Both the position numbers and the translations under genes were made by a program. A stretch of 64,000 nucleotides of DNA. It comes from Rhodotorula mucilaginosa. Lineage: Eukaryota > Basidiomycota > Microbotryomycetes > Sporidiobolales > Sporidiobolaceae. The notes under the pieces were generated by a model that saw only the letters and a program-made list of their open reading frames with translations, did no database searches and had not been told where the DNA came from. The stretch's first letter is position 1. Each line of letters starts with the position of its first letter. The stretch lies in assembly GCA_034406715.1 (NCBI GenBank), contig CP137868.1, positions 1,240,001 through 1,304,000 on the forward strand, read 5' to 3'. Below are positions 1 through 64,000 of this stretch, one piece after another.

Positions 1-1635
1 GGAGGCGACAACACCACCGCTCGTCTGGATCGGAAGAAGAATCGAATAGCGACGACGGTATCGACGACGGTCCGGAGGATCTCAAGATCTTGGACGAGGA
101 GACGGTCCTGGATCAAAAGTTCCGGACGCTCAAGACGAACGAGAGCAAGTTTGCGAGTCTCAAGGCGGCTCGGGATCGTGAGTCCAGCCGCGCATTGCTG
201 CTGCTTCTTCGCTTTCCTGGTCATTTGCTCATCCTCGAACGCGCAAACGTTTGCAGGTCGAAAGGCGAGTCAGAAAGCGATCGTGCTCGATTCGGAGGAC
301 GAAAGACCCGCGACGCAGAGCCGCTCGCAACGAGCGCCGACCGGTTCTCAGCCACGCTTCCTCGGCGATCCCGACCACAACTCGGACGAAGAAGACGACA
401 GCGAAGACTCGGATTCGGACGGTACCGAGTCTGGCTCGGGCTCCGACTCGAGCAGTTCTCGGAGGAAGGCGCGGTCCGACAGCGAAGGCAGCATCGACGA
501 CTTCCTCGCCGAAGACGACGAGAATATGGAGAAGGAAGTGGAGAAATACCGCGCCGACCTGCAGATGAAGAGTCAAGGCATGCGCTACTACTACAAGACG
601 TACATCATCTTGCTCGTCTACATGATTATTGATCCGGATCGCGATTGGCGCCGCGAGGACAAAGAGTTGCGCACGGCGGACGAGAAGGTCACGCAAGAGC
701 TCGAAGGGTTCCTCAGCAGTCTTGTCGGATCATCGGCGTGGAAGGTGTGTCTCGTGCCCGAAGAATGAACCCGCATTTCGACACACACCCGCTGACCGCA
801 CACTTTTGCTTGCCCAGCCCAAGTTCCAGCACGTCATCGATACGCGACCGGAGCTTACTGTCGACCCGCTGGACGCCGACGAGGCCGGCGGGCCGTGCGA
901 TGTCTGCACGATGGGCCGCGCTCGTCACGCGAGCAGCTTGCTCACGCTCTTTGTACGTCTTCGTTGGACCTTTCTTCATCCATGCGCGCAGTCTCGCCCC
1001 GACCCGTGTCCATTCAGCTTACAGATGCCTTGACGCCGTAATTCGCAGGGTCCGAAATACAACCGCAAGACGCTGCAGGACCTGGTGTCGGCCGAAGATT
1101 CGTCGGCGGAAGAAGAGTCGGACTCGGAAGACGAGAATGCGGGGCGTAAGAGCCGAGACAAGTACTATACCTTCCACAGTGAGTCCTGCAAAAGACGGAC
1201 CACGCCGATCTCTCTGATAACAACAACGAGAAGCTGATGTCTCTTTTCGCGCGCAAACAAGGCGGTGGAGTGTGCACGATGCGCGCCGAATTCTACCACC
1301 AACTCCGCCACTGGGCGCACTCGACCCGCGACCGCGTCGCCGACATGTTGAAACCGCTGCGCCGCGAGATCCGCGAGCTCGAGACGGACACGATGACCAA
1401 GAAGAAGCGGAAAAAGGCCCGGAAGCAGATGACGCGGCTCAAGCACGAGGAAGCGTCGAGGTTGATCCGGATCCTCGAAGACGGGCGCGAAGTCGAACAG
1501 GTCCGTTAGCTATTAACACCCTCCTCAACCTGGTGCTCGTCGTTGACTGACCTCTCGCATCTCCGCACACAGCTCACGGATCGGCTGCAGAAGGAAATCC
1601 AGCAGGCGTGCTCAGCCTTTGCGAAGAACGGTTGA
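1..1635 (+). CDS. DUF4211 domain protein (CCDC82-like), 5' end cut by window
   Basis: Partial gene; the start lies before the window. Exons fit as 1-177, 257-744, 818-952, 1049-1178, 1262-1500 and 1573-1635, all with GT-AG borders and matching phase. The N-terminal part is acidic and serine-rich (disordered). The C-terminal half carries the DUF4211 pattern: a CDVC pair, then RHASSLLTLFG, an acidic break, then YTFHSG..C..RAEFYHQLRHWAH and a basic helix (KKKRKKARKQ). This is the domain found in fungal proteins and animal CCDC82; its molecular role is not established, though the charge pattern suggests a nuclear protein. I identify the domain from remembered family features, not a search. Confidence 0.75.
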
Positions 1636-2390
1636 CGAGGCGGGTTGGTTCGGTTTTCAGTGTGTTGGGGTATGCTGTGCATCTTGACTCGCTTGGTCTG
1701 GACATGTAGTCGCCGTGGCGGAAGGAGCGCATTCGTCTTGTCCATCGGCGTGGCGAAGGAATGTTTTCGACCTCAGTTCCGCTCTGAAACGGAATGCTTC
1801 CTCCCGATCGTTTTTAAGAGAATCTGGTAGGAGATACTTCGTAAGGTAGCAGAGCGTATAGCTCCTCTCCAGCCTTCCTCTCGCGCGAGCCTGCTGCGAC
1901 TGCCGGAAGCGGCAATTTAATTGACTTGCAAAAGGTGGCTGCCGTTAGGGGCGTGGACTGCTTGGTTGTGCACCATAGCGAGTCACTGCGCCAGTCGCTG
2001 TCACAGACGGAACCAGAAGCCAGGCTCCTATACCCCCACAGCGTGTACTGCTCCGCGCATCGCTGCTTCCTGACGAGTCATTCATCTTCGGACGAGACTC
2101 GCCCCGTGTCGCCGTTCAACCTCGCAAACCTCTGCGCTGCCTTGCAGACCAGGTCAACTGCCTACTCAGATAGGACTCCCTGTCCGTGAGTCGCTCCTAC
2201 CATTCGAGCGCCGTTGTGACGCTGCCTCGCTGACCTCAACCCGCCATCTCCCCACTTGAAGCGTCTCGCAGGTCACGCTAGAGTCTACACCGCACAGTGA
2301 GCACCGCCGGCCATTGCAGAAGCCACAGTAGGGCTGACAGTACTCTACGCAGGCCTACTCGACGTCTCCTGAGCCTCTCGACGTCGTGCC
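1636..2390. other. Intergenic: 3' end of DUF4211 gene and PKA-R promoter
   Basis: Both flanking genes are on +. Short open frames occur but show none of the codon bias or motifs of a gene. The 150 nt before the PKA-R start are C/T-rich, as in other promoters of this window. I see no further element. Confidence 0.5.
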
Positions 2391-4365
2391 ATGTCGTCCC
2401 TTCCGGCCTCGTATTCGGCCATCCTCTCGGACCTGAACCGAGACGTCCTCCGCGCCCAACCCACCGACCCGCTCCAGTTCTGCGCAAACTGGTTCAACAC
2501 TCGCCTCGAAGAGGAGCGGACCGTCGCCCGTTTGCATGCGGGCCCGGCAGCAGCCGGTTCCTCGTCCTTCCCGCTCTCGCATCAGTACCGCCCTTCGATC
2601 GACGATTCGAGCATGAGAGGCGCTACCCCGCCAGCGTCCTCGCGGTCAGGGTCCGGCGATGCGAACGCATCGCACCGAGACTCGGCCGCTTCGATCGGGT
2701 CGAACAAGATGATGCCGCCGCCGTCACTCGCGTTCAACCAAGGGGGTTACGCCTTTGGCGGGCCGTTGACGTCCGCTGGAGGCACCGGCAGCGCCCGCCC
2801 GTCTCCTTCCACGGCCGAGTTTCCGACGACGACCACGGGTGCGGGCGGACCGTCCGGCTCGTCGCCGCGCGGTTCGCACGTCAACAAGCCGAGCATTTCG
2901 TCTTCGCTCGGCGGCGGCGCGCCTGACATGACTCCGACGTTCCGGAATCCGCGCTCCATGTCGGGCGTCGTCGGATCAGCAGGCGGCGGTCGGCTCAGCA
3001 CGACCGGGACTGACACGGACGAGGAGGTCGAGGACCCGCGCGACGACCCCAACTTTCACCCGGGCAAGCCTGGTGCGATGGGACTCTTTGGAGGGTTCGG
3101 CTCGAGCGGACAAACTCAGCAGCAGCAGCAGCAGCAGCAACAGCAACAGTCCAACTCGCTCGCGATCCCGGTCGCTTACAACCTCGGGCGGCGCACTTCA
3201 GTCTCGGCGGAATCGCTCGACCCGAACGCGGCGACGCAGGCCCTGCCCAAGACGGTCATCCCCAAGACGGCTTCCCAGCGCGCTCGGATCGAAAAGGCCA
3301 TCGCCAACAACCTTTTATTCCGCAACTTGGACCAGGAGCAGCACGACGACGTCCTGAACGCGATGAAGGAAGTGACGGTCCAACCGGGCACCGAGGTGAT
3401 TGTCCAGGGGGCTGTCGGCGACTTTTTCTACGTCGTCGAGGAAGGGACGTTCGAAGTCTGGGTCCGCGCCGCGCCGACGCACTCGTACGCCGGACCGGGC
3501 CAGAGTCTCCTCACTCAACCGGGCGAGGAGAAGAAGGTCGCGACCTATGGGCCCGGCGGTTCGTTCGGTGAACTCGCGCTCATGTACAACGCGCCGCGTG
3601 CGGCCACGGTTGTTGCTACCTCGCGCGCGACCATGTGGGCGCTCGACCGCGTCACGTTCCGCTCGATCCTGGTCGAGCACACGTCGCGCAAGCGCAAGAT
3701 GTACGAGGCGTTCCTCGGCGAAGTCTCGATCTTGCAAGAGTTGAACGCCAAAGAGCGGGCCAAGATTGCGGACGCGCTCGAGGAAAAGGTGTACGAGGAA
3801 GGGGAGGCGGTCGTCGTCGAGGGCGAGGTCGGCAAGAACTTTTACATCATCGAGTCGGGCAAGGCCGAAGTTACGAAGCGCAAGCGGAACGCGCAGGGTG
3901 CGGTCGAGGACGAGGTGCTCGGAACGCTCGGCAATGGCGACTACTTTGGCGGTTCGTCCCGGGGACTCCCTTTCGCTCTCATCTACCGCCCCACTCGCTG
4001 ACCTGTTCCTCACCCGCCCCCGACTCGTGCAGAGCTGGCCCTCATCAACTCGGCTCCTCGTGCTGCGACTGTCCGCGCCAAGCCCGGCGAGGGTCGGTTG
4101 CGCGTCGCCACCCTCGGAGAAGGCCTTCACCCGTTTGCTCGGACCGATCATCGACATCCTCGCTCGCAAGGCCGAGAGGTCGTACGGCCCCGGAGCGGCG
4201 GTCGGTGCCTCGGCGACGACGACGTCGGCGCCTTCTACTAGCGGCGCAGCGGCGTCGTCGAGCGGCGGGCATGAGCGCCGCGAGAGCGCGTTCCCGATCT
4301 CGCCAGCGCCGGCGGCAGGAGGAGACGGCCGTCGCGGTATCGCGGCAGGTGGTGGCGACGCTTGA
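2391..4365 (+). CDS. BCY1: cAMP-dependent protein kinase regulatory subunit (frame broken near the end)
   Basis: Binds and inhibits the PKA catalytic subunit until cAMP binds. Exon 1 is 2391-3951; exon 2 starts at 4033 after an intron with donor GTTCGT. Seen: N-terminal dimerisation helix region (about residues 1-45), a disordered Ser/Gly-rich linker, a glutamine run (3117-3149), the pseudosubstrate-type site RRTS at residues 267-270, then cyclic-nucleotide domain A with its phosphate cassette GSFGELALMYNAPRAATV and domain B with YFGELALINSAPRAATVRAK. Oddity: domain B starts in one frame, but its C-terminal helix (EKAFTRLLGPIIDILAR) is in the next frame, with the switch at about 4112-4119. 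Read literally, the protein ends early, near 4240. A base error in the assembly is as likely as a real mutation. Family call is firm. Confidence 0.92.
3117..3149 (+). repeat. CAG/CAA codon repeat (polyglutamine)
   Basis: Eleven successive glutamine codons, mostly CAG with CAA toward the end, inside the PKA regulatory subunit linker. Length is likely to vary between strains, because pure CAG runs slip in replication. Confidence 0.9.
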
Positions 4366-4670
4366 AAAGGTGGTCTGATTCCACCTCATCCAAACTCCGC
4401 AGAACAAGCTTCTCCGTGCCTTCTTGATACCTGTTTCTGTGTCTCCTTACCCCTCTCTTGACCACCCCCACTTTGTACACTCCGTCGTACTTTTCCTTAC
4501 TCCATTCTAGGTCTCCTCTTCTCCTTAGTTTCAGTAATCTTCTTCGCAATGAGATCGCTCACCGTCCCCATATAGTTATGGTGCATCCGCCGGAGGTTTG
4601 ATCGTTCGTTTCGACGAGAATGGCCTTGTTCGCTTCCCTCTCCTCACCGCCTCGCCCTCCCAACGCCAAC

Positions 4671-5881
4671 ATGTCTGCCGTTCTGTCTGCTCTGCCCGAG
4701 CTCCCCAAGCTGGTCGAGCCTGCGCAGACCATCAACGGGAAGCGGATCCGGGTCCCTCCTCGCGTCAACTTGAGCCCCGTGTGAGTGCTCCTTCCCTGTG
4801 TTCACAAAGGCCCGTAGTGGGCGTACAGAGCTCATATATGCCCTGACAGGACGGTCAACAACCTCGGCACGGTCCGCAAGCTGCACAACGTCCTGTTCCC
4901 GGTCAACTACGACTCGCACTTCTACTCGTCGCTGACCGACGACCGGCTGCACCACCCCGAAGACTACTGCAAGCTCATCTACTACCAGGATCTGCCCGTC
5001 GGTGTCCTCGTCTGCCGACTCGAGGAGAACGATCACGAGGCGCCAAAGACGCTCAGCGAGGCGGTCGCTTCTGTCGCTTCCTCCTCCGCAGAGGAGGCGA
5101 ACGGAAAGGAACAGAGCAGCAGCGAAGACACCGCCAAGGAGGGCGGCAAAAAGGCGTCCGACTCGAAGAAGCCGCAAATTGACGACCAAAAGACGTACAA
5201 GCTCTACGTCATGACCTTGGGAGTCCTCGCGTGAGTCGCGCCAATATCCCTGACTTGATGGCATGCGATCGGTCAAAACTGACACGATCCTTGCGGGCAT
5301 CTGCTTCGGCGCTTGCTCTGTCTCACAGACCGTACAGGCAGCAAGGGCTCGGGTCCAAGTTGATCCACCACGTCCTCTCGACCGCCGCCGAATCTCTCGC
5401 CCAGCCGCCTGCTGCTCCCACTCCTTCTTCAACTCCCACCCCGAAAACGAACGGCACTTCTCCCGCTGCACCACCTACCAAGGGGGGCAAGGCGGCGTCG
5501 TCCGCAAAACCCGAATCGATCACGAAAAAGGACGAAAAGGACGAGGAGGAGAAGGAGAGGAAGGAGCCACCCAAGCCGAGAGTCGAGAGTGTCTACTTGC
5601 ATGTCCAGGTGGGGAACGACGAGGCGAAGCGGTTCTGGGAAAAGTGGGGCTTCGAAGTCAAGGTACGCGAGGCGCCCTCCGTGTCTTTTGTTTCTCCTCG
5701 GGCGTTGCTCGCTGACCTTGCTTCCCCCATTTCTTCCTCATTTGACTGTCCTCCCGCAACGCCCATTCCATACCTTCATCGGCATGAGCAGGAGACGGTC
5801 ACGGACTACTACCGCAAGATCTCGCCTCGCGACGCCTGGCTCCTCGAACGCAAGGTCGCGCCCGCCGCCACTTCGTCCTAG
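4671..5881 (+). CDS. NAA50: N-alpha-acetyltransferase NAA50-like (NatE catalytic subunit)
   Basis: GNAT-fold enzyme that acetylates protein N-termini, normally with the NAA15/NAA10 ribosomal complex. Exons 4671-4780, 4850-5230, 5329-5662 and 5792-5881 give 304 aa. Family features in order: LHNVLFPVNYDSHFYSSL, YQDLPVGVLVCR, YKLYVMTLGVLAPYRQQGLG (acetyl-CoA loop RQQGLG), VYLHVQVGNDEAKRFWEKWG, and TDYYRKISPRDAWLL. These match the order in human NAA50 (about 169 aa). The extra length comes from two low-complexity inserts, one acidic Ser/Glu-rich before the YKLYVMTLG strand and one Pro/Lys/Glu-rich before the VYLHVQV strand, plus an N-terminal extension. The start at 4671 is the first ATG, with a C-rich leader. 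Confidence 0.88.
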
Positions 5882-6242
5882 CTCGTTTCACGCTTGCAAC
5901 CCGGTCGGCTTTGTAGTCCTTCCCACTCGTAGCATATTACGCAACTCTAGAGACAGTCTTTCGATCGTCCGTCCCTCCTCTCACATGAGAGCGAAGGAAG
6001 AAATGGGCAGAAAAAAAAAGCGCAAGAAGCGGTTTGCTCTGTTCGTCCGAAATGAGGAGGAAGGATGATAGTTTAGGATGCAGTTCTAGTGTATACAACA
6101 GCTTTGTTCCGTGTGTGAGCTGCACAGATGACGAGTGTTAGCTGCATAGAGTGGGAGAAGGGAAACCGGAATGCTCACCAAGAAAAGAACCCCTTCGTGC
6201 TTCGGCCTGGGCGCGAGGTGTTCCGTCGTAAGCCCCTCTCCC
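5882..6242. other. Intergenic between convergent genes
   Basis: Holds the 3' ends of the NAA50-like gene (+) and the GPI-type protein gene (-). It is AT-richer than the coding sequence and has an A-run near 6010. No gene seen. Confidence 0.5.
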
Positions 6243-6907
6243 TCAGAGAATGACCGCGAACGCGACGGCGGCGGCAGTCACCGTCCCGACTGCCTTCCAG
6301 GTCCCGAACACGCTGGCGATGCGCTCCGCTCCGCTCGAAGGTTTCGAAGTCTGCGCTGCTCCTCCTGCGTTCGAGCTCGTGACTGTGACGGTGGTGACAC
6401 TCCCGTCGACAGTGCTCGTGACGACTGTATCTGTGGTCGCTGCAGCGGGGGAAGTGGTCGAGACCCTGGAAGCGGCGGAAACGGCCGTAGTCCGGTTTGA
6501 AGAGGACGACGTTGCGGAGGCAGAGGCGCCGGAGGCGGATACGCCGGAAGGCAAGCCGGTGAAGGTTGAGAAGATGGCGGGACCTGGACCGGTTGGGAAG
6601 TTGCCCGGATCGAAGGGAGTTCCGGATGGAGTAGAAGTGCTGCTGCTGCTGCCTGGAGCGGACGACGACGCTGTCGGCGGGTCGGGCAGGATGGTGGGGA
6701 ACGTTTCGAGATTCGAGACTGTTTCGAACCCATGTGCATAGCGTCAGTACTCTGTACGTGCGTTCGTATGCAGGTTCTCGCGTGGTGGCGAAAAAGCCAT
6801 CGTTCATGTGGGGGGAGACCGAGGAGCGACGGACCTGAAGTCTGCGCGCAGGCTGGCTGCAAAGCCAACAGGGCACCGAATGCGAGAACTGGTGTGACGA
6901 GCTGCAT
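6243..6907 (-). CDS. Small Ser/Thr-rich secreted protein with likely GPI anchor
   Basis: The model has exons 6835-6907 and 6243-6670 and 166 aa. The start gives a clear signal peptide (MQLVTPVLAFGALLALQPACA). The middle is Ser/Thr/Pro-rich. The C-terminus has a small-residue region followed by a hydrophobic tail ending in AAAVAFAVIL, which fits a GPI-attachment signal. Such proteins usually sit in the cell wall or plasma membrane. The intron acceptor is my choice on phase (donor 6834, acceptor 6671-6672); an acceptor closer to the CTGAC branch point at about 6740 would not keep the frame. No enzyme domain is visible, so function is unknown. Confidence 0.55.
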
Positions 6908-7118
6908 CTCTCCTGGAGCGTAGAGAGAGCGACGAGGTGTGCTGCTGCAGCTGATGAGTTGGAAGCGGGCGAGACGCCGAACGGAATGCGGGGTCGAGTA
7001 TACCCGAGCTGGATTACCACGTCACTAATCCCGAGCTACAACACCCGAGCGCGTCGTTTTCAAGTTGCGTCGCCACGTCAACTCACCTTCGCCATCAACA
7101 ACGACCATATCGAGCAGC

Positions 7119-8413
7119 ATGTCGTGCGTATGAGCCGTGAAGGCATCGCTTGCACTCTCAGCTGACTCTGCTTGCCCGCAGCGGACACGCACAGGAACCG
7201 TGCTCAGTCCCGGATGCGTGCGTCCTCTCGCCAACCCCCACATACGCTTGAAGCCCTTGTTCTCCTTGTGCTCACGTACGCTAACTTTGTGTACTCGTAT
7301 ACAGGGACCTCGCACCGACTGCCACGGAAGGCTACAAGGTCGGTCAGGCAAAGACTCTCGACGAGTTGCAGAGGGTGAGCGAGGCGCGACAGCTTTTCTC
7401 TTTTCGAAGCGGGTGTTCGGGTTTAAGCGGACGCGCTGTACGTTGGGACTGACGTCTGTGTGTGAGCGCGCTCGCAGCTCGACGCCGAGGACGAGTCGCT
7501 CGCGCGCTGGAAGGCGTCGCTCGGACTCGGGGCGACCGCAGCCACTCCCGGTGCGTTCGCGACTCGCTCTTCCATCACTCAGAGGAGTTCGCAGGTCTGG
7601 GCACCTGACCGATGTGTTGTTATGTTCTCGAACGTACAGCCTCCGGCCCGAACGTCGAAGTCCTCACGCTCTCGCTGCACTCGCCGACGAGGCCCCAACC
7701 GATCGTCCTCGACCTCGCGCAGCCCGAAAAACTGAAAGCGCTCAAGAAGGACCGTGAGTCGCCGAGGTGGACTGCTTTCGCGAGTGCCGGACTTTGCTGA
7801 CTGAGCGACGGTAATGCTGTTTTCAAAAGCCGTCGTGATCAAGGTGCGTCTTCATAGGCTCGAAAGTCAGACAGCCTCGTGGGCTGATGATCCCCCTTTG
7901 TTTATGTCCTTGCAGGAGGGCGCAGAATACAGCGTCGAGCTCAGCTTCCGGGTTAACAACCTCGTCTCGGGCTTGAAGTACCTGCAAGTCGTGCGAAGGA
8001 TGGGAACCAACGGTGCGTGGCTGATCCTTGAGATATGCGCTGCCCGCTCGAGGGCGCGAGCTTGGCCAGTGATTCGGGCCGCTCATTATTCTCGACCATT
8101 GACCACGTACAGTGGATAAACTTGAGAGTATGATTGGGTCCTATGGTCCGGCGGCAGAACCGATCACGAAGCGGTTCGTGTCAGAAGAAGCGTGCGTTGT
8201 CCCCCCATTGCGCCGCCTCGTGCATGCTCGCAGGCTCGGAGATCTTTTCCTGCCGATCGCTGACGTATACGTTTTGTCGCTGGGGGCACGCACAGCCCGA
8301 CTGGCATGCTCGCCCGCTCGGGTAGCTACGCCGTCCGATCGCGGGTCATCGACGACGACGGAAAAGTCTACGCCGATTTCGAGTGGACCTTCAAGCTCGC
8401 GAAAGAGTGGTAG
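7119..8413 (+). CDS. RDI1: Rho GDP-dissociation inhibitor
   Basis: Extracts Rho/Cdc42 GTPases from membranes and holds them in the cytosol. Nine coding exons: 7119-7123, 7182-7217, 7305-7374, 7478-7550, 7640-7753, 7830-7843, 7916-8012, 8113-8191 and 8296-8413, giving 201 aa, the normal size. Recognised: N-terminal arm with ADLAPTATEGYKVGQAKTLDEL and DAEDESLARWKASLG, then the immunoglobulin-like prenyl pocket (VVIKEGAEYSVELSFRVNN, LVSGLKYLQVVRR, SYAVRSRVIDDDGKVY, FEWTFKLAKEW at the end). The first coding exon is only five bases (ATG plus TC) and exon 6 is only 14; both are required by phase and by family alignment. It is divergent from the GPI-type gene, with about 210 bp between starts. Confidence 0.93.
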
Positions 8414-8711
8414 TCCCGGGCGGCCCGGTTCTCCTCTTCTTGGTGCCGTACTCTTGAGCGCGTGTCTTTCTTCTTATATCCCCGTGTATTCATATGACAG
8501 CTGGCTGTCCGTGCTTGGAGACTCAAAAGCATTGCAATCTCTTCTTCCCTCGTTCTCGTTCAAGTTCCGAGTCAGGTTCTGTTCGGCTCCCTTTGGAAAT
8601 CACAGAAAAATATACTCAGGCTTAGACAGCTACTGCTACTGCTACTGGCTACATGCAACACACGCGGCTCGAACCGGACAAACTAAAGCAGGAAGAGGAA
8701 GTCCGCTGCAT

Positions 8712-9617
8712 TCAAGCGGTTCCCAACTCGGCGACCGAGAGGAGGAAAGCCGTCCCGCAGAGGAAGATACGGCCATAGTGCAACGACATCCAGCGATTGC
8801 GAATCAGGTGGTCGACCTCGGTGTCCGAAGTGGCGGCTGTGTGCGCACGTCGCATCGTCAGCTGGGATTATCAGCTACGGGACGAGCAAGCAAGAAGAAC
8901 TTGCCTTCCGCGCCGGTGCCTTTGGCCTTGGCATCCTTGATCGCTTTGAGGCGCATATTTACGGGCATGATGACGGCGAAAGTCAAGGGGACACTGGCAA
9001 TCGCCGAAGCGGCGGCAACCGCAAGAACCGCCTGCACGCCGAAAAAGCGTTTTCGTGAGCACACACCCCGTTCCCGCGTCAGTTTGGGCAGCCTTTTCAG
9101 GGAGCCGCAAAGTACAGAATGACCGGAAGGGCACTTGCCTTGCGGTGGCGACCGATCCAGCTGGCGGGGAGGTAGTCTGCCGGAGCGCGAGTCGCGTACG
9201 AGGCGTACGCGAGCAAGGCGCTCATGCTCGGGAGGACGGCCTTCATCACGTCGGCTCCGTGCGAGTAAAAGTTCCAGAAGAGGTCCTGCGGAAGATCATG
9301 CCCGGAGACTCACTCGTCTGAGCGACCGAATTCGGGTAAATCGGATTCAGAAGGAGGGATGACCGACGCACGAGACGGCCTTTGATGTCGTGCGGCGAGG
9401 TAGGCGAGTATATGCTCGGCCAAGATACGAGCGGGTACGAGAGCATGACGCCCGTCGCGATGCCGAGGCCGACGGTGGCCGTCGAGCGGACGGCGAGGAG
9501 AGCAGTCGAGTCGTAGCTGGCCTGGCGTCCGTTCACAAACGGTCAGATGCACGCTGGTCAATTTTCTGACGAAGGCAAGTCGGCACAGCGTAGGGACTTG
9601 CAGGGACGACGCACCAT
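8712..9617 (-). CDS. DUF1772 family four-TM membrane protein
   Basis: Exons (minus order) 9615-9617, 9372-9521, 9139-9285, 8884-9031 and 8712-8836 give 190 aa. Four hydrophobic segments are seen: around GLGIATGVMLSYPLVSWPSI, LPSMSALLAYASYATRAPADY, AVLAVAAASAIASVPLTFAV and, near the end, YGRIFLCGTAFLLSVAEL. The sequences DLFWNFYSHGADVM and VPLTFAVIMPVNMRL match the usual DUF1772 landmarks. In fungi this family includes anthrone oxygenase-like proteins, but most members have no known role, and there is no gene cluster here to suggest a metabolite pathway. The first coding exon is the bare ATG. The third intron seems to use a GC donor (AAG/GCAAGT at 9138-9133); a GT donor 15 nt further on is an alternative in the same phase. 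Confidence 0.75.
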
Positions 9618-10039
9618 CGTGGTTTCTGTCTGGAGGTTGATGAAGATTCCAGGCAAGTGGGGCGGCGCGAGGTTACTCCAAGCTGTAGCGCAAGGGCAAA
9701 GGGGCACGCTGCCTGTAGGAATTGTGCTTGCGCACCTCGAGTCGTGAACGCGATCCGCGGGGAGAGTGCGGAAGGAGAAGGAAAGCAAGAGTGAGAACTT
9801 GGTGCGAGCCGCCGAGTTGCGCCGAAGTGGCTGACGACAAGCGTCGGCCGGAGCTATAGTGTCCTCGCTGGCATCTCAACTGGACGTAGAAATACTCTCA
9901 TCTTGCACGCTGACCACGCGCGGGAAAGGAAAAAGGCCAAGCGTTACACATTGAAGATAGGAGGGTATCGAGTTTCGGGCCCAAGCAGGAGGAGAGACAC
10001 CCAAAGGAACAAGCACACCGAACGCGGGGAGCGAGTGGA
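9618..10039. other. Intergenic: DUF1772 gene promoter and NOT3 3' side
   Basis: Upstream DNA of the DUF1772 gene (-) and downstream of the neighbour's C-terminal exon boundary at 10040. No coding signal or repeat seen. Confidence 0.4.
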
Positions 10040-12957
10040 CTATTGTTCGAGGTACGCGTAGCTGAACGAAAAGTCGTGCTTCCGCCGCTGGCACCACCCG
10101 GCTGTGGGTCGTCAAGAACCCAACGGCTCACGAGTCAGTTTCTCTTCGAACGGCCGAAGAGGTCACACTTCTCGATGCAGGGGCCCAAACGAGCGACGCA
10201 CCTTCCCAGTCAAAGTACAGGTAGACGCCCTGCTCGTACGAGTCGGTGATGGTCGTCGGCTCGTTCGCGCGCTGGAACCACGTCAGGTACTGCTTGTGGA
10301 ACCGCCAACTCTGCTTCTTCAACTCGTTCGCGGCGAGGTACTGCAGGTACGTTCCCGGGCGGTAGTAAAAGATGTAGAACAGCGTGTCGACGTCGAGCTT
10401 GGCGAACAAGGCTGGCGAGGCAAACTGCGAGGACGGTTCCTGCGGGTAGTACGACGGCGTCGCGTACGGATTCCGAGGCACGTAGTGGTTCGGCCTGCGC
10501 GGGGAAAGTGACTCTGTCAGAGGCTATACAGCAATACTCCGGACACGAGGGATCGACTCACTTCTCGGCGTCGAGCGGTTGCGGGATGTTGACAAGGCCG
10601 GCCTCCAGGACCTGATTGACCGAATCGAGGTCCTGTTCCCGTCGCAGGGCTACATTTTCCCCGCGCCATAGCAAAAACGTCAACAGACTGTCCAGCTTGA
10701 TTAGGTGCCGCTCGACTCGAGAGGCAGACTCACACTTCTGCTTCGCGCTCTCAAAGCTCGTGACCAAGTCGGCCAGACTACTCGGCAACCTCGAGTCCGC
10801 CTTGGCGTTCGGTTGTTGCGACTGCTGCTGCTGCTGCTGCTGCTGGGTCTGCGAACCTTCTTGTTGCGCTGCCGACGAGGACTGCGATTGTTGAGGCGCA
10901 TCCGGTGCCGAAGACGGAGCAGGGGAAGCGGATCCAGGCGCAGCCTGTGAGCGCGCGCCGGGAACATATCATCAGCATGCCGTTCTTCTCTGAACGTCAA
11001 GCAGCATGAAGCCTTTCGATCACGGCACTCACCGTTTGTGCCGGTGCTGGACTGGGCGTTGGACTCGGTGCCGGAGAAGTCGACGCCTCCTTCGCTTGCG
11101 AATCCGTCGCCGCCGATGTCGGGACCGTCAACCCTGGTGGAGCAGCCGGAGACGAGACTGCCACCGGTGCCGGCGCGGGCGCAGCCGTTGAAGGGGCAGA
11201 CGAAGCGGTGGTGGTCGTGGTAGTGGTGGCATTGGCGTTGGCAGCAGCAGCGGCGGCAGCGTAGCGGATAGGAGGCAAGGCGGGCGCGGGCGTGGTACGC
11301 GGAGCCGGATGAGACGAAGCCGGGCCCGAAACGGATCGCAGCGGCGTGGTGGTCGCTGCTGCTGAACTGGCAGGAACTCGAGCCGAGGACGACGACGACG
11401 ACGAATCGAGGCTCGCCTTCTTTTGCGGAGTCGGCTTGACCGGAGTTGCCTTTGCTGGCGTCTTGGTGCTGCTGTTGGTGGTGGTGGTCGTGGTCGTAAT
11501 CGAGGTGGTAGATTCTTCCTCGTGTGGCGGCATGGTGGCTTTCTTAGCCGGAGTCTTGGGTATAGGCGGAACGGGCGGGGCGGGTTCGGAATCGGCGACG
11601 GATTGAGAGTCGTGCGACGAGTGGTGGTCGTCCTGCCCGATCTGGAACATGTCCTCCTCGTCTTCGAGGTTCAGCTCGTCGTAGATGCCCTCGTCCTCCT
11701 CAAAGTCCTCCTCCTGCAGTTTCATGCGTCAATAACCGTCAGTCATCGCCTGGAGCGATTCGAAGTACCAGAGAGAGGAGGAGAAGGTGGAAGAGGTGGA
11801 GACGCACCGTATTCGACTCGACAAAGTACGCAATGTCGTCCTTGACATTCGTCACCGCGTCGGTCTGCAAGTTGCCGTTCTCGAGCAACCGCAAGATCAA
11901 CTCGAGCCGGTTGATGTGCCACGACCTCCGCTCGTTCAAGTGCTCGAGTTCCTCGAGCCGCTGTTCCCGCTCCGAGTCCTTCTTCTTTTGCCGCACGCTC
12001 TGGATCTGCTCGACTTCGGCTTCGGACTGCTCGACTTGTCGCGACAGTTCTTCGACCATGGTCTGGATCCACTGGCACATCTCGAGCTTTTGCTGCTCTT
12101 TCGGGTCGAGTTTCGTCGCCGCGTTGAGCCCTTCTTTCGAGAACGCCTTGGTCTTCATCTCCTTCTCGCACGCCTTGAACCGCTCCATTTGCTGTGCGTG
12201 CGAGGGAAACAAACAAGAGTCAGCAGCAATGTCGACCCATCGTCGTAGTGTGGCGGACAGCCGCCTCGATCTGCCTCGACGCACCGTCTCGATCAGTTTC
12301 CGGTTGTCGATCAGCGGCTGCTTGTCCTTGATGTCGTTGCTCGTCATCCATGTCTTGATCTGGTCTCGCAGTCGTTGCAGCTTCTTGATCTGAGTCTTGA
12401 GGTCCGACTCGAGCTTCTCCTTCTGCGTCTGGTTCGAAGAGGCCTGGATCTTTTCGAAAATCTGCGAGAAAGGCGCCCGAGTCAGCACCCATCTCGTTTC
12501 GCATGGCAGAGGTCTCATTCGTGGCTTACTCCTTCAAAGATCTCGACCTGTGCATTTGAAACCGGATCAGAGTCAGTTGCGGGTTCGTCAAGGCCGGTCT
12601 GCGACGAGCAGCGAAGGGAGACTCACGCCCTCCTGCACCTTCTTGAGGGTCTTGTCGATCTCGGCTGCGCGCAGTCATACGCAAGAAAGGTCAGGTCTAT
12701 CCCTCCAAGTGGGGGAGTTGCGGCTTCTGGGCGTTTAGGCTGCCGAGTGTCTGCTCTTGATGAGAATGGGCTCGGGGCGAGAGGGAGTCGTCTCCAGCCC
12801 CGCCGGCTGGAGAGCCTCGCCCGGTCGCTCGTCCTTGCGCTTCAGGTGACTTCCCAGACCATCCCCTGGCCGCTGGAGGCGATATGGGCGAGTTGGGTGT
12901 GGAGAGACGAGAGCGAGGTGGTGGCGGGCCCTTACTCTGCAGTTTCCGCGCAGCCAT
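10040..12957 (-). CDS. NOT3: CCR4-NOT complex subunit NOT3/NOT5 (CNOT3)
   Basis: Scaffold subunit of the CCR4-NOT deadenylase, which shortens mRNA poly(A) tails. Ten exons: 12936-12957, 12627-12664, 12530-12547 (only 18 nt), 12285-12461, 11808-12191, 11033-11713, 10734-10944, 10562-10649, 10202-10494 and 10040-10101; 657 aa. The N-terminal coiled coil carries EIDKTLKKVQEGVEIFEGIF and KKLQRLRDQIKTWMTSNDIK. An acidic EEDFEEDEGIYDELNLEDEE follows. The centre is Ser/Thr/Pro/Ala-rich with a glutamine run (10821-10845). The C-terminal NOT box holds FESAKQKSLRREQ, VPRNPYATPSYYPQ, TLFYIFYYRPGTYLQYLAAN, ELKKQSWRFHKQYLTWFQR and ends AGWCQRRKHDFSFSYAYLEQ. Every landmark of the family is present and in order, so the call is firm. 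Confidence 0.95.
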
Positions 12958-13228
12958 GCTCGCTGAGAGGAGACGGAGAGGAAGGGGCAGCTGTTCGCGT
13001 TCACTCCGAGTCTAGTCGAGCCTCGTCGAGCGTCAAGTCTAAACTCGTCGAGACTCGCGACGCTGCTGTCAGGCGTCGAAGAGAGAATCAGGGGGAAGCG
13101 ATGCGGCATTTTCCCTCTCTCGTCATGTAGACTTGCCAACAGAGTCAGGATGTGCTAGTTGCAACAATGCATACACAACAACAACAAATACGTGGGAAAA
13201 GGGAACATGACGGAACAGACCGGCCGGG
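12958..13228. other. NOT3 promoter and downstream region of the next gene
   Basis: About 270 bp with C/T-rich tracts on the NOT3 sense strand and no open frame with host codon bias. Probably promoter plus the 3' untranslated end of the gene at 13229-14439. Confidence 0.4.
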
Positions 13229-14439
13229 TCACCGTCTTCGCTTCTCGCCCTCATCTATCACCAGCCGCAGCCGCTCGACGCGCTCGCGCCCGTTCAGCGA
13301 CCTCTGTCCAAGGATGTCGAGCGCGGCGTCCAGCTGCGCCCGCACCTGCTTCGACAAGCGCTGCACGGCCCCGGGATGGTTCCGCCTCAGGAGCGCGAGC
13401 CGTTCCTCGACCGCCTTCTGGATCCGGTCGTCCCTCGCAAAGTAGTACAGCGGGATCGACTCGGCCGCGCGGATCTGGTCCTGCACGATGCTCCAGATCC
13501 CGAGGAGGACCAGGTCGCCGACGGCGTTGGCGAGGTACTCTTCGACCGAGGCGACGTGGGCGGCGGCGAGTTCGCGGCTGACCCATTTGAGCATGATTTG
13601 GTGCGCCGACGAGACGGGTTTCGCAGCCTGTGGGGACCGCAGCGCGAGCGAGAGGGTCGCCGTGCTTGATTGTAAGAACTTGTTCCCCTCTAGCATGACG
13701 ATCACTTGCAAGAAGGACGAGAGCAGCGACGTGTCGCCGTCGGGACCCGAGAGCGAAGCCGAGATGGCAATCTTGAGGTTGGCGCGCAAGGCCCTCAGAG
13801 TGGCCAACGTCGCCGGGTCCTTGGCCGCGAGTTCGTCGTCGGTCGTGTCGTTAACGCGGCGCGACATGGCCCCGACGAGCACGATCGCCATGTCGTGGTG
13901 CGATCTGCCCATCCGCATGGCGTACACGAGCGGGAGGGGTTGGCCCGGTGGGGAGGTGACGAGCAGGTCAAACTGGTGCGATTTGACGTCGAGGATGACG
14001 GCGAGGTCCTTTTTCTCGATCGCGCGCAACACCTCGAACGGTTCGTACTGTCCGCCCCCTCTCTTCTTGCCGCCGCCGGACCGTTTGGATCCGCCGTTCG
14101 TGACATGGAGAGTATCGCCTTCTCGAGGGTGAGCGGGATCGGTTTGCGGCGGAGCTGGTCTTGCGTCGAGAGGAGTTTCGACGGCAGAGGTGAGCGCCTC
14201 GTCGAGGATGTGCTGCTTCCTCGCCGAGTGGGCGTACTGCTCTGCCCGCTTGGAGATCTCGCTCGCTGGAGGCAACCGTTTCGCGAGCACCTGCACACCG
14301 GAGGGGCGTGAGCCGTCAGTCAGGGAGGGGATGATGACATGAGGACACGAACTGGGTTGCTAGGCAAGGCGGAGTGGCGGGGCGGACTGGCGTCTGTTCT
14401 CGGCGGTTTCTTGTCGATGTAGTACTCGTAGTTGAGCAT
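13229..14439 (-). CDS. Unrecognised protein, possibly ankyrin-like helical repeat
   Basis: Two exons, 14353-14439 and 13229-14290, give 382 aa; donor GTTCGT keeps phase 0. The first exon starts MLNYEYYIDKKPP. After a basic Gly/Lys-rich linker comes a well-biased helical region: VLRAIEKKDLAVILDVKSHQ, FDLLVTSPPGQPLPLVYAMR, MGRSHHDMAIVLVGAMSRRV, then LLGIWSIVQDQIRAAESIPL and YYFARDDRIQKAVEERLALL. The GQPLPLVYAMRMGRSHHDMA stretch resembles an ankyrin-type repeat, but I cannot place the protein in a named family. There is no signal peptide and no transmembrane segment, so it is probably cytosolic or nuclear. It shares a 111-bp divergent promoter with PEX11. I offer no function. Confidence 0.7.
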
Positions 14440-14550
14440 CCCTGCCCTCGCTGTCGGTGGTCCGAGTCCGGCAACACGGCAACACGAGTCGGCCGAGAGA
14501 AGCGTCTCGTTCTCTTGGACGTCTGCGCAACTGGATCCGGTCCCGCAGCG
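14440..14550. promoter_or_regulatory. 111-bp divergent promoter (unknown gene / PEX11)
   Basis: The start codons of the gene at 13229-14439 (-) and PEX11 (+) are only 111 bp apart, so both must share regulatory DNA. No TATA-like box was seen by eye. Confidence 0.55.
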
Positions 14551-15968
14551 ATGGACGAGCAAGTCGGATCTACGCATTCTGTACCGCTCTCACCGGCGAC
14601 TGCAACACTCCCCGAACCCCTACCGGACGTCACCAAGGTGCGGCCACCTCTCTCTCTTCGCACGTGAATCCGACCACTGCTGACAAGGCTGACATGGTTT
14701 GCAACCCTCGAGCAGATCGTACACGTACCTGCGACGCGTAGGCGATCAGCCCGTCGGCAGGCAGTCGGGTTCCTGCGCTCTCCGGATGGCAGAGACGCCG
14801 CCCTCGTGCGTCTCAGTCGCAAATCGGCGGCTCTCGCTTCAATCGACCACAATCAGGAGCGCTGATGCTCGCACGCTCACAGCGCCTCGTGCAGTACACT
14901 CTGCGCTTCGCGCTGACGTACCAGAGACGGACACGCCACCGCAATAAAGTGCACGAGCGCCTCCTCGCGGTGGTTTCCCTCCTCGCGGCTCTTCGGAGAG
15001 TCGCCGCGCTGCATCAATTACTCGTCTCGCTCCTCCCCGCGAGCGAGTTTCTTGGCCTTGCATCAAGACCGGCACGACTACCCAACGAAATCAAACCGGC
15101 CGTACCGGAAGCGATTCCAGGTCCCCGACAGCTCGTCACCCAAGATTGGCTCGACGCCGTGACCCGCATCACCTGCCAATCCCTCGACGTCGCCTCCCTC
15201 CTCGCCTCCAACATCTACCTCTTCTCGCGCCTCGGTCTCGTGCCGCTCTCGATCCGTACGACCTGCCGCGTCGACAAGGTCTCGGATTTCGCGACCCTCG
15301 TCGCTGCCGCTGTGGGTCTCGCTTCGGTCGCAAGGAAACGCGCACAGCTGTACCGGGTTGGGAAACAGGCGAGGAAGAATGCGATTCAGGCCGAGTCGAG
15401 GCTGGAGGAGCTCGAGTTTTGGGAACAGCGGCGGGCTCGGTCTCGGTGTCGGTCTCGCCGGGTCGGATTGGACCCGGCCGCGCACGCGCAAGGCGAGGGG
15501 AAAGAGGCGGATGTGCACGAGGCGCCGGCTAGTGAGCTCGCGGATGAAGAAGAAGAGCGCACGCAGTTGCGCGACCGCGTGCGGCAGGAGCGGAGGACCC
15601 TGCGCGGATTGAAAGACCAACTCGGCGAGTTGTGGTGGGAACGGCTCCGACTCGGCGCGGACGGACTCTTTGCGCGTGAGTCTGCACTCTTGCGGTTCCT
15701 CCCAATCTCCCTGCGCTCTGTTGCTGACTCGAGACGCGCCGTCGCCTTTTTCTCTTGCTTGGGCCGCCCTCACAGTGTACGACGCGCTCGAGCTTTCGGT
15801 CGCGTCCGAGTCGGTCAAGAGTCTTGCAGGGATCACTGCGGCTGGGATCGAGTGAGTCCCGCGTACGATTCTAGCTCCGGGCTGAAGAGCGCTGACCGTT
15901 TGTCGCGCTCCGGCACCAGGTTCTCGCAAGTATGGACGCAGCATTTCGGAGGAGGGAAATTCACGTGA
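14551..15968 (+). CDS. PEX11: PEX11-family peroxisome division protein
   Basis: Membrane-bending protein that elongates peroxisomes before fission. Exons 14551-14637, 14761-14805, 14883-15675, 15776-15851 and 15920-15968 give 349 aa. The N-terminal family signature is split over introns: AVGFLRSPDGRDAAL joins RLVQYTLRFAL. Hydrophobic stretches include LLAVVSLLAALRRVAALHQL and ITCQSLDVASLLASNIYLFS, typical of the membrane-inserted region. The middle holds an Arg-rich and Glu-rich linker (about residues 210-265). The C-terminal part YDALELSVASESVKSLAGIT fits the last amphipathic/TM segment. The second exon border was chosen so that the GRDAALRLVQY motif is continuous. It resembles the longer fungal PEX11/PEX11C forms rather than the 236-aa yeast protein. 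Confidence 0.82.
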
Positions 15969-16260
15969 ACGTGCGCAAATCAGGCGGCGGTCTTTCTCGC
16001 GAAACAGCCTGTAGCTACCTCGCTCTATTCAGCTAATTGCAAATACACTGCACACTCGAGTCCGAGCGCCCCTCCATTTGGTTGTTTGTTTTGCCCTCGT
16101 CGACTTGTCCGATCGAATGAAGCCAAGCCTCGGAGATCGACTCCGTCTGCATCCTCTCCGCTCACTACACTCGACTGATGCCCTGCTAGAATCTTACACA
16201 CGCTCCTTTCGTCAACTACACACTCGCTTGATACCCTCCTATACCCCCCCAAGGCCCGCC

Positions 16261-19200
16261 ATGGCACCTCGCCGCTCGCGCTTCGCCGCCCTCTCGGTCG
16301 CGGCTGCTGCGTTTGTTTGCACGCTGGCGACTGCACCCCGCGCGGCTGCGTTCAAGACCGGGAACTCGGGCAGCGATGTCGTGCCCGGTAGCTACATCAT
16401 CCAGGTCAACACGTCCAGCGCCGCGCTCAGCAAGCGGGGCATGACCCCCTTCACCGTCCGTCTCTCACTCAACTTTTCTCTCTTTCTCCGGAATCGCGTT
16501 GTACTGACCGGCCCTCTCCGCGCAACGCAGGCACTCGAACACACCCTCGCGGCCGTGTCGAATCAGGGCGTACAGTACTCGATCCGGCAGCGCTTCGATG
16601 CGATCCCGGACGCGTTCATGGGCGTCAGCATGCAGGTCGGCAACGATGTCACCATGGAACAACTCGCCCAGATCTCGGGAGTCGAGGTGCGCGTCCTCCT
16701 CCCGTTCCCTGAGTGCATGACTCGAGGCGCCAGATGAGCTGACACCGACCGCTCGTACTACACAGCGCGTTTGGCCCGTCCGGACGCTGCGCCTCCCGAC
16801 CGAACCTGTCGTCGAAGACTACCAACCCATCGACCAATCCGCCATGTCCCGTCGCGACTTTGCTCCGGAGCATGACGCGACCGCGCACCTCGAGAAGCGA
16901 GGGACAACGTTCCCGCCCGCGTCCGCGTACACGAACGACCAGTTCTACCCGCACCAAGACACCGGAATCGACGTCCTGCACAACCGCGGCATCCTGGGAG
17001 AAGGTATCAAGGTGAGTCGAGCCACTTCCTATGTGTATGTGAAAACGGCCACTGAAACGCGACGACGGACGCGCGCGCGCAGATTGTGGTGATTGACGAG
17101 GGCGTCGATTATACCCATCCGATCCTCGGAGGTTGCTTTGGCTCTGGCTGCCAAATCTCGTTCGGTTACGACTTTGCCGGAGATGCGTTCAATGGGCTCA
17201 ACACCCCGCGGCCCGATGCTGATCCTTGTGAGTGCGCCAGGAATTGCTTTCCGCTCGAAGACTCTGATTTCTGACAATAGTCTGTCCTCTTGGCAGTCGC
17301 GAACTGTACTACCCACGGTTCGTCTTTCCATGAAGCCTCGCCTTTGCCAAGCAGTCACTGACACCAGGACCGCCTCGTAGGCACGCACGTCACCGGCACG
17401 ATCGGCGCGCTCGCCAATTCGTACGGTTTCAGCGGTGCCGCTCCCGCCGCCACCCTCGGTCACTACCGCGTCTTTGGCTGCACAGGCCAGACGTCCGACG
17501 ACCTCGTCCTCGCCGCGGTTCAGCGCGCCGTCTTGGTCGACAAGGTCGACATCATCTCGCTCTCGCTCGGGACTTCGGTCGGCTGGCTCGACAATACGCC
17601 GATTCAGATCTATCAGGACTACCTTGCCACGATCGGAGTGCACATTGTCGCTGCTGCGGGTAACGAACGCACCGAGGGCTTGTTCTATTCGGAGCAACCG
17701 GCTGCCGGTCTCTTGACGAACGCAGTCGGCGCAACGTACGCCCTTCCAGTCTTTTGCCAAGCAAAAGTAAACCCCGACTGAATCTATTCTACTCCGTATA
17801 CAGCGACCCGAAGACTTTGCCCGCCTACCAGGCTCTCCTGACGGGCGGCGGTAGCGGCCTGATCCCGTACTCCTCGCCCGCGCCGCTCGTCTTCCCCGCC
17901 CCGAGCCGCATCTACTTCACCTCGACCAACCCCAACCTCTCGGGCGATGCCTGCTCGGCCTTGCCGGCTTCGACGCCGAACTTGTCCGACAAGGTGGTGA
18001 TCGTCAGGCGCGGCGGTTGCGACTTTACCGTCAAGCTGGCCAACGTCGGCAAAGCTGGAGGGTTCGTTTCGACCCTCTCTAGGGCTTTCCCGTATCTCCC
18101 TGCTGATGAGGCAATCGCGGATCTTGCAGGAAAGCTGTCTTGGTCTACAACACCCCGAACACCCTCGTCATTCCTCAACTCAACGTCGGCACCTCTGGCT
18201 TGCAAGCCGTTGGAAGTTTGCGCTACGAGGAAGGAATCAAGGTGTGTGAAGGAGCGTTCGCTGACCGTGACTAGTTGCGCGGAGTTTACTGAAACGTTAT
18301 ATGGCCCCGCAGCTCTTGAACCTGTACACCTCTCAGCCGAATGGCGTCTTCATCAGTTTCCGCGGAAAGCAGCTCGTTCCCGGCGTCACGGACAATTTCT
18401 CCGGTGGTCTCACTGCGTGCGTCGCGACCGTGGCCGAGTTATCAGACGCAGGATATGATTGCTGATGGCTCGCGTGATGATAGGCCCTATACGACTTTCG
18501 GACCGACGAACGACATGAACCTCTTCCCTTCGATTTCGGCTCCGGGTTCTTCGATCCTGTCGACTGTCCCCGGTGGACTCGGCATCATGCGCGGTACCAG
18601 CATGGCCACGCCGCTCGTCTGTACGTCGAATCTCCCGTTCATCCGCTGCTTCGACTTCCGCTAACGCATTTCGCACGACCGTAGCCGGAGCTCTCGCGCT
18701 CATTCTTAGCGCTCGCAAGAATGACGGCCTGAGCGTGTCGCAAGCGCGTGCGCTAATGATGTCGACAAGTGTGCAAGCTCCGTCGACGTACCAGGGCTCG
18801 CTCGCAGACACCGTCACTTTGCAAGGCGCCGGTAAGAAAGAACAGCTTTTGAGGCTTGACTTAACCCTAAGCTGGAAAAGACTGATTTTTTTTTTTTGTT
18901 CCGGGGGGCAGGTGTGATCAATGCTCAGCGCGCGGTCGACATGCGTACCCTCGTCTCGCCCGCGCAGATCATGCTCAACGACACGAAATATTTCAACGGC
19001 ATTCACACCATCACGATCAACAACCTCGAGGCGGTCCCGGTGACGTACACCCTCTCAAACATGAATGCGCGTGCAGTAACGACCTACAACAACGTGAGAC
19101 TTGAGCGGACAATCTCAGAACGCCGGGCACAAGCTAACGGCGGGTGGACTATTCACAGGGCGCGTCTAACGATGTTCTCGTCTCGACCACTCCCAACACG

Positions 19201-20175
19201 ATCAATCTCCCTCCGGCGACGGTCACCTTTAGCCAGAACGGCTTCACGCTCCCGGCCGGAGGAAAGATCGAAGTCACGGCCTTCTTCAGTCAGCCGAGAG
19301 TGACATGGCCGCAGCGCGACCTCTTTGCGCTCTACTCGGGCTACGTTCGCATCGACGCCCAGCTGCAGGGCGCCTCATCTCCTCAACCTTACACGAGTGA
19401 GTCGTGATTGCGCGGAATAGTTGTCTTTGAGCTACCCTGACACCGATCGACCGCACACAGTTCCGTACCTCGGCCTGCTCGCTCAGCTCGTTGACATGCA
19501 TGGTCGGTTCCCCTTTTTCTCTTCCTAGTCCGCCCGCGCGATGACCACATGCGCTGATACGTTTGCGTCCGACAGTGCTTGACTCGACTGCGGCTGCGCT
19601 CGGCGCGGCTTTGCCTTTCATCGCCGTTGGGCAGGACATTCAGTCCGGTCCGGCCAACTTTTCGCTGTCGGACCGGAACGGCCCGCCGACTTGCTACTTC
19701 CGCCTCGCGGGCGGTACGCGCATCCTCTTGCTCGACCTCGTCGACGGCGACCTCAACTATGCTGCGACCATCCCGGCCGTGCAGAACCCGCCCCAACGGA
19801 TGGCAAAGCGCTCGCTCGAAGCTCGCGCTGCCGACCAGCCTGAGCCTTTCCCTAACTCGTTCGCCCTCGTCCCGCGCTACGGTACCATCTACAGTCCGTA
19901 CTACTGGCCGCCGCGCGATGCCCTCGTGACGAGCACTACGGACTATGAGATTCCCATCACTGGCACCTACACCACGAGGGACGGCTCGGTCAAGCAGGCC
20001 CAGCTCGGCAAGAGCTACAAGGTCCTCCTCCGGTAAGACGCTTCGGACGCTCGAGACCGCTGCTGCTTTTGCTGACTGTGACTTGTCGAGCAGAGCGCTG
20101 CGCAACACGGCCGACCCCGGTTACTCTTCATCTTACGAGTCGTGGCTGTCGCCACCTTTCACTCTGCAGGCTTAA
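16261..20175 (+). CDS. Secreted subtilisin-like serine protease (S8) with PA domain
   Basis: Sixteen exons: 16261-16455, 16531-16686, 16766-17011, 17083-17227, 17297-17317, 17381-17735, 17804-18061, 18130-18241, 18313-18416, 18484-18620, 18685-18831, 18912-19093, 19159-19396, 19461-19502, 19576-20032 and 20094-20175; 958 aa. Seen in order: signal peptide (ending near PRAAAF), an I9-type propeptide (SYIIQVN, then AFMGVSMQ), catalytic Asp204 in VVIDEGVDYTHP, catalytic His254 in HGTHVTG, PA domain (KVVIVRRGGCDFTVKLANVG) and catalytic Ser570 in RGTSMATP, then a long C-terminal Fn3-like region. This order matches the large extracellular fungal/bacterial subtilases of the minor extracellular protease (Vpr) type. 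All three catalytic residues are present, so it should be active after propeptide removal. Substrates are unknown. The intron before 18912 holds a T-run of about 12. Confidence 0.93.
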
Positions 20176-20337
20176 GCCGCAACTTTAATCCCTCCTATAC
20201 CCATTTTTCGTCTTTCCAGCTCTGTCTCTTTTTCTCGAAGAGTCCTGGCCTGCGAGCCCCATCTTTGTTCTAGACCTGTTGGCTGTAAAGGATACAGGTA
20301 TTTCTACACAGGGTACTGGCTACACGAAGGTTGCGTT

Positions 20338-22122
20338 TCATGTCGCATGCGCTTGCTGGAGGTCGTACAACATCATGTCGGCCCAAAGATAGCTTCCAGG
20401 GACCGGCTCGCCGTGCAGGCGATCCGTCTGGTGAGGTTGATATCCCTTGAGCACGTTGCCGAATTCGCTGATGCGGAAGCCCGCTCCGGGCGCTTTGTAG
20501 ACGACGCTCGACTCGTGAGTAGTGCGCTTGCTCGCTTGCGAGCGCATGATCGAGTTGATCTGGTCGACGCGTTCGTGTGCGAAATAAGGAGCGGCGTTGT
20601 TGGAATCGTCGCTTGAGGTCGAGCGGGAACTCGTCTTGTCCTGCGCGGGCGAGGCATGCATTAGTCGATTGTGCGGGCGAAAAGACACCTCAAGACGGCT
20701 TGACGCACCAAGAAATAATCAATCTCGGCCTTGTGGTCGAACGAGAAGTACATCGTCCGCCAGATCTTGGTGCTCGCGGTCAGGAAGGCCGCCTGAAGAC
20801 GGTTCCCGGTAGCAGCGAGTCGATTCCGGAACCACGCGAGGCGATCCGGCGACAGCGGTTCGTTCGTGTTTCGCTGCGCGGCCACGTCCTGCTCCGCCCA
20901 GCGAGCGAGGTCCCAAGTTCCCGGAGCAAACTCGACGTAGTCCGGAGCATTTGGCCGACCATCGGCGCGGATGTTGGACAAGAGCGGCTTGATCACGTCC
21001 GAGATCCGACGTTCGAGCACCTCCGGCGCCGTGTATTGCGGATTCTGGCGAGTTGACCAGTACTCGTCTTGACCGAAGCCGTAGTGGAGGACAGAGAGTA
21101 GCTGAAGGCGAGGGTTTGGGTCAACCGTGTTGAAAAATCTCCACCATGTGCGCGTGTAGTACTCACGAGGAGATCGAAATGAGGGACGTAGCACATCCTC
21201 GGCCGGCCAGCGTCTCGGTACGCGTTGCTTGACCTCGGCGATAATCGGTTCGCTCGCTGACCTTCCGCTACCTTGGCGCGGGACGACGTGCGCGACCGCC
21301 CTGAAGCCGGCGCCCACTTGTGCGTCGGACGGATCACCTCCGAGTCTTCGCCCATCAGGGCGCAGAAGTTTTCCACCTGTTCGCGACTAGCGGCGTCTCC
21401 GATCAGGAGGACCGTCTTGCCGCGCAACCAGTCGAACTCGGTCGGAGCAATCGTTTCGCGTTGGTACCGCTCGTCGAGGAAGCGCAATCGGGCGAAGAGA
21501 TTCGGCGGTTGGCATTTCGGGTCGTGGGGTCGCCAGCGATTCTGGTCCGGATCCGACAAGTCGACTTGCAGCTCGCCCTCGGCTGCATAAGGATGACACG
21601 GAGGCGTCGAGCCTGCGGTGTAGAGGCGCGAGACGAAGCCGGCTGGCTCTTGCGCTGGTCTGTTTCTGTCCAGAAAGACTCGAGTAAGCTTCTGATCCTC
21701 GTGCCCCCGAGATCATCAGGAGGTACGTACGCGGAAGGGAGCGCGCAAAGGATGACGATCGTGAGGCACAAGGATGCGACGCCTAGCACGAGGGTGGCGC
21801 GAAGCGACTTTGCCGGCACATATGCGCCTCCTTTCGGCGGCGTCCGCCACATGAGCGGCGCTTTCTCCGCCAAGGTCGTCGAGAGCAGCCGCGGCGCCGG
21901 TCTCTTCCATTCGCCGCCGTTGAGCTTCTTGATCGAGGCGTCCAGGTCCCACGCCATGAGGGGCGGCGAAGGCGGCAAAGTCACGTCGCCAGTTCGTTCG
22001 TCGTAGGGTACGCATGCGGGAGGCGAATCCTCGACCGAACTCGCCGGCGAAACAGGCGGCAGCTGGGCGAGTCTTGATACCGAGCTACGCTGGCGCAGAT
22101 GCGTCGGTACGGCGAACGGCAT
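20338..22122 (-). CDS. Type II membrane protein with SGNH/GDS-esterase-like luminal domain
   Basis: Exons 21731-22122, 21167-21659, 20709-21101 and 20338-20640 give 526 aa. A cytosolic N-terminus is followed by one TM helix (TLVLGVASLCLTIVILCALP), then a luminal/extracellular domain. This starts with the block-I-like GKTVLLIGDAASREQVENFC (residues 211-230), followed by PRMCYVPHFDLL, LLSVLHYGFGQDEYW and SNIRADGRPNAPDYVEFAPG TWDLARW in sequence. The layout recalls PC-esterase/Cas1-like GDS proteins that act on wall polysaccharides. Here the usual Ser of the GDS motif is Ala (GDA, 218-220), so catalysis is doubtful. I recall similar uncharacterised proteins in red yeasts, but this rests on memory. 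The start is the first ATG before the TM segment. Confidence 0.65.
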
Positions 22123-23089
22123 GATCCGCGACGGCTCGAAGATACGGCATGATCCCGGGATTAGGTGGTCGGTGATTCGCTGGCCAGACTGTGCTAGCTT
22201 GCGGAGGGCGGTAGAACAGACCGCGACGAAGTAGCACAGAGCTTCGGTGAGCAAGAAAGCTGTCCGATTATCGTGACGAGCGGTAGGAAGCAGAGAGCTC
22301 CCGTAGAAGCGAGGCCGTGATCTGCAGGCAGGCAACCTCGTCGAGATCTTGTCTCTCGGAACGGGCAGCTGCAGGACACCCTTAGGCTCCGAAGCAAAGG
22401 TCGGCTGGTAGATCGACTTGAGGCTATGCCGACCCGAGCCGGTTGCACGCCTCGAGCCCAGACATGCGTGCTCGCATCTTCTCCAGCTTGTTGAGCCCGT
22501 GAGAATGGGCTGGAAGCTGGGGAAACGGATCGGCTCTATTCCAACACCGGGAAGTCGGGCAAGATCGGCACGAGATAGCAGGTTTACGGGAAACGCAAGC
22601 GGGAATGGAGCGGCCACTCGAGGGGCTGGCCTCTGGGGGGTGGGTAGCGGGAAGTGGAGAAGAGAGAGCGGCGGGACTCGGTTCTCGACTTTTCTTGCCG
22701 AAAGCGGCAGTGGCGTTGCCGAAAATTTAAGCACTCGCATGACGGTGCATACACCTTGTCAAGCGACACTTGGGCTCTAATTTTGACTCGATATAGCCAA
22801 TTAATCTGGATTGATCTAGAGACCCACTCGGAGGCAACAGAGAGCAGAGGCGTATGGACCGAGCTCGGGACTGCAGCAGATCTAATTGGTAGCTTGAGCA
22901 GATCCAACATAGCTACAGGCGCATATGCGCAAACTGGATCAGGACCTATGCTGGGTTTTGCAGTCTTTATAGATGTGTCTACACGCTGACCTCTTTTGCG
23001 TATGATGCCAGATGCTCCCTTACGTCCGCACGATTATCCGAGTCTCTATACATACCATATACTCTATCACGGCTTCCGTCATGTTGCCG
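22123..23089. other. Intergenic, about 970 bp, AT-richer
   Basis: Upstream DNA of the esterase-like gene and downstream DNA of the permease gene, both on -. A stretch near 22770-22830 is clearly AT-rich (TAATTAATC-type). An antisense open frame crosses 22400-22780 but has no recognisable motif or codon bias. I see no gene. Confidence 0.45.
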
Positions 23090-24967
23090 TCAGCGTCCAA
23101 ACGAGCGCCTCTCGAGCCACCGCGCCGGAATGTACACCGCCGCCGCGACCGCCATGCCCGTCTCGAACGCAATGTCGCCTCCGGCATGCGCGTCCGGCCC
23201 CGTGACGAGTTTCGCGAGCGGGCCGCGGAACCAGACTTGATCCATCCCGACGACGACCAATGCGGCACCGCAGAGCGAGGCGAAGAGGGCGGCGAGGCCG
23301 GGCGGGAGGCGCGAAGAGCGGTTCCAGAACGTGAGGTCGTACGCCGAGAAGCGACCTTTTCGGAAGAGCAGGTGCTGTGGGATGGGGTGATGTTACGTGA
23401 GTATCCAGCCGTTATCCCGTAGGACACCCAAGTCATAATGCGCTTGCTGGCCATTGAACGACCGAGAACGGGCTCCGTAGACTTACCTCGACGAGCAAGA
23501 TGGCGACAAAGATCGAGCTCCAGTACCCGAGCAAACCGAGAAAGTTGCTCAGCGCACTCGCAAAGTGCGCAGCGGCGGCGATGGCGATCGGAAGGTAGAT
23601 GGCCGTGCCCACGATCGGGAGGAGGAACCGAGGCAGTCTCGTCAAGAAGGGGAAGACGATCTGGAGCGAGAGCGAGAAGGCGTATTGGGTCGGGGCGTTG
23701 TTGGCTGCGCGTGCGTGTGAGAGGTGCGGGATGTAAGCAAATGAAGTGGCGGAAAGCTCGATGGAGCAAAAGGGGGGACTCACAGATCATGCCGAGCGAG
23801 AACAGGACGAGCAAGAACTTGCCGAACCCGCGCATCGGTTCGACCGCGACTCCGACCAGCCCGCCGACGCTGCCGTCACCAAACGCCGCCTCCCATGTCG
23901 GCACCGCGCCACTCAACGCCGCCGCCGCAAATGCGGCCCCCATGACTTGCACGAGCATGCATGGGAGGTACAACCCCGCGAAGGTGTAGAGGCAGACTCG
24001 GACGGACGAGATATCGGGGCGCATGTAGGTGTTGAAGTCGGCCGAGCAACCGGACCACGAGATGGTGAATCCGACAATGATCGAGATGAACGAGAGGACG
24101 GCGCCGGCCGTGGCGGGTTCAGAGGCGGCAAACGAAGGCGCCGAACCGAGGTGGCGCGCGCCAAAGCCGGCGAGGAAGATGAAGGCGAGGAGGACGGGCA
24201 TCCACGCCCACCGTTCCATCGTGTGGAGGACTTTGTACCCGCAGAACGAGACGAGCATGCTGATGACGGCGACGATGACGATCCCGGCGTTGACCGAGAG
24301 GTGACCCGGGTTGACGGCGGCGAGGACTTGTCCGGCCACGATCGAGTTGACTGCGCAGAAGCCGATAAAGGAGATGACGTTGAGGAGGGCGGGAAGGATG
24401 GCAAAGTAGTAGCCAAAGCTGTGGGCACAGGCCAGTGTGAGGGAGGAATTTGCCACGCAGGGGGGAGTTCGATGGGCAGACTGACCTGTACCGGGCGATG
24501 CCCATGGTCCGCATTCCCATTCTCGGACCGAAAGTGGCGACGTAAGCCGGTACGCCGCACGAGAAGAGGTTGCAAAAGACGATCACGAGGGTCGAGTCTC
24601 GGAGCGAGAGGCCGTAAAAGAGCGGACCGAGCGTCCCGGTCGAGAAGCACGAGATGGTCATGTTCATGGTCAACCAGATGGTGAAATTCGAAATGAAGTG
24701 GGCGTCGGTGCGGGCGTGTTCTGGCAAGGGACCGACGCCGTGGTCCTCGACGCTGTCCGAGGCGATCAACCAGGCCCACGCCTTGCCGTACCACTTCCTC
24801 GGCGAGGGGGCGGCGGTCCAGTCGGTCGGATCATCATAGTCGGGACCTGCTGGTGGTTTCGCGAGCTCCAAGTCGAGCGAGGCGTGCTTCGAGTCGGCGT
24901 CGAGGAGTGAAGCTGCAGTCGGAGTGCGATCCGGCGCAGGTGGCCGCGAGTCGGACGAGGCGAGCAT
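23090..24967 (-). CDS. FCY2: Purine-cytosine permease (NCS1 family, FCY2-like)
   Basis: Plasma-membrane symporter for cytosine and purines. Exons 24486-24967, 23784-24418, 23487-23704 and 23090-23374 give 539 aa, close to yeast Fcy2 (533). Landmarks: the NCS1 opening WLTMNMTISCFSTGTLGPLF, GLSLRDSTLVIVFCNLF, FGPRMGMRTMGIARYSFGYY, NSIVAGQVLAAVN, SIIVGFTISWSGCSADFNTY, MRPDISSVRVCLYTFAGLYL and NNAPTQYAFSLSLQI. About twelve hydrophobic segments are present. The C-terminus is ARWLERRSFGR; a longer reading frame that continues past it is out of phase with the last junction. It is divergent from CDC123 with about 430 bp shared upstream DNA. Confidence 0.92.
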
Positions 24968-25397
24968 GATGCGGTCTCTTAAGGGGGGAAGAGAAGCCTC
25001 GTCTGCCTCTTCCTGTCTGCTACTTATCTGCAGCTGTGGTGCGCGAGTCAACCCAAGAGTTTCTCTTCGTCTCGATCGGCTCGCCGCCACTTTTTTCGTC
25101 GCACGGAAGCGCTCGCACCGCGGTCCAAGCCGACTGCTGACGGACCTCTCCCCGAGCCTCATCGACAAGGCGTGGCAGGGTCAGATTTGGAGGGTTGGCT
25201 TGGAGACGAGTTCAGAGGGCCTGCTCATAGTACCGAGCTCTTCTTGAGGTCAATATAGAGCGCAGAAGCCGCAGAGAGACGCCAACCGATCGTCCAATCG
25301 GAAGGAAGCGAGTCGCTGCTGCACCGCCTCCTTTCTCGACGGCCTTCTCAGCCTCGCATGCCCTCATCTGGACACACTCTGGACACGCTCGAACAGG
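24968..25397. promoter_or_regulatory. Divergent promoter (permease / CDC123)
   Basis: 430 bp between the two start codons. C/T-rich tracts lie before both starts. No known site is recognised by eye. Confidence 0.45.
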
Positions 25398-27205
25398 ATG
25401 GCAATCCCACTCGCCGTAAATGCTGAAGCCCACGACGGCGACCGCGACCGCGACTCGGTCTTCCCGCTACTCTACACCGCCGACGTCCTCGCGTGCCAGT
25501 TCTCGAGTTGGTACCCGCGCTTCAAACGCATCGCACCCAAGGCCACCATCGTGCGAACACTCCCCGAGGATGAACACCTGATCGAATTCCTCGAGGCGGA
25601 CGGGCTCTTCCTCCCAGAGGGAAGCGGACCGATGGGGTCAGTCGTACCTCCCTTCGCTTCAAGCCATTCGCTGCTGACGACGCCATACTACCATCAGCAT
25701 CAGCGAATTGAGCGACTCGGAAAGCGAGGAAGAGGAGGCAGACGAGGACCAGCCCGTCTTCTCCTTCCCACGTCTCGACGCCGAAATCCGCTCAGCACTC
25801 GAAAAATACGACGGCGCCGTCTTTCCCAAACTGAACTGGTCATCACCACAGGTACACGCATGCCAATAGTGAGCCGCCGAGGGCTTTACAGGCATGCTGA
25901 TTTTGTCTGCCATACTACAGGATGCAGCATGGATGCTCCCCGGCCAGAACCTGAAATGCCAAACCCCCGCCGACGTCTACCTCCTCCTGAAATCGAGCGA
26001 TTTCATCTCGCACGACCTCGATCACGCGTTCGAAGACTGCGTCGATTTTCCCCCGTCGCCATCCGCCGCCCCTGCCGCCACCGCGAGTGACTCGAATCCG
26101 GGAGTCGAGAGGGTGGCGGTGGGTCTGGCCGCAGTCGACCTCGGCCCGACAACGACAGCAGCAACGTCCAACGAAGGAGATGTATCGGAAGCTCGCCCGG
26201 TGCAAAACAACAGCAGCACGGGAACGACGACGAGACCGTTCGAGTTCGAGTTCGAGTTGGTCCTCAAGAAATGGTTCGACATGCCCAAATCGCAAGAGTG
26301 GCGTTGCTTTGTCCGTCAGGACCGTTTGCTCGGTGAGTGGAGAGTTTTTTGGGGAAAGGGCCGCCGATTGCATCGGAACGGTCTGTCTGCCTGGCCGCGC
26401 GCCCAAAACGCTGAGCTGATCCGTGGCTTCCTCTTTGTCCCCTTCTCCTCCTCTTCTTATTGCCGATGACGGATGGAGAAACGCAGGCATCTCTCAACGC
26501 GACACGACTCTGTACGATTTCCTGCAACCCGAACAAGCCCGCACCGAGATCCGCGACTTGATCCGACGTTTCTGGGAGGAATCGATCCGCGACCATGCGC
26601 CTCTCCACAACTGTACGCCGCACCCCCTCTTCCCCCACCTTATATCTTTCCCTTAGTCTTTACAAGTCTCAGAGTCCACTGACTGATTCTGTCTCTGGTT
26701 CTCGACAGACGTCCTGGATGTGTACATCACGCGAGACCGGTCGCGAGTCTTTGTGATCGACTTTAACCCGTTCGGACCGCGGACCGACCCGCTCCTGTTC
26801 TCCTACCCCGAACTCCACGACCTCTTCCTCGCCTCATCCCCCTCCTCCTCTACCTCGGTCTTTTTATCCGCTGCTGCTACGTCGACGACGGAATCCGATT
26901 CGCAACCGCAACAACCACCGCGACCACCACCACAACAACCCGAACCCGAACTGCGAGTCGTGACGCCTTCAACCAACCCGGCAGCGCAATCCGCCGTCCC
27001 GCGGTACGCGCACAACCGGTATCCGAAAGACGTCGTCAACATGAGCGAGGGGCAGTCGATCGCCGAGTTTGCGAAACAGTGGATGACCGAGGTTGGGGAC
27101 GCGGCTGGATTCGGAGAAGGAGAAGGGGAAGGGGACGCGGCAGCGGCCCGGGAAGGGAAGGAGGGCTCGGGAGAGTCGGCGGAGAATGAGCGAGTTGGAC
27201 GGTAG
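25398..27205 (+). CDS. CDC123: CDC123, eIF2 assembly factor
   Basis: ATP-grasp-fold protein that helps assemble the eIF2 heterotrimer. Exons 25398-25636, 25698-25851, 25921-26332, 26487-26612 and 26709-27205 give 475 aa. Diagnostic stretches: DVLACQFSSWYPRFKRIAPK, PKLNWSSPQDAAWMLPGQNL, KCQTPADVYLLLKSSDFISH, WFDMPKSQEWRCFVRQDRLL, GISQRDTTLYDFL and the metal-site motif FVIDFNPFGP. The region between the Asp-rich centre and the C-terminus holds species-specific low-complexity inserts (Ser/Thr/Gln/Pro-rich) not present in yeast Cdc123 (360 aa), which explain the extra length. All core motifs are intact. Confidence 0.93.
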
Positions 27206-27315
27206 CGCGTCGGCACCTGAGAATCTTCAAGACGATCCACTCTCGGTCGCTTTGACGGTCTCTGTAAGCAGTCTTAAACAAGTGTCACAGCTACGCAAGA
27301 TGCAAGCAGCAAGTC

Positions 27316-29521
27316 TCAGTTACCCAACTTCGCCAATGAGAGTTGCCGTTTCTTCTCTTCCTCCCTCCGCCGCCGTTCCCGCTTCTTGCTGCGCTTCTCC
27401 TCCTTCCGTAACAAGTCGAACCGCCTTGCCTCTCGTCGAGCTTTGCGTTCGAGCTTCTCCGCGCGGCGCAAAATCTCGGCGACGCTGAACTGTTCGAGCC
27501 GGCTTTCGCGGACTTTTTTCGGGCGGCGCTTCTTCTCCTTCTTGCCCGGGCCTTCTTCCTCTTCCGGGGGCGAGGAGACCATCTGCGTCGTTGCTACTGC
27601 GGCGGTGGCGGCGGCATGGTCGACAGGCGCAATGAGCTCGTTCGTGCGAGATGTCGGATCAGGGAGGGAAGAAGGAGGTGGCGAGAGGTAGTAGGCCTCT
27701 GCGGCTCGCTCGTGATCCGAATCGGGAACGAGCTGCAGCTCCTTCTCCTCCTCCTCCTCCTCCTCCTCCTCCTCCTCCTTCGTCTTCTTCTTCTCCTGCG
27801 CAACGATGGGGGATTGCGCGCCCGCCTCGGCGGGGCGCTGGCGTTTCTTCGGGCGCGGATAACACAGAGGCTGGGTCGATGCTGCTCGTTTCGGGCTTGG
27901 TCGTGCGGGACTGGGATCCAGAGCGGGGAGATCTTTTGCGGGCTTCAGAAGAGGTGAAGAACTCGGCGGCGGCGTCGGCGGGAGCGAGATTCGCGAGATC
28001 GGCTCGAGGGTGGTGAGAGAATGAAGCAGTGGGGGTGATTCGGTGGAGGAGGAGGTCTGTGTAGTATTTAAAGGTGAGGGGGATGATTTCGGCGGCGGCG
28101 GCGTCGACGGCGGCGTCGAGGAGGGAAGAAATGCGTCGAGGAGGTTGGTGAAATGTTGGGCAAAGACTTCGGTGTCGCCGAGAACTGGGCGTGCGCGCGT
28201 GAGCAGGTCAGCAGGGTATCACAGAAGCGAATGGAGGATAGACTTGAAAGCAAGCTCACAATGGTAGTCAAAGACGGCATTCCATTCTTTCGAAACCGCT
28301 TCGCGATTGACCAAGACGCAAAAGCCGCCTTGCTGCCGGACGGCTTTGGAGAAGTCCTTGACCAAGCTCCGAAAGCCCGGTATTCGAAGGCTCGTACCCG
28401 CGACGATGAGGCACGTCGGACCGGCAGCGAGGTCGGCGTCGGCGATGGAAGAGATGTGACTCGCCGCGGAGGAAGAGGCAAAGGACGGGTCGTCGTAGAG
28501 GACGATGGCGGGGCGGAGGAACGCGAGTTGGGAAGGGTTGATGGCGCGTTTCGACTCGAGTTTGCGCGATTGGGCTGTACACGTAGGCGGGTCAGTTGTC
28601 ACGGTAGACGGTTCGAATCGATGGCAAGAAGGGGGGGACGCACCTCGCCCGTAGCAGATCGGGCACTTTTTCGCTCGGCCATTCTTGAAGGCGATGGTGT
28701 GACGCTTCTTCCATTCCGTCGTGTGATGGCATACACTGCAACTGACGTGGTCCAGCGAACCGTGCAAGGCGACGACGAGGTCCGGCGCAGAAAACTGGTG
28801 TCGGTGAGGCGTATCTGTGGTGACGTTGACGCGGCCGCCGCCTGACGTTCGTGATCGTGTGAGACGCGGGGTAGATGGACGGTTGGACGGCGTGTCGGCA
28901 GGAGTCGTGGCCAGGGAAAGCAGTCCCGTCGCCGCCTCGACGCCGTCGATGTTCTGCGTGTACACGCGCGCCAGCCTGCCCCGGTCCGCCAAGCCCTTCA
29001 TGAGCCCATGAAAAGCAGTCGGTACCGGTTCGCTGCTGCTGTTCACCCCTTCGACGACGGGTGCACAGTCCTCCTGCTGCCGTCGTTTGCCGTCCTTCAC
29101 CGCTCGTTTCGCGGCCTTTCGCAGCTCGAGCATGAGCTGAAAGTGCTCGGCGCGGGAATCGGGGCGGAGGATCGCATCGTAGTGGAAGAGTTGCTTGGTG
29201 CGGCGCGCTGACCGCGTCAGTGTCAGACGCGGATCTGTGTTTGTTGAGTGAGCGAGGGTGGGGGACCGAGAAGGTGAAGCGCTGTACACGCTCCCACAGC
29301 CTCCGCGAAAGTCCTGCGGGCATTCGAGGGTCAGCACTCGGGTCTTGGGAGGCAGCTCCACGGTCTGCTCGCACCGGTATGCCCGCAGCGGTCGAGATTC
29401 CCGCGCCGACGCCCAAGACGACCTGGGTCTGATCCGAAGCGACGTGCATAGCCAACGCGGCGAGCGCTTCGAGCGTGACGGCACTCGTAGAGGCATAGCT
29501 ATCCAGCGGGAGGCTCAGCAT
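27316..29521 (-). CDS. HST4: Sirtuin, HST3/HST4-type NAD-dependent deacetylase
   Basis: In yeasts HST3/HST4 remove acetyl from histone H3 Lys56. Exons 29375-29521, 29290-29313 (24 nt), 28644-29193, 28260-28574 and 27316-28184 give 634 aa. Seen: NAD site GVGAGISTAAGIPDFRG (residues 37-53), YTQNIDGVE, catalytic His in VALHGSLDHVSC, zinc pairs CSVC and CPIC, VAGTSLRIPGFRSLVKD and the late strand GGFCVLVNRE. The last exon adds a tail of about 270 residues that is Pro/Ser-rich, then has a glutamate run (CTC repeat 27745-27779) and a Lys/Arg/Glu-rich helix near the end. The tail looks nuclear and charged. Assignment to HST3/HST4 rather than HST2 rests on the short GISTAAGIPDFRG-LF region and is less certain than the sirtuin call. 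Confidence 0.88.
27745..27779. repeat. CTC triplet repeat (polyglutamate codons on - strand)
   Basis: A run of about eleven CTC/GAG triplets in the C-terminal tail of the sirtuin gene. The frame is kept on the minus strand as glutamate. Confidence 0.85.
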
Positions 29522-29745
29522 AGCCGCCGATCCCCTCCCGAGGTTAAGAAGAGATAGCACTGATAGGTTGCGGTGAGAGTCCAGACGATCGAGGACTCCG
29601 CGAAAGGCGACAAACCCAAACTATATGGTGAAGGAGCTCAAAGTCAACCTGAGATGATAGAGCATGTCAAGATAGTATGGAAAAAGCATCGAAAGTATCG
29701 ATCGTCGCCGATTCAAAGCATACTCGCACAAGCTGACCCCCTCCC

Positions 29746-31571
29746 TCACGCGCCAAATCTCGCCAACCGTCGCCGCCTCAGCTCCTCCATCGTCGGACTG
29801 TCCTCACCGCCTTCATCTCCCGACGCCTCCGACTCGGTGATCCCGCCGCCGTCGCCGTTGCCGCTGTTGTTGGCTTCGGCAAGACTCGCCGCCACGGCGC
29901 GGCGGAACTCTTCCTCTTCGCTCAAAGCGGCACGACCAGGGACCTGTGCGAATTTACCACGCCAATGTTATCAGCTCAAACCCCTTCCAAACTCGGAGGG
30001 ATAATAGCGCCGAGGTCTAGAGCTGAACGGCAAACGCACCTTTGGATCTGTTGCCGTGCTCGTCGACGTCCCCGATCCCGATCCACCTTCGCCTCTCGCC
30101 GCCCCATTCCCGCTCACATTCAAGCTGGCCGCAATCGCCGCCGCCATCTGTTCCTCTTCGCTCAACCCCGGAGGCAGCGCGGCGGCTCCTCCTCCTCCTC
30201 CTCCTCCTTGCGCAGTCTCGGTGCCCCTTCCACCGATCGGTTCCTGCTCGAGTCGCCTCCGCCGCCGCCGCTTCTCGCTTTCCGAGTCGACGCTCGACTT
30301 GGATCCCTTTCCTTCCTCAATGATGATGTCGTCGTCGTCGTCATCATCATCTTGACCCATCGCATCGTCGGGCGAAGCCGCCCTCTTGCCCTTGCGCGCC
30401 GAACTCGCAAATCCATTCTGGCCATTCATCGCCGTCGTCGTTGACAATGCGCCCAACCCAGACCTAGAAGATGTCGAGGCCGACGAGGTGGAAGCGAAAG
30501 CGTTGCTGCCGTCGCCGCCTCCGAGCGAGTGACCGGATCCGGAGAAGGCGCCCCAGTCGGAGTTTGAGTCGCCGTTGCCGTTGCCGCTGCCGCCCCCTCG
30601 TGGCGGCGGAAGGGTACGAGCGACTTCTGCTGCGGCGCACGGTGGAAGACCGCCGAGTTGGTCATCCGTCGCAGATACGACGGCAAAGATGGAGTAACCT
30701 GGCAGGAAAACAAAAAGGGACAGGTTCAGTTCGGCATTCTCGTTCTCTTTCCCAAGCAATCACACCGACTCACCCTGCCGCTCCATCTCGCGCAACGTCA
30801 GGCCCAGATACATGGCGCTGATCCACACCGGCTCGGGGATGCACGAGTCGAGGTTGTAGAAGCGGTCCGAGTTGCCAAACTGCCGGATCGAGAACCAGTG
30901 CAGCTGGTGATTCAAGAGGAACGCTTCGACGAGCCTGTCGCGCGGGGTTTTCAGATTTAGAGCCAGCGGTACTTTGGGCAACGAACGGAACACGTACTCT
31001 GGCCGATCATGCACTTGCTGCATCTCTTTGCTGCCCCAGCGGACCAGGCGCAACCCCCAAACCTTGAGCGCATTCTCCATCACTGCAAACATAACCGCGC
31101 GAGTCAGCCGCATCCTAAAGACCAGCGCCAGTACCAAATCATTTCTCGCGCCCACCTTGTACCGAAAAAAACCCCGAGTCGTCATAGTTCTGACTGCTCT
31201 CCCACGGCGAGTCGCCCATCAGGTGCTGGCCCGCGCCGAGTTGCGAAGCCTCGAGCGCGTCGAGTGCGCGTGCGATCTCGGCGAGGTCGGGAGCGGTGAA
31301 TAACCCGCTCTGCAGAAGGTTGTTGAGCGCATGCTGGCCGCAGAGCATGGAACCGCCTGCGAGGGGTGGCGAAACGACGAGTCAGTACGCAAGACTCGAG
31401 GGGCCGCGCAGGAAGAGACGCTTTGTGGTCTGCGTCTTTTCTGAGAGCTCTGAAACGTACGCTCTTGCTGTATAAGGTGCAATCAGGGTCAGCTAACGGG
31501 GTCATCGCCAGTCTTAGGGAGCAAGCAGGTGAACGGACCTTTTCGTGATAGATGTGCGGAACGAGATCCAT
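29746..31571 (-). CDS. ATX3: Ataxin-3-like deubiquitinase (Josephin domain, UIMs)
   Basis: Cysteine protease that trims ubiquitin chains. Exons 31539-31571, 31461-31467 (7 nt), 31156-31356, 30998-31082, 30774-30934, 30040-30698 and 29746-29943 give 447 aa. The Josephin domain starts MDLVPHIYHEKQERGSMLCG with catalytic Cys19, continues QHALNNLLQSGLFTAPDLAE, ALKVWGLRLVRWGSKEM, and has catalytic His in LLNHQLHWFSIRQFG and Asn in FYNLDS. Two ubiquitin-interacting motifs follow: GLSEEEQMAAAIAASLN and, in the last exon, ALSEEEEFRRAVAASLAEA. The protein ends EELRRRRLARFGA. Between them lies a Gly/Ser/Asp-rich linker. The 7-nt exon supplies the QE of KQERGSM and is needed for both phase and family sequence. 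Confidence 0.93.
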
Positions 31572-32571
31572 CGTTCACAGCGAGTCTCTGCGGCGAGACG
31601 CTCAAAAGGTCAGCATACTCGTCGGGGACCCTTGACTCCACCAGCGCCCCCTGGGCCCTCTACGTCGCGTGGTTGGATGACGTTCGCTACGACCGACGTC
31701 TTCGCCCGTGTACGCCGCCTTTGCAGGACGAGATCGCTCTTCGGCTACTCACTTTGAACCTTCTGAGTCTGTCCCGTGCCCTGTGACGTCTCCTCTGCTG
31801 CTGATTCGCGCGGATGATGGACGAGTTGCGCGGCCTGGTTGATGAGCGATGAGCAGCTCGATCGACCTGCCGCAATTTGAGAGCGCTGCGCCTGGGTGTA
31901 CTTGTGGGTAGAAGGGCAGCAGTAACGAACTAGCCTAGCACAGCGTCCGAATGGGGATGTGTAGAGGGGAGAGCTGCGAGATCCGCTCGCTCCCTTTTTC
32001 TTCAGCTTCCGCGTGAAAAGAGTGGGCCCGCGAAAAAAAACAGTTCGACCAGTCCGCACATGACGGTATTCAAATACGAATGGCGGCATTATATTACAAG
32101 TCTGTTTAAGGATAAACGAGGGGGAAAGAAGGAAAAAGAAACAGCGCGGGCCGGATTCAGGTGGCGTTGCTCAGTCGGGAGTGCGTGAAAGTGCATGGCC
32201 GACATCTCTCCATTGACGCCAGTGTGCTGATTCTGGCAGCACTCTCCAACTTGACTGCATTTGTAGTAGACGAAACGGGGGGTTGAGCAATCTGACCCTC
32301 TGAGCTCGAGAACGTCTCAGCTTTCTACGCAGAATTTCCAAACAAAACTCAGGCTGCATGCTTGACGACCGCGCGTACCGCTCTTTTCGTGCTGCACGTT
32401 ACTGCTGTATGTACACGGGTCTCGCACTCTCACAGTAACTCCTGGCCGGATAGAGCCGGAATCGATGCGGGGAGCGCGACGGCTTGTCCGCGGAGGGGTG
32501 GCCCAAGCTTCTTGGAAGCACTTTCATGCCGCCTGGCTCGACTGCTCTTTGCTTCCCGTTGTAGCGTCGCG
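31572..32571. other. 1-kb divergent intergenic region (ATX3 / paralog A)
   Basis: Lies between the starts of the ataxin-3 gene (-) and paralog A (+). It is AT-richer from about 32030 to 32160. An open frame of about 114 codons on - (32089-31745) has Arg/Ser/Gln-rich content but no motif I know, and its extension does not splice convincingly, so I do not call it a gene. Confidence 0.45.
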
Positions 32572-33983
32572 ATGGCTGATCAAGCTGAAGCTGAAGCTGC
32601 TGCCAGGTCCCGCATTATCTCGGCACACGAGCACCTGCTTGACCTTGCGCACTACGAAAGGGTGCTTGGCGCTGCGCTGCCAAAGCCTCCCTCAAAAGCT
32701 GCAACCTTGATCAGAAGCGCCCGCACAACCTTGTCAGGGGCCTTGCGATGCCTCAATAACTGTACTGGGTTGACAAGAACATTTAACCAGACTGGCGAGT
32801 GGCTCGAGCAGAGACACAATGCCTTGACATCAGCTGCGGACACTGGAACATCTCTCCCCTTCGATATCTTGCTGTTGGGCCTTGTGAGTTGCAGCGCTCA
32901 CCACCTCCCTTGACTGTATCTGTCTATTTAACATCTGCCATTTATAGATGACGCTGAACCTGCCGCTCTTGCTTCGGCAGCTTGTGGGTGCCATTCTGTG
33001 ACTTGTGGATCCTGTACTGATGCACTATCTTGCAGGGTGCGGACGTGCCTCTGATTGACATTGAATTTGCAGAGAAGCAACTTCAAAATGCGCGGGCTTT
33101 GGTCAACACAAGATATGACACGCCTCGTGGGGCCGGAAAACAGTATGACCAATGGGACCAGCAAATCGAGGTTCTGCAAAATCTGTTCAAGACCAAGATG
33201 ACAAGTCAACAGCATGTCATGTTGGGAATTCGGGCACAGCTGGTGACCTGGGCACAGACCTCGCCGGATCTGATGGCCAAGGAGGTGTTTTGTGCACTGC
33301 CAGTCCTTGCGCAGCGGGGGCTTATCGAGATCCTCAACCGCCTCTACAAGGTGTTGGAACCGCTCATGGCAGAGAACGAATGCGAGAAGGCGCTTGACCT
33401 CCTGGTAAGAGTTTGAAAGAGCCTGTACAATACCCAGCTTACACTGTGCAAGGTCTTGCAGAAGCAATGGCCAATGCGCCGCCTGATCACCCGAACAGTA
33501 TGCCCTCTACCTCTTACTCTGCATCACTGATCCAGGCTGTGGGCTGATGCGCTTTTCCCGCTGCCCCCGGCTGACCAACTTGTGCAGATGTATACCTTGG
33601 AGATGGTTCACCACTGCACCACTCGTAGCCACCAGGACACTCGGACACTTGAGGAGTTGTCGAGTGACGCAAAGAATCCGCGGTACTTTGCCGCCCTAGA
33701 TCTGCCGCATTCTATCCCTCAACACCCGAATGAAGCGAACATCCAGTTGCCCCGTCACCTGCAACCGGTCCCGAGCCCGGTCGCACCCCGGTCTGCAGAT
33801 TTCCCACCACGCCTTCGTATCGCAGACCTCATCCACCCTCCAGAACAGCACCAGCAGGATTCGCTCGGCACTGAACCTCCCATGGGCATTGGCCATCGCG
33901 CCGCACGCCACTATGGCGTCAATGCAGCTGACTGGAAGCTGCGAGCGCGGCAGCGTTGGGACTTGCAAGAAAAGGACTCTTGA
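32572..33983 (+). CDS. Paralog A of an undescribed three-member family
   Basis: Five exons, 32572-32883, 32948-32983, 33036-33404, 33462-33497 and 33588-33983, all joined in phase 0, give 382 aa. Exons 2 and 4 are exactly 36 nt (MTLNLPLLLRQL; KQWPMRRLITRT). No signal peptide or TM helix is evident; exon 1 is helical and ends SLPFDILLLGL, exon 3 is helical with FCALPVLAQRGLIEILNRLY, and exon 5 has a variable Pro-rich centre and ends HRAARHYGVNAADWKLRARQ RW. The same architecture and motifs recur in the genes at 57774-59188 and 59805-61244. Codon third positions are mixed, unlike the strong C/G bias of flanking genes. I do not recognise the family and propose no function. Confidence 0.8.
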
Positions 33984-34664
33984 TCCGGTTGGACAAGACC
34001 CTTTGACAAGATGTGCTGGCATTATTTGTGCACAAACGATCACACTGCGGGCCTCAAAAGCTCAAAATTTCGATGCGAGGCAGCAGCGAGAGAGGGGGCC
34101 ATGCGCGATTTTGGGTTGTGGCTTGTAGAAATGTGTGAAGGCGGGTATACAGTGACTTGGATATGGATCTCAAGCAAATCATGAGCGAGAATGGGGTGCT
34201 AAAGAACAAGAAAGCAGCTCCGAGTCCGAGTGAGAAGATGCTCCAACATAAATCGACACCCGGCGTCAAGTTCTTGACGGGGCAACCGTCATGTTGTGTC
34301 CGGCAGAATGGAGGGCATCATCTGTGCAAGAACAAGTATCAGTGAAGTTTGAAGGGCAAGAGTGAGAAGGAGCCTTAGCAAGCGAAGTCGATGGAGAACA
34401 AGCCTTCCGGATGCACGTCGCATCTCTCGAGCACAGAGCATCTCAGGCTCTGAAATTGTACGCCCTGAGAGTGATCATCACCAACTGTAGGATCACTTTT
34501 CTACCACAATGCACGTGGCACCGCAAGACCCTGTCAGCTCTCCCGCGCAAAATGTGCATCAGAGGTTATTCAAACTCCTTTCGAGAAAGGTTAACGATTC
34601 TCCACGAATGCGCAGCGGATCTTTTGACATGCATGAGCAAAGGAAGTATGATATATGCGCAAAA
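33984..34664. other. Convergent intergenic region, AT-richer
   Basis: Between paralog A (+) and the MAM3-type gene (-). Composition is less GC-rich than elsewhere. Only short frames without motifs are present (for example a 62-codon frame at 34157-34345). No gene called. Confidence 0.45.
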
Positions 34665-37600
34665 CTACAGCTCACTCGGAGAAGACGAAGGACCGGCTTC
34701 GACATCAGAAGTCTCGCCCTTAGTCTCAGCAGCCGTCCTGCCCAACCTGGCTTCCTGCGGCAAAGGCTTGCTCGTCGAGAGCGACTTGAAGGCACCGCCT
34801 TTCTGACGTGGCTGTCCGCTGCTGCTCTGGCTCCGCGTCGTCAACTGAGGAGGAGGAAGGGCAACCCCTCCGCTCGACGCAGCGACAGTTCCGGCCCCTC
34901 CTGCTCCTCCAGCGGCAGGATCCAGCCGGAACAAGCCGACCGGAGTCGCACTGCGACTCGGCGGCTGCGAGACGTTCAAGCCAGCACCGGCGAGACGCAA
35001 GTTGGCCGCCGACACGCCGGCGGGATCGGCCCCCTGAGCAACCAGCTTGCGGCGACCGCGCTCGACCAGAACAGCATCGCTCAGAAGAGGGATCGTGGCC
35101 CCCCCGCGGCTGCCAAGAGGCGGGCCCGGCGCGGCTGCCAGGATCGGAGTCGTAGAGCCAGTCGCGGGAGTGTTGGCGCCGGACGTCGTGTTGCGGACGA
35201 CCGAAGCTGGTCGCGTCGGCGCGTCTTCGGTTACCGGAGTCATCGATTGCGGCTCATCGACTACCGTCGCGCCACCGATGACGACTGGGCTCTCCGGATT
35301 GACCGGTGTGACCGGTGTGGTGGGAATCGGTGTGCCCTTGCGACTTCCCAAAGGGGCGGAGGCCGAGATCGGCGTCGGCGTGCTGTTCTTGCGGGGCGAA
35401 GCCGAACGCTTGCGGCCGCCACCACCGAAAGCACCGGATCCCCATCCAAGCGCACCGCCGAGCGTTCCCGCGTTGGTACCCGTGACGGGCGTCCCGTCGC
35501 CAACAAACGTCCCAGGCGGCGCCGCGCCGGACGACCCCTCGCGGTCTTTGCCCGGAGCGCTGCGGCTACGGACCATCCCCTTCCCGAGGCGACCGACGGT
35601 GCTGGCGATACCGCCCAGGGACGATTGTTTCGATTGCGGTTGACGGCCGAGGCCTGCCGAAGGAGCCGGTGGCGGACCATTCAAATCGCCCACTTTGCCC
35701 GCCGCCTCGGGCGGGACATAGTGCAGCATCGCAGGCTGATGCGTCTCGTCCGCGTCGGTCTCGTCAAGGATCTCTTCGCCAATGAGTTCCTCGATGACGT
35801 CCTCGAGCGTGATGATGCCGACGCAGGGTTCGTCCGTTTCCGATTCGTCGTAGATCAGGCCCGTTTCGCTAGCGTTGAGGGCATAGTCGACCGGCCCTTT
35901 CTTGTCATCCGAGTCGCTCTTGCCCTTGGTGCTGGAAGAGGCCGAAGACGACGAGTGGCTGCGTTTGCGGAAGATCTTGTGAAAGAACCCAGCGGCGCCG
36001 CCGTCCTCCTGCTCCTCCTCCGCCTCCTCGACCTTGGCGCTGTCACCACGTTCGAGATCCGTCTCGGTGAGACTCGACCGCGATTGGATCGTGGCGAGCC
36101 GGGGCGGGCAGGAAGCCTTGCGATCGGGCGAGCGGTGCACGGCCGCGATGTGCGAGCGGCCTTCTTGGAACGTGTTGAGGATCTGAAGGAGCGGCAGATC
36201 CTCCGAGACCTTCGGCAGCGAGCTCATCGGGATATCCGACAGCGGCACAGCGTCTTCGGGGTCGAGCAAGATGAGCTGCTTGGTGAGGAGGACTCCGATG
36301 ATCTGGCGTCGCATGCGCTTCGAGCTCGAGCTCGCCTTGTCGATCGGGTCGGCGAAACCTTCGACAGGGACCTCTTCGTAGACCGGAATACGGGAATGAC
36401 CCGCTTTGAGGATCCGTCCGAGGGTGGAGTAGTCGAGCTTGGTGTCGATCGGAAGCGAGAAGACGGACGAGAGCGGAGTCATGGCGTCGCGAACGACCTT
36501 GGCCTGCAAGTCGAGTGTAGCTGCAGCTCAGACCGGGTCAGTGTCGTGTCGATGTGTTCGCGCATCAGCGCGGAACATCGCCGCCGCTTACCGCCGACAA
36601 TCGTGACCGTATCCGTTTGCAAGTCGCCGTGACCGGCACTCGTCGCATGCATCGCCACCAGTTCCTTCAACTCGGCACGTCGGTAGACGATCCCTTCGTG
36701 GGCGCCGAGGAGGAACTCGAGCAGCTTGGCGACCGGCCACGCGACGACGAAAAAGACGTAGATGATGACGCGAACGAACGGCACCATTGCCGCTCCGATC
36801 TGAAGACCGAAGCGAGAACAGACCGTTTGCGGAATGATTTCGGCAAATATGATGACGAGCACGGCTAGTGAGAGCGGTGCGTGGTCAATGTTACAGTCTA
36901 AGAGGGGGACGGAGAGAATGCACGGCAGACTTACTCGATGCAACGACTGCTTGGATACCGCCGCCCATGACGCTCTCCGCGATGACAGGCAGTGTCTACA
37001 AGATGAAATATACAGTCAGTATGGTATGCCTAGCGGCGGACCCAGAGGATTCATGCGATCCTCCGACAATTCGGAAAGATCGGGCGGAGAAGTCAAATGC
37101 GACTCCCGCACCGGCGAATCAGGCAGAACTCACCTCGTTGAAGAGCATGTTGGCGATGAGCAAGGTGCTGTGCGCGGTGCACTTCGTCAGGCGGTCAATC
37201 GCCCGGAGAAAGGAACAACGGCAGAAGCGTACATGAGCAGCAAATGGCCGTTTGAACGCAACGGAAGCACTTTCTGCGCCGCTTTCCGCTGCTTCTCGTT
37301 GCCCGTCTTGGAGAGGACTTGAAGTTGCGTCGTGTCGAGCGACATGTAGCCGAGCGTCAAGCCGGCCGAGATGCCCTAGTCACGCGATGAAGACACGATG
37401 GGTCAGTCTCGATTACGGGACTAGCGCGAGCGGGAGAGGACCGTCTCCGACACACTCACACTGAAGACGACGAGGACGGGGATGAAGCAGGCTGCGCGTG
37501 AAAACGATCCGCCGGGGGAGATTATCAGCAATGCCGCGTAATCAGATGGAGTGCGATAATCGCCCGAGGCACAGCGGGGGGCGCACCTTTGACGACAAAC

Positions 37601-37980
37601 GCGGCGTCGTGCTTGGTTCCCGTCTCAGACTTGCATGCACACGTGTTGGCAGCCTGGCGCGTGGCCAAATTGCCCATCCAGGGCGCCGTGTACGAGGGCG
37701 AGTCGCTCCACTGTTGTTCGATCGAAACGACGGGAGTGGCCGCTGCCGCGACGCCGTTCGAGCACCACAGGGCGACGCAAACGAGCAGGATAAGCGCGTG
37801 CTTGAGCGTACTCCTCGTCGTATGCTTCAGGCGTGCAGGAGTGGCGATCCGGCGTGCGTTATAGGCGGACAGAGGAGTGAGCCCCGGATCGTCAGGTTCT
37901 GCGTCGTCAGACGTTGCTGCGGTGGCTGTGGGAATGGTTGCATTCTGGGTGGTGCGGACGCTCGACGTAGCTTGTGTCAT
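34665..37980 (-). CDS. MAM3: CNNM/MAM3-type membrane protein (DUF21 plus CBS pair)
   Basis: Vacuolar/endomembrane metal-homeostasis protein in yeast. Exons 37587-37980, 37460-37491, 37233-37375, 37134-37167, 36935-36995, 36592-36864 and 34665-36520 give 930 aa. The DUF21 domain reads ACFIPVLVVFSGISAGLTLG, YMSLDTTQLQVLSKTG, KVLPLRSNGHLLLITLLIAN, MLFNETLPVIAESV, FAEIIPQTVCSRFGLQIGAA and ELKELVAMHA. It is followed by the CBS pair: LDLQAKVVRDAMTPLSSVFS, LGRILKAGHSRIPVYEE, IIGVLLTKQLILLDPED, LPLLQILNTFQEGRSHIAAV, and after an insert CVGIITLEDVIEELIGEEIL. The last 400 residues are Ser/Thr/Pro/Gly-rich and probably disordered. N-terminal sequence before the first DUF21 helix includes one extra hydrophobic stretch (LILLVCVALWCSNGVAAA). 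All family landmarks are intact. Confidence 0.92.
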
Positions 37981-38264
37981 CCAGGGGCGACTGGAATGGA
38001 GCACCTGCGGGTGTACAAAGAGGTGTCGCCGTCCAGAGATTCGATCGAGACGTGAGGCGAGAGCTTTGGAGGCGGTGCACAGTTCCCAATTTTAGAACTT
38101 CTAATCCGCCAATAGGAATATCCTCCGATGACTAAGCGCACAGCCCAAGCTACTTTACACGGGCTCGACCCTAGCTGTCCACGGTAGGATGACCTCTCGT
38201 CGACTGTAGCGCAAATCATGTATCCGGGTACTTGAACAAATTCACAGTTTGCGGGCACGCGATG
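37981..38264. other. Promoter of the MAM3-type gene / ATM1 3' side
   Basis: 284 bp between two minus-strand genes. A CCAAT pentamer occurs at 38109-38113 (on +), about 130 bp upstream of the MAM3-type start; whether it is used is unknown. Confidence 0.35.
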
Positions 38265-41200
38265 CTACCGCCGCAGCGCTGCTTCTTCACCGCCGCCGCC
38301 GGCCTTCTTGAAAGGCTCCCCGTCCTCCTCCAACTCTTCCAGCTCTTCTATCTGCTCGTGGATCATCTCGTTCTGCTGGTCCCACATGGACCGGTACAGA
38401 CCTCCTTCCTTCGCCATCAACTGGCTGTGCGTCCCTTGCTCGGCGACGTAGCCGTCCTTGAGGACGATCAGCAAGTCGGCATCCGCCACCGTCTTCAACC
38501 TGTGTATGCGGGATGTCACGATGAGTAGTCCCGAGGCTATGGTGAGCTCAGACCTGAGAGGGAAGACGAACCGGTGCGCGATAAAGATGCTCGTCCGGGC
38601 TTTCGAGAGAAGGGTTTGGTTGATGTTGCGCATCAGGTCAACCTCGGTCGTCGTGTCGAGCGCCGAAGTCTGCCAACGCAAAAAAAGACATCAATCAGTC
38701 ACTTTTCAGGAGCATGCAGGAAGAGCCAAAAAAGGACGCACCGCCTCGTCAAAGAAGAGAATCTTGGGGTCCTTGAGCAACACCCGCGCGACCGCCATCC
38801 GTTGCTTTTCTCCTCCAGAGATCATCATCCCCCGCTCGCCAACCTTGGTCAACCACTTGTCCGGCAGACTCTCAATCGTCTTCGAGACGTTGGCCAACCG
38901 CGCCGCCTCTTTGACTTCCTCATCCGTCGCATCGAGGCGGCCGTACCGAATGTTGTGCAGAATGTCGCTATGGAAGAGGGGCGTCTCTTGCGGGACGACA
39001 CCAATCTCGCGCCGCAACGACTCGAGTTGAACGTCGTGCAACTCTTGCCCGTCGATAAAGATCTTGCCCGTCGTCGGCTCGTAGAACCGGAACAGCAACC
39101 GGAAGACGGTCGACTTGCCGCAGCCTGAAGGGCCGACAATGCCGACTTTCTTGCCCGCCGGGATCGTGAACGAAACGTCGCGGAAGATGGGTCGGTCTGG
39201 GTGGTAGCCGAAAGAGACGTTCTCGAAACGGATCTCGCCGCCCTTGGTCAGCGAGAGCGGTTTGGCCGTGGGAGAGTCCTGCGAGTAACATACGCAAGCA
39301 CGTCAGAACGAGTCTCTCTCGAAACCAGTTCCCGTGTTGCCAGTTCCTCACCCTGATGGCCGTGCCGACCGACTGCAGGTTGAAAAGGGTGTCCATGTCG
39401 ATCAAACTCTGGCGGAGCTCGCGGTAAACGGTACCTGCAAGTGGAGCGATTTAGCGGCGAGCCCCCGCGCCGACAAAAAAGTGCAAACGCACCGAGGAAG
39501 TTGAGGGGAAGGGAGAGCTGGAAGACGAGCTGGTTGACCATGACGAGATCGCCGACCGTCATCGAGCCTGAGAACGTCAAACTTGATCAGCTCGATCTCG
39601 CTCGCAAGGTCGTCGCTTCCGAGCAGAAACGCACCATCCGTGATGCCCTTGGCAGCGAGGTACATCATCCCCGTCAAAGCAGTCGAGAAGATGACGTTCT
39701 GGCCGATGTTGAGCGCCGCGAGCGAAGTCGAGATCTTGACCGAAGCTTTCGTGTAGTCTTTCATCGCGCGGTCGTACTGCGCGACCTCGAACGCTTCGTT
39801 GTTGAAGTACTGCAGCGTTGTGGGACGGGAGAGTCCAGGTGTCAGCAGATCGTCGTGGCGGCTGCGTTCGAGTTCGAGTTAAAAAGTGATCCGCACTTTA
39901 ACGGCGTCGTAGTTGATCAGGGAATCAACCGACATTGTCGCTGCGCGATTGTCAGCCGCGTTCGCCTGCTTTCGGAACTTGGTACTGCAAGATCGCGGGG
40001 GACTAGGATCAGCCGTCGTCCCGGATTGAAAGAGTCTTCGGCGGCTCACCGCCACGCGGTCGTCTTGATCGTGAACCAGGCATAGCCCGCCATCGTGACC
40101 AATGTCAAAGCGGCAAAGTTCCAACCAAAGTTGTAGCTCTGACGAGGAGATATAAAGGGTCAGAAGGCAAGGTTCTTGAGGCGAGCGTTAAACCCGTCGC
40201 TTCCTTCCACTCACAAGGATACCGCACACCATCGAGATCTCGAGTGCGGTCGGAACGACGTGGAACACAACGGACGAGAGCAGGAACGAGATGCCCCTGC
40301 ACGCCGAGCAAGACCTGTGAGCACCAGCCGCGCCCTCTATCGGAGGAACATACGCACTTTGTGCCTCGGTCGATCGCTCGCGTCAAGCCTCCCGTCTGCC
40401 GCGTCAAGTGGAACCCGATATCGAGGCTGAGCAAGTGAGCAAACACGGAACGAGCGACGCGGCGGATCGCGCCCTGCGCGACGCTCGCAAAGACGGCGTT
40501 GCGGAGTTCGGAAAAGAGGCCGGCGCCGATCCGGGCGAGACCGTCTGCGGTCGCAGGGTCGAAATGATCTCCCCCGTCAGTATCGCGGGCTTAGAGTAAG
40601 AAAGTGGAAAGTACGCACAGCCGACGATGACCGTTCCTGCGATGGCGAATGCGCCTTGGCCCGAAGTCGGGTCGATTTCTACGTTGAGGGCGTCGACGAT
40701 GCTCTTGAAGAAGAACGGGACTTGAACGTTCAGGAGCTAATACAGCGCTCGTCAGCGTGTCAATCGGTGTGTGTAAGAAAATCGAGGCTATGGGCGCACC
40801 TTGCCTCCGACCAAGAGACCGAGGGCGAGCAAGACTCGACGTTTCGTACTCCAGTCGTTCTTGGGCCAGACATTGGGCAAAAGCTTCTTGATAATGTCCC
40901 AATCCCGCCTCGTCTGCTCCTTGTCGCTGACATTGTGTTCCTTGCCGACGTCGGTCGTCACGGGTGGTTGTTTCGCTTTGACCGGCGTCGACGGTTCCGG
41001 CTTCCTCTCGGCGGCGAGGTGGTGGTGGTGTTCCTCCTTCTGGTGCCCTTCCGGACCCGAGTGGGCCTGCGTTGCCTTGCGCGCTGCTTCCGACAGTTCG
41101 TGTTGCCGTTCTCGTGCCTCGTCCTGCGGCGGTGGTGCTGCTCGTGTCGGCAACTGGGAAGGGTCGGGATCGCGGGCGTAGTGGGCGTGCGATCGGGTGA

Positions 41201-41405
41201 GGGTGAGGACGGGCGACGGTGCTCGTCTACGCGGCAATGGCGATCGCAGCGTGTGCAGTGTCCGTACAGGCTGACAGGCGCGGCAGAGGCGCAGCGGCGA
41301 AGCGGGCACTGGCAAGTGGGGTGCGGCACCACCTCCAGCCAACACTCGCGGCGGTACGGCGGTCCAGATCCGCCAAGCAGAGCCAGTCGCAGTGTGGATC
41401 GCCAT
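38265..41405 (-). CDS. ATM1: Mitochondrial ABC transporter ATM1 (ABCB7)
   Basis: Half-transporter of the mitochondrial inner membrane that exports a sulfur/glutathione compound needed for cytosolic Fe-S proteins. Twelve exons: 40800-41405, 40619-40736, 40358-40544, 40215-40296, 40050-40138, 39897-39984, 39635-39809, 39493-39567, 39352-39434, 38742-39278, 38572-38669 and 38265-38499; 790 aa. The first 90 residues are Arg/Ser/Ala-rich without acids, as in a targeting presequence. Then [20 protein letters not shown] and [20 protein letters not shown] mark the membrane entry, and [40 protein letters not shown] and [14 protein letters not shown] are near-invariant in ATM1. The ATPase has Walker [10 protein letters not shown] (about 550), signature [13 protein letters not shown], Walker B ILFFDEA and switch His in IFIAHR. 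All are intact. Confidence 0.96.
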
Positions 41406-41558
41406 CAACCTGCGCTCCCTTCTGCCCGTCTCGTCCTTTGGGCGAGAGGCTGAGAGCGGTCGTCGAGGTCAAGCAGCGAGAAGAGTTGCCGACGAAAGTT
41501 GACCTCGGCTCTACCGCGTCAATCACTCTCTTTGTAGCTGAGAAGGAATCGCGCGACC
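41406..41558. promoter_or_regulatory. 153-bp divergent promoter (ATM1 / histone deacetylase)
   Basis: The two start codons lie only 153 bp apart on opposite strands, so the region must serve both. No recognisable site was seen. Confidence 0.5.
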
Positions 41559-43239
41559 ATGCGCAGAGTCGCATATGTCTACTCGGACGAGCTCATCCGC
41601 GCCGCAGACTGCTTGCCAGCGAACGAAGGGCGCGCCTCGCTCGTGCACTCGCTCGCAGACAGCTACGGATTGCTCGCCTCCTCGCCTGCTGGAGCCCGTG
41701 ATCGGCCAGGCGACAGGACTGCTTGCATTGTACCGCCTGTACGAGCCACGCGCGACCAGCTGACCCGCTTCCATGACCACGCCTTCATCGGTGAACTTGC
41801 TCTTTTTCACGCGCTACGTCGACTTTTTGAAACTGACTGCATGGCGGCCTATAGATGCCATCCTCGGCACGGCCAACTCGGAACGAGACTCCGAGTCCGA
41901 TTCACTCGACTCGTCCGAAGAGGAGGAAGAGGAGACTCCGGCTGCCCCTTCGTTCGGACTCTCCTCCGAGCGCTCGTCTGCCCCGAGCCGTCCTCGGAAA
42001 CGCCGCAAAGACGCGTCCGCCGCAGCCGACAACAAAAGCGGCCTCCAAGACGATTGTCCAGTCTTTCCCGAACTGGCCGACTATGTCCAGCTCGTCGCCG
42101 GCGCTTCCATCGCCGCGGCCCGCGAACTGAGAGACGGTCGGGCCGACGTTGCCATCGCCTGGACCGGAGGAAGGTGAGGAACCCCCTCGATTAGCGTGTA
42201 TTGAATGCGTCTCGAAATTGACAAATGACCCGGACCCTGCGCGCAGGCATCATGCGAAGCGTGCAGAAGCAGCCGGGTTCTGCTACGTCGCCGACGCCGT
42301 TTTGGCTATCATGGAACTCCGGACGCCACCCCCGAAAACCTCACCTACTTCTCTCAATCCCGATACTACTCCTCCACCTCCTCCAGCGCCGCCGCCTCCG
42401 AATAGCCGGATCTCTCGCGTGCTGTACCTCGACCTCGACCTGCACCACGGCGACGGCGTCGAATCCGCCTTCTTCTCCTCCCCACACGTCCTCACCCTCT
42501 CGCTGCACCTCTTTGCGCCCCTCTTCTTCCCCGCGACAGGCGCGCTCGATTCGACCGGTCCGACAGGTGCGAGGGCTCCCGCAGCGGGGCACGCGCTCAA
42601 TTTGGCATTGGAACCGGGATTGGGGGAAGAAACGTTCGAGAGGGTGTGGGGATCGTGTGTCGAGAAGGTGGTTAAGGCGTACGATGCAGATGCGATTGTG
42701 CTCCAACTCGGGGTTGACGGTCTCGCTGGTGATCCGTGCAAGGTGCGCGCGCCCGCAACGTCGAAGGTGTCTCGTCGCCAAATTCGACCGCTGACTCGAG
42801 CCCTGACTACCTACCGGCAGGAGTGGAACCTCCCCCTCGCCAGTTTTGGCTTTGCGCTCGAGCGCGTGCTCAGCTGGAACAAGCGGACCCTGCTCCTCGG
42901 CGGCGGAGGCTACCACAACGCCAACGCCGCTCGCGCCTGGACCTATCTCACTTCCGTCGCGGTCAGTCTCTCGCTCCCTCTTGCTTCACTGTCGCCGCTT
43001 GATCTGAACATTACGCGATCTCGCCCTTCCAGCTCGGACGCCCACTCTCGCTCGAAGCGCCGATCCCGGCCGACTTGCCGACGACGACTTACGAGCAATT
43101 CGCGCCGAGCTTTACGCTCGACGTCCCCGCCGGACATGTCAGCGATCGCAACACGTCAGAGACCCTCGCACGAGTCGAGTCGGCATTCGAGTCGTATGCT
43201 GCACGACTCGCCGCGCGCAAGAAAGTGCAGCAGAAATAG
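41559..43239 (+). CDS. HOS1: Class I histone deacetylase (HOS1/HDAC8-like)
   Basis: Zinc-dependent lysine deacetylase. Exons 41559-41790, 41855-42173, 42247-42742, 42821-42961 and 43033-43239 give 464 aa. Landmarks: VAYVYSDELIRAADCLPANE and HSLADSYGLL at the start, DQLTRFHDHAFIDAIL, an acidic Ser-rich insert, then the catalytic WTGGRHHAKRAEAAGFCYVA (HH at 185-186), zinc ligands in LYLDLDLHHGDGVESAF and LQLGVDGLAGDP, and LLLGGGGYHNANAARAWTYL. The catalytic His pair, both zinc Asp residues and the glycine-rich loop are present, so activity is expected. The acidic insert and the Pro-rich insert after AIMEL are unusual for HDAC8-size enzymes and explain the extra length. HOS1 versus another class I subtype is inferred from the divergence of the motifs. 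Confidence 0.87.
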
Positions 43240-43336
43240 GGAGGGCCGAAACCAGGGGGGTAGAGATTGAAATAATGCATAAGAAATGACAAGCGACATA
43301 AGGAAAAAGAGGGAGAGATGAAAGAGACAAAGCTTT

Positions 43337-46300
43337 TTAATCGACGGTGACGACCTCGACGTTTTCCTTCTCGTGCAACTCGAGCTGCTCGACCATCACG
43401 CCCAGAGCCAGCCACGCCCAAGTCCGCAACCCAAGAATCCGCTCCGACGCCCTGCCGCCGCCCACCTTTGCACCCTGATCGACGCGGAGTGCCTTGGTTC
43501 TGTCTTCTCCTTCTTGCACCGCCGCGTGCCAAGCCGCCCATCCGTTCAGGGCTTTGTCGAGGGTGGACAAGGGCGCGGCGGATTCAGCCGGCCTGCTGGG
43601 TCCTTCGAGGATGACCTTACGGATGACCTCGAACAACTTGACAGCTTGCTCTTGTCGGCGGCTCGACTCGGCGCGGTCACTTTGCTGGAGACGGCGGCTG
43701 CCGAGCGAGACCGAGAGGAACAAGGCCTCCTCTGACAAGTCGTCCTCCTTGCGGCGCGTTGGATCGGTGACGAGTTTCAAGAGTTCGGCCGACAAGGACG
43801 GCAAGAAGCGGCGATAGTGGTTGATCGCGCTCGGAGGTGGGTTCTTGACGTCGGGCACGTCCAAGGGTCCGGTGAAGGCAGCCAACATGGTCGCGATCGA
43901 TTTGGTGAGCGTCCGCAGCGGATCGGCATCAAAAGGCGAATCGAATGGCGAAGAGACGTGAGCGCTCGTGTTGCCGACAGCGCGGTACAGCTGACCGAGC
44001 GCTTTTGTCGAACGGTAGCTGTCGGCTGCGCTGTCGGTCAAGAAGTCGGGCCAGCCTCGCGCAGGTGGTTTCGGGATGTCATGGAAGGCGACAAAAGTGC
44101 CGCTCTTCTGAGCGTCGACGCAGTCGGCTGCGGGGAGCGGGCGGGGAATCAGTTCTGCCGGTCTCGAGCGGTGGAGTGTCCGACGCACAGTGTTGCTGAG
44201 CAAGCTTGAGGCAATCCGGATGGAAGAGTCCTTCCGGATGAGCGTCAGCGAGGAGCAATTGGCGGATCGCAACCACGCCAGTCAGATCTGATGTCAAGTC
44301 TGCGTGACGCGAGGCGACTCGTCAGAGGGGTCTGCAGCTCTAGAATACGGCTGGAAACCGAAAAAGTCTCACACTGGAAGAAGAAATCCGCGCCGTCTTT
44401 GACCTCGACAGGGCGATCGAGCTTGACGACAGGAGCAGCGTCGTATGCAGCCGGCTCGACGATGCAGTCGTCGGCAGGAACCAGACCGCTGGCTTCGGTC
44501 AGAAGCAGGTAAACATCTCCGTCCAGGTCGCCGCCGGCGAGTTTGGAAGGCAAAGACCGCGATCCTGGGTTTTATCGAAGCGGCGTTAACGACTGCGGGT
44601 CCTTGAGAAAGATGCAGAAGACACGCACCTTGACTGGAAAACACAACGCAATTGTGCAGTCCGCGAATCCGTTCGCCAATGCCGAGAGGCAACCTCCCGA
44701 CCGCTTGCACGATCCGGCAATCTCCCGGATGATTAGTCGGACTACGCGAGATGGCGATCCGCCCCGAAACGTATTCGACCCTCCCGTCTCCGTGCACCAT
44801 CTTGGCGTAGATCTCGTCGGGACCGAGGCATTCGTCGACGTCGAGGACTCCGACGAGGTTGTAGCAACCGGGAAGCGGAATTCGGCCCGAGTGCTTGATC
44901 TCGCGCAAGGCATGGGTGACAGCCGCGTCGAGGCATCGCGAGACAAAAGGGTTAGCGAAAGCGGCGCCGCGAGTCACCGAGTGCCGAGCAAGGTAGTCGA
45001 GGGTCCGGGTAAAGTGCGTTGCGGGAGCGAGACTCCAGTCTCGGAGCAGCACGATCGCCGACGCGAGCGCGGTACGAGAATTCGTGATCTTTGCCGTCGC
45101 TTGCGCTTGCAGCTTCAAGAATTGTCGCGGATGGATTCCGAGATCCTCTAAGAGCTTGATCAGCGGTCGATTGAGGAAGCCCGGTCCGGCGGAAAAGGTG
45201 CCGGCGATCTCGAGACGGGTGCGAGAGCTCTGGAACTTGACCTGGCTCGGTCGGAGGGCGATGGTCCGTTGCTTCATCGCTGGATCGACCTGGACCATTC
45301 CCTTGGCTCCGCCGAGGCGGATCTGGAAACAGGTCGGCGGGGATTTGTGCGAGGCCGAGCTGGGAAAGAGCGTGCTGCTGACGCGTTCAGCCAGCTGGAC
45401 TGAGATGAGACCGACGCCGTCGCTGAAGATAGATCCGGAATGCGAGACCACATCGTCGATGGCGAGGATGCGCTTCTTCTTCAGCTCGATGCTGGGTTTC
45501 GACGACGTGAACGCCTGCGAGATCCGGGCAAAGTACTTGGCCGGGATCAGAGCGGTCTCTGTTCCCGTAAAGTCTCCGATGTCTTGATGGATGAGTTCTG
45601 GAGTGACGGCTTTGCCGCCGTCGGCGGCGGTGAACGGCGACATGAAGAAGCAAGTTCCGGTCTTCAAGCCGGACGACGACCACGCGAGAAAGGACCACGA
45701 ACGTCCCCCAAGGTCAAATCCCTGGCGCATGAGAGGCTGAAACCGGTTCGAGATGATGGACGAGTCGCCTTCCCGAAGTCTCTGCCCGTCCTCCTGGCGA
45801 AAGGTGACGGTCAGGAAGCAATCGGGGCGGGCGTAGGTCCGAACGATCGTGTTCGAGTCGGCCAAAACCGGTCCCGCCAGAAGGATACACGTCGGAGTTA
45901 CGGTGAGGGACCTTGCGAGCTGCAGGTCATCGGCGGTGGCGCTCAAGCGGTTAAAGGTGGAAGAACCGTCGGTCGCGCGGCGAAGAAGCGTTCGGAGCTC
46001 TTCGACCGAGGTTTGCGCCGCTCGCATCGCCTTGAGACCGCGCAAATACGGCAAGGCAGCTCCGACGATGATGACGGCGTCCGGGTCGTTGTCGGAGGAG
46101 GAGGAGTCGGAATCAGAATCGTCGAGGATGATCTCGTCCAAAGACCGCTTTTGGCCTGCGACTTGCTCGGAGGGTGTTGTAGTGGCGGCCTCGAGCGTCC
46201 GTACGCAATTATCGAGACTCGAGAGACTGTCGGCGAAGAAGGCGAGCACACGCTCCGCTTCGCGCACGCCCTTGTCCTCGACGAGGTCGTCGACTTCGGG

Positions 46301-47161
46301 TCGGAGCTGCATCACCTTGATGGCATCGAGCAGCCCGTTCCGAACGAGTTTCTCGAGCTGGAACGCAACGCGGAAATCCAAGGTTGCCAACCAGCTCTGG
46401 AAAAGCGCCAAGGTCGTCTCGTCGTGACGGCGCGTCGACTCGACCGATATGTTGTGGGCGATCACGCGCGGCAACCCTGCCGACGGTGCGCCCTTCATGA
46501 AGCTGGTAAAGTCGCGTCGCGTCCTGAACTCGATCATGAGTTCGCGGCTTGCGTAGCCGACCACGAGCGAGTGCTCATCATCGAAAAAGCCGACCTGCTG
46601 TCCCTTCGGTCGCTGCGAGTGGCCTCCGGCGGCAACGGTCTCGAAGAGAGGCGGGCGAGAGAGCGAGAGCAAAAGTCGAGTCCCGCCGGGTGCCGAATGA
46701 CACTGGTCGACCGAGTCCACCGCGACCGTGATTCGAATGCTCGAAGCCTTCGTCGCTTCGACAGAGAACGAGTCTTCGTCCCACAACCGTATCACGAGCG
46801 TCTTCATCGGGTTCGGGCGCTTCTTCGTCTCCGAGAAGAAGACCCGGTCGACGCCGCGAGCAGCCCTGGTCCATTCGGGGCTGAAAGACGCGGCCGCGCT
46901 GCAAACGCCGAAAGAGATTGAGCGGATCGAAATGTCGGACGGTCCCTCGACCGGTGCTGCTTGGTTCGGCGTCGCTCGACTTTGATAATCTGTCGAAACG
47001 CGACGCAAGTTGGGGCGGCGCATTTCGAGGTGCACGTCGTCGTCGTCCGACTCGCTCTGCGACGGAGCAGCAGCGATGCCAGCAGCCTGAGTCTGCTCGT
47101 GGCGAGCAGCAAGCAGCGCACTCGAGGCGGAAGCTCGGGGAGGAACTTTCGAGTTCGCCAT
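43337..47161 (-). CDS. RNA-dependent RNA polymerase (RNAi, QDE-1/RDR type)
   Basis: Cellular RdRP that makes double-stranded RNA for silencing. Exons 44629-47161, 44373-44564, 44189-44299 and 43337-44127 give 1208 aa. The catalytic loop LAGGDLDGDVYLLL carries the three aspartates (D857, D859, D861). Around it are family features: FQIRLGGAKGMVQVDP, LAIDDVVSHSGSIFSDGVG, LPGCYNLVGVLDVDECLGPD, GRIAISRSPTNHPGDCRIVQ, LHNCVVFSSQGSRSLPSKL, then TSDLTGVVAIRQLLLADAHP and EGLFHPDCLKLAQQH, and DAQKSGTFVAFHDIPKPP. The N-terminal third is less conserved. The catalytic core is intact, which argues for a working RNAi pathway in this organism; no Dicer or Argonaute lies in the window. It is convergent with the histone deacetylase gene, with under 100 bp between. 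Confidence 0.95.
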
Positions 47162-47493
47162 CGTCGTATCTCCCCCCGACTAGAGGCTGTGCGCACCGCC
47201 GCGGAGCAAACGAGATCGGACGTCCGCCGCGGGGAGAACGCGCACACGCACGTGCGTACGGACGTGCTGCGGCCACAGGAGCGTGCGGCCACGCGCCGTA
47301 CAGAGTCCTCTTTGGTGTCTATAGCTCGGAAAGCAGCTTATGATGCGAGAGTAGCGAGAAAGAGGAGCAGCTGTCGACGAGACAAAAGGAAATTTTCGGG
47401 TGTCACGTGATCGTCGTTCAATCGATCTCGCGATGAGCGCGCACTACATACTGAGTGCAAGAAGCGTCTTTCCAAGATACACAGTGAGAAGGA
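47162..47493. other. RdRP promoter / 3' side of RBM5-like gene
   Basis: 332 bp between two minus-strand genes. No gene or repeat seen. Confidence 0.4.
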
Positions 47494-50400
47494 CTACGAG
47501 TTGAAGCGCTTCAGAGCCTTTTCGCGCATCCGGTCCGCGTAGGTCACAGGCGCTTCTTCCGATCCCACCGCGACGCCTTGAAGCGAAGAGAGAGGGGTCA
47601 GATAGTGCACGCTCGTTGAAAAAGACCGAGACTCCGTACGTACCCTTGGTAGCTCCGAGACCCGCCCTTTGCTGGAACTGGGCCGCCTGGATGGGGTCGA
47701 CCCGACCTGCGCCTTCGGCTCCCAATCCACCGCCGGCCGACCATCCCTACAAGGCGGGGTCGAGTCTAACACCGTTAGCAATCACACATCCCAAGTCTGA
47801 CGCGACGTGACAGTAGCACGCACCATCTTCTCGAGCATCTTCCGTCCAGCATTGCTCTCCTCGAGGCCATCCTTGTTCGGCGCGGCCGGAGTCGGTTTCG
47901 GAGGTTCGGGCGCCTCAAACTTGCGCTTCTTCTGGTTCTGGCCCGGTTGCAGTTCCTCCGATTTCCCGAGCGCGACTCGGCGAGCGGCGGCGCGATCGAC
48001 GTACTTGGGCTTGGTGGACGACGAGTCGGCCTGAGCTGCTCCTCCTCCCACGGCGGCGGCGGCGTACTTTTTGGCGGCGGCGGCTTTGCGGGTCGCGCAC
48101 GCTGCGAGAGCTTCAGCGTTGGACATGTTGGTCTAGTTTCGCCACAGTGCGATGCGATGCGATGGCAGGGAAAGGAGAACAAAAGAAAACGTTAGCCAGA
48201 GAACGGAGGTGAGATGCATCGTGTTTGCGGGTTTCAAAGAGAAGATGTGCCTTGTGCAATTGCGATAGCTTGTTGTGCTTGCGCAGTTCCTCAATGGCTT
48301 TGAACTGTCGCTGGCACAGCAAGCACTGGAACGAGATCGGGTCGCCGTGCACAAACTCGGGATCGTCGAAAGCAGCGACCGGGACCGGCGTAACAGCCGC
48401 CGGAGAAGCAGCGCCGGCAGAGGAGGACGTGCCGGCGGCGGCGCTCGGAGGAGAGGCCTGCTTCTGCTTCTGCTGTTGTTGTTGGGGCTGTAGAGAGTTC
48501 GGCCAGAGCGGCAGCGAGGGAAGGGGTCAATCTCGATTCGCAAAAGCAAGGATTATGAATGGTGCTCGAGCAAGGTACTGTTTGACTCGTAAGAGTAGAT
48601 GAAGCGGTCGGTGCAGGCTTGCCCGTTGCGGCGGTAGCGGCTGCTGCTGCTGCTGTTGGAGGAGGAGCCGGTGCCGGGTTGGCCGAGCGAAGCTCTTTCG
48701 CTTTCTTGTTCCACTTGGCGAGGTTCGGCGCCGCTTTGCGGCTGACGATCAGATCGCCCTTCTTCTCTTTAGCTGCAGTGTGCCATGAACTTTGTCAGCG
48801 CAAGTCAAAAGTAGAAAAGACCGCGGTGGAGGGAGGTACGCACCGTGGAGCAAAACAGCCGTGGCGGGAGGAGGAGCAGGTGTCTCGCCGGAAGCTGCTG
48901 CAGCAGGCGAAGGAGCAGTCGACTTGGTCATCGGATCAGATTTGAGAGCAGCAGGAGGCACAGAAACAGATGTCGATGTCGATGGCGGTGGCGGTGCCGA
49001 AGGGAGCGACGTGATCGGCTTGATGGAAATCGGCGGCGCCGTGCCGCCCTTTGCCGGAAGAGCCGAGGGAGGAGCCGCGGTGGAGGCGGCGGCGACTGGT
49101 GGAAGAGCCGGAGTGGCTGTTTGGGCTGCCTGAGGGCCGATCGGCTCCGACGACCCGCTGGCGGGTCCCGCTCCGCCTTCGAGCGGCAAGTCGGCCTCGA
49201 TGCTATCAAAGAACGCTTCGAGATCCGCCTCGGCCTTGGCTTCCTCTTGCGCCCTCGGGGCCTTCGGTACTCCTCGAAGGGCGGCAGCCGGATCGGGAGT
49301 AGGAGGCGGGATCCACGGTTGGGTGAACCCCTTGTCGTCCCAGTAGGCGAGTTGAGCTCCACTGTCCCCGCGGAAGGACCACGGCGAGGGTGAATAGAGA
49401 GGGATGAATGAGTTCTCGTGCGAGAACGAGGCGGCGACGACTGCGTTGCGGATGCGGAACCCGGTCGGATGGAATTGCGGGTTGAAGGCCGATGCGAGGA
49501 CGTCGGTCGCGAGGCGGGTGTCGGCGAGCTGGACAAACGCGAAGCCCCAACTGCTCCGAGAAGCTCGGTCCTTGACGAGCATGACTTTCTTGAGCCCTCC
49601 GCGAGCGACAATCTCTTGCGTCGCGCGACCGCCGATGCGCGACAGGGCCGTGGCGATCTCGGCTTCGGTCGTGAGCGGATCGAGGCCGCGCAGGAGGAGG
49701 ATACTGCCCGGAGTGGTGCCAATATCGCGAGTCCCGTCGTTCATGTAAAAGCCCTGCGAGGCGGCCCCCGTCATCGATCGCTGATCTTCCGACAAGCGAG
49801 CGGACGCCCCCTGGTCGTCGCGCCACCCGCCCGTCTTTTGACTGTAGTTGATCTTGATCCGCATCCCGTCGTCCGGTCCCGGACCTGACCGTTCCCGCCA
49901 AGGGATGCTCGGAAAGTTTGGCTCGACGAACGAGCGCGCGTGCTCGACCGAGCTGAACTTCGCAAACCCGAACCGCTTCGAGAGGCCCGTCTGCCGGTCC
50001 ATGATGACGGTCGTCGAGTCGATCGAGGCGCCCATGTCTTCGAGAAAGTTGCGCAGCGAGACGTCGTTGACGCGTTCGGGCAGGCCGAGGAGGATGACGG
50101 ACGCAGAAGGGGGTTCGAGTTCGGGGGCTTTACTGCTGCGCGGAGTCGGGCCGCTCGAGTCACCTCTGCGGTCGCGGCCGTCTCCACGCGGGTGGAACGC
50201 GTTCGCGTCCGGTGGTGGGTAGGCAGCAGCGTCGTAGTCGGGTCGACCGTACGGGTCGTGGTGTGGCGGCGGCTGCGGCTGGTACGGCGAGTAAGGGCGA
50301 TGATCGCGGTCCTGGTAGCGGGGCTGCGCTTCACGGGTCAGCGCAGGGTCGACTCGGCCGATACTCTCCCAGAGACTGACCTCGTCCTGGTAGCGTCCTC

Positions 50401-50704
50401 GCTTGTACTCGCGTTCGTCGTCGTGCCATGCTGATGAACCTCGATGAGGCGGATACCCGCGCTGCTCGTCGACTCGGCGAGGGCCGTAGCCGTGCGAGTG
50501 ATCGTCTCGATAGCCACGTGGATCTCCTCTGCGGCCATACTCGTCCTCAGGGTACCCGTGCGGTGCGCCGTGGTGAGGTTCACCGCCGCGGCGATGCTGC
50601 TGCTGCTCGCGAGGATGGCGGTAAGGGTCGCTGCAAGGGGGAGAGCGGTCAGTTCGGGAGCTCTGACTGGGTCTACTCAGTCGAGCTCACTCGTAGCCCG
50701 ACAT
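47494..50704 (-). CDS. RBM5/RBM10-like RNA-binding splicing factor
   Basis: Exons 50691-50704, 48844-50630, 48579-48772, 48251-48487, 47824-48132, 47644-47746 and 47494-47576 give 908 aa. After an Arg/Tyr/Gly/Asp-rich N-terminus (RS-like) comes RRM 1 (SVILLGLPERVNDVSLRNFL; RNP1 RFGFAKF) and RRM 2 (GSILLLRGLDPLTTEAEIAT; RNP1 SSWGFAFVQL). A Pro/Ala-rich linker leads to a matrin/U1-type C2H2 finger CLLCQRQFKAIEELRKHNKL SQLH, and then a G-patch (GRKMLEKMGWSAGGGLG), with a final basic tail. RRM-RRM-C2H2-G-patch is the order of RBM5/RBM6/RBM10, which regulate exon choice in the spliceosome A complex. The intron after SQLHK appears to start with GC (48250); a GT alternative would add about 20 residues inside the finger. 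The start is the first ATG in frame after the divergent promoter. Confidence 0.85.
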
Positions 50705-51163
50705 GTCGTATGCTCGCTGGGGTGGCGAGGTCAAAGCGGTCACAGTTCTCCTCCTCCTCGTTGCCTCCGACCAACGCTGGTCAATCGCGCCCATCCTCGC
50801 TTGCAGGCATTCGTTACACGTCCATGCGTCCACACAGAATGCTCTCGGCTACCCGGACCATTCCTCCGGACGATAGCGCCACCCTTCTTTCCTCCGTGCT
50901 CGAGCCTCTTCTCTTTCCTGCTCTTGTCCTCGTCTCGGACACTGTCACCCTTTGTCATCAAGCTGCTAGGTCCGAGCACCCGAGCGCGCGCTCAGGCTAC
51001 TCGTTTCGCTAATGACAAGGGACAAGCTGCCCCCCGCTCGGGCTCTCATGCCACAACGCCGCCTGCTTTCCCTTCTCTCTTGCGCTCACTTTCGTCTGCT
51101 TGCTTGTTGCTGTCGCTTTCTCTCCGCCGAATCCCCATACCCCGTTTACTCGAAGCTCTCCGC
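50705..51163. promoter_or_regulatory. Divergent promoter (RBM5-like gene / single-TM protein)
   Basis: About 460 bp, rich in C/T on the + strand toward 51163 (TCTCTTGCGCTC-type tracts), as usual before starts in this genome. The reading frame of the downstream gene is open through it but has no upstream ATG with better context. Confidence 0.4.
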
Positions 51164-52450
51164 ATGTACATTCCTTCTCATTCTGACCATTCGGTCCCAG
51201 TCAAGCAGGAGCCTGACCATTCTCGCCAACTCAGCGTCTTCCTTCACGCCATGACTATCAACCGCCGTCGCGCCCCTCCCCACCCTCTCCTTCTCGCCGG
51301 AGCCCAGCATCGGGACCCGACTCCCGCGTTCGGCAAGATCGCCACCTACTCGCACCGCTTGCCGCTATCGGCGCGTCGTCGCTGGTCGGCGCGGCGGTCT
51401 CTTCGCGCGCATCAAGATCCTGCCTCGAACGAACAGCATTCGCCGACCAGGACGACGGGGACGATGGGGACGAGAAGCCCTCGTATGGCGGTACCTCGTA
51501 CCGTCTCGAGCCCACTGACTCCGGCGGCCGAATCGGCACAACTCATTCGAGCGATCGCGGTCGCAGAAGTCGGGATCCGTCAACCCTTTCGTCGCCCCCC
51601 GAGACAGCGCGAAGAAGCGACCACGCGTACCGTCGCGATCCCTTCAGCGGAAGCTGTGACGGTCGTCGATATACAGCCGGCGACGCCGCGAGGGGGATTG
51701 TCCCCAACGCAGGAGGAGGAAGCTCAATCGAGCGAATCAACTCGCCAGCCTGCGTCGCTTCACTCGATCCTCATGCTCGACGACGACGACGACGACGACG
51801 ACCACCACCACCACCACGGTGACGAACAAGAAAGCGAAGAAGCAGTTGAGATCATTCGGTTCGAACCGCAGCCGGCGGGCGCTGCGGGATCGTTCCACTA
51901 CCTCCGGCCCGACTTGAGTGGCGCGAGCGGCCTCTCGATTCACCACTTTGAGGCTCACGGTCGGACCGTCTCGTCCAGCAGTACCGAAACCCTCGTCGAA
52001 GTCAAGCCTGTCCAAGTCGAAGGGCTGGACGCACCCGTCCCGCTCCCGGGACCACAGGCGTCGAGGACGATGCACACGCACAACCGTTCCGCTTCGGCTC
52101 CGACTGGACCTCTCGAAGCCCGAGCGCCACCGCAGCACCTCGCCGAGTTGTTCGAGCCGCCACCGCCGCGTTCGTACCTCTGCCCTTGGGAGCTCGACGC
52201 TCCTCCTCCCTTCCCGCCCGCCCACCTCGAGAAATCTATCCGCCGCGGTTCCGACTTTCCCTCGCCGGAAAAACCCTTGCCGCAACCGATCAGTGCCGGT
52301 TCATCGAAACCCACCCGCTGCGAGCGGAGGTGGCGGCGAAAACATGCCGTGACGGCGGCGCTCGTCCTCCTCACCGTGCTCATCCTGACCGATCTCGTCG
52401 CGCTCAACGTCCGAGTCTGGTCCCTCCGCGACGCTTACTATGACGAGTAA
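51164..52450 (+). CDS. Unrecognised protein with one C-terminal TM helix
   Basis: A single open exon; from the ATG at 51164 it is 428 aa (the next ATG, 51251, would give 399). Composition is disordered and Pro/Ser/Arg-rich, with an Asp run then a His run (51779-51819), followed by FHYLRPDLSGASGLSIHHFE and an acidic/Ser-rich region. Near the end a basic stretch (RCERRWRRKH) is followed by one hydrophobic helix AVTAALVLLTVLILTDLVAL and a short tail. That is the layout of a tail-anchored or single-pass protein with the bulk in the cytosol. The N-terminal 150 residues are less certain than the rest, because another frame there is also open. No family recognised. Confidence 0.55.
   Translation: MYIPSHSDHSVPVKQEPDHSRQLSVFLHAMTINRRRAPPHPLLLAGAQHRDPTPAFGKIATYSHRLPLSARRRWSARRSLRAHQDPASNEQHSPTRTTGTMGTRSPRMAVPRTVSSPLTPAAESAQLIRAIAVAEVGIRQPFRRPPRQREEATTRTVAIPSAEAVTVVDIQPATPRGGLSPTQEEEAQSSESTRQPASLHSILMLDDDDDDDDHHHHHGDEQESEEAVEIIRFEPQPAGAAGSFHYLRPDLSGASGLSIHHFEAHGRTVSSSSTETLVEVKPVQVEGLDAPVPLPGPQASRTMHTHNRSASAPTGPLEARAPPQHLAELFEPPPPRSYLCPWELDAPPPFPPAHLEKSIRRGSDFPSPEKPLPQPISAGSSKPTRCERRWRRKHAVTAALVLLTVLILTDLVALNVRVWSLRDAYYDE
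51779..51819 (+). repeat. GAC then CAC codon repeats (Asp run, His run)
   Basis: Eight or nine aspartate codons followed by five histidine codons inside the gene at 51164-52450. Confidence 0.8.
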
Positions 52451-52664
52451 AGCCGGATTTCGTAGCGCCTTGTAGACACTCACAGACAATCCTCTCTCTC
52501 TTCCCGCGATCATTTTTCATACCCATTCTTCCTGCGAACGGACGTGTGATGGAGAGCTGACTTGACTTGGAGCGAGAGCAAAGATAGCGAATTCCTTTTT
52601 GCAAGCGTTGATGAGCAACAACAATTGACCATACTTTGAAAACCCCATGAAAGTGATCCAGCAC

Positions 52665-55600
52665 CTATGAGTAGCGCTTCCCACGCCCGCGCGTCGTCGT
52701 GCCGCCACGACGAGCACCCCCACCGCCACCGCGACCGCCTCGAGACGACGAGCCGCGAGAAGGTCCAGCGTCGTTCGGACATGCGTTGGAAAAGTGGCCC
52801 TCTGTGGAAAAAGAGGTGGTACATGTGAGGACCGCGAGAGCGGTAGTTGGCGAGCGAGAGAGAGAAAGACGTACCTTCACCGCACTGAGAACGGCCGATT
52901 GGAAGCGTCGTCGATTAGCCGTGGTCAATCAGCCAAAAGGGTTTCCGACGCGGACGCACCTTGAAGCAGGTGTAGTTCGAGCCGCCGCCGCCCGCACCAC
53001 CTCTGCCGCCTGCGCCTCCGCCAGCCGAACCGCCTTGCGGGCAATCTTTCGCCCAGTGCCCGTCTGTAGGTTCGTTCTCTCTGTCAGCAGTGCTCGAAGC
53101 TCGGTAAAGACAAGTCGGCTCACCTTCTCCGCACTTGTAGCACCCTCCGCTCGCGCCACCACCGCCACCGCCGCCGCCAGCACCACCACCTCCCGAGCCT
53201 GCAAACTTGGCGCCACCACCGCCTCGGGCGTTCGAACTTCCGGAGCGCCCTTGCGGGCAATCTTTCGACCAATGACCGGCTGCAAAGAGCGCCATCAGCA
53301 TCAGTACGACGAGACGAGAGCGAGAGACGCGAAAAGACGGCTTTGCCTACGTACACTCGCCGCAGTTGAAGCAATCTCCCGACGGCGCGGGACCGCCGCC
53401 GCCGCCGGCACCACCTCCTTCTCCTGCAAAGTTGGCACCGCCGCCTCGGGCGTTCGCGCCTCCGGTACGGCCTTGTGGGCAATCCTTCGACCAATGACCA
53501 GCTGCACGAGGGCATCGTCGGCGTCAGTACCACAAGAGCGAGAGGCGCAAAGAGACGACTTCATCCACGTACACTCGCCGCAATTGAAGCAGTCGCCCGA
53601 TGGCGCAGGACCGCCGCCGCCGCCGCCGCCCGCATTCGCCCTATCTCGGTAATTCCCACCACCTGAGCCGTTTCGAGCTCCGTCGTCCGGCCCGTCAGCC
53701 CAGCTGAAGTAGTCGCATTGCGAAGTCTTTGAGACTTTTGAGCATTTGTAGAAGGCTCTGCCTTGGTTCGGTCCTGTCGATGTGAAATCGATGAGATGGG
53801 ACGGAATACGATGATGTTCAGGAGGCATGAACGCACCTTCTTTCGAGACAGTGAGACGCGCCGCCTTTAAGCCACAGTTGCAGCAGGCTTCGTCGTCGTC
53901 GTCACCCGCGTCCGCTGCGTACTGCATCCTCTCCATACAGTCAGCCCGGTGTGACACGCTCGGATGATAGTGAATGACGCACGGCAGGTCGTGCCGGAGC
54001 CGCACGCTTTTGCGGTACGACAGCTCCAGCCGCACGTCCGTTTCCTTGCGGCCTCGGCCCGACTTGGGCTGCTCCTTGATCGTCAGCCCAGGCGAAGAAC
54101 CCGCATCCTTCGCCCATTGGTTTCGCGCAGCCGAAAAACTTGCGCCCTTTGTTCGGCCCTTCTTTGCTGACGGTTCGCTCGGCGGCAGTCTCAGCGCAGT
54201 TACACAGCGGAGCATCGGCTGTGTGATCCGAAGCTCGTCAGTTCGAGAACTTTAAGCGATCAGGCTAGCTCCAAACTGACCTTTGTGGTCGTCAAGATCA
54301 TCCTCCGAGTCGACTTGCGCACGCGAGCGAGGAGCGGCTGCACCTCCTCGACCTCGTCCTCGAGCCGCGGCGCCTCTTGCCGGTACTGCAGGTCCGGCGG
54401 CTGCCGCACGACCTCTACCACGCGCATTCCCGCCACGAGCTGCCCCTCGACCGCGGCCACGGGCACCACCGCGCGGTGGCTGCGCACCGCCATCGTCATC
54501 GTCCGAGTCGTCATTTTGTGCTGCTCCACGACCTCCGCCTCCTCCTCCTGCGCCTCCGCCACCTCCTCCGCCATTCTGCTGCCCGGCTTGACCTTCAACA
54601 TATTGCCGAACGGTCTGCGAGGAACACCTGATCAGCAGGGCAGGAGAGAGCGAAAGACGCACAGATAACTCACAGCGACGAATGCTTGCATCTGCTGTTT
54701 CGTGCGGTAAAACACCTCGCGATATTCGTCGAGGGTCTGATTGATCACGTCGTTCTTGTTGCGCGTGCCATCGCACACCTGCACGAGACGCTCTTCCGTC
54801 TACAGAAGGGGAAAGCATCAATGGAGAACTTGACGACCGTTTCGGGATTGCGCTTACAAGACGACGGAGATGCGGTTTGGTGAGCGAGTTTTCGAGTCCG
54901 ACCGTGTCGTAGGCCTTGACAAGTCCGATGCCGAGAGTGGACGGAACGAGGTACTCCACGGCGCCCTCCTTCTGCTTGAAGACGTACTCGCGGTCGATGA
55001 TCTTGGAAATGTGCTCGGCGATGGTCGCGTCCGTGCCTGCGCGTGCGCAGATTGTCAGCTCTGACGCCGAGCTCAAGCGGAAAGAGCCTGTGTGACCTTA
55101 CCGATGCCGTTCTTGTCCATCAGAGAAACGAGATCGGCTTCGGTCAGGAGCGACGGCTGGGTCGTCCGTCCTTCTCGGAGGTCAAGCTCGTCGGGCTGAA
55201 ACCGTTCGTTCACTTGAAACTCGGGCAGGTGGTTCCCAGTCCATTTGTCGTAGATGTAGACGTCGAGGTAGTTGCGTTCGCGGATGACCAGACCTGTCAC
55301 AGCAGTGGTCAGCTGGGCAGAACCGACGTTTGCGAGGCGAAGGGAGGCAGCAAACCTTTCGCCGAGAAGGCTTCGCCAGCGATCTCGATATCACAGGTCG
55401 TCTCGAGGCCTTTTGCATTCTTTGAGCAGCAGCCCAGGAAACGCCTGACGATGAGCTCGTAGACCTTTTTCTCCTCGCCGGCGAGATTGTTGACGTGCGC
55501 CGTCGGATGGATGGGCGGATGCGCCTTGTCGTTCTTCTTGCCGTTTCGCGGGCGCTCAAACCCGCCTTGGTTAAGCAGACTGTACTCGAGTGTGTCAGTT

Positions 55601-57154
55601 CCGGACTTCTTGCACGATGTCTCGGTGCGGCTGCGAAAACTCACGCGCTCGCAAAACCGCCCCACGCGTTGTCGCCTGTCTGCTTCTCGATCAACTCGTG
55701 GAAGTTGAAGTCACGGTCGAATTGGTCCGTCTCGGTACGAGGATAACTGAGGATACCGCGTTGGTACAAAGCTTCGGCGCACTGCGCCGAGGTAAATCTC
55801 GTCAGCGAAATCGCTTGGGACATGTCACACAGATGGCGAGACGTTGCTTACTTCGAGCACCCGCTTCGGAGACATGCGCAAGAGCCGAGAGCCCGTCTTT
55901 TGCAGCTCGACTGTCGTCAGCGGGAGAGGTTTCCTGCGTTGTGCCCGGGCTTGTCAACCGGGGCCTTCTCGAAGACAGTTTTCTGTGCCCGCACGACTTA
56001 CCATTTCTGGGTCGGCTTGGTCTCCCATCGAGTGACCGTCGCTTCTGGATCCATCTCGACCATAGTAAAGACCGCTTCGGCTATTTGCTGGTCGTATAGT
56101 CGCCCTCGCCGCCAAGAGAACGAGGTCGTTTGCCCTTCTCGATTCAGGCCGACGTGGATGTACCAGAACGGTTCGGGAACGAAGGCGTTGACGCGCTCGT
56201 ATTGATCGACGACGAACCCGAGCGTGGGGAATTGGCATGGGCCTGTGCGTGACGGGACTTTTAGCTCACGTCGACAACTAGACCGGGAGGCAAGAGTGGT
56301 TTTTGCGGACATACCGTAGCTGACCATCGATTCCTGAAGAGCGGCGACACGCTGCTGAAGCTCGAGAGTCTGTACCCGAGTGAAGATGGAGCCGACGCGA
56401 AGGTCGAGCTCCATGCGAGCCTGGACTGCATCCGCCTGCAGTTGATCGAGGTCGACCGGATTCCGCGCAGCCTGGTTGATCTGGCTACAGTCGACGAGCG
56501 TGTGCGATGTCAGTCCTTGCGAGTGCCTTGCTGAACGATGAGGCGAAGTGCGAACGCAGGGATGATGGCACTGAAGCGAGCCCGCTTGACGACAATGTTT
56601 GGCTTGGCTCGCCGGCAGACGTTGGCGACCATGGCGCCGATGAACTCTCCTTCGCGATCACAATCGGTCCAGATCATCAGGTGGGTGGCTTTCTTGGCTT
56701 CCGCGAGGAGGTTCGCCTCGATGCCGCGGTGGTCGGCGTCCTGTGAGGGGTTTTCTCTTTTAGCATCGGCAACTCCGACTCAGCACACGTCCTCAAGCTC
56801 ACCTGCGTTACGGAGGTCTTGACTCCCGCGTCGAACAGCTGAACCGGATCGCAACTGTGCCACTTGCGGTACTGATCCTCGAAGTCGTTGCTGGTCAAGT
56901 GGCCCGCGACCGCCGTCACGGTGAAGTCGGTGTGTCCGCCGCCGGGGCCGATGCGGTACGAGAACGAGTAGTTCTTGATCCATTTCGGGTTCCGTGCATC
57001 GCGCTGGGCGGGATGCGGAATGGTTTAGCTTGGGAACTGCAGCGAGAGAGTAAGAAGTTGGGCTCCTCACCGTCTGGAACTGGCCACCTGACAGGATCTG
57101 TGTGATGGCCTTGGCGATGGACGGCTTCTCTGCTACGCAGAGCCACTTGACCAT
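52665..57154 (-). CDS. TOP3: DNA topoisomerase III with two GRF fingers and CCHC zinc knuckles
   Basis: Type IA topoisomerase that decatenates DNA with RecQ/Sgs1 and Rmi1. Twenty exons from 57071-57154 to 52665-52801 (others 56803-57003, 56556-56740, 56315-56484, 56002-56242, 55852-55933, 55645-55781, 55356-55579, 55102-55293, 54858-55036, 54674-54799, 54281-54614, 53983-54218, 53837-53930, 53573-53773, 53355-53501, 53124-53279, 52960-53063, 52875-52884); 1079 aa. TOPRIM part: MVKWLCVAEKPSIAKAITQI and MIWTDCDREGEFIGAM. Catalytic Tyr334 lies in RGILSYPRTETDQFD. After an RGG-rich segment come GRF finger 1 (CNCAETAAERTVSKEG...GCGFFAWAD) and finger 2 (CCNCGLKAARLTVSKEG...CDYFSWAD), then five CCHC knuckles of the form CFNCGESGHWSKDCPQG. 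The catalytic part matches TOP3 alpha; the doubled GRF and knuckle array is longer than I would expect. The intron ending at 53931 is the least certain. Confidence 0.92.
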
Positions 57155-57773
57155 CGCCCCGAACGGTGCAAGTGGACTCTAACAACGATCCGCACTCGCC
57201 GCCGTTGCAACCCCACCGAGAAGTCGACTTCGCCTGTCGTGGGACCAAAAGGTCAGCGCTAGGCACGTCGCTCCCGCATGATACGAACACGCCCGACTCA
57301 CCCCTGTGCTCAGCCCTGTGCGTGGACTGACCACTCGCGGCGAAGTTGATCAAACAAGGTACGGAGGGCGAGGGGGAGAAATCGGATCGGCGAGAACGGC
57401 GAGCACGCGATCCGGTTGCTGATCTAGCCAGGGGTCTACCGTGCGTTTCGGGACCTGCCTCGTGTCGCTGGAGCAGCCGCTATGGAGCTCTCTCGTCTCT
57501 CGCCGTCTCGCGACCGTTCCGCGCCGACTTCCGAAGTCAAGTTGACCTTCTCGCGGCGCGCGATGTCAACTTCGACAAACTACGTCGAGTCGGACCGGGA
57601 CCTACCGCTCCTCCTCAGCCTCTCTTGCTCAGTTCTCAGTGTCTATTGCAATTCTCGGGCCGGCCTGTATCAAGTTTGGACAGATGAATATTACACGCAA
57701 CCCGGATGTACAGGGAAGGACCCGTCTCCTGCCTTGTTCGGCCGCAGGTCCACAGCTCGGCGGCGTCTCCGCT
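57155..57773. other. TOP3 promoter / 3' side of paralog B
   Basis: 619 bp between two minus-strand genes. No frame in it shows a motif or host codon bias. The base composition begins to drop in GC toward paralog B. Confidence 0.4.
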
Positions 57774-59188
57774 TCAATCGGTCTCGTAGTAATGCTGCTG
57801 AGCACCCCATCGCCTCATCGCCTCCGCTGCCCATCTGTCTGCATCAATGCTGTACGCTGCGGCTGCCCGTCGACCGATGCGCGGTTCGCCACCGAGGTTG
57901 TGGTATCCATTTTGCGGCCCGGGCTCCGGTGGCCACCTGTAAGCGGCGAGATTGACCGCGCCGTGTATACTCAGTGGGCCACTTGTGGCGAGTGGCTGCT
58001 GGGGCTGAAGGGATGCGTGGGGAACCGGGAGAGTGCTTTGTGGCTGAGGCGAAGCCCAGGGTACAGGAAATGTGTAGAAGTACGCTGGGTCTGCTGGGTT
58101 GCTTGACAGCTTCTCCAGCGTGGACCCAGGCGTGAAGACTTGAGTAGAGCAATGACGCGCCGCATGCAAGGTGTTATTCTGCATTGTGCAGTCAGGATTG
58201 AAAGCAAGTGAGCAGAGCGTCACCTCGTATGTAAAGCAGCACACGGAATGCACGACATACTGTTCGCTCAATCATGCGCTCCATGGTCCAGTACTCCTGT
58301 GAAGGATTACAGATTGTCAAGCAGGGAAGGAATGGAAACACAGGCTGTACTGAGCTCTTACCACCATGTTCAAAGCCTCTGCGTACCGGTACTGGGCGAC
58401 AAGCCTACTCAACACGTCACACAAGACGCAAAGAACTTCAATGAGTCCGCGTTGCGCAAGACTTGGCAGCGCGCAAAATTTCTGCTCGGTCATTGCAGAT
58501 GTGGACCTCTTTTTCAAGGCATCAAAGCGTTGAGTGACATGCTCCGGCATATGTTGTTGACTTGCTAGTATGTGTAGTCGGTCAGTTTGCTCAAGCCATT
58601 GAAAGTACTGCCCGCTGGCTCCTCGCTGTGTTTCGTAGGTTTTCTCGGCGAGTGCCCGCGCCTTTTCGAGGTTTTTACCTGCCAGGCTAACGTCACCCGA
58701 ACGCATATGTACACCCTACGTAGAAGCGCATCAGTACACGGGGCTTAAATGCGCAGGATGACACATACAAAGTCTTCGAGCAAGAGTGGCAGGTTCAGCG
58801 GTATCTGCACAAGACAAACGTCAAACGAACAGTCAAGAAAAAGGACACGATTTGTTGTGCAACTTACCAGGCCCAAAAGCAAGATGTCAAAGGGAAGAGC
58901 GGTCCCTGTATCGGCAGCTGCTTTTAAGGCAGTGTACCGCTGCCCGAGCCAATCACTGATCTTGACCAAGTCCGAAGTCCGTGTCACAGAACCTCGGTTC
59001 AAGCAACGAAGTGTCTTTGACAATATGTCTTCGGCAATGGTGTATACGCTCTTGAGTTTGTGTGCAGGCTCGGGTAGCGGAGAGCCAAGGACGGTCTCGT
59101 AGCGCACAAGGCTGACAAGTTGGCGGTGTTCTGAGAGCACGCGGGACCGGGCGGCGACCTCGTCCTCAGCCTCAACTCGAGTCCCCAT
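57774..59188 (-). CDS. Paralog B of the three-member family
   Basis: Exons 58868-59188, 58769-58804, 58362-58715, 58261-58296 and 57774-58178, all phase 0, give 383 aa, almost the same length as paralog A. Exon 1 has AARSRVLSEHRQLVSLVRYE, LRCLNRG and AADTGTALPFDILLLGL; exon 2 is IPLNLPLLLEDF; exon 3 has FCALPSLAQRGLIEVLCVLC; exon 4 is EYWTMERMIERT; exon 5 has ARHCSTQVFTPGSTLEKLSS and ends GGEPRIGRRAAAAYSIDADR W. Each short exon aligns with its counterpart in A and C. No signal peptide, TM helix or known domain. It lies head-to-tail upstream of nothing but paralog C on the same strand, so B and C form a tandem pair. Mixed third positions set it apart from TOP3 next door. Confidence 0.8.
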
Positions 59189-59804
59189 CGCGTGGCAAAT
59201 ACGGATCAAGGGAATACAAGCGGAAGAGCTCTAGAGGTGGTCGTGGCTCCGGGTTTGCGCGTTTGCGGCGCGGACAAGCCGCGGACACCGAGGGCGGGCT
59301 GTCATAAGCCACGCGCGACGGGGCACGCGGACGAGCGCACTTCGGCATCGAGCGTGTGGCTTGGTACCGCGTGGAAAGCCGCACAGACGGGGAGCTTGGC
59401 GATGCACAAGGCGCAAATGATATCGGAACTTGAAGGCGAGAAAAGGACCTCACGTTGACCGTAAGGATCATTCAGCCGCAAATATCTGTGGAGTATGGGT
59501 TGCCTGCGCTGCATGCAGTGACATCTAAAGCTGTATGCTTGAAAGTCTAGTCTACACGGACTTGATCATAGCCGAGGGTGTCATGACCTTCTCAAACTGC
59601 CGCAAGGTTTCCTTGTGCTTTCGTCCGCGTTTCAAGCGCGTTAATCCAAGGAATGAAGTATCGCTCTCGCACTGCAAAGCAGTTCTAATAATTGCCTCTA
59701 TGCTTGTCCAATCAGTCTCGGAAGGTCGCAAGCGATTATTTGCAGTTGTGTAGATAAACAGCCAGGAAGAAGGAAAGGGTCAGCTCTAACAAGCTAAAAG
59801 GTCC
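59189..59804. other. Intergenic between paralogs B and C
   Basis: 616 bp holding the upstream DNA of B and the downstream DNA of C. Short open frames on both strands have no counterpart in the family exons, so there is no sign of a fourth broken copy here. Confidence 0.45.
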
Positions 59805-61244
59805 CTATGGCAGGCCCCAGCGCTGCTGGGCTCTCCAGTTCCACTCAGCTACATCAACACTGTAGCGACGTGCGGCGCGACGGCTGATGCGAGGCTCGCT
59901 GCCGAGCGAGTGCGCGCCCCCCGTCGGTTGATCCGATCCAGGATCTTCGAGGAGCGCCGAAATGCGCATCCGCTCACGACCCGACGGTACAGATGTAGAA
60001 GCGTTTTGGTCCACTTGCGGATGCGCAGTGGGCAATCCGAGGTTCGCATTGTCGGGCCGGTGCTGGAGCAATGGGCAGGGCACAGGTGGCGGCCAGAAGT
60101 ATTCGGGGTTCTGCGGGTCGCTTGACAACATTTCGAGGGTAGAAGTGCCATTGATGGGCGGGGTGGTGCAGTGACGGGCCATGTTAAAGCTCTCCATCTG
60201 CATCAGCCGGTCCACAAGGGATTAGAAAAGCATCAGCAAACATTCCAATCATCCAGCGGGATAACGCTCCAAGTCCAAGCAGAGAGACTTTGATATACCG
60301 TGCGCTCAATCATGCGCTGCATAGTCCAGTACTCCTGCAAAGCCCCACGCGTTGTCAGTGGAAAGTGGAATAGTGGAATAGTGGGATAGAAACCCGGATT
60401 TGTTCTAGCTCTCACCAACAGAGAGAGAGTCTCGTTGTATTGTTTTTCCGCGACAAGCGAGTTCAGCACTTGGTGCAGGAGGTGAAGGACTTCCGCAATC
60501 CCCCAGTATGCGAGAATCGGGAGTTGGTGGTGACAAACTTTTTCCACCTCAAGCTCGCAGGCAACGAACCAGTCCTGCAGGCGCTTCTTGTCTTGTTCCT
60601 CCAGTAGGTGACGCTCGAGAAGCGTGTGTATTTGTCGACAGCCTTTGAGGACTCCCTTCTTCCGCCCGCCCCAATCGGCAGACGGTCTCGTGACAACAAG
60701 CGCTGCGCGTGCTCGGTTGATCCATTCATCCGCTCTTCCGAAGGCTTCATAACGCCATTGCCCACTCTCAGCCTGTGGAGAGTGCTTGTCATCATGAGGT
60801 TACACCAAGAGAGCACATGTATGCAAGTTTAGACTCGCGTGCAAGAAGCAATGCCCGAGGTTTTCGAGGAGTCTCGGCAAGCTGAGCGGTGCCTGGACAG
60901 AGGCAGTGTCAGCTTGGTCCTCAGGAAAGCGCAGGGACGCCGTGACTTGCGATACCTAGCACCAGAACGTCAAAGCGCAGCGCTCGCCCGTCATTGAGGG
61001 CGGTCTTGAGAGAGTCGAGCCTCTGCTTCAGGCATTGCCACACACTGCCCACGAATTTGTGTGACGCGACGAGGTTCAGGCAGCAGATTGACTTGAACCA
61101 ATCCTGCTCCACCGCCTTGATCCGGTTCCCTTCCGTCAGCGTCGGTTTCGGATACGGTTCTTTGTGCTCAGGTTGATCCCAGACGAGCTCGAACAGCGCG
61201 ACAAGCTGTTCTTGGATGTCATTGAGGCGAGGTTCAGCAGCCAT
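59805..61244 (-). CDS. Paralog C of the three-member family (two unusual exon ends)
   Basis: Likely exons 60951-61244, 60857-60892, 60416-60772, 60299-60334 and 59805-60197; about 371 aa. Exon 1 ends ALRFDVLVLGI, exon 2 is APLSLPRLLENL, exon 3 has ADEWINRARAALVVTRP and LPILAYWGIAEVLHLLHQVL, exon 4 is EYWTMQRMIERT and exon 5 has ARHCTTPPINGTSTLEMLSS and ends SEPRISRRAARRYSVDVAEW, so every family block is present. C is the most divergent in exon 1. Two joins lack a GT donor at the homologous place: after LGI the bases are GCAAGT (a possible GC-AG intron), and after ENL there is no GT or clear GC donor, so the exact end of exon 2 is open. The gene may use shifted sites or may be starting to decay; the long exon 3 is fully open. 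Confidence 0.65.
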
Positions 61245-62174
61245 CTGTCTCGTGGGTTCGGATATGGCCAAGAGGGCTGAAGGGAAAGACAAGGACGACA
61301 GGAAGACGCGCGATCGTGCGACACCTGCGACGCGAACCTTTATCCGGTCCGCGGAGGTGCGTGCGAGAATGCTGCGGACACCGAAGGCGTGACGTACTCC
61401 GGAGCACGAGGAACCTGCGAATTTGCTTCGAATAGCTCTACTTATAGCAGCAACATCGATCGCAAGCGGCTGCGACAAGCATGGGCGACGTCGATGCAAA
61501 GCAGAATAACGATTCCGACGAAGCTGGGCCAGAGCGCTGAGGGCCGGGATAGCTCGCCCGGGTGGCAGAGGACGCGGTGTACGCGCATCCAAGCAGTAGC
61601 AGCTAGTCGGCATGTCTAGCACACGACTACATAGAGCCACCCTCCGTCAGGGAGAGGGAGAGAGAGGGAGAGAGAGGGAGAGAGAGAGGAGCCCCACTCG
61701 ACGTGCTTCCGCGCGACGCCTCGAGCTCAAATTGAACAAGCTGAATTGGATTGGGCGGAGCTATACTTGCCCATAGGCTCGCTGCTGCACGCTAGCAGTG
61801 TAGGCTAACAGCCGCACTCTTACCGCCTCCGCTACGCACCTGACTCGGTACGTTCCCGGAGTCGTCAACCCAATCCTCGACGAGTCAATGGCGATCCATG
61901 TCGGAGAACGAGCCCATGCACAACGCCGCTCGTTGCGCTAGCAGGCAAGCAGAAGGAGGCAGGAAGACGAGCGGTACTCTGGGGCGCAGTCAGCGCCCAT
62001 GACCGCGGAGGACGAGGCGCCGGCGGACAACCGGATGGCACGGCCAAGTCTCTTTGCCAGGTGGCGAAAACGAGGGACCCAGTATGCACAAGCAGAGCCT
62101 TGTACCTATAAAATGGTCTCGAACTGACCTTCTCCCTGCCGCCCCCCTCGCTGTCACGAAAATAGCCGCGCGAC
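61245..62174. other. 930-bp divergent region (paralog C / FGAM synthase)
   Basis: Contains a GA-rich microsatellite and, around 61770-61850, GC-rich sequence with a partial hairpin that I tested as a tRNA and rejected. The ADE6-type promoter should lie in the last few hundred bases. No gene seen. Confidence 0.45.
61651..61689 (+). repeat. GA/GGGA microsatellite
   Basis: About 39 bases of purine-only GAGAGG-type repeat units between paralog C and the FGAM synthase gene. Such tracts often lie in promoters and vary in length. Confidence 0.85.
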
Positions 62175-64000
62175 ATGCTCGTCCTCGCCGGCGCCTCCGT
62201 CTTCCACCCGCCGCAGCGCGCTGCTCTGCTCGCTCGCGTGCACGCTGCTGCGCCGCAAGTCTCTAGCATAGACGCAGTCTACGTCCACTACGTCGAGGCG
62301 GTCGACGCCGCGGCCGAAAAGGTCCTCGCCGACGCGTCGTCAAAGGAACGCAAGGTCCTCGACGCGCTCCTCAAGTACGGCGACGACTATGCGCTTCCCG
62401 AGACTCGTCCGACGGTCGACGTCGCTCTCGAGACTGGAAACGCCCCCGGCGCCATCTGGGTCGTGCCCCGCGCCGGCACCATCTCGCCGTGGTCGTCCAA
62501 GGCGACCGACATTGCGCGCATGTGCACCCTCGACCAGACCGTCCGCCGCATCGAGCGCGGCCTCGTCTTTGTCGTCAAGGCCGAGCACGACAAGGCGCAG
62601 CGCGTCGCACACCTCAGCGCCGCGGCGCCGCACTTGCACGACCGCATGACCCAAGTCTTGCTCGACCAGAAGCCCGCTTCCAGGTCGCTCTTTGAGCGCG
62701 GCAGTCCCGCACCGCTCAAGACGATCGACCTGAAAGACAAGACCGTCGGGGTCGCTCGCGAGACGCTCGTCCGCGCGAACGTCGAACTCGGTCTCGCCCT
62801 CGCGGGAGAAGAGCTCGATTACCTCGTCGACTCGTTCCTCGCTTCGGCCGCCGCCGGCCGGAACCCGACCGACGTCGAACTCTTCATGTTTGCCCAGGTC
62901 AACTCGGAGCACTGCCGTCACAAGATCTTTAACGCCGCGTGGGTCGTCGACGGTGCGGCCAAGGACAACTCGCTCTTTGGCATGATCCGCAACACCCACA
63001 AGCTCGTGCCGGATCACACCATCTCGGCCTACTCGGACAACGCCGCCGTCATCGACGGTTCAGTCGTCCCTCGCTTCGCCGCCGCGCCTTCGGACGTGAG
63101 CACCGCGCCCGTCTACCAGGCCAAGGAGGAGCACATGCCGATCCTGATCAAGGTCGAGACCCACAACCACCCGACCGCCGTCTCGCCCTTCCCCGGTGCC
63201 GCGACCGGTTCGGGCGGTGAGATCCGTGACGAAGGTGCCGTCGGCCGTGGTTCGCGACCGAAAGCCGGTCTCGCCGGGTTCACCGTTTCCAACTTGCGGA
63301 TCCCGGACTTTGTCCAGCCGTGGGAGACCGACTTTGGTAAGCCGGCGCACATCGCTTCGGCGCTTGACATCATGATCGAAGGCCCGCTCGGTTCGAGCGC
63401 GTTCAACAACGAGTTTGGACGACCGGGCTTGACGGGCTACTTCCGCACCTATGCCGAGGAGGTCCCGACCCTCGACAAGGACGGGAACCGCTCGTCCGAG
63501 ATCCGCGGGTACCACAAGCCGATCATGATCGCGGGCGGTTATGGCAACGTCCGTCCCGAGTTTGCGCTCAAGGACAAGATCACGCCCGGCGCTCGGCTGA
63601 TCGTCCTCGGCGGCCCGGGCATGCTCATCGGTCTCGGTGGCGGTGCCGCGTCCTCGATGGCGTCCGGTTCCTCGTCGGCCGACCTCGACTTTGCCTCGGT
63701 CCAGCGCGAGAACCCCGAGATGCAGCGTCGGGCTCAGCAAGTCCTCGACACGTGCGTTTCGCTCGGCTCGGCGAACCCGATCCAGTCTGTGCACGACGTC
63801 GGCGCCGGCGGTCTCTCGAACGCCCTCCCCGAACTCGTCCATGATGCCGACCTCGGCGGCGTGTTCGAGATTCGCGACGTCCTCGTCGACGACCCCGGCA
63901 TGTCGCCGATGGAGATCTGGTGCAACGAGTCGCAGGAGCGTTACGTCCTCGCTGTCGGACCGGAGGACCTCGCCCGCTTTGAGGCGATTGCACAGCGCGA
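62175..64000 (+). CDS. ADE6: FGAM synthase (phosphoribosylformylglycinamidine synthase), 3' end beyond window
   Basis: Fourth step of de novo purine synthesis: FGAR plus glutamine plus ATP to FGAM. The frame is open without introns from the ATG at 62175 to the window end (608 codons). N-terminal PurS-like domain, then linker ending [18 protein letters not shown], then the first AIRS-type synthase domain with [106 protein letters not shown] and [20 protein letters not shown]. These match the eukaryotic/gamma-proteobacterial large PurL (about 1300 aa). The glutaminase domain lies outside the window. Very strong C/G third-position bias suggests high expression, as expected for a purine enzyme. 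Confidence 0.96.

Follow-up and report, generated by a model that had tools for sequence, protein, structure and literature searches.

Genes B and C belong to an undescribed protein superfamily of Rhodotorula-type yeast. They lie side by side on contig C5, within the 64,000-nucleotide stretch of Rhodotorula mucilaginosa DNA analysed here (C5:1240001-1304000, hereafter the window; positions given without a contig refer to it), and share a conserved C-terminal tail with predicted proteins encoded elsewhere in the genome. It is very likely that the family is both real and undescribed. The best explanation overall, to which we give a probability of roughly one in three, would combine this superfamily with adaptor-like docking of its members and old local duplication of their genes. 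An earlier note on this DNA had proposed a family of three copies, claiming no function for it; the orphan family is genuine, and larger than the note supposed.

Gene models in the window

Gene C (59188-57774, minus strand) encodes 384 aa in five exons, at 59188-58868, 58804-58769, 58715-58362, 58296-58261 and 58181-57774 (stop included). Gene A, which is the dispersed third copy that the earlier note had announced, spans 32572-33983 on the plus strand and encodes 382 aa, with exons at 32572-32883, 32948-32983, 33036-33404, 33462-33497 and 33588-33983. In both genes all introns are in phase 0 with GT..AG ends, and exons 2 and 4 measure 36 nt each. The intron places of gene C also fit two public open reading frame (ORF) pieces, P0005 and P0008, in which introns 1 and 2 are read through. 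Gene B (61244-59805, minus strand) encodes 371 or 388 aa depending on the model of exon 2. Its exon 1 (61244-60951) ends at a GC donor (GCAAGT), exon 2 starts at 60892 and has an uncertain end, and exons 3 to 5 lie at 60772-60416, 60334-60299 and 60197-59805. The tandem pair on the minus strand is thereby borne out, from the ATG of B at 61244 to the stop of C at 57774, and the sequence motifs named for B and C occur in both.

The five-exon plan said to be shared by the pair holds in full for C, and for A; in B one detail of it fails, the 12-residue exon 2. Where that exon had been thought to end in B, its 12th codon is followed by GGGCAT, which is not a usable donor. The next residue is a Gly, with which exon 3 also begins in A and C. 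Intron 2 has therefore probably been lost at its usual place, a change seen in copy F too and, according to the model, in copy G. Read past exon 2 without a splice, the frame runs into a TAA; B must therefore either use another exon-2 splice or be impaired. Two splice candidates avoid the TAA, a GC donor (GCGAGT) at 60838, found by spliced-profile alignment, and a 33-nt intron at 60805-60773. The exon 4 block, described as fixed across the copies, is not fixed in the family either, since exon 4 of gene A reads KQWPMRRLITRT and differs from the block in B and C.

The sequence similarity among the three proteins is far beyond chance. By BLASTP, A and C are 41% identical (E 2.8e-71), B and C 34-35% (best E 8.9e-51), and A and B 32-33% (best E 1.2e-45).

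The copies have ordinary genes between and beside them, such as those for an FGAR-AT (62166-63998, plus strand; E 3e-31) and a Sir2-family protein (28222-29514, minus strand; E 1e-14), as assigned by Pfam. An RNAi gene lies between A and C: a long ORF at 44372-47179 (minus strand) that matches PF05183, the RNA-dependent RNA polymerase domain, at E 8e-102. Four of the ten neighbouring ORFs scanned had no Pfam match at 1e-5. GC is near 0.60.

A ten-copy family on one contig

The three copies in the window are real, and they are part of a larger group. Spliced-profile alignment placed ten copies, A to J, on C5, between C5:1272572 and about 1386202 and thus within 114 kb, with J modelled in part. 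Eight of them form four neighbouring pairs on like strands (C/B, D/E, F/G and H/I); the other two, A and J, are single. TTAGGG-type repeats close the contig, and the cluster lies 57-171 kb from this telomere-like end.

When the genome (20.35 Mb in 19 contigs) was searched with single copies, only the best candidates were scored, and the counts are lower bounds. At least 16 matches were obtained with A, 17 with E, 11 with I and 9 with J, all of those listed lying on C5. Copy B gave at least 16 matches, with two of those listed on C3, and copy F at least 17, with one of those listed on C6.

The whole exon plan, meaning an exon 1 that ends in FDxLxLG, 12-codon exons 2 and 4 and the C-terminal tail, is found in A, C and D. 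Exon 2 has 14 codons in copy E, and B, F and G are without a clean 12-codon exon 2. Copies G, H and I could be aligned only through odd joins; the exons of A, C, D, E and F are open.

Two 307-base repeats, inverted and 77% identical, occupy C5:1397717-1403736, and related pieces occur near 1382854-1383065, some 2.2 kb from J.

A shared C-terminal tail

The best conserved block of the ten C5 copies is a tail of about 32 residues, with a mean pair identity of 0.46 against 0.17-0.38 in seven other blocks. Its consensus over 13 sequences is SLGxEPxLGRRAAxxYGxDRxxW. In gene C the tail, LGGEPRIGRRAAAAY..., is encoded at 57777-57896 (minus strand), in gene B, LGSEPRISRRAARRY..., at 59808-59906 (minus strand), and in gene A, LGTEPPMGIGHRAARHY..., with two extra residues, at 33864-33980 (plus strand).

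Tails were located at 26 places on four contigs, ten on C5, three on C3, two on C6 and eleven on C8. In all 16 places that were read (the ten C5 copies, K, L and M on C3, two on C6 and one on C8) the tail stands at the C-terminus. The evidence for M is a short match, found at E 8e-4 when 283 kb were searched, and the C8 matches range from E 5e-9 to 0.007. Weak matches on C2 (E 0.004, carrying a stop) and C16 (E 0.03) were left out of the count. The eleven C8 matches extend over 220 kb (C8:72865-292492), a second large cluster.

Beyond the tail, the kinship between C5 and C3 fades. A profile of the ten copies matched K and L, for which the gene models are rough, at E 1e-7 with the tail included, and at only 0.72 once the tail, the linker and part of exon 5 were removed. 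This fall indicates that the N-terminal parts of the C5 copies and of K/L are either unrelated or related beyond detection, as far as sequence profiles can tell.

Exon 5 of gene C varies unevenly when set against the public sequence P0003. The two differ at 2 of the first 83 residues and at 18 of the last 52, a contrast reached in 0 of 200 shuffles. The diverged stretch is encoded at 57777-57932 (minus strand), and the tail motif is kept. Such a pattern suggests that recombination or conversion may have taken place near the tail, or that constraint may have been lost there. In the tail of copy E (C5:1326515-1326610, minus strand) a Cys stands where the public sequence P0009 has the usual Arg.

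Known families and public relatives

No Pfam, NCBIfam, PHROGs or PDB family matched convincingly, in line with the earlier view of a protein family without a recognised domain. In Pfam, proteins A, B and C had no family at E<=10 (three of three), nor had any of the 13 tails; five further pieces gave weak matches, none over the curated cut-off, and eight C5 members gave matches of one member only (best E 0.026). The same number of members yielded one weak match in NCBIfam, and weak PHROGs matches came from at most 3 of the 13 tails. Among PDB sequences the family profile stayed at chance level (E 0.29 or worse), as did exon 5 (one match at E 0.076), and the tail had no match. Nothing on this gene family was found within the literature searched.

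A single query with protein C against 5.8 billion proteins returned nothing at E<=1. Two profile searches of the same collection found 12 relatives (seven and five) besides the ORF of the window itself, which indicates that the negative result with C was one of sensitivity. These relatives are unnamed ORF pieces, one of them labelled 'hypothetical protein', and carry no Pfam domains. They match A, C, D, E or J, and none was returned for B, F, G, H or I. Public versions of D, E and J are 98-99% identical over the exon-5 pieces P0009, P0010 and P0011. More distant relatives are P0004 and P0008 (62% to C), P0012 (46% to D) and P0013 (81% to J). The public metagenome relatives keep their reading frames, including relatives of C, D and J in other genomes. 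For exon 5 of C, no relative was found in viral contigs or prokaryote genomes. The family is likely restricted to one lineage, and its description as undescribed and strongly diverged, with members that follow a common exon plan and lack named relatives, still stands. Orphan multigene families as such are common.

Relationships, age and selection

The maximum likelihood tree (272 columns) unites F with G (83% support) and H with I (86%), and groups D, E and J (80%), with D next to J at 68%. Copies A, B and C are set apart from the rest (95%), and among them C joins A rather than its neighbour B (95%). Two of the four neighbouring pairs are therefore sisters in the tree, and each of the four lies inside one clade. 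Pairwise identity among the ten copies is 19-48%. Old local duplication would fit both the tree and these identities. The nearest relative of C, copy A, is 25 kb away, which indicates that copies have also moved within the region.

Rates were estimated by the Nei-Gojobori method in eight pieces. For A/C, dN and dS were 0.37 and 1.19 in exon 1 and 0.54 and 1.58 in exon 3; for exon 3 of D/E they were 0.87 and 1.58. The tails gave 0.26 and 1.98 in F/G and 0.12 and 1.09 in H/I, and K/L on C3 gave 0.20 and 0.48. Exon 5 of A/C and of B/C was undefined. The ratio dN/dS was thus below 1 in six of six computable pieces, and dS was above 1 or undefined in seven of eight, the exception being K/L. With dS mostly saturated, these values point to frames under purifying selection and to duplications that are mostly old. 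At the level of sequence, they show real and apparently old genes rather than a recent burst, and the recent or ongoing expansion proposed earlier is contradicted by them and by the low identities among the ten copies. The description of the family as fast-evolving is apt for its divergence, as seen in public relatives at 62% to C and 46% to D, but all computable dN/dS values are below 1.

Protein features and structure models

Exon 3 of C alone gave a helical model with a mean pLDDT of 75 and a pTM of 0.57, and exon 1 a model with a pLDDT of 61 and a pTM of 0.42, each from three sequences. The fold of exon 3 had no match at E<=0.001 in the PDB (17 at E<=10) or in BFVD (49 at E<=10).

The end of exon 1 and exon 2 form a conserved hydrophobic junction, encoded in gene C at 58769-58897 (minus strand) with an intron between. 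Its best 19-residue Kyte-Doolittle mean is at least 1.6 in six of the ten copies and 1.42-1.58 in the other four. Since the junction holds an invariant Asp and a central Pro or Asn, we infer that it is no less likely to be buried than to lie in a membrane; the value reached in the six copies leaves room for a membrane protein. The linker of A, B and C contains 17-21% proline. By crude hydropathy tests, these three proteins have no hydrophobic N-terminus (best 11-residue Kyte-Doolittle mean 0.73-1.20) and no series of transmembrane segments, with at most one hydrophobic segment each.

A putative docking tail and its rivals

We tentatively propose that the members are intracellular adaptor-like regulators. 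In sequence, a C5 member carries the hydrophobic junction, the proline-rich linker and the constant tail; its N-terminal part would be helical, as suggested by the models of exons 1 and 3 alone. The diverging helical part would meet varying partners, the tail would dock members from C5, C3, C6 and C8 onto one common partner, and the linker would tether the one to the other. The copies would have arisen by old local duplication, some with intron loss. In favour of this proposal we count the exon plan, the conservation of the tail and its C-terminal position, its sharing with C3, the linker, the helical models, the lack of a hydrophobic N-terminus, dN/dS and the public frames. Counted against it are the models, built from three sequences each (pLDDT 75 and 61), the comparison of N-terminal parts, made for C3 with rough gene models, the hydrophobic junction, which would also suit a membrane protein, and the net charge of the tail in C, which is 0.

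The tail could instead be a small DNA-binding helix-turn-helix and the family a set of lineage-specific transcription or chromatin regulators, which we consider unlikely. C5 tails show the residue pattern AAxxYGI(D/N)xxxW, as do helix-turn-helix domains such as HTH_psq, and the run AAxHYGIDxxxW within them has A, G, hydrophobic residue and W spaced as in a helix-turn-helix; several tails also carry basic residues. Yet no profile matched (0 of 13 tails in Pfam at E<=10, and none in the PDB), and B, C, K and L have Ser or Asn instead of the Gly. Moreover, the two C6 tails and the one C8 tail that were read have one residue more between Ala and Tyr, and a helix-turn-helix tolerates such extra spacing poorly. 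We think it rather improbable that the family stems from genetic conflict, as self/non-self recognition or killer-type genes shaped by an arms race. The neighbouring diverged pairs, the strong divergence and the mosaic-like change along exon 5 of C relative to P0003 would suit such a history, but dN/dS is below 1, D, E and J seem all but fixed in the public exon-5 pieces, and the family occupies many dispersed places. Killer proteins of the wtf type are multi-pass, with several transmembrane segments, unlike A, B and C. Basidiomycete mating-type loci, with their homeodomain pair and STE3 receptor, likewise hold clustered, diverged gene pairs. However, homeobox matches lie at C7:869-870 kb and STE3 at C12:498 kb, none on C5, and A, B and C contain no homeobox; a mating-locus role is therefore unlikely, and the mating-type locus was rejected by position.

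Decay, with most copies being relics of little function, has a small probability. It would explain the lack of a clean intron 2 in B, the GC donors, the odd joins in G, H and I and the stop in the C2 tail match. GC3, at 0.53-0.67 in nine copies against 0.63-0.85 in 20 long nearby ORFs, not all of them genes, also favours decay. The dN/dS values, the open exons of A, C, D, E and F and the frames kept by relatives of C, D and J in other genomes speak against it. We disfavour, as very improbable, a domesticated mobile element or virus remains. Many diverged copies in clusters might be expected from these, but the copies share a multi-intron plan, and when 243 kb of C5 and 40 kb of C3 were compared with themselves by BLAST, ten match pairs came out, four between the coding parts of copies and six overlapping no copy. 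A viral origin further conflicts with the results for exon 5 of C in viral contigs and with the fold searches of exon 3. Secreted effectors are hardly credible: fast divergence and clustering resemble effector families, but A, B and C show no hydrophobic N-terminus in our crude test.

In terms of description alone, the C5 family resembles the PHIST proteins of Plasmodium, a lineage-restricted multigene family with one constant and one variable part. In both, one lineage holds a large number of helical members that have diverged and lie in clusters. They differ in that no export signal was seen in the C5 family, whose constant part is a short C-terminal tail.

The docking proposal could be taken further, to a new eukaryotic superfamily in which a constant docking tail sits on several unrelated, drifting helical domains, each with one chromosome cluster, found only in Rhodotorula-type yeasts, with new N-terminal domains recruited to a common partner; it would amount to a modular system of recognition. 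This extension is more speculative than docking itself. If the N-terminal parts are truly unrelated, the family would exemplify how domains are recruited to a constant tail. Few orphan multigene families offer so clean a handle, as the tail marks 26 places on four contigs. A single pull-down with it might identify a common partner, and the gene pairs allow whole groups to be removed in a tractable yeast.
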